DNA of 20,774 bases, taken from IMG/VR virus record IMGVR_UViG_3300042691_012853, positions 1 through 20,774 of that record. One strand, written 5' to 3'. How positions within the stretch are numbered: the stretch's first letter is position 1; each line of letters begins with the position of its first letter. The DNA is from a virus. Below the pieces are notes generated by a model, which ran no database searches, was not told the DNA's origin, and saw nothing but the letters and a program-made list of their open reading frames with translations. Positions 1 through 20,774 of the stretch are shown piece by piece. A program made the translations under genes and the position numbers.

Positions 1-19
1 CATTCTAAATGCTTAACGC

Positions 20-50
20 TTTGATAATTGAAATGGAATAGCTAAATTTG
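20..50 (+). promoter_or_regulatory. Bacteroidota-type promoter for the nuclease gene
   Basis: TTTG at 20-23 and TAAATTTG at 43-50 are separated by 19 nt. This fits the Bacteroidota primary sigma consensus (TTTG, about 20 nt, TAnnTTTG). The ATG at 55 follows only 4 nt after the -7 box, so transcription should begin at or within a few bases of the start codon. The transcript would then be leaderless or nearly so. No Shine-Dalgarno sequence is present. The call rests on a consensus match, not on mapped transcripts. Confidence 0.7.
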
Positions 51-54
51 AACC

Positions 55-363
55 ATGAGACCACGAAAAGTAGATACAACTCACACCGAGATTAAATCCG
101 TTTTATTGGCGAACGGATGGCTTCCGATAGACACGCACGCTTTGCCGAAGTTATGCGATTTAATCGCAGTTAAAATGATTAACGGAACTATTGCAAGCGC
201 AATGCTAATTGAGTGCAAAACCGAAAAAAGAAAAATGAAGGGCGGTAATATCATTTTTGAAACGATTTGCGATAGCTTCAAAATTCCTTTGTACGTTGTT
301 CGAAGTGGCGAGGCTATGCAAATGCTTTTGAATGGCGATTACGTTGAAAATACAGGAATCTAA
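55..363 (+). CDS. Small VRR-NUC/PD-(D/E)XK-like nuclease
   Basis: This 102-residue protein has the layout of small phage nucleases of the VRR-NUC/Holliday-resolvase-like group. There is an N-terminal helix, then a strand with an Asp (LCDLIAV, Asp35), and then IECK with Glu53 and Lys55, giving D-x17-E-x-K. The C-terminal part (PLYVVRSGEAMQMLL, about residues 78-92) matches the usual last strand and helix of such proteins. The predicted role is metal-dependent DNA cleavage, perhaps of branched or replication-intermediate DNA. It lies upstream of the terminase genes behind its own promoter. The Asp is preceded by Cys where Pro is usual in this family (PDL), so the fit is good but not perfect. 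Confidence 0.65.
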   Translation: MRPRKVDTTHTEIKSVLLANGWLPIDTHALPKLCDLIAVKMINGTIASAMLIECKTEKRKMKGGNIIFETICDSFKIPLYVVRSGEAMQMLLNGDYVENTGI

Positions 364-375
364 ATCGATTTAGTG

Positions 376-588
376 ATGAAAAAACTAAGGTGTTACAATT
401 GCCAACATGCCGGAGCGCAATTTAAGGTGCATAAATTAACTCACGTCCATTGTGCTGACCCGACTAAATATAATCAAGAAACATTTGACAAAGGAGAATT
501 TACAGCGTGGGATACATTGCGAGTGTTTAGCGATACTTGCGAAAACCATAAAATGAAAGAATCTGAAAACCTAAAGCCATGCGACTAA
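376..588 (+). CDS. Small Cys/His-rich protein, possible zinc binder
   Basis: This is a 70-residue protein of unknown function. It has Cys6-x2-Cys9 near the N-terminus, a His/Cys cluster at His23, His25 and Cys26, and Cys55-x2-His58 near the end, so one or two small zinc sites are plausible. A GTG at 373 directly precedes the chosen ATG at 376, and either could be used. It lies 12 nt after the nuclease gene and is probably co-transcribed. I recall similar small proteins being common in Bacteroidota phages but know no assigned function. Confidence 0.6.
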   Translation: MKKLRCYNCQHAGAQFKVHKLTHVHCADPTKYNQETFDKGEFTAWDTLRVFSDTCENHKMKESENLKPCD

Positions 589-622
589 ATGGAGACTACA
601 ACGAACCTAACGAATAGAAATC

Positions 623-823
623 ATGAACCAATTGCAATCAATACTTACTGACTTTGAAAATGAAACCATTACTAAGCATCAGGCTTATGATTTAATTGTA
701 ACGCTTTATAACGAATTAAGTAACGATAAATTAAAGTCTGCTAAAATGTATGGTAGGAATTTAAGCCAATTCTTATTGTCTGACCAAATAGATTTATTGG
801 CAAAAGAACTTGAGATAAAATAA
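623..823 (+). CDS. Small hypothetical protein
   Basis: The 66-residue product is not recognised. It is charged and mostly helical by composition, with no Cys pairs, signal peptide or membrane segment. It lies on the same strand as the nuclease unit, 34 nt after the preceding stop and 6 nt before the next start, which supports co-transcription. The start has no Shine-Dalgarno sequence. Confidence 0.55.
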   Translation: MNQLQSILTDFENETITKHQAYDLIVTLYNELSNDKLKSAKMYGRNLSQFLLSDQIDLLAKELEIK

Positions 824-829
824 ATAGCC

Positions 830-1057
830 ATGGTTAATCCAATAACATATATAATCGATGCCATTAATACTAGAAAGCGAGTAGTTAAGGCGTATATCGA
901 TAACGAGCGATTAATAGCCGAGTATCACAGTGAAAAGTACGAATGCACAAAAGACACTAGTTGCTACAACTTTTGGCTTATTAAAATTATGGAACAAAAA
1001 GTAAGAAGAAATGAACTTCGAACATTATTAGGGTGGGAGTTTATAAACGATTTGTAA
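830..1057 (+). CDS. Small hypothetical protein
   Basis: The 75-residue product is not recognised. It is likely helical, with a basic C-terminal half (KVRRNELRTLL). The start sits in the context GCC-ATG-G, which recurs at other starts in this window (1469, 3721 and minus-strand 17689). It is the last gene before the promoter at 1062-1093 and is packed 6 nt behind the preceding gene. No function can be given. Confidence 0.55.
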   Translation: MVNPITYIIDAINTRKRVVKAYIDNERLIAEYHSEKYECTKDTSCYNFWLIKIMEQKVRRNELRTLLGWEFINDL

Positions 1058-1061
1058 AAGA

Positions 1062-1093
1062 TTTGACAAAGCCAACAGAATAAACTATCTTTG
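1062..1093 (+). promoter_or_regulatory. Bacteroidota-type promoter, near-leaderless
   Basis: TTTG at 1062-1065 and TATCTTTG at 1086-1093 have a 20-nt spacer, a full match to the TTTG/TAnnTTTG consensus. The ATG at 1098 begins 4 nt after the -7 box, the same geometry as the promoter at 20-50. A transcript starting a few bases downstream would have almost no 5' leader. This promoter probably drives the two small genes at 1098 and 1297 and the terminase pair. Confidence 0.75.
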
Positions 1094-1097
1094 CAGC

Positions 1098-1292
1098 ATG
1101 GACACATATCGTAATAAAGTAAATACATCAAACCCTAGGGAAATAATTTTATTCATTGAAACCAGACACCCAGAATTAAAAGGATTATGTATTTATGACG
1201 ATATGCAATTAAAGAGCCTTGACGAAAAAAGAGCATTGTTTCATTTTGATCCGATTCATAAGGTTGTGCAAGTAAAAATATTTAACAACTAA
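1098..1292 (+). CDS. Small hypothetical protein, first gene of terminase unit
   Basis: The 64-residue product is not recognised. It is a small, charged, soluble protein with no membrane segment. Its ATG lies 4 nt downstream of a strong promoter -7 box, so it is probably translated from a leaderless or near-leaderless mRNA. The next gene begins 4 nt after its stop, which suggests one unit running into small and large terminase. Confidence 0.6.
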   Translation: MDTYRNKVNTSNPREIILFIETRHPELKGLCIYDDMQLKSLDEKRALFHFDPIHKVVQVKIFNN

Positions 1293-1296
1293 GGAT

Positions 1297-1464
1297 ATGG
1301 GCATTAACGCTATATCATACGCTCCGATAAATTATGAAGCCATTGAGTTTGTCAATAGCTTTAAAGATAAAGTATTTTCGCTTTACATGAACGGGGCAAA
1401 CGTTAACCCATACTACGCTTTACTCGAAAGGTATGAAAGAACTAAACTAACTATAAGGAACTAA
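1297..1464 (+). CDS. Small hypothetical protein (55 aa)
   Basis: An open frame runs from ATG 1297 to TAA 1462-1464 and encodes 55 residues beginning MGINAISYAP and ending KLTIRN. It fills the gap between the 1098 gene and small terminase exactly, 4 nt after one stop and 4 nt before the next start. It is rich in Tyr and Asn, with no recognised domain. Gene spacing and lack of any other occupant support it being real. Its function is unknown. Confidence 0.55.
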   Translation: MGINAISYAPINYEAIEFVNSFKDKVFSLYMNGANVNPYYALLERYERTKLTIRN

Positions 1465-1468
1465 TGCC

Positions 1469-1843
1469 ATGGATGAAGAAGTTAAAATAAATATGGAACA
1501 TGCAAAGGCTATTTTAGAAACTATTGCAAACAATCCAGTATATTCATTCAGCGACATATTTGTTTACTTTAAGGGCTGTACTCGTGCAACAGCATACAAT
1601 CACCACCTTGACAAATTTGACAGTATAAAAGAGGCTATAATTGATAAACGGCGCAAAGGGGTAACTACTATGTTAAGCAAATGGATTGCCAGCGATAACC
1701 CCACACTTCAAATTGCAGCCTTTAAACAGATATGCGACAACGAAGAAAGATTGAAGTTAAACCAACAGAACATCGACCACAGCAACTCGGACGGGACGCT
1801 TCGCAATATCGAAGTAAAAATAGTAAAGGATGGCAACAGTTAG
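1469..1843 (+). CDS. terS: Terminase small subunit
   Basis: The 124-residue protein lies directly upstream of, and overlaps by 14 nt, the large terminase gene, which is the usual place for the small subunit. The N-terminal part (about residues 8-60) looks like a helix-turn-helix DNA-recognition region (a YFKGCTRATAYNHH stretch followed by KFDSIKEAI). A helical stretch follows (about 60-100), as expected for oligomerisation, and the C-terminal tail is acidic then basic. The role would be recognition of the packaging site and assembly with the large subunit. The identification relies mainly on position and size, since small terminases are poorly conserved. Confidence 0.75.
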   Translation: MDEEVKINMEHAKAILETIANNPVYSFSDIFVYFKGCTRATAYNHHLDKFDSIKEAIIDKRRKGVTTMLSKWIASDNPTLQIAAFKQICDNEERLKLNQQNIDHSNSDGTLRNIEVKIVKDGNS

Positions 1844-3065
1844 CCATGTAGCCACAGAATCCTTTGAGGTGCTTTACAACAACCAGCATCCGAATTATCA
1901 CGATAGGTATAAGATATTTTTAGGAGGGCGAGGAGGTCGTAAGTCTTGGGAGATTGCGACCGCTTTAATTTTAAGAGCCTACAAATCTAAACTGCTATTC
2001 CTTTGCACCCGAGAAATTCAGAACTCTATTGGGGATTCTGTATTAAGTTTGCTTTCAAATAGGATTGAAGCATTAGGCTTAACCGATTACTTTGACATTC
2101 AAAAAACCACTATCATAGGCAAAAACGGTTCAGAGTTTAAGTTCAAAGGGCTTAACGGATTGACTATTGATAGCATTAAATCATTTGAGGGTGTCGATGT
2201 TTGTTGGGTTGAGGAGGCTCATTCGGTTAGCCAAAGAAGCTGGGAGGTTTTAATCCCAACTATCAGAAAGCAAGGCAGCGAGATATGGGCTTCATTCAAT
2301 CCCGACTTACCAACCGATCCGGTGTACGCTCGCTTCGTATTAACACCACCAGCGAATGCTTATGTAAAGAAAGTTTCATACTTAAACAATCCCGATTGCC
2401 CTCAAACGCTAATCGACGAGGCCGATTATCTAAGAAAAATAGATTACGAAGCGTATAGTCATGTTTACTTAGGCGAAGTTAGACAGCATTCAGAAGCGCA
2501 AGTATTCAAAGGCAAATATAGAGTTGAAAGTTTTGAAGTAGATAATACATTTGGTTACCCATTACAAGGGTGTGACTGGGGCTTTGACCCTGACCCGACG
2601 GTTATAATTCGAAGCTACATAAAGGAAAAGAAACTTTACATTCGTTATGAATCGTATAAAGTGGCGTGTGAGATTGAGAACCTGCCAGCGTTATTTGGAG
2701 TAATACCTGACGTAAAGAAGTGGGTAATACAACCAGATAGTTCACGCCCCGAACTAATAAACTACTTAGCACGGGCTGGGTTTGCCATTAACAGAAACGC
2801 TGGGCAACTTAAATGGGCAGGTTGTGTTGAGGATCGCATCGACTTCATGCGTAACTTTGAGGCAATAATCATACATCCCGAATGCAAACATACAGCCGAG
2901 GAGTTTAGGCTATACAGTCGAAAGGTAGACAAGAGAACAAGCGAAATACTTCCGATACTTGAAGATAAGCACAACCATTGCATCGATGCGATAGGGTACG
3001 CGTTAACGCCAATAATTAAGCGTCCTGTATCGGCTCCAAAATTTAAAGTGCCAAAATATCACTAA
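1830..3065 (+). CDS. terL: Terminase large subunit (ATPase and nuclease)
   Basis: This 411-residue DNA-packaging motor has all expected parts. The Walker A motif is GGRGGRKS (about 32-39). Walker B and the catalytic Glu pair lie in VDVCWVEEAH (Asp123, Glu128-129), and a coupling motif ASFNP lies near 154-158. In the C-terminal nuclease, acidic residues are seen in GCDWGFDPDP (about Asp248), IQPDSSRP (about Asp302) and HNHCIDAIGYA (about Asp385), consistent with an RNase H-like fold. The length is typical of the Terminase_3-like group. It would dock on the portal, pump DNA into the prohead and cut the concatemer. Unusually, the next gene is not a recognisable portal. Confidence 0.95.
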   Translation: MATVSHVATESFEVLYNNQHPNYHDRYKIFLGGRGGRKSWEIATALILRAYKSKLLFLCTREIQNSIGDSVLSLLSNRIEALGLTDYFDIQKTTIIGKNGSEFKFKGLNGLTIDSIKSFEGVDVCWVEEAHSVSQRSWEVLIPTIRKQGSEIWASFNPDLPTDPVYARFVLTPPANAYVKKVSYLNNPDCPQTLIDEADYLRKIDYEAYSHVYLGEVRQHSEAQVFKGKYRVESFEVDNTFGYPLQGCDWGFDPDPTVIIRSYIKEKKLYIRYESYKVACEIENLPALFGVIPDVKKWVIQPDSSRPELINYLARAGFAINRNAGQLKWAGCVEDRIDFMRNFEAIIIHPECKHTAEEFRLYSRKVDKRTSEILPILEDKHNHCIDAIGYALTPIIKRPVSAPKFKVPKYH

Positions 3066-3081
3066 TTAGCAAAAAACACAT

Positions 3082-3095
3082 TATATTTGTCAAAA
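3082..3095 (+). promoter_or_regulatory. Putative promoter heading the tail block
   Basis: TATATTTG at 3082-3089 matches the -7 box TAnnTTTG. No TTTG is found at the expected upstream distance. The 14-mer TATATTTGTCAAAA recurs exactly at 18035-18048 ahead of the head genes. The ATG at 3105 lies 15 nt after the -7 box. A possible TTG start at 3087 falls inside the box, which argues against it. Late promoters needing a phage activator would explain the absent -33 element, but that is inference. Confidence 0.5.
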
Positions 3096-3104
3096 CTAAA
3101 AACG

Positions 3105-3731
3105 ATGCACGTAAAGCTCTTAACTTTAAAAAGGTTAATAAACCTAGCATCAAAAAACGATTGCTCAATTCTGCTTAACCAATTGGCCGAGTTGCCATGT
3201 CCAGCCAAACTACGAATAGGATTAAGAGAGTACGCAATACCAAACAGCATAGAACAGTTTACCGATAACATTTGCTGGGGCCAACGCCTATATATGGCAA
3301 GCAAGCAAACGAATGAGTTTGAATCCATACTATACTTAGTCGCTTCATTTTACCAGCCAATACTCGACAAGTCAAAGTTCGACGACGAAAAGGTATTGAA
3401 TACGTTTGTAAGGTTGCTAAACTGCAACTCCGATCAGTTACTTCCAGTACTTAATCGCTTTTCGATATTCTTTGCCGAAATGATTAAGAACGAAGTTACC
3501 AAACTTAATCGGGAAGTAACACGCGAAATGAGAGCAGCCGAAATAAATAAACTGCAACCGTTCTCGGACATGAGTATATTAGAACTCATTGCAGATAGGT
3601 GCAAGGTTCCACTACTCGAAGCGCATTTAATCGACTACAATATTGTGCTTGTCCTACTTTGGAAGGATAAGGAAACCGACGAGTTTGGGAAAAGGTATAA
3701 CGAACTAATAACGGCGCGCCATGGTAAATGA
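3105..3731 (+). CDS. Tail assembly chaperone-like protein (tentative)
   Basis: This 208-residue helical protein heads the tail operon. I chose ATG 3105 over an in-frame TTG at 3087, because the TTG is part of a putative promoter -7 box. The N-terminal half has the pattern of Bacteroidota-phage proteins in which a short P-N-S-I-E-Q-F-T segment is followed by a GQ helix and a long helical region. The C-terminal part (ILELIADRCKVPLLEAHLI, about residues 158-176) resembles the helical 'T' part of tail assembly chaperones. That role would be binding the tape measure during tail assembly. The assignment is weak. A portal is expected here after terL, but the protein is far too short and lacks portal features. 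It overlaps the next gene by 11 nt. Confidence 0.4.
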   Translation: MHVKLLTLKRLINLASKNDCSILLNQLAELPCPAKLRIGLREYAIPNSIEQFTDNICWGQRLYMASKQTNEFESILYLVASFYQPILDKSKFDDEKVLNTFVRLLNCNSDQLLPVLNRFSIFFAEMIKNEVTKLNREVTREMRAAEINKLQPFSDMSILELIADRCKVPLLEAHLIDYNIVLVLLWKDKETDEFGKRYNELITARHGK

Positions 3732-4146
3732 GATTAAACGATTAGCCTTGTTAGCGGGTGCTGATGTAGTGATATACGACACCTCGGAGTTTCAGAACAT
3801 ACTCGCTGATGCTACGAACATTGGTAAGGTTGTTTGTTTATTCGATGAAATTAATACATTTAATCAAGCAATATTAGCCAACGGAGTAAAAGAAACCTAT
3901 TCATTAGTCGTTACCTTTTGCAAACAAGTTCAATTCGAGAATACAGCCGAGAACAATGCAGCAACAATGAACGCTATGCAAACTTGCACGCGAAGTTTCT
4001 TAATGAATTTATCTAGGAGTGAATACTTTGGTAAACTAATTGTATCACAGACATCGAAGTACACAGAGAACAATACCGATGCTAACCTGATGGGTTATAA
4101 AATGAATATTGAAATTGTGCTGTTGAATGGCTATATCGAATGTTGA
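3721..4146 (+). CDS. Possible tail terminator/neck protein
   Basis: The 141-residue protein is mixed alpha/beta. A strand (VVCLFDEIN, about 38-46) is followed by LANGVKETYSLVVTFCKQ and then a long helix (NAATMNAMQTCTRSFLMNL). That strand-strand-helix order resembles small siphovirus tail-terminator or head-tail joining proteins seen in Bacteroidota phages. It overlaps the previous gene by 11 nt and the next by 20 nt, so the three are translationally coupled. The start has the context GCC-ATG-G. The function is inferred from pattern and neighbours only. Confidence 0.4.
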   Translation: MVNEIKRLALLAGADVVIYDTSEFQNILADATNIGKVVCLFDEINTFNQAILANGVKETYSLVVTFCKQVQFENTAENNAATMNAMQTCTRSFLMNLSRSEYFGKLIVSQTSKYTENNTDANLMGYKMNIEIVLLNGYIEC

Positions 4147-4639
4147 TATAAAAAAGAGCTGTGAGGAACTTGTTGAGGACATTTTCAGCAAGGGTAAAAC
4201 TATTCATGGTAATAAACTTTCGAGTAAGATTAAGGATATGGTCGTTGTTGAGGGAAATAAGAACTCAGCACGAGTGTTAGTACCTTACTGGTTCTCGGTT
4301 ACGCAGTACGGAAGGGGGAAACGTAAGACCAATAATACCGAATGGACAGACACAGGACTGGTTAATCGAAAGGGAGAGGCTGTATTAATTTCGACATTTC
4401 AACTTGCTTTGTATGAATGGATGAAGAAGTACAACCGATTCCAAAGCAGAACGCCATTAGGTAAAGTAAACGATGCTAAAAGCCTTGCATACTATATCAA
4501 CGCCAATGGCAACTATCACCACAGGCAAAAGGTTTACATCGACATTTATGATACATTAACGATTAAACTGGTCGAAGATTTAACGAAAGAAGTTGGTCGA
4601 ATAGCGTTAAGGATAACCTCAGAACTAATAAAACTATAA
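4127..4639 (+). CDS. Possible tail completion/neck protein
   Basis: The 170-residue protein carries VPYWFSVTQYGRGKRKTN (about residues 52-69), followed by a Trp-rich helix (ALYEWMKKYNRFQSRTPLGK) and YHHRQKVYIDIYDTL. I associate this YGRG...W..K arrangement with Bacteroidota-phage neck or tail-completion proteins, similar in size to HK97 gp10-like proteins. It would act at the head-tail junction during assembly. It overlaps the preceding gene by 20 nt. Recognition is by pattern only. Confidence 0.45.
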   Translation: MAISNVDIKKSCEELVEDIFSKGKTIHGNKLSSKIKDMVVVEGNKNSARVLVPYWFSVTQYGRGKRKTNNTEWTDTGLVNRKGEAVLISTFQLALYEWMKKYNRFQSRTPLGKVNDAKSLAYYINANGNYHHRQKVYIDIYDTLTIKLVEDLTKEVGRIALRITSELIKL

Positions 4640-4641
4640 CT

Positions 4642-4764
4642 ATGGATACATTTGATTATTTTATATTGATATTAAAAGTATTAATAGGGATTGCAACTGT
4701 TAATGTTTTATTCATGCTTTATCTTTTGGTACGTTCATGGATTGATAAAACAGATTTGAAATGA
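4642..4764 (+). CDS. Very small membrane protein in tail operon (40 aa)
   Basis: An open frame from ATG 4642 to TGA 4762-4764 encodes 40 residues. One continuous hydrophobic segment spans about residues 7-29 (FILILKVLIGIATVNVLF and onward), then a charged end (RSWIDKTDLK) that would face the cytoplasm. It starts 2 nt after the previous stop and its stop overlaps the next start as ATGA, so it is tightly coupled. It could be a holin-like or pinholin-like protein, a membrane anchor or an inhibitor of superinfection. The sequence does not decide among these. Confidence 0.55.
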   Translation: MDTFDYFILILKVLIGIATVNVLFMLYLLVRSWIDKTDLK

Positions 4765-5702
4765 TTGAAGTAGTAAGCACCCCAGCCGCCGTAATCGATG
4801 CCACGGTATCACCAGCCGAAGTAAGTTACTTGGTTGCAACCGAAAGCCCTGTTGTGTTTGGGATTCAGCGAAAAGACGGTATTATTGTTGCTGTTCAATC
4901 AGTAATAAGCCCTCCAGATGAAACATATATTGAATATAGCGGTGGGTTTGAAGCATCCGTAGGAGATAGTATTGCTCTTTACGATTCTCTAAATGATGTA
5001 ATGATAAACACAACAGTTTTAACAGTAGATAGTCCGACTGAAATTATAGTAGATTTAGCCTTTGATGCTAGATATGCAACAGATTTAACATACTTTCTAA
5101 ACTTAACACAGAGGGCTAACTACTATTTAGAGTGCAGGTTGAAAGTTAACGGGACATATCAAACTACTACGATGCGTTTTTCTCCAAACACAAAAGGATA
5201 TGTTAAAGCAGATATTGCTCAATTCCTTTCGAGCGAAGTAACTGGGGAGAAAACAGGGAACTACATTGAAAACTCAGCGGCCGAAACAAATCAAAGCGGA
5301 TCATTTACATTTGAATATCGCGAGCGATACTTAGGAGATACGAATACATGGACCGAAGAAGGTAACACATGGTACTATATTTTCTTTGTTCGAAGTAAAG
5401 AGCAAGGCAGTAATCTTTATGAGTACGTGGCAACGGCAAACACGGAAGGGGCGTTTGTTAATATATTTGAGAAAATACCTTGGACTGTTGGTACTCCTTT
5501 AGATATTCAGTTTTGGTGGAATCCAGCATTTGCAGCACTCAAAGGAACGCTAAAGATATACAGCGCGGCCAATGTTTTACTTGACACGATAACCATTGCA
5601 CTCGATACTGCTTGCACAGGATATTTAACCAGCGTTAAAGTTTCACAGGACACAATACCCGAACTAGCCGACCACATGACACTTGAAATTGAGGAGGTAT
5701 AA
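4761..5702 (+). CDS. Tail-tip or adhesin structural protein
   Basis: The 313-residue protein is beta-rich and Thr/Ser/Tyr-rich, with no signal peptide. The middle (about 117-165: NYYLECRLKVNG, then FSPNTKGYVKADIAQFL) matches a pattern common in Bacteroidota-phage tail-tip proteins, where beta strands precede an 'NxxGxxxxDI' turn. The C-terminal half has two or three further beta-sandwich-like stretches. It sits in the tail operon immediately before two adhesin genes and likely forms part of the distal tail or host-binding apparatus. A specific structural role cannot be assigned. It shares ATGA with the previous gene. Confidence 0.5.
   Translation: MIEVVSTPAAVIDATVSPAEVSYLVATESPVVFGIQRKDGIIVAVQSVISPPDETYIEYSGGFEASVGDSIALYDSLNDVMINTTVLTVDSPTEIIVDLAFDARYATDLTYFLNLTQRANYYLECRLKVNGTYQTTTMRFSPNTKGYVKADIAQFLSSEVTGEKTGNYIENSAAETNQSGSFTFEYRERYLGDTNTWTEEGNTWYYIFFVRSKEQGSNLYEYVATANTEGAFVNIFEKIPWTVGTPLDIQFWWNPAFAALKGTLKIYSAANVLLDTITIALDTACTGYLTSVKVSQDTIPELADHMTLEIEEV
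5692..5698 (+). promoter_or_regulatory. Strong Shine-Dalgarno (AGGAGGT) before adhesin gene
   Basis: AGGAGGT lies 4 nt before the ATG at 5703, inside the last codons of the preceding gene (Glu-Glu-Val). Strong Shine-Dalgarno sequences are rare in Bacteroidota, where the anti-SD of 16S rRNA is often occluded. This one could be an accident of the coding sequence, but two more occur at 19168 and 20257. Confidence 0.5.
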
Positions 5703-6803
5703 ATGGCTGTAATCACACCCATACGAATTAATGTAAAGTTTGACGACCGTGGTCAATACCTACGCTGGTATTACAACGGCTGGCACCATTACTTTTTCAA
5801 AAGTGCAGATGAGGAGTTTAATACGTCGGGTGAAAAGTATCGTACAAAGTTAACTTATAAGCTAACTTTAGGCGACGAGGCTTTGACAAAAAAACAACTA
5901 ACTGCCATTAGCGGGCTATTCAAAGGCAGGGTTGCTCAAATGTTAACTAGCGATGGTTGGAAAGCCATTACCATTGAGGACAAATCTATTGACTATGGAC
6001 GACACGATTTAACAGGGGCAGGGGTTGACTTAACTATTAACGTTTGGGCAAAGGTTGGGGTTTACACTCCGATGCTTCCTGTTACTATTACCCCGCCCGA
6101 ACCTGAACCAGTTTACACAGATATAAAATACGGCTCGCTATACAACTGGTTTTCTGCGACCGATGTTAGGGGTATTGCTAATGGTGATTTTGATGTACCG
6201 ACAAGGGACGAATGGGCTGCTTTAATTCAGCACATAAACCCGGCAATAGACCCGGTATTAGATTTTACTGGCTATACTAACATTGGAGGGTATTTAAAAG
6301 AAAATACTTCAACTTATTGGGACTCTCCAAATACAGGGGCAAGTAATATATATGGGTTTAATGGGCGTGGGGTTGGTATTAGGAATTTAACGGGTACGTT
6401 TAGTTTTGAAAAATCACAAACTTATATACACAGTAAAACGCTTTATTCAGCAACAAGGAATTATTACATAGTCTTAAATAAAGATAATTCGGAAATTACA
6501 ATAAGCTTAACAGTTAATATCAACGCATTAAAACAAGGAAACTCTATTCGTTTAGTTCGCCCCGCAACCGAATCCGACCCAATAGGCGACGGCTCGCCAT
6601 GCGCTCCTTACATTGGCAATGATGGCAAAGTTTATCGAACTGTAAGGATTGGCACACAGGTTTGGACGGCAGATAACTTAGCAGAAACAAAGTTTGCTAA
6701 CGGAGACACTATTCCAACCGTAACCGATAACGGCGAATGGGCAGCACTAACAACGGGCGCAAGGTGCGCTTATGATAACGACGAATCAAACGTACTAATT
6801 TAA
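5703..6803 (+). CDS. Tail adhesin with circularly permuted FISUMP domain
   Basis: This 366-residue protein has three parts. Residues 1-125 are a docking domain shared with the protein at 7179 (VITPIRIN, then LRWYYNGWHHYFF). A Pro-rich hinge follows (TITPPEPEP, about 128-136). The rest is a domain of the Fibrobacter succinogenes major paralogous type in reversed order. The usual C-terminal half comes first (YGSLYNWFSA, DVPTRDEWAAL, GGYLKE, YWDSPNTGASN..GF, SIRLVRP; 143-286). The usual N-terminal half comes last (DGKVYRTVRIGTQVWTADNL, then DNGEWAALTTGARCAYDND; 308-360). The predicted role is host-surface recognition at the tail tip. I recall FISUMP-like domains from surface proteins and phage tail fibres of Bacteroidota. 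No reverse transcriptase or template repeat is visible in the window. Confidence 0.75.
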   Translation: MAVITPIRINVKFDDRGQYLRWYYNGWHHYFFKSADEEFNTSGEKYRTKLTYKLTLGDEALTKKQLTAISGLFKGRVAQMLTSDGWKAITIEDKSIDYGRHDLTGAGVDLTINVWAKVGVYTPMLPVTITPPEPEPVYTDIKYGSLYNWFSATDVRGIANGDFDVPTRDEWAALIQHINPAIDPVLDFTGYTNIGGYLKENTSTYWDSPNTGASNIYGFNGRGVGIRNLTGTFSFEKSQTYIHSKTLYSATRNYYIVLNKDNSEITISLTVNINALKQGNSIRLVRPATESDPIGDGSPCAPYIGNDGKVYRTVRIGTQVWTADNLAETKFANGDTIPTVTDNGEWAALTTGARCAYDNDESNVLI

Positions 6804-6810
6804 CGAAGCC

Positions 6811-7188
6811 ATGAAAACTAAACTATTAACCATTTTAGCAGCGTTCCTTTTAATCGGATGCGAACCGGTTGAAGTTGAGCCAACAGTAATAGAAAAAACC
6901 TTTACCGTTAAAGTAGGAATACTAAGCGTTGAAACATGGGAGGTTGAGTTTTACAACCTAGACCCAAGTGCTACTAATCCAATTACATTCTCAAAGTTTC
7001 AAAGTTCAACCTATAAAATGAATTATGTTCAGGAAATAACAACCAGCGACGAGTTAATTGTAAGGGTTAAGCACTTTGCAGATAATGCAACGGTTTACAT
7101 TCAGGTATTTGAAAACGATTCTTTGCTGGTTGTAAAGAGCGGAACAGGTCGATACAAAGAAATATACCTAAACTACGAATGGGAGTAA
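6811..7188 (+). CDS. Phage-encoded lipoprotein, possible superinfection-exclusion factor
   Basis: The 125-residue protein has a classic lipoprotein signal: MKTK, a hydrophobic stretch (LLTILAAFLL) and a lipobox ending LLIGC with Cys17. The mature part begins CEPVEVEP, with no Asp at +2, so outer-membrane sorting is likely. Its acidic start might favour surface exposure in Bacteroidota. The remaining ~105 residues are beta-rich, like a small sandwich domain. A lipoprotein cannot be part of a cytoplasmically assembled virion, yet this gene sits between two adhesin genes and overlaps the second by 10 nt. By analogy with the T5 Llp lipoprotein, which blocks the phage receptor, it may mask the receptor after infection. 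That role is inference. Confidence 0.7.
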   Translation: MKTKLLTILAAFLLIGCEPVEVEPTVIEKTFTVKVGILSVETWEVEFYNLDPSATNPITFSKFQSSTYKMNYVQEITTSDELIVRVKHFADNATVYIQVFENDSLLVVKSGTGRYKEIYLNYEWE

Positions 7189-8015
7189 TAGCACCAATAA
7201 GAATTAACCTAAGTTACTGTGAAGGTGTTACGCTTCGCTGGTACTTTAACGGTTGGCATACCTATACATTCAGCAAGAAGTTTAAACTGATTGACGAAGT
7301 GCGAACGGTCGACACTCAGGTAACCGAACAGTTTAGTATGATTAGCCGTGTTGAAGTGCCAACATCTAAAGAGGTTAAGTATTTTATTGAGTACGGCGAG
7401 GAGGGAATGACAAGCGTTATATTCGAAGGGGTAAAGGGATTGATGCTTGCAGAAACTGCACAGATATACTTAGACGGCTTTTGGTTTGAAATTGACATTG
7501 AACGAACAAACTACAAGGTTAGGACAAACGACCAGAACTCATTTGATATTGTTTTCCGAAGTGAGATAAAGGACGGCATAGGGTTTATTGGAACGTTGCC
7601 CGATCCGAATATTGTTTTATACGATCAGTTCGATACATTCCCCGGAACATGGATTGAGTACGAAGCCGACGGCGGTGTTATTACTACCGAGGATATAAGC
7701 GGGGATAACTACGTTGTACTAACAACAACTGCAGCATCTAATAGTTTAGCCTACATAAAGAAAACATTTAATCCTACTTTCTTTGGAACTGTTAAGATAA
7801 CATGTAGTGTTATATTTTCTGCTGGAAATAACTTTAAGATTTGGCTACATAAAACGTCGGGGGCTTTTGTTGCCTTTGACTTGGATGGAGTGCAAGGCGA
7901 AAAAGAGTTTCAAGTTACAATCGACGAAAGCGCAAAGGTTGACTACATACTTATTTGGTCACGTGGTGGTGTTGGGGCTAATAAAATATCCTACATTAAA
8001 ATAGAAAAGATATGA
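7179..8015 (+). CDS. Second tail adhesin, paralogue of 5703 N-terminal domain
   Basis: This is a 278-residue protein. Residues 1-140 share the docking-domain pattern of the protein at 5703: the openings are MGVIAPIRIN and MAVITPIRIN, then LRWYFNGWHTYTF and LRWYYNGWHHYFF. The C-terminal ~135 residues (from PDPNIVLYDQF) are unrelated to FISUMP and look like a jelly-roll carbohydrate-binding module (a run of strands including NYVVLTTT, KITCSVIF, FKIWLHK). Two adhesins with a common anchor and different heads suggest two receptor specificities or a hetero-oligomeric tip. It overlaps the lipoprotein gene by 10 nt and the next gene by ATGA. Confidence 0.65.
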   Translation: MGVIAPIRINLSYCEGVTLRWYFNGWHTYTFSKKFKLIDEVRTVDTQVTEQFSMISRVEVPTSKEVKYFIEYGEEGMTSVIFEGVKGLMLAETAQIYLDGFWFEIDIERTNYKVRTNDQNSFDIVFRSEIKDGIGFIGTLPDPNIVLYDQFDTFPGTWIEYEADGGVITTEDISGDNYVVLTTTAASNSLAYIKKTFNPTFFGTVKITCSVIFSAGNNFKIWLHKTSGAFVAFDLDGVQGEKEFQVTIDESAKVDYILIWSRGGVGANKISYIKIEKI

Positions 8016-9889
8016 GCCTAGTCGAGATTTATTACAATGATACATTACTCGACCTTGCAGATAATGAGGTTATACCCATTACTAAGCAAGTTAATGAGGT
8101 CGGCGACCTTAACACATTAAAGAGCGACTATACTAGAGAGTTTAAGATTAAGCGCACCCGTGTAATGGAATTGCTATTCGAGAATGCTGGACTTATTAGT
8201 TCAACTACACGTGTGCCATATACCGAACTTGAGGTTTATGTTTACATTGATGGCCTTGAGGTAATCCCGAAAGGTAGGTTAGCACTAAATAGAGCCGATG
8301 AACTATACTACTATTGTAACGTTTATTCAGGTGCTAAAAACTTCTTTGATACGATTAAAGATAAAAAGTTAGGCGAGTTGGATATTAGCGAACTTGACCA
8401 TACTTGGAACGCTTCAACGGCTGCTAATAGTGTTATACTTGACCGAAATTATAAATACCTTGCTTGCGACCATTCGGACGACGGGCTAATGATTGAACTT
8501 GACGGGGCTAATTTTAAAATGAACGACTTTACTACAAGGCCGTTTGTTAAAGCGAAATACCTATTCGATAAAATAATGTCAACCGAAGCGGTTGTTTTAG
8601 ATAGCGACATTGAAAGTGATGAATTGTTTGCTAAGATGTACTTAAATATAGTTACTTTGAAAGCTAACAATCCTAATTTAGATTCTTATTTATCTGATAT
8701 TAGATTATTATACACATATCAAATTGGTTATTTAGATACAGTTCAGCTTAAATTTGATTCGGGGGTAACATATATTTTGAATCCTAAAGGGGTAATATGG
8801 GAAAGCGGAAATTCAATTTTAACGCCGTTTACTGCAAATTATAAATTTCACATTGAAGGGTCGTTTGGGAATATATTTGACTACGAGTTTGTAATTACGG
8901 CCAATGATGTAGAGCAAGAAGTTACAGTAATAGAGAACACCCCAAGGTTTTCAATCGTAAGTGTAGATTTGACAATTGGAGATGAGGCTAAATTTTTTGT
9001 AAGAAGGATTGTTGCTGGGAATTTATTTAATACATTTAAAAGATTAAAAGTACTATCGATTGAATATACAAAAGTTTCAATCGGGTCAATATTTTCCCTT
9101 GCCAACCACTTGCCAGTAATGAGCCAAGCTGATTACGTAAAAGGGATATGCAAGTTCTTTGGCTTAATCCCAGACTTTGACACATTAACAAACACCCTTC
9201 GCCTTTGGAATATTAACAGAATAATCGACAACAAAAACATAGCAGAGGACTGGTCTAAGTATCTTTCTGTTTCGGATTACGAACTTGGATACTCATTGGA
9301 CTATGCGAAAGTAAACCGCCTAAAATGGAAAGCCGACAAGGACGTGGTCGAGGGGTTGGGTAACGCAGCCATTAACGTAAACGACGAAACGCTGCCTACT
9401 GAAAAAACAATACTCGATATGCCGTTTTCATTTTGTCGAACAGCATCTAGGACCATACCAGCCTCACCAAGTTTTGTTTCTGCTTTAGCAAGTATAGGAT
9501 GGTACCAATCAATACCCGATAGCACGGATTATAAAGAAAACGAAAACGTGGCTCCAAGATTAGTAACAGCCGAAAGCGTTGGGACTGGTGTTGGTTACTA
9601 CGATATACTAAACACCACAACATATCTTACGACTTCCGGACAAGCGTTAAAAGCAAGCGTTGAGCTATTGAGCCTTAACACAGCAATAAGTTACAATGCA
9701 GCAATAGTTAATATGTTGGATAGTACAAAAGTTCTAAAATTAAAGTTTAACTTGCCAGCAAAAGTAATCGCTGGACTTGACCACTCAATACCTATTTACC
9801 TTGAGCAGTACACAGAATATTTCTTTATCAAGAAGGTTAGCAACTGGATTGCTGGCAAACTTTGCGAGGTTGAACTAATTAAAATATAA
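8012..9889 (+). CDS. Large tail-tip/distal tail protein
   Basis: The 625-residue protein opens with a pattern I know from Bacteroidota-phage tail proteins: a short strand (VEIYYNDTLLDL), then VNEVGDL and a stretch ending FKIKRTRVM. It lies just upstream of the tape measure in a siphovirus tail block and is long and beta-rich throughout. This suggests a distal-tail or tail-associated hub protein linking the tail tube to the adhesins. No protease or hydrolase motif was noticed. Gene order is inverted relative to lambda-type phages, where tip genes follow the tape measure. The start shares ATGA with the adhesin gene. Confidence 0.6.
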   Translation: MSLVEIYYNDTLLDLADNEVIPITKQVNEVGDLNTLKSDYTREFKIKRTRVMELLFENAGLISSTTRVPYTELEVYVYIDGLEVIPKGRLALNRADELYYYCNVYSGAKNFFDTIKDKKLGELDISELDHTWNASTAANSVILDRNYKYLACDHSDDGLMIELDGANFKMNDFTTRPFVKAKYLFDKIMSTEAVVLDSDIESDELFAKMYLNIVTLKANNPNLDSYLSDIRLLYTYQIGYLDTVQLKFDSGVTYILNPKGVIWESGNSILTPFTANYKFHIEGSFGNIFDYEFVITANDVEQEVTVIENTPRFSIVSVDLTIGDEAKFFVRRIVAGNLFNTFKRLKVLSIEYTKVSIGSIFSLANHLPVMSQADYVKGICKFFGLIPDFDTLTNTLRLWNINRIIDNKNIAEDWSKYLSVSDYELGYSLDYAKVNRLKWKADKDVVEGLGNAAINVNDETLPTEKTILDMPFSFCRTASRTIPASPSFVSALASIGWYQSIPDSTDYKENENVAPRLVTAESVGTGVGYYDILNTTTYLTTSGQALKASVELLSLNTAISYNAAIVNMLDSTKVLKLKFNLPAKVIAGLDHSIPIYLEQYTEYFFIKKVSNWIAGKLCEVELIKI

Positions 9890-9892
9890 GCG

Positions 9893-12088
9893 ATGGCAGA
9901 CGAGAAGAAAATAGTATTAATCGACATACAAAGCAACCTTGAGGCTTATCGCAAAGAGGCAGTCGAAGCAGCGCAAAAGACAAAGGAACTTAAAGAAAAA
10001 ATTAAGGAACTAGAGAAAGCTAGTGGGGACAATAGCGAAGAAATTGAAGCGAACAAAGAACTATTAAGAGCCTCACAAAAACAGTATCGCGAATCCACGA
10101 AAGCAGTTGACGACCTAACCAAAGCCAATAATGCACAGGCTGGAAGTTACGAAGAACTACAAGCACAACTGAGGCTATCTGAAAAGGAACTAAAAAAGCA
10201 AAGCGGGCTACTTGTAAAGAATGCGGACGGCACTATTCAAATGACCGATGCTTATGTAGCAGCAAGTAAAGAGGTAGCGGATGCAAGGGAAGCTGTTAAT
10301 AACTTTAACTTAGGGATAGGAAAAGGGGAGACCAATGTAGGGCTTTACGAAAAGTCTATTGTTTCGGCCATGGCAAATGTCAAGATATTTGGCGTTGATG
10401 GTGGTAAGGCATTTGGGGCTTTAGGTCAAGGCATGGAGATAATGTCAAAGGTCGGGGCTATGTCGTTTAAATCTTTGGCTACTGCGTTTATTGCAACAGG
10501 TATAGGGGCTATTATTATAGCAATAGTAGCTGCAATAGCATTACTTACTAAAGCCTTTCAACGTTCGGAAACGAACATGAATAAACTTAAAAAAGTAATG
10601 GGTGGATTAAGTGGTGCTTTCTCGGGGTTAATGAAAGTACTAGAGCCTGTTGTAGAGTTTATTGCTGACTACGTTATATTTTACTTTGATGCTATGGGTA
10701 AGGCTGCCGAGAAAGCAATGGCTTTAGTTTCAAAAGCATTAAGGTTTGTAGGGCTTGACGAAACAGCCGACAAGTTGGATAAGTTTACACAGAAAATAAA
10801 GGATAGTGTTGCGGCTGGAATGGAACTGGCAGCGATGGAGGCCGAACTAGAAAAGCAGCAAAGGCTATCAAGAAAAACACAACTAGACTACCAAAAAGAA
10901 GCTGAGAAGTTAAGGCAGTTACGCGATGATGAAAGCCGTTCGATTGACGACCGTATGAAAAAGAATGAGCAACTTGGTGCGGTACTTCGTAAGCAACTTG
11001 ACGAAGAATTAAAGATAGCAAACTTAGGCGTTAAGTTAGCAGAGCGACGTATTGAACTTGAAGGAGAAAGTACAGAGAACCTAGATGCATTGGCGGAAGC
11101 GCAAACCGTTGTTTCAGATATTGAGGAAAGGGTATTGAGCCAACAATCCGAGCAACTTTCAAACCTCAATGGATTACGTAGAGAACAAAAAGCGTACTAT
11201 GAGGAACTATCTGCTAACATGCAGAAAGAAGAATCATTGCGACGTGCAAGGATTGACGCTGAACTAGCAGCTGAACAAACATTAGCAGAACTAAAAGAAG
11301 CAGCCAGACGAGAAGCAAGGCAAAAGCGTATTGATGCCGAAGCTGCCGAGAGAGCGATGGACTTGGAAACAATGGCTATCAATGCGGAGAATGAAATGCA
11401 GCTTAAAATACTTCGGGGGGCAACTGAACTCGAAATTGAAAGGCAGCAACTCGAAGCAAAGAAACAGCAAGAAATTGCAGCAACTGAGGATAACGAAGCA
11501 TCGGTTGCTTTAATACAAGAAAAGTATAGGCTGCTCGATATTCAAATGACCGAGATGAATCGGGATGCTAAACTTTCTCTTTATGCTGGAATGGCTGGGC
11601 AACTCGCAAGTATATTCGGGCAACAAACAGCATTAGGTAAAGCCGCCGCCGTAGCGCAAGCGACTATTGACACATACTTAGGAGCGCAAGCTGCTTATGC
11701 TTCAGGGGCAAAGTTTGGCCCTGTTACAGCTGCAATAAGTGCAGGTGTCGCCGTTGTGGCTGGTTTAGCAAATGTTAAAAAGATACTCGCAGTAGATACT
11801 AAAGGTAAAGGAACAAGTGCCCCAAGCGGTGGCGCTCCTGCCCGACCTTCAAACGTAGTTACTAGAATAAGCGGAGCAACATTAGCAGGGGCTAATACGC
11901 TAAACAATGTTAACCAAGGTAACGTAGGGGCAAATGTTGGAAGCGTATCGCAGCAAGCGCAAGCCGTAAATAACAATAACGATAAACTGGTCGAAGCAAT
12001 AAGCAACATAAAACCCGTTGTAACGGTTGAGGAAATACAAACAGTAACGGATAGAAAAAATATGGTCGAAGTAAAAGCTACTTACTAA
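9893..12088 (+). CDS. Tail tape-measure protein
   Basis: This 731-residue protein shows the usual tape-measure layout. The N-terminus is a long charged coiled coil (about 15-135). A hydrophobic membrane-like segment follows (TAFIATGIGAIIIAIVAAIAL, about 197-217), with a further hydrophobic/amphipathic stretch near 245-265. A second long coiled coil, rich in Glu, Lys and Arg, runs from about 305 to 545. The last part is a small-residue hydrophobic region (about 560-635, ending ANVKKILAV) and a Gly/Asn/Ala-rich tail. It sets tail length and is probably ejected into the cell envelope during infection. At 1.5 Angstrom per residue, a tail of about 110 nm is expected. Confidence 0.9.
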   Translation: MADEKKIVLIDIQSNLEAYRKEAVEAAQKTKELKEKIKELEKASGDNSEEIEANKELLRASQKQYRESTKAVDDLTKANNAQAGSYEELQAQLRLSEKELKKQSGLLVKNADGTIQMTDAYVAASKEVADAREAVNNFNLGIGKGETNVGLYEKSIVSAMANVKIFGVDGGKAFGALGQGMEIMSKVGAMSFKSLATAFIATGIGAIIIAIVAAIALLTKAFQRSETNMNKLKKVMGGLSGAFSGLMKVLEPVVEFIADYVIFYFDAMGKAAEKAMALVSKALRFVGLDETADKLDKFTQKIKDSVAAGMELAAMEAELEKQQRLSRKTQLDYQKEAEKLRQLRDDESRSIDDRMKKNEQLGAVLRKQLDEELKIANLGVKLAERRIELEGESTENLDALAEAQTVVSDIEERVLSQQSEQLSNLNGLRREQKAYYEELSANMQKEESLRRARIDAELAAEQTLAELKEAARREARQKRIDAEAAERAMDLETMAINAENEMQLKILRGATELEIERQQLEAKKQQEIAATEDNEASVALIQEKYRLLDIQMTEMNRDAKLSLYAGMAGQLASIFGQQTALGKAAAVAQATIDTYLGAQAAYASGAKFGPVTAAISAGVAVVAGLANVKKILAVDTKGKGTSAPSGGAPARPSNVVTRISGATLAGANTLNNVNQGNVGANVGSVSQQAQAVNNNNDKLVEAISNIKPVVTVEEIQTVTDRKNMVEVKATY

Positions 12089-12318
12089 TGACAGTATATA
12101 ATTGGGTTAATGATAATTTAAGCCTTGTTAAGCAACTCGAAAAGGCAGGGGTGATAAAGTATAAAGCCCCTTTATACTATGCTATTTATAGCCGCTATTC
12201 ATATTATGTAGCAAGGGGTAATTTAAAGACCCCAGCAATCGAACAGGCGTGTATGGATTTCAACACTTGCAGAATGACAGGGTTTAACGCAATAAAAGAA
12301 ATGGAGAAAGAACTATGA
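12088..12318 (+). CDS. Small hypothetical protein between tape measure and glycan genes
   Basis: The 76-residue product is not recognised. It is helical and Tyr-rich (YKAPLYYAIYSRYSYY, about 25-40), with two Cys at 54 and 60. Its ATG shares a base with the tape-measure stop (TAATG), and its own stop overlaps the next start as ATGA. It thus links the tail block to the glycan block translationally. A tail assembly role is possible from position, but nothing in the sequence proves it. Confidence 0.55.
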   Translation: MTVYNWVNDNLSLVKQLEKAGVIKYKAPLYYAIYSRYSYYVARGNLKTPAIEQACMDFNTCRMTGFNAIKEMEKEL

Positions 12319-14534
12319 AAATTGGAACAGTAACCCCTACACTTGGCAATAGGCCAGACTTTGTAAATTTTCTTAAATCACGATTAGAAAGACAAACCCG
12401 AAAAGCAGACTATACAGTTTTTGTTGACCACGAAAACAAAACAGGGATAGTTGATATTAAAGAAAGGTTTGTTAAAGGCATTAACGAGTGCTTCGAAAAT
12501 GGCTGTGATATGGTACTAATGATTGAGGATGACGATTACTATCCCTTAACCTACATTGAAGAGATGGAATCGGCATGGGAAATATTAGGACGGCCATATC
12601 TATTCGGGGTTAAAACAACTACATACTATCATATTGAGAGTAATCGGTTTGTTAACATGACGCCAAGCCATTGCTCAGCCTATTGTTCTGGATTAACAAA
12701 GGGAGCGATTTATGATGTAGGTGATAATAATTCACCTTACTACGATATAGCATTATGGAAAGCAAACAAAGGAGTACAGGTTGATATAAATCACCCTCCA
12801 TTGGGAATAAAGCATGGGGAAGGGGTTTGTGGTGGTGTTGGTCATAACCCAAATGCTCCGCTATATCAAAGGAATATCGACAAAGGAGCAATCCTGTTAA
12901 AGCAAAGAGTTGATGAAGAGGCGTTTCAATTTTACTCAAAGAAAGCAACCATAGACACCACCGCTATTATAGTTAACTTTGAAACACCTGAACTCACAAA
13001 GAGAGCAATCGATAGCCTAATAAACTATGAGAGGTTAAATATTATCGTAGTCGATAACTCAAGCGAAGCGAAAAGGTTTAAAGACGACAGGGTAACTGTA
13101 TTATTCCCGAATGAAAATCTATTTCACGGCAAAGGATTGGATTACGGTATTAGCAAAACAGATACCGAGTACATAATAGTAATGGATAGCGATGCCTATG
13201 TGAAGGATTTAAACATAATTCGTGAAGCAAAGCGACTACTTGAGGGTAATGTTTACGCCGTTGGGTGTTTTATTGAGCGGGTACCAAAAGAATCTGTACT
13301 ATACAGAACAGAGTTCGACTACCTAGAGCCATGGTTCGGGGTATTTAAGAAAAGTGTTTACAAAAAGTTTTCTCCATTTATGCATCACGGTGCACCATGG
13401 TACCAAGCAATGATTGATATTTATAAAGTAATGGAAGTTAAAGCCATTATGCCAGAAGCAGTTCACCACGACGGAGCGCAAACTATAAGAATAGTTGACA
13501 AGGAATGGCAAAAGAATTGGGTACATTACAAACCCAAGCGAAACCCAAGCGATCCTATGGAAAAATTCGAACTTAAAAGCGGGGTAGCAATACCTAGAGC
13601 CTTTGGCGATCCAACCCCGATAACAAAAGATAATATTACTGACGAAATTGCAATCGAACTTTTAGGTAAATGGCCTAAGTATAGGGAAATGTTTAACAAT
13701 ATTCCGAAGTGGTACGATAACGGCGAAGGTAAAGTTGTAGTTAAGAAAGATAAAGTAATAACTGTTTTCTGTTTTGTGTATAACGAACGCGACTACTTGC
13801 CACACGTTTATGAGTTTTGGAAACATCAAGGGATTGGCATGTATGTAATCGACAACATGAGCAATGATGGTACATGGGAATGGTTACAGGAAAACAATAT
13901 TCCCTCACATCGCTTCGATACTGAGGAAATGTTCCAACTCGCATGGCTCCAGAAAGAACTTGTAAGAACATTGCACGTTGTTAAACCCGATTGGATCATT
14001 TACGGTGCAGCGGATTTATACTATGCCTTTGATGAAAGCATACAGAATATAATTGAAAGAGCCGAAAATGAAGGGTACAACCAAATAAGAACTCATTGCT
14101 GGTTTACTTGCCCTACCGATACCGAACCTAGAAAGCATCCTTTGATTGAGAATTACCCATACTGCGAGCCGTTTTCAGATATTAACATGATTTCAAAGTA
14201 CGACCCAAATATTAGTTTTCTTGGCGATCATATCCAAATGCCAAACGCAAGGGCTTTATTTGTCGATGGAATGATTATAAACACAGGCAACTGCAAACCG
14301 ATTGAGATTCAAGAGGAGAAATTAGCACGTAGAAAAAAGGCATGGGAAAGTGGAATGCACAAAGGCTGGGGCGTTCACTACAACCAGCAAAAAGCAAAGA
14401 ATTGGTTATACACTAAAGAGGAGTTGTTCGATATTAGAACATCGCCTTATGCAAAATACTACACTAAAATACTTGAACTATGCAAACCATTGAAAAGCTA
14501 TTCGGGTTCGAAGCGGGTAACGACTTCGATTTAG
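12315..14534 (+). CDS. Protein with three glycosyltransferase-like domains
   Basis: This 739-residue protein appears to join three GT-A-like domains. Domain 1 (1-~205) opens MKIGTVTPTLGNRPDF and has an acidic metal/nucleotide-sugar motif EDDDYY at 71-76. Domain 2 (~212-425) is GT2-like, with TTAIIVNFETPELTKRAI, VVDNSS, LFHGKGLDYGI and a DSD motif at 291-293. A linker with KWPKYREMF follows (~425-478). Domain 3 (~480-739) starts VITVFCFVYNERDYL and VIDNMSNDGTWEWL, like GT2_4/GT92 proteins. Its metal motif is AAD (565-567) where DxD is usual, so it may be inactive or work without metal. It probably builds a short glycan by successive transfers. It is translationally coupled to the tail genes upstream and overlaps the next gene by 55 nt. 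Confidence 0.75.
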   Translation: MKIGTVTPTLGNRPDFVNFLKSRLERQTRKADYTVFVDHENKTGIVDIKERFVKGINECFENGCDMVLMIEDDDYYPLTYIEEMESAWEILGRPYLFGVKTTTYYHIESNRFVNMTPSHCSAYCSGLTKGAIYDVGDNNSPYYDIALWKANKGVQVDINHPPLGIKHGEGVCGGVGHNPNAPLYQRNIDKGAILLKQRVDEEAFQFYSKKATIDTTAIIVNFETPELTKRAIDSLINYERLNIIVVDNSSEAKRFKDDRVTVLFPNENLFHGKGLDYGISKTDTEYIIVMDSDAYVKDLNIIREAKRLLEGNVYAVGCFIERVPKESVLYRTEFDYLEPWFGVFKKSVYKKFSPFMHHGAPWYQAMIDIYKVMEVKAIMPEAVHHDGAQTIRIVDKEWQKNWVHYKPKRNPSDPMEKFELKSGVAIPRAFGDPTPITKDNITDEIAIELLGKWPKYREMFNNIPKWYDNGEGKVVVKKDKVITVFCFVYNERDYLPHVYEFWKHQGIGMYVIDNMSNDGTWEWLQENNIPSHRFDTEEMFQLAWLQKELVRTLHVVKPDWIIYGAADLYYAFDESIQNIIERAENEGYNQIRTHCWFTCPTDTEPRKHPLIENYPYCEPFSDINMISKYDPNISFLGDHIQMPNARALFVDGMIINTGNCKPIEIQEEKLARRKKAWESGMHKGWGVHYNQQKAKNWLYTKEELFDIRTSPYAKYYTKILELCKPLKSYSGSKRVTTSI

Positions 14535-15502
14535 ATTACTTTGAACTTTGCAAGCGTCAAAAGGTACTTACTTTTGACACTAAGTTTATGTCGGGAAACG
14601 TCGATTCGTTTCTAAAAACCCCGTTTAAAGAGATTACTAGAAAGGATAACCGATACTTAGCGGACACGCCAAAGTTTACAGGTACTTATGAGCAATATTT
14701 ACAACAGTATTTAAGAGCCTTTGAAAGTGTGCTAATGAAACTCGACCCTAAAGAGAAGTATTTATTTAGTTGCTCAAGCGGTTCGGATTCAAGGGTAATC
14801 GCTGGTACTATGATGAAACTACAAAAGCGAGGTTTTGACTTTTCAAACGTTCATTTCTTAACATGGGTTGGTAGTGAAGTGGAATCATTTAAAGCATTGA
14901 TGCGAATAGGCGGTTGGAAAAACTACAGCATAATGAGCGACGAAGGGGAAAACCCATACCAAATAGGTGTTTCCGATGTTCCGACATACGGCTGGCATTC
15001 TTACACAAATCAAATGAAATGGTGGAAAGACTTTGACCCTAAAGAGTATATTCTTTTAAGCGGTGCCATGGGTGAGATTATTCAATGGGATTTTGAAAGG
15101 TGGTACTACGTTGGCACTTGGTTTATGACACGCGGAGAAATAATACATAAGATGCAGAAAACATTTAAAGGTGTTTTATTCCCAATGTTATCCGAAGAAG
15201 TTTTAAACGTTTCTGCTAGCAGCCCGAAAGAATGGAAAGATATATACGATCCACGAAGCGGACGGGATAAAACTCGAACCGATTTAGTTGAGTTACTTGG
15301 GTTGGTTGATATTCCTTTTTCGAATTGTGCTTACAACTGGAACTTAACAGATAGGGTTAAAAATCAAATGATGGCCGATTATATTCAAAGTCAATTCTAC
15401 AAAGACTACCGACACCCGATTAGTCCGTTTGATGGTCAAATACATTTAAGTAATGACGCTAAGGCATGGGGCTTTGGTGTAACCATATACGATAAACTAT
15501 GA
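14480..15502 (+). CDS. PP-loop ATP pyrophosphatase, asparagine-synthase-like
   Basis: The 340-residue protein contains a PP-loop, LFSCSSGSDSRVIAGT, with SSGSDS at 99-104 (usual form SGGxDS). The helical lead-in resembles asparagine synthetase C-terminal domains. This fold activates a carboxylate or other acceptor as an adenylate. No N-terminal glutaminase domain with a catalytic Cys2 is present, so ammonia must come from a partner, or the chemistry differs. In surface-polysaccharide clusters, related proteins amidate uronic acids (WbpS type) or modify amino sugars. Here it sits among glycosyltransferases, so sugar tailoring is the best guess. The first 55 nt overlap the preceding gene. An ATG at 14591 would avoid the overlap but lose a protein-like N-terminus. 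Confidence 0.7.
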   Translation: MQTIEKLFGFEAGNDFDLDYFELCKRQKVLTFDTKFMSGNVDSFLKTPFKEITRKDNRYLADTPKFTGTYEQYLQQYLRAFESVLMKLDPKEKYLFSCSSGSDSRVIAGTMMKLQKRGFDFSNVHFLTWVGSEVESFKALMRIGGWKNYSIMSDEGENPYQIGVSDVPTYGWHSYTNQMKWWKDFDPKEYILLSGAMGEIIQWDFERWYYVGTWFMTRGEIIHKMQKTFKGVLFPMLSEEVLNVSASSPKEWKDIYDPRSGRDKTRTDLVELLGLVDIPFSNCAYNWNLTDRVKNQMMADYIQSQFYKDYRHPISPFDGQIHLSNDAKAWGFGVTIYDKL

Positions 15503-16230
15503 GAATAGAACAGGTAAGGTTTGCACCGCAAACTGTATTCTTTACGGAAAAGTTTTGTAAGCGTTGGGATATGGTTGGAATTACCGATAATACAAAACCA
15601 GCCTTATACGTCGGGGTTTATAATGAATCGGACATTAAACTAATCAATAGCCACGTAGGGTTTAAAGTGCTAATGGTGACACATATCTTACCGAGTTGCT
15701 TCGACAAACTCAACCCGGACAACCTTATTATAATGGAGGGAAACGGGATGCCGTGCGATGTTGATAAAAGCCGTTATAAAGTAAAGTCCGTTAACGTTCA
15801 AATGAAGGACTACTCCGATTTTCAACCTACTGTATTAGGTGATTCAGTTTATTGTTACGTTGGCGACACCGCACAAAAGGAATACTACAAGCATTCAATG
15901 GCCGAAAGGTTAAAGGCAAGAATAAAGCACCCTATTATATACGGATTTATTGATAAGTCAAAGCCAGAAACGTTAACCAATCAGCATTTAATTGATAATC
16001 TTTACTCAAAATGCTTTGTGAATTTACAACTTTCTACCCATGGCGGGCGTGTTGGAATTATAGAAATGGGTTACATGGGACGTAAAACAATACTTTACGG
16101 CACCGAAGAATCTATAATAAGCCAAATAGAAGCTGAAAGCAAGAAAATTGGGACACTTCAACCCTCAGTAATAACAGATAACTTCTTTGAAAATGACTGG
16201 CAAGACCTTAATTTCTGGAATGCGTTGTAG
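15499..16230 (+). CDS. GT-B-like glycosyltransferase
   Basis: The 243-residue protein has no DxD motif. Its C-terminal half has a GT-B/GT4-like donor-binding region: NLYSKCFVNLQLSTHGGRVG and IIEMGYMGRKTILYG (about 168-201), where the Glu of IIEMG corresponds to the donor-binding Glu of the GT4 family. Its length is short for a full GT-B enzyme (usually 350-400), so the N-terminal acceptor domain is reduced. The likely role is transfer of a sugar in the same pathway as its neighbours. The start overlaps the previous stop as ATGA. Confidence 0.6.
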   Translation: MRIEQVRFAPQTVFFTEKFCKRWDMVGITDNTKPALYVGVYNESDIKLINSHVGFKVLMVTHILPSCFDKLNPDNLIIMEGNGMPCDVDKSRYKVKSVNVQMKDYSDFQPTVLGDSVYCYVGDTAQKEYYKHSMAERLKARIKHPIIYGFIDKSKPETLTNQHLIDNLYSKCFVNLQLSTHGGRVGIIEMGYMGRKTILYGTEESIISQIEAESKKIGTLQPSVITDNFFENDWQDLNFWNAL

Positions 16231-16729
16231 CGACAACGGGCTTTTAGACCTTATTAACGATTTACCAACCGGCATTGATATGGTCGAGGTGGGTTGTTAT
16301 GCTGGTGAAAGCACCTTAATGTTTTTGCAATCGGGTAAAATAAAAACATTACATGCCATTGATCCGTGGTGTAGACAAATAGTTGAAGCCAACGACGATA
16401 TGGCTATGCAACTTAACTCGATGTACGACAGCATTAAGGCAGCCGAGCAATCTTTTCTTGAAAGGGTAAAGGGTTTTGATGTTCATGTTCAAAAGTGTAT
16501 ATTCACAGAGGCCGAACTTCCATTAGTTGATTTTGTTTATATCGATGCAAATCACACCTACGAAAGTGTTAAAGCAGATATTGCACTTGCTTTGAAAATA
16601 CTAAAGCCAAATGGAATTATAGCGGGGCACGATTACTATGACGAGTTTCAAGGCGTGATTAAAGCAGTTAATGAATTTCGAAAGCCAGACAAAGTATATA
16701 AAGATACTAGCTGGTTAATTCGCTTATGA
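16220..16729 (+). CDS. SAM-dependent methyltransferase (class I, Methyltransf_24-like)
   Basis: This is a 169-residue protein from ATG 16220. In-frame TTG 16187 and ATG 16193 would extend it, but with a longer overlap into the upstream gene. Motif I is VEVGCYAGEST (22-32), an acidic residue follows in HAIDPW (Asp48), and DFVYIDANHTYESV (104-117) and GHDYYDEF (136-143) match the Methyltransf_24 group. Known members O-methylate sugars and antibiotics. With glycosyltransferases on both sides, methylation of a glycan is the likely reaction. The domain looks complete. Confidence 0.75.
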   Translation: MRCSDNGLLDLINDLPTGIDMVEVGCYAGESTLMFLQSGKIKTLHAIDPWCRQIVEANDDMAMQLNSMYDSIKAAEQSFLERVKGFDVHVQKCIFTEAELPLVDFVYIDANHTYESVKADIALALKILKPNGIIAGHDYYDEFQGVIKAVNEFRKPDKVYKDTSWLIRL

Positions 16730-17229
16730 TAGTTGATGTATTAGGGCTTGGAGAAAGTTTATCGCTGCACGACGGGAATAATATAACCGTTGGGGTAAAC
16801 GATATCTTTAAAGTTAAGCCTGTTGATGTGCTGGTTTGTGTTGACTTCAAAACAGCATTTAATCCCGAGCGATTAAAATGGATTGAGGAGGCGAATGATT
16901 GCGCTTTCTTTTCTCAACTCGACGAATGGAAAAGCAAACAGAACTTTAATAAGATTGAACTACAACAATTTTACCCAAAGCAAGTTGCTAACCTTGACGT
17001 TCCACAACTTCCTAAATCAGTATTCTCTCCATACGTAGCAGTTGCTTTAGCCTATAAACTATTTACCCCTTCGCTTATTCGGGTGTTTGGAGTTGATATG
17101 ACAAACCACCACAACTTAACAAAGCAAGCCGAGCGAATACAAAAAGACTGGAAAGCGTTGGTTATTGCTCTTCGTTTGAAGGGGTGTGAGGTTGAAGTTT
17201 ATGGAGCCGGGCTATTGACTCGACAATAA
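16726..17229 (+). CDS. Maf/DUF115-like or sialyltransferase-like protein
   Basis: The 167-residue protein opens with VDVLGLGESLSLHDG and then ITVGVND followed by VDVLVCVD. This resembles the start of DUF115/motility-accessory-factor proteins and some GT42-type transferases (G-x-G-x-S-L, then a short strand ending in N and a later D). Maf proteins transfer nonulosonic acids to flagellin in other bacteria. It is short, and the C-terminal part (VFGVDMTNHHN, about 123-133) is unassigned. It closes the glycan block, sharing ATGA with the methyltransferase. Its last 68 nt overlap the convergent gene on the minus strand. Confidence 0.5.
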   Translation: MIVDVLGLGESLSLHDGNNITVGVNDIFKVKPVDVLVCVDFKTAFNPERLKWIEEANDCAFFSQLDEWKSKQNFNKIELQQFYPKQVANLDVPQLPKSVFSPYVAVALAYKLFTPSLIRVFGVDMTNHHNLTKQAERIQKDWKALVIALRLKGCEVEVYGAGLLTRQ

Positions 17230-17689
17230 CTAATAATTCATTTAATGCTAATATTTGCCCAGCGAAATTATGCCATGTTAAGCCTTCATTTAAAATAGCA
17301 GAATCTAATGTTTTCCATTTTAAACAGGCTGGCGTTTTTTCAATTATATTTTTTTGGCCAGTTTCGGCGTTATCAATCATTAATTTTATATACTTAATTA
17401 TTTCTTTAGTTTTGCCTTTGCCTTTGCATTGGCGTTTGTTCGCACCTTTTTCAATTAATGAATTATATTTACCAATTAGTTCAGATAAATCATTATTTAA
17501 TCTTTGGCTAAAACTCCTTTCCATTGAAAGTTTAGATTTTAATCCGCCTACTTGGTTTGTTAATTCTTCAATCTTTCTTGAAGCCTCAAGATATTTATCC
17601 CTATAATTCATTTCTTGATTTAATGATTGAAGGTCATTTAAGTATTCTTGAATTTGCTCAATAGTATAAGTAAAATTAGTTGCTGCCAT
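17162..17689 (-). CDS. Coiled-coil protein on opposite strand (moron candidate)
   Basis: The 175-residue protein starts at ATG 17689, in the context GCC-ATG-G, 16 nt after the upstream gene's stop. Start codons further upstream would overlap that gene. A coiled coil covers about residues 9-80, then a basic linker (KGANKRQCKGKGKTK, about 81-95), and a helical domain (about 96-165: IIKYIKLMIDNA, then ILNEGLTWHNFAG and ILALNELLVIVESI). It is not recognised. It runs against all structural genes and its 3' end overlaps the 16726 gene by 68 nt in convergent orientation. Its reading frame is open and its layout protein-like, which favours it being a real gene. Confidence 0.6.
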   Translation of the reverse strand: MAATNFTYTIEQIQEYLNDLQSLNQEMNYRDKYLEASRKIEELTNQVGGLKSKLSMERSFSQRLNNDLSELIGKYNSLIEKGANKRQCKGKGKTKEIIKYIKLMIDNAETGQKNIIEKTPACLKWKTLDSAILNEGLTWHNFAGQILALNELLVIVESIARLHKLQPHTPSNEEQ

Positions 17690-17705
17690 GGCTTTAGTTT
17701 TTAGT

Positions 17706-17936
17706 TTATTTATTAGCAATTGCGTTTTTAACAATTTCTTTTAACTCCTCGAACTTTACTTCCGTAAAATCCTTTTCATATAATACAGAAAATTCAGGCT
17801 CTTGCATTTCAGATGTTTGGAATACTAAAACATGGTAGTCGGGAAGTTTCTCCTGCAAATCTAGCGACATTTCGCCAGCCCATTCGCTATCAACATTACT
17901 CGAAACTTTAACTATAAAAATAGGTTTTGGATTCAT
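17706..17936 (-). CDS. Small hypothetical protein, first gene of antisense unit
   Basis: The 76-residue protein runs from ATG 17936. A TTG at 17960 in frame lies at the edge of a promoter -7 box, which disfavours it. It looks like a small alpha/beta protein: PIFIVKVSSN, a helix, DYHVLVFQTSE, a strand (FSVLYEKD) and a C-terminal helix (VKFEELKEIVKNAI). I recall similar small proteins in Bacteroidota phages without known function. It precedes the coiled-coil gene on the minus strand and would share one transcript with it. Confidence 0.6.
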   Translation of the reverse strand: MNPKPIFIVKVSSNVDSEWAGEMSLDLQEKLPDYHVLVFQTSEMQEPEFSVLYEKDFTEVKFEELKEIVKNAIANK

Positions 17937-17957
17937 GTTGGTTAAGTTTAGTTTATG

Positions 17958-17991
17958 CAAATATACAACAGAAAACCAATATTAGTACAAA
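17958..17991 (-). promoter_or_regulatory. Promoter for minus-strand pair
   Basis: On the minus strand, TATATTTG (17965 to 17958) is a -7 box and TTTG (17991 to 17988) a -33 box, with a 22-nt spacer, slightly longer than usual. The -7 box lies 21 nt before the ATG at 17936. The unit thus has its own promoter, independent of the structural operon. Confidence 0.6.
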
Positions 17992-17999
17992 ATAATATT
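17978..17999. repeat. Short inverted repeat, possible operator
   Basis: AATATTA (17978-17984) and TAATATT (17993-17999) are 7-nt inverted arms with an 8-nt spacer, overlapping the -33 box of the minus-strand promoter. The region is very AT-rich, so chance is possible. The rest of the 114-nt interval 17937-18050 holds the two divergent promoters and no gene. Confidence 0.3.
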
Positions 18000-18034
18000 A
18001 CTTTATAATTAGTCTAAATAAACACGCATCAATG

Positions 18035-18048
18035 TATATTTGTCAAAA
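18035..18048 (+). promoter_or_regulatory. Putative promoter heading the head block
   Basis: TATATTTG (18035-18042) matches TAnnTTTG, and the ATG at 18051 follows after 8 nt. The upstream -33 box is weak (TTAG at 18009-18012, 22 nt away). The 14-mer TATATTTGTCAAAA is identical to 3082-3095. This is the only plausible promoter between the antisense unit and the head genes. Confidence 0.55.
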
Positions 18049-18050
18049 AT

Positions 18051-19163
18051 ATGCGTATGACTGCAACCTTTCTACTTTATGGCGACATAGTTCCATTCGA
18101 GGAAAAGCAAACAAACGAACTATTCGGGGTAAATATCGGAGTAAGCTCAAAAGATATATCCGATTTTATCGAAGCCAACAAAGAAGCCGAAGAATATATT
18201 ATAAGAATTAACTCACGTGGAGGCAGCGTTACCGAGGGTTTTTTAATTCACGACCTTTTAGTTAACAGCGGTAAGAAAGTTACAACCATTGGCGAGGGTA
18301 AAATATTCTCTATTGCTACGGTTGTGTTTTTAGCAGGGAATAAAAGAGTAATGCTTGAAAACTCCGACGGCTTAATTCACATGCCGTTTATTCCACCTTA
18401 CACCCTTGCCGATTCCTACGATTCTAAAGAGCTTGGAGCCCTAACCGAAAGCCTAAAGCAAGAAGAAGAAAAGATATTGCAGTTCTACGTGCAAAAAACA
18501 GGACACGACAAAGAAGAACTAAGAGCATTTATGGAAAAAGAAACCATGCTTGCAGCCGCCGACATGCTTAAACTTGGATTCGCAACCGAAATAAAAGAAC
18601 AACTCAAAGCAGTTGCTTTTATAAATAATTCACTAACAAACAAAAAAACAAATGAAATGGCAGAGAAAACTGTAATGGAGAAAATTCTCGACCGTGCCGA
18701 CGCTATCCTTGCTAAGTTTAGCAGAATTGATGCGAAGAACATGGAACAGACCGACGTAAACGGTAATAAGTTTACGGTCGAACGTGAGGAGGGTGATATT
18801 CAGGTGGGGGACAAAGCAAACCCCGACGGCGAATATACACTCGAAAACGGTACTAAGGTAGTTGTACTTGAAGGGGTAATCACCGAAATGGTACCAGCAG
18901 CAGAAGAAGGCGACGGCGAAATGGAAGCACTAAAAGCCGAAAACGCTGAACTTAAAGAAAAGTTAGCAGCAATGGAAGCGAAAGTTTCTAACGTGGCAAA
19001 CTTGGAAACCGAAATGAAAGGTTTGATTACTGACCTTCGTGCGCAAAAATCGGTAGTTACTATTGAAGGTCGTCAGCAAAACTTCAAGAAAGTTGAGCAG
19101 GTTAAGAACCAAGTCGACAAAGACGACATTCGCGAAAGAATGAAAAAACTAAACAACAAATAA
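18051..19163 (+). CDS. ClpP-like head maturation protease with scaffold-like C-terminus
   Basis: This 370-residue protein has residues 1-185 as a ClpP-type serine protease. The oxyanion-region motif is INSRGGSV (53-60), the nucleophile Ser87 lies in GKIFSIATVVFLAG and His110 in LIHMPF. The third catalytic position, in MEKETMLAAADMLKLG, appears to be Glu164 rather than Asp. Residues ~203-370 have no protease features. They hold a short beta region and a coiled coil (GEMEALKAENAELKEKLAAM), like a scaffolding protein. An in-frame ATG at 18657 (Met203) could give a separate scaffold, as in lambda C/Nu3. It would cleave scaffold and/or capsid during prohead maturation, and the capsid gene follows. 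A second ATG at 18057 is an alternative start. Confidence 0.85.
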   Translation: MRMTATFLLYGDIVPFEEKQTNELFGVNIGVSSKDISDFIEANKEAEEYIIRINSRGGSVTEGFLIHDLLVNSGKKVTTIGEGKIFSIATVVFLAGNKRVMLENSDGLIHMPFIPPYTLADSYDSKELGALTESLKQEEEKILQFYVQKTGHDKEELRAFMEKETMLAAADMLKLGFATEIKEQLKAVAFINNSLTNKKTNEMAEKTVMEKILDRADAILAKFSRIDAKNMEQTDVNGNKFTVEREEGDIQVGDKANPDGEYTLENGTKVVVLEGVITEMVPAAEEGDGEMEALKAENAELKEKLAAMEAKVSNVANLETEMKGLITDLRAQKSVVTIEGRQQNFKKVEQVKNQVDKDDIRERMKKLNNK

Positions 19164-19167
19164 AAAA

Positions 19168-19173
19168 AGGAGG
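19168..19173 (+). promoter_or_regulatory. Strong Shine-Dalgarno before capsid gene
   Basis: AGGAGG in an intergenic spacer lies 7 nt before the ATG at 19181. It is a perfect match to the anti-SD sequence, unlike nearly all other starts here. It fits high expression of the capsid protein. Confidence 0.75.
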
Positions 19174-19180
19174 CTAAATA

Positions 19181-20254
19181 ATGGCATCGTTAATCAATCA
19201 CAGCAACTACACATTTACAGCCGACGAGATAAGGGCGTATAACGAAATCCTACTCAAAGCTGTAACCGAAATCCCTCAGCTTACCGACTTTCATAGTTTT
19301 GAGCAAGGGATTAAGAACGACAAGCAAATTGGGCTTGCCGATGGTTCGTTTGGGTTAATAGGTAAAGCAGTTCAGACTTGCGGTACTCTTACCCCAGATA
19401 CAAAACTACTCGCTACCCAGCAAAAGAAATGGGAGCCTAAACGTTTACAGGTTTTACTTCGCGAATGCTGGGCAGACCTTGACGCTACTATGGGTCGTTT
19501 GTCTAGGCAAACTGGCAACAATGTTGCTGACCTAACATCTACGGATTACATGACCTTCATCCTTTCGATTCTTGAGAAAGATTTAGGCCGCATGGTATTC
19601 CGTAAGGCATGGTTTGATGACACCGCAGCCGCTTTAGTTACTGACAGCCCAGCAGGTGTATTAACCGCCGGAACTGATAAAACCTACTTTAACCTAATTA
19701 ACGGATTTTTCCAACAATTAGGTGTAATTATCGCAGCAGATGCAACTCGTAAAACTACCATTGCAGCCAACGCACAGGCTACATTTGCTCTTCAGGATTC
19801 AGCCCTAACAAACCAACTTGCTTATGAAGCATTATTGGCAGTAATTGACGGTGCAAAACCTGCACTTCGTGCTGCATCTGACCAAGTTATTTTATGTACT
19901 GGTTCAATTGGCCGCAAAGCAATGCGTTACTTACAGGACAAAGGTTTAGCCTTTACCCTTGACACCGCGTTGAATGGCTTACAAATGATCAATGTCGACG
20001 GTCGCACCATCTACGTAATTGAGTGGTGGGATGAACTTATACGCGCTTATCAAAGCAACGGTACTAAGTACAACAGCCCTCACCGTATTGTTTACACAAC
20101 CAAGAGTAATCTAGTTGTTGGTATGGAAGCAAACGGCTTGTTTGAATCGTTCGACGTTTATCACGATAAAGTAACCAAATACACCTACATTGAGGCTGTT
20201 GACGCAATGGACGCCAAGATTCTCGACGACACAATGGTTCAGTACGGTGTTTAA
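19181..20254 (+). CDS. Major capsid protein
   Basis: The 357-residue protein follows a head protease/scaffold and has the size and alpha/beta mix of a HK97-fold capsid protein. It has a helical N-arm (FTADEIRAYNEILLKAV), then charged and strand-rich stretches, a long helix (STDYMTFILSILEKDLGRMVF, split by a short loop) and a C-terminal region (SPHRIVYTTKSNLVVGMEANG) resembling the end of the P-domain. Its start is chosen by the strong Shine-Dalgarno at 19168. It forms the icosahedral shell. The identification rests on position, size and pattern rather than a single motif. Confidence 0.75.
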   Translation: MASLINHSNYTFTADEIRAYNEILLKAVTEIPQLTDFHSFEQGIKNDKQIGLADGSFGLIGKAVQTCGTLTPDTKLLATQQKKWEPKRLQVLLRECWADLDATMGRLSRQTGNNVADLTSTDYMTFILSILEKDLGRMVFRKAWFDDTAAALVTDSPAGVLTAGTDKTYFNLINGFFQQLGVIIAADATRKTTIAANAQATFALQDSALTNQLAYEALLAVIDGAKPALRAASDQVILCTGSIGRKAMRYLQDKGLAFTLDTALNGLQMINVDGRTIYVIEWWDELIRAYQSNGTKYNSPHRIVYTTKSNLVVGMEANGLFESFDVYHDKVTKYTYIEAVDAMDAKILDDTMVQYGV

Positions 20255-20256
20255 TA

Positions 20257-20263
20257 AGGAGGT
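20257..20263 (+). promoter_or_regulatory. Strong Shine-Dalgarno before gene at 20270
   Basis: AGGAGGT lies 6 nt before the ATG at 20270, just after the capsid stop codon. Together with the site before the capsid gene, it suggests that this pair is translated at unusually high rates. Confidence 0.75.
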
Positions 20264-20269
20264 AAAAAT

Positions 20270-20774
20270 ATGAGTACCTGCGGAAAAATAGCGAGCAGCG
20301 TTGCACATAACTGCACCGACCAAATCGTTTCGGGACTTCAAGACGAAGCAGTTTTGATTAATGTCGACGACATTGATTATGACAACTGCGTTTTTGATGG
20401 AACGAACAAAATGATTATCACCGATATCGTTTTGAAAACTGCAAGCCCAGCCTTAACAGGGTTTAGTATTGAGGGCTACAACTTTTCAAACGAGCACGAC
20501 ACCGCTTTAGTTAAGCGTAGATTCATCGACGGATGGGAGCATAACTTTCTTTTTCGGATCTTTGACAACACCCCTGAAATTAAGGAGTGGGTTAAGAATG
20601 CCGTCGGGAGTAGGTTTATTGTAATTACAAAAAATAAGTACAATAACCGAAATGCAACATTACCCGGAACAACTGTTTTTGAAGTGCTAGGATTTCATAA
20701 TGGTTTGGAAATTCTCGAAGCAACCCGCAATGCGAGCGATGAGGAAACTCAAGGCGGATGGGTTTTAAAAGCAG
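20270..20774 (+). CDS. Structural protein, partial (possible tail tube)
   Basis: The first 168 codons of a gene run off the window end. The protein begins MSTCGKIASS and is beta-rich, with FIDGWEHNFLFRIFDNT (about 84-100) and a strand pair TVFEVLGFHNGLEIL (about 136-150). That last pattern resembles the loop and hairpin before the final strands of siphovirus tail-tube proteins in Bacteroidota phages. Its place after the capsid and its strong Shine-Dalgarno suit an abundant virion protein. A head-decoration or neck role is also possible. Confidence 0.45.
   Translation, partial: MSTCGKIASSVAHNCTDQIVSGLQDEAVLINVDDIDYDNCVFDGTNKMIITDIVLKTASPALTGFSIEGYNFSNEHDTALVKRRFIDGWEHNFLFRIFDNTPEIKEWVKNAVGSRFIVITKNKYNNRNATLPGTTVFEVLGFHNGLEILEATRNASDEETQGGWVLKA

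Follow-up and report, generated by a model that had tools for sequence, protein, structure and literature searches.

The window, here the whole 20,774-nucleotide stretch of DNA that was analysed, is the entire IMG/VR record (IMGVR_UViG_3300042691_012853) of an uncultured tailed phage, although this record is itself incomplete. Downstream of its tape measure gene lies a cassette of five open reading frames (ORFs) in one direction (12315-17229). A sequence-only reading of this DNA had proposed such a five-gene glycan cassette, and all five ORFs were found at these coordinates (Table 1). It had also joined the cassette to the tape measure gene by TAATG and ATGA overlaps. Both are present, but the connection runs through a 76-aa gene: TAATG couples the tape measure gene to it, and ATGA couples it to the 739-aa gene (12315-14534), with homologs of the 76-aa gene found at the equivalent position across the cassette-bearing clade described below. 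These overlaps make co-expression of the cassette with the tail genes plausible, and a scan of the region for sigma-70 promoters and terminators gave no useful signal against shuffled sequences. On the right border, the counterpart of the protease is annotated as ClpP in Bacteroides phage BS-TP3. Chance ORFs are ruled out by the conservation of the cassette genes in a relative, L002 (52-87% amino acid identity to the window), and by purifying selection where this is measurable. The 739-aa protein (dN/dS = 0.04 between window and L002, with dS near saturation) and g167 (dN/dS = 0.10) are both under such selection, and the cassette ORFs are, to judge from this conservation, functional genes.

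Table 1. Features of the cassette and its borders, in window coordinates
Feature	Position	Strand	Remarks
Tape measure protein	9893..12088	+	left slot border; PHROG tape-measure/virion families 1e-11 to 3e-14; 79% in L002
76-aa conserved gene (g76)	12088..12318	+	between tape measure and cassette; 89% in L002
Glycosyltransferase (GT) domain d1 of 739-aa fusion	12315..12956	+	putative; core trio member 1; DDD motif
GT2 domain d2 of 739-aa fusion	12957..13544	+	core trio member 2; DSD motif; Pfam Glycos_transf_2 5.4e-22
~50-aa module common to p156	13563..13724	+	phmmer, alignment; phrog_37138 2.4e-4
GT domain d3 (Glyco_tranf_2_4)	13758..14534	+	Pfam 4.5e-7
340-aa PP-loop-motif protein (PP340)	14480..15502	+	SSGSDSR ... 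LSGAMGE; accessory; possibly asparagine-synthase-like
243-aa GT-B-like protein (g243)	15499..16230	+	motif level; variable part of cassette
SAM methyltransferase, 180 aa	16187..16729	+	Methyltransf_24, Pfam 1.1e-16; TTG start uncertain
g167, 167 aa, predicted DUF115/MptE-like fold	16726..17229	+	core trio member 3; AF2 + Foldseek
ClpP-like head protease/scaffold	18051..19163	+	right slot border; homologs adjoin MCP in all relatives
Major capsid protein (MCP)	19181..20254	+	homolog of BS-TP3 gp3; candidate acceptor

The three glycosyltransferase domains that had been read into the 739-aa protein all appear to be of the GT-A type. Two of them, d2 and d3, are recognised by Pfam as GT2-type (residues 217-341 and 490-575), while d1 has no Pfam match and is assigned by its predicted fold. 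Its AlphaFold2 (AF2) model (pLDDT 71.6) matches GT-A/GT2 enzymes in Foldseek (SpsA, 1.7e-5; EXTL2, GtrB and TarP), and an alignment with 14 free-standing homologs gives the family pattern TPTGxR...QTY...VDD...IEDDDYY. By modelled fold and motif, d1 is a glycosyltransferase. Acidic metal-binding motifs occur in all three domains (DDD in d1, DSD in d2 and a conserved D in d3), and alignment shows the d2 of the window to be shorter than free-standing d2. The predicted methyltransferase was likewise borne out, with homologs in L002 and L031, whereas the GT-B-like and PP-loop assignments are seen at the motif level only. Pfam gave no matches for the 340-aa, 243-aa and 167-aa proteins. By its motif the 243-aa protein looks GT-B-like; its homologs are limited to L002, L031 and L064, and the L064 copy carries a GT4-like motif (HDGLPNTVLEMGMMGR). 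The 340-aa protein, previously described as PP-loop amidotransferase-like, does possess the SSGSDSR motif, but it does not match the asparagine synthase family (PF00733) in Pfam, and hhalign aligns the two at the SSGSDSR loop only (E = 0.067). No relative of this protein was found in IMG/VR, and the gene is absent from L002 and all other relatives.

For the 167-aa protein a Maf/DUF115-like identity had been suggested, and here fold and sequence profile disagree. The AF2 model (pLDDT 91.8) resembles viral MptE-like/DUF115 proteins in a Foldseek search of BFVD (E ~1e-4, TMq 0.66-0.71), but Pfam PF01973 is not matched and a profile-profile comparison covers 25 columns only (E = 0.013). Its counterparts in L005 and L003 give a sub-threshold Pfam MptE-like signal. 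Thiamin pyrophosphokinase was also considered, but the best PDB matches are weak (E = 0.01, TM 0.5) and kinship with the DUF115 fold is preferred. The protein could also bind a pterin or nucleotide instead of transferring sugar.

Most relatives have d1, d2 and d3 as individual genes (d3, for instance, in L018, L031, L064 and L005); in the window and L002 the three domains form one polypeptide. The joining module of about 50 residues is homologous to the middle of p156 (phmmer 1e-8 to 1e-5 against p156 of many relatives), a protein encoded directly before the portal in both cassette-bearing and cassette-free phages. Since it is shared with p156, this module may dock the 739-aa transferase to the forming head.

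Alignment searches with g167 and the MCP retrieved about 45 further loci of uncultured relatives. The 42-kb record of L002 has a direct repeat at both ends (98 bp exact, with about 30 further bases nearly identical) and is therefore probably a complete genome. It encodes a 739-aa protein 79% identical to that of the window, and its gene order is the same except for the missing 340-aa gene. The five-gene order, which the sequence-only reading proposed to seek in other phages, is found in L002, minus one gene, but not among cultured-phage records: when the 739-aa, 167-aa and 340-aa proteins and two d1 homologs were compared by tblastn with 50,697 phage records, nothing matched. One contig came from a MAG with the label Proteobacteria, but at 3.8 kb it is too short to be trusted for assigning a host.

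Cassette-bearing relatives form a clade with MCPs 40-52% identical to that of the window, and share the order tape measure, 76-aa gene, variable genes, d1, d2, g167, ClpP, MCP, p199, p156 and portal. Where the sequence upstream of ClpP extends for at least 700 bp, g167 was found in 28 of 30 loci, and where it extends for at least 1.8 kb, d1 was found in all 21; these counts include some near-duplicates and four loci found via g167 alone, and when these four are set aside, leaving the loci found by MCP, they become 24/26 and 20/20. A cassette-free sister clade (MCP identity 27-32%), which includes Bacteroides phage BS-TP3, has the core in none of ten members, and in several of these the tape measure gene, an ORF of ~77 aa and ClpP are directly consecutive. 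The slot is fixed, and the window carries one of its alleles; the 3' end of the slot (d1, d2 and g167) is constant.

The genes between g76 and d1 vary. They encode glycosyltransferases of many kinds (GT2, GT8-like, GT11, GT25-like, GT92, GT4-like and TOD1/MUCI70-type) as well as NAD-epimerases, DegT aminotransferase, TupA ATP-grasp, C-methyltransferase, Methyltransf_24 and radical SAM/B12 proteins. For instance, between L006 and L046, whose MCPs are 86% identical, clear homology is limited to the 76-aa gene, d1, d2 and g167, and L047 and L048 differ by one whole glycosyltransferase gene at 100% MCP identity. By gene content, the 5' part of the cassette is exchanged like an O-antigen locus. Most proteins of the window are 79-95% identical to those of L002, but lower values are seen for the MCP (51%, with neighbours at 91%), g243 (52%), the methyltransferase (68%) and a FISUMP-domain protein (54%). 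Synonymous differences exceed those of most neighbours in the 739-aa gene, g243, the methyltransferase gene and the MCP gene, and the elevated divergence together with these differences suggests allele exchange. Strict co-variation of MCP and cassette, hinted at by window and L002, is contradicted by L047/L048 and by L031/L064, where the MCPs are 90% identical and many cassette genes differ. An explanation by homing endonucleases or as a pure moron was also rejected, as just one GIY-YIG gene was seen, in L046 only.

Related modules are also found outside this clade. IMG/VR contains at least 222 relatives in the d1 family, and in 30 of 48 representative loci d1 has a DUF115-like gene no more than 4 kb away. 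In L005, L011 and L003, which possess another MCP type, genes for d1, DUF115-like and sulfotransferase-like proteins are located between the MCP and the head-tail connectors; d3 is also present in L005 and L003, and a methyltransferase and an epimerase in L005 and L011. The genes of the module vary by locus, and the full set does not occur in every one. Among the module neighbours, a PHROG scan identified head-tail-adaptor, major-head, minor-head, terminase and tape-measure families. Related d1/DUF115-like modules therefore recur in the head-tail operons of unrelated phages.

We consider it likely (probability about 0.7) that the phage uses the enzymes of the cassette to glycosylate its own virion proteins, with a constant core and variable outer sugars. 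This reading draws on the position in virion operons of several unrelated lineages, on the purely soluble enzymes, on the lack of base-hypermodification enzymes and on the enzyme classes GT2, Methyltransf_24 and GT25, as in mycobacteriophage Che8. Among 146 cassette sequences no transmembrane helix was predicted, and carrier-lipid transferases, flippases, polymerases and ligases are lacking among the annotated cassette proteins, so that the cassette products are most likely cytoplasmic and act on nucleotide sugars. Given the late virion-operon position conserved across lineages, a virion protein is the remaining acceptor that fits, although such a position is also compatible with any late product. 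Decoration of the virion, as the earlier reading had it, is hence the interpretation best supported by context; the possible amidation of the glycan, proposed with it, would depend on a single motif in a gene that every relative lacks.

A narrower form of this reading would confine glycosylation to a tail-tip or fibre protein, thereby tuning adsorption, and leave capsid and tail tube unmodified. The FISUMP-domain protein, which diverges between window and L002 alongside the MCP, g243 and the methyltransferase, is in its favour, but the modules adjoin the MCP and head-tail connectors in unrelated lineages and head genes here, and no tie between modules and a tail-tip gene was seen; we regard this restriction as unlikely. 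The cassette might instead alter a host surface glycan (LPS or capsule) late in infection and so stop re-adsorption of progeny or superinfection. Serotype conversion by phages is well known, and O-antigen/capsule-type genes make up the variable part of the cassettes. However, known serotype-converting systems use membrane proteins (GtrA/GtrC) or acetyltransferases, and no GtrA/GtrC-type membrane protein is found among the 146 sequences, nor any carrier, flippase or polymerase in the cassettes. The locus lies inside the virion operon, as do related modules in unrelated phages, and the probably complete L002 has no integrase, so that lysogenic conversion is not evident. A host glycan thus seems an improbable target. 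Glycosylation of hypermodified DNA bases against restriction is very improbable, for although phage glycosyltransferase sets are reported to hypermodify DNA with glycans (Pyle 2024, as cited in PMC12619734) and L002 encodes N6/N4 and C5 DNA methylases, the absence of Tet/JBP dioxygenases (10 records) and of the thymidylate-synthase/hydroxymethylase family (9 viral records, including L002) argues against DNA as the acceptor, the operon position is that of late virion genes, and restriction protection does not need long, constantly exchanged sets of outer-sugar genes.

The proposed virion glycosylation has partial counterparts in known systems. Mycobacteriophages Che8, Corndog and Myrna have been reported to glycosylate their virions, Che8 its capsid and tail tube (Freeman et al. 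2023, as cited in PMC12363180 and PMC11256854). Like the window phage, Che8 is a caudovirus with several soluble GT2/GT25-type glycosyltransferases and Methyltransf_24, for which the proposed target is its own capsid and tail tube. Virion-operon glycosyltransferases of mycobacteriophages had been invoked as a precedent for the cassette, but this does not hold for Che8, where the three genes (GT2+Methyltransf_24, GT2 and GT25) are located at the right end of the genome; it is therefore a precedent for glycosylation and not for gene position. No homology between the Che8 proteins gp108-110 and d1, d2 or g167 was detected (HMM E >= 0.003, ~4 bits or less; hhalign probability ~5% or less), no DUF115-like protein was seen in Che8, and swapping of outer-sugar genes within a fixed locus is not described for it.

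The chlorovirus PBCV-1 provides the best working analogy. Its MCP glycan has a core that is conserved and a periphery that is specific to the virus, and is made by soluble virus-encoded multi-domain glycosyltransferases, three-domain enzymes among them (PMC7826918, PMC9614988); the proteins concerned include A111/114R and A064R, and methyltransferases are likewise involved. As PBCV-1 is a eukaryotic virus with unrelated genes and capsid, the resemblance is taken as analogy and not as homology.

Two bacterial systems may also be compared. Maf proteins of the Maf/DUF115 group take part in glycosyl transfer to flagellin; g167 resembles the viral MptE-like/DUF115 proteins in predicted fold, but is a single small domain that misses the Pfam profile. 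Bacterial O-antigen and capsule loci have a fixed site, constant border genes and exchangeable sugar genes, as here, whereas the phage slot is located in a virion operon and lacks Wzx/Wzy, an initiating transferase, a ligase and any membrane protein.

In the scheme that we infer, active soluble transferases would use nucleotide sugars in the host cytoplasm while virions are being assembled, and would build an oligosaccharide straight onto at least one virion protein. The trio of d1, d2 and the DUF115-like g167 would carry out conserved, probably protein-proximal steps, and the exchangeable 5' genes (d3, g243, the methyltransferase and perhaps PP340) would add and cap the outer sugars. A further proposal, for which we see about even chances, is that a "virion serotype locus" exists within the virion operon in several unrelated head lineages of uncultured tailed phages, in which a constant core (the d1 glycosyltransferase and the DUF115-like protein, often with d2/d3) starts a protein-linked glycan while the outer-sugar genes are swapped between phages whose capsids are near-identical. 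If so, phage particles would have O-antigen-like surface types. Antibody evasion, earlier put forward as a benefit, is an unlikely driver, these phages having been seen only in metagenome contigs, where nothing points to an animal host; selection on the surface types would presumably come from binding in the environment, from grazing or from interactions with host surfaces.

Among tailed phages, a few mycobacteriophages are so far documented to glycosylate their virions. Glycosylated virions are thus already known, and what is new here is the hypervariable slot with its constant trio and the recurrence of the module in unrelated phages. Isolate collections seem to have missed the d1 family, because three d1 queries had no detectable relative in the 50,697 deposited phage records. 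If the proposed reading is true, virion glycosylation would be widespread in uncultured phages, with its own recurring core enzymes and an O-antigen-like exchange of cassettes. The sugar types of phage surfaces would then become a testable trait, and many new glycosyltransferases would be found to act on virion proteins.

The gap between g167, the DUF115/MptE-like-fold protein gene at the 3' end of the glycan cassette, and the ClpP-like protease gene holds two ORFs of 190 and 84 aa in the window, while its counterpart in the sister phage L002 is only ~55 bp. Its contents also vary among other relatives (a 302-aa ORF in L029 and a 130-aa ORF in L047), which makes the gap a second insertion site. 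In L023, a g167 homolog occupies the same slot in the orientation opposite to ClpP and the major capsid protein (MCP). A homing-endonuclease-like gene of the GIY-YIG/NUMOD3 type lies within the glycan cassette of L046, and is a possible agent of cassette exchange.

The window and L002 MCPs share 51% identity, against 91% for each of ClpP, p199 (the gene following MCP) and portal, and the window MCP gene looks like an exchanged capsid gene. The FISUMP-type protein is 82% identical over its first ~125 residues, with the C-terminal part replaced in L002; it is a candidate diversified tail-tip/receptor-binding protein. In the L002 phage, the C5 cytosine methylase appears to be broken into two overlapping frames.

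In L005 and L011, which have another MCP type, the MCP and glycan module adjoin genes for tandem ~105-145-aa proteins with a common motif, roughly GRxxxxxxNxxIKPGxxFxA...I..xFRDTV. These may be decoration or acceptor proteins.

Coordinates of the features in the window and in related loci
Feature	Locus	Position	Strand
FISUMP-type protein	window	5703-6803	
FISUMP-type protein	L002	3549-4457	
Two ORFs, g167-ClpP gap	window	17162-17960	minus
MCP	window	19181-20254	
g167 homolog	L023	3151-3672	
Homing-endonuclease-like gene	L046	5335-5889	
C5 cytosine methylase	L196	6642-7758	
Tandem proteins	L005	5267-6039, 6753-7073	
Tandem proteins	L011	4742-5470
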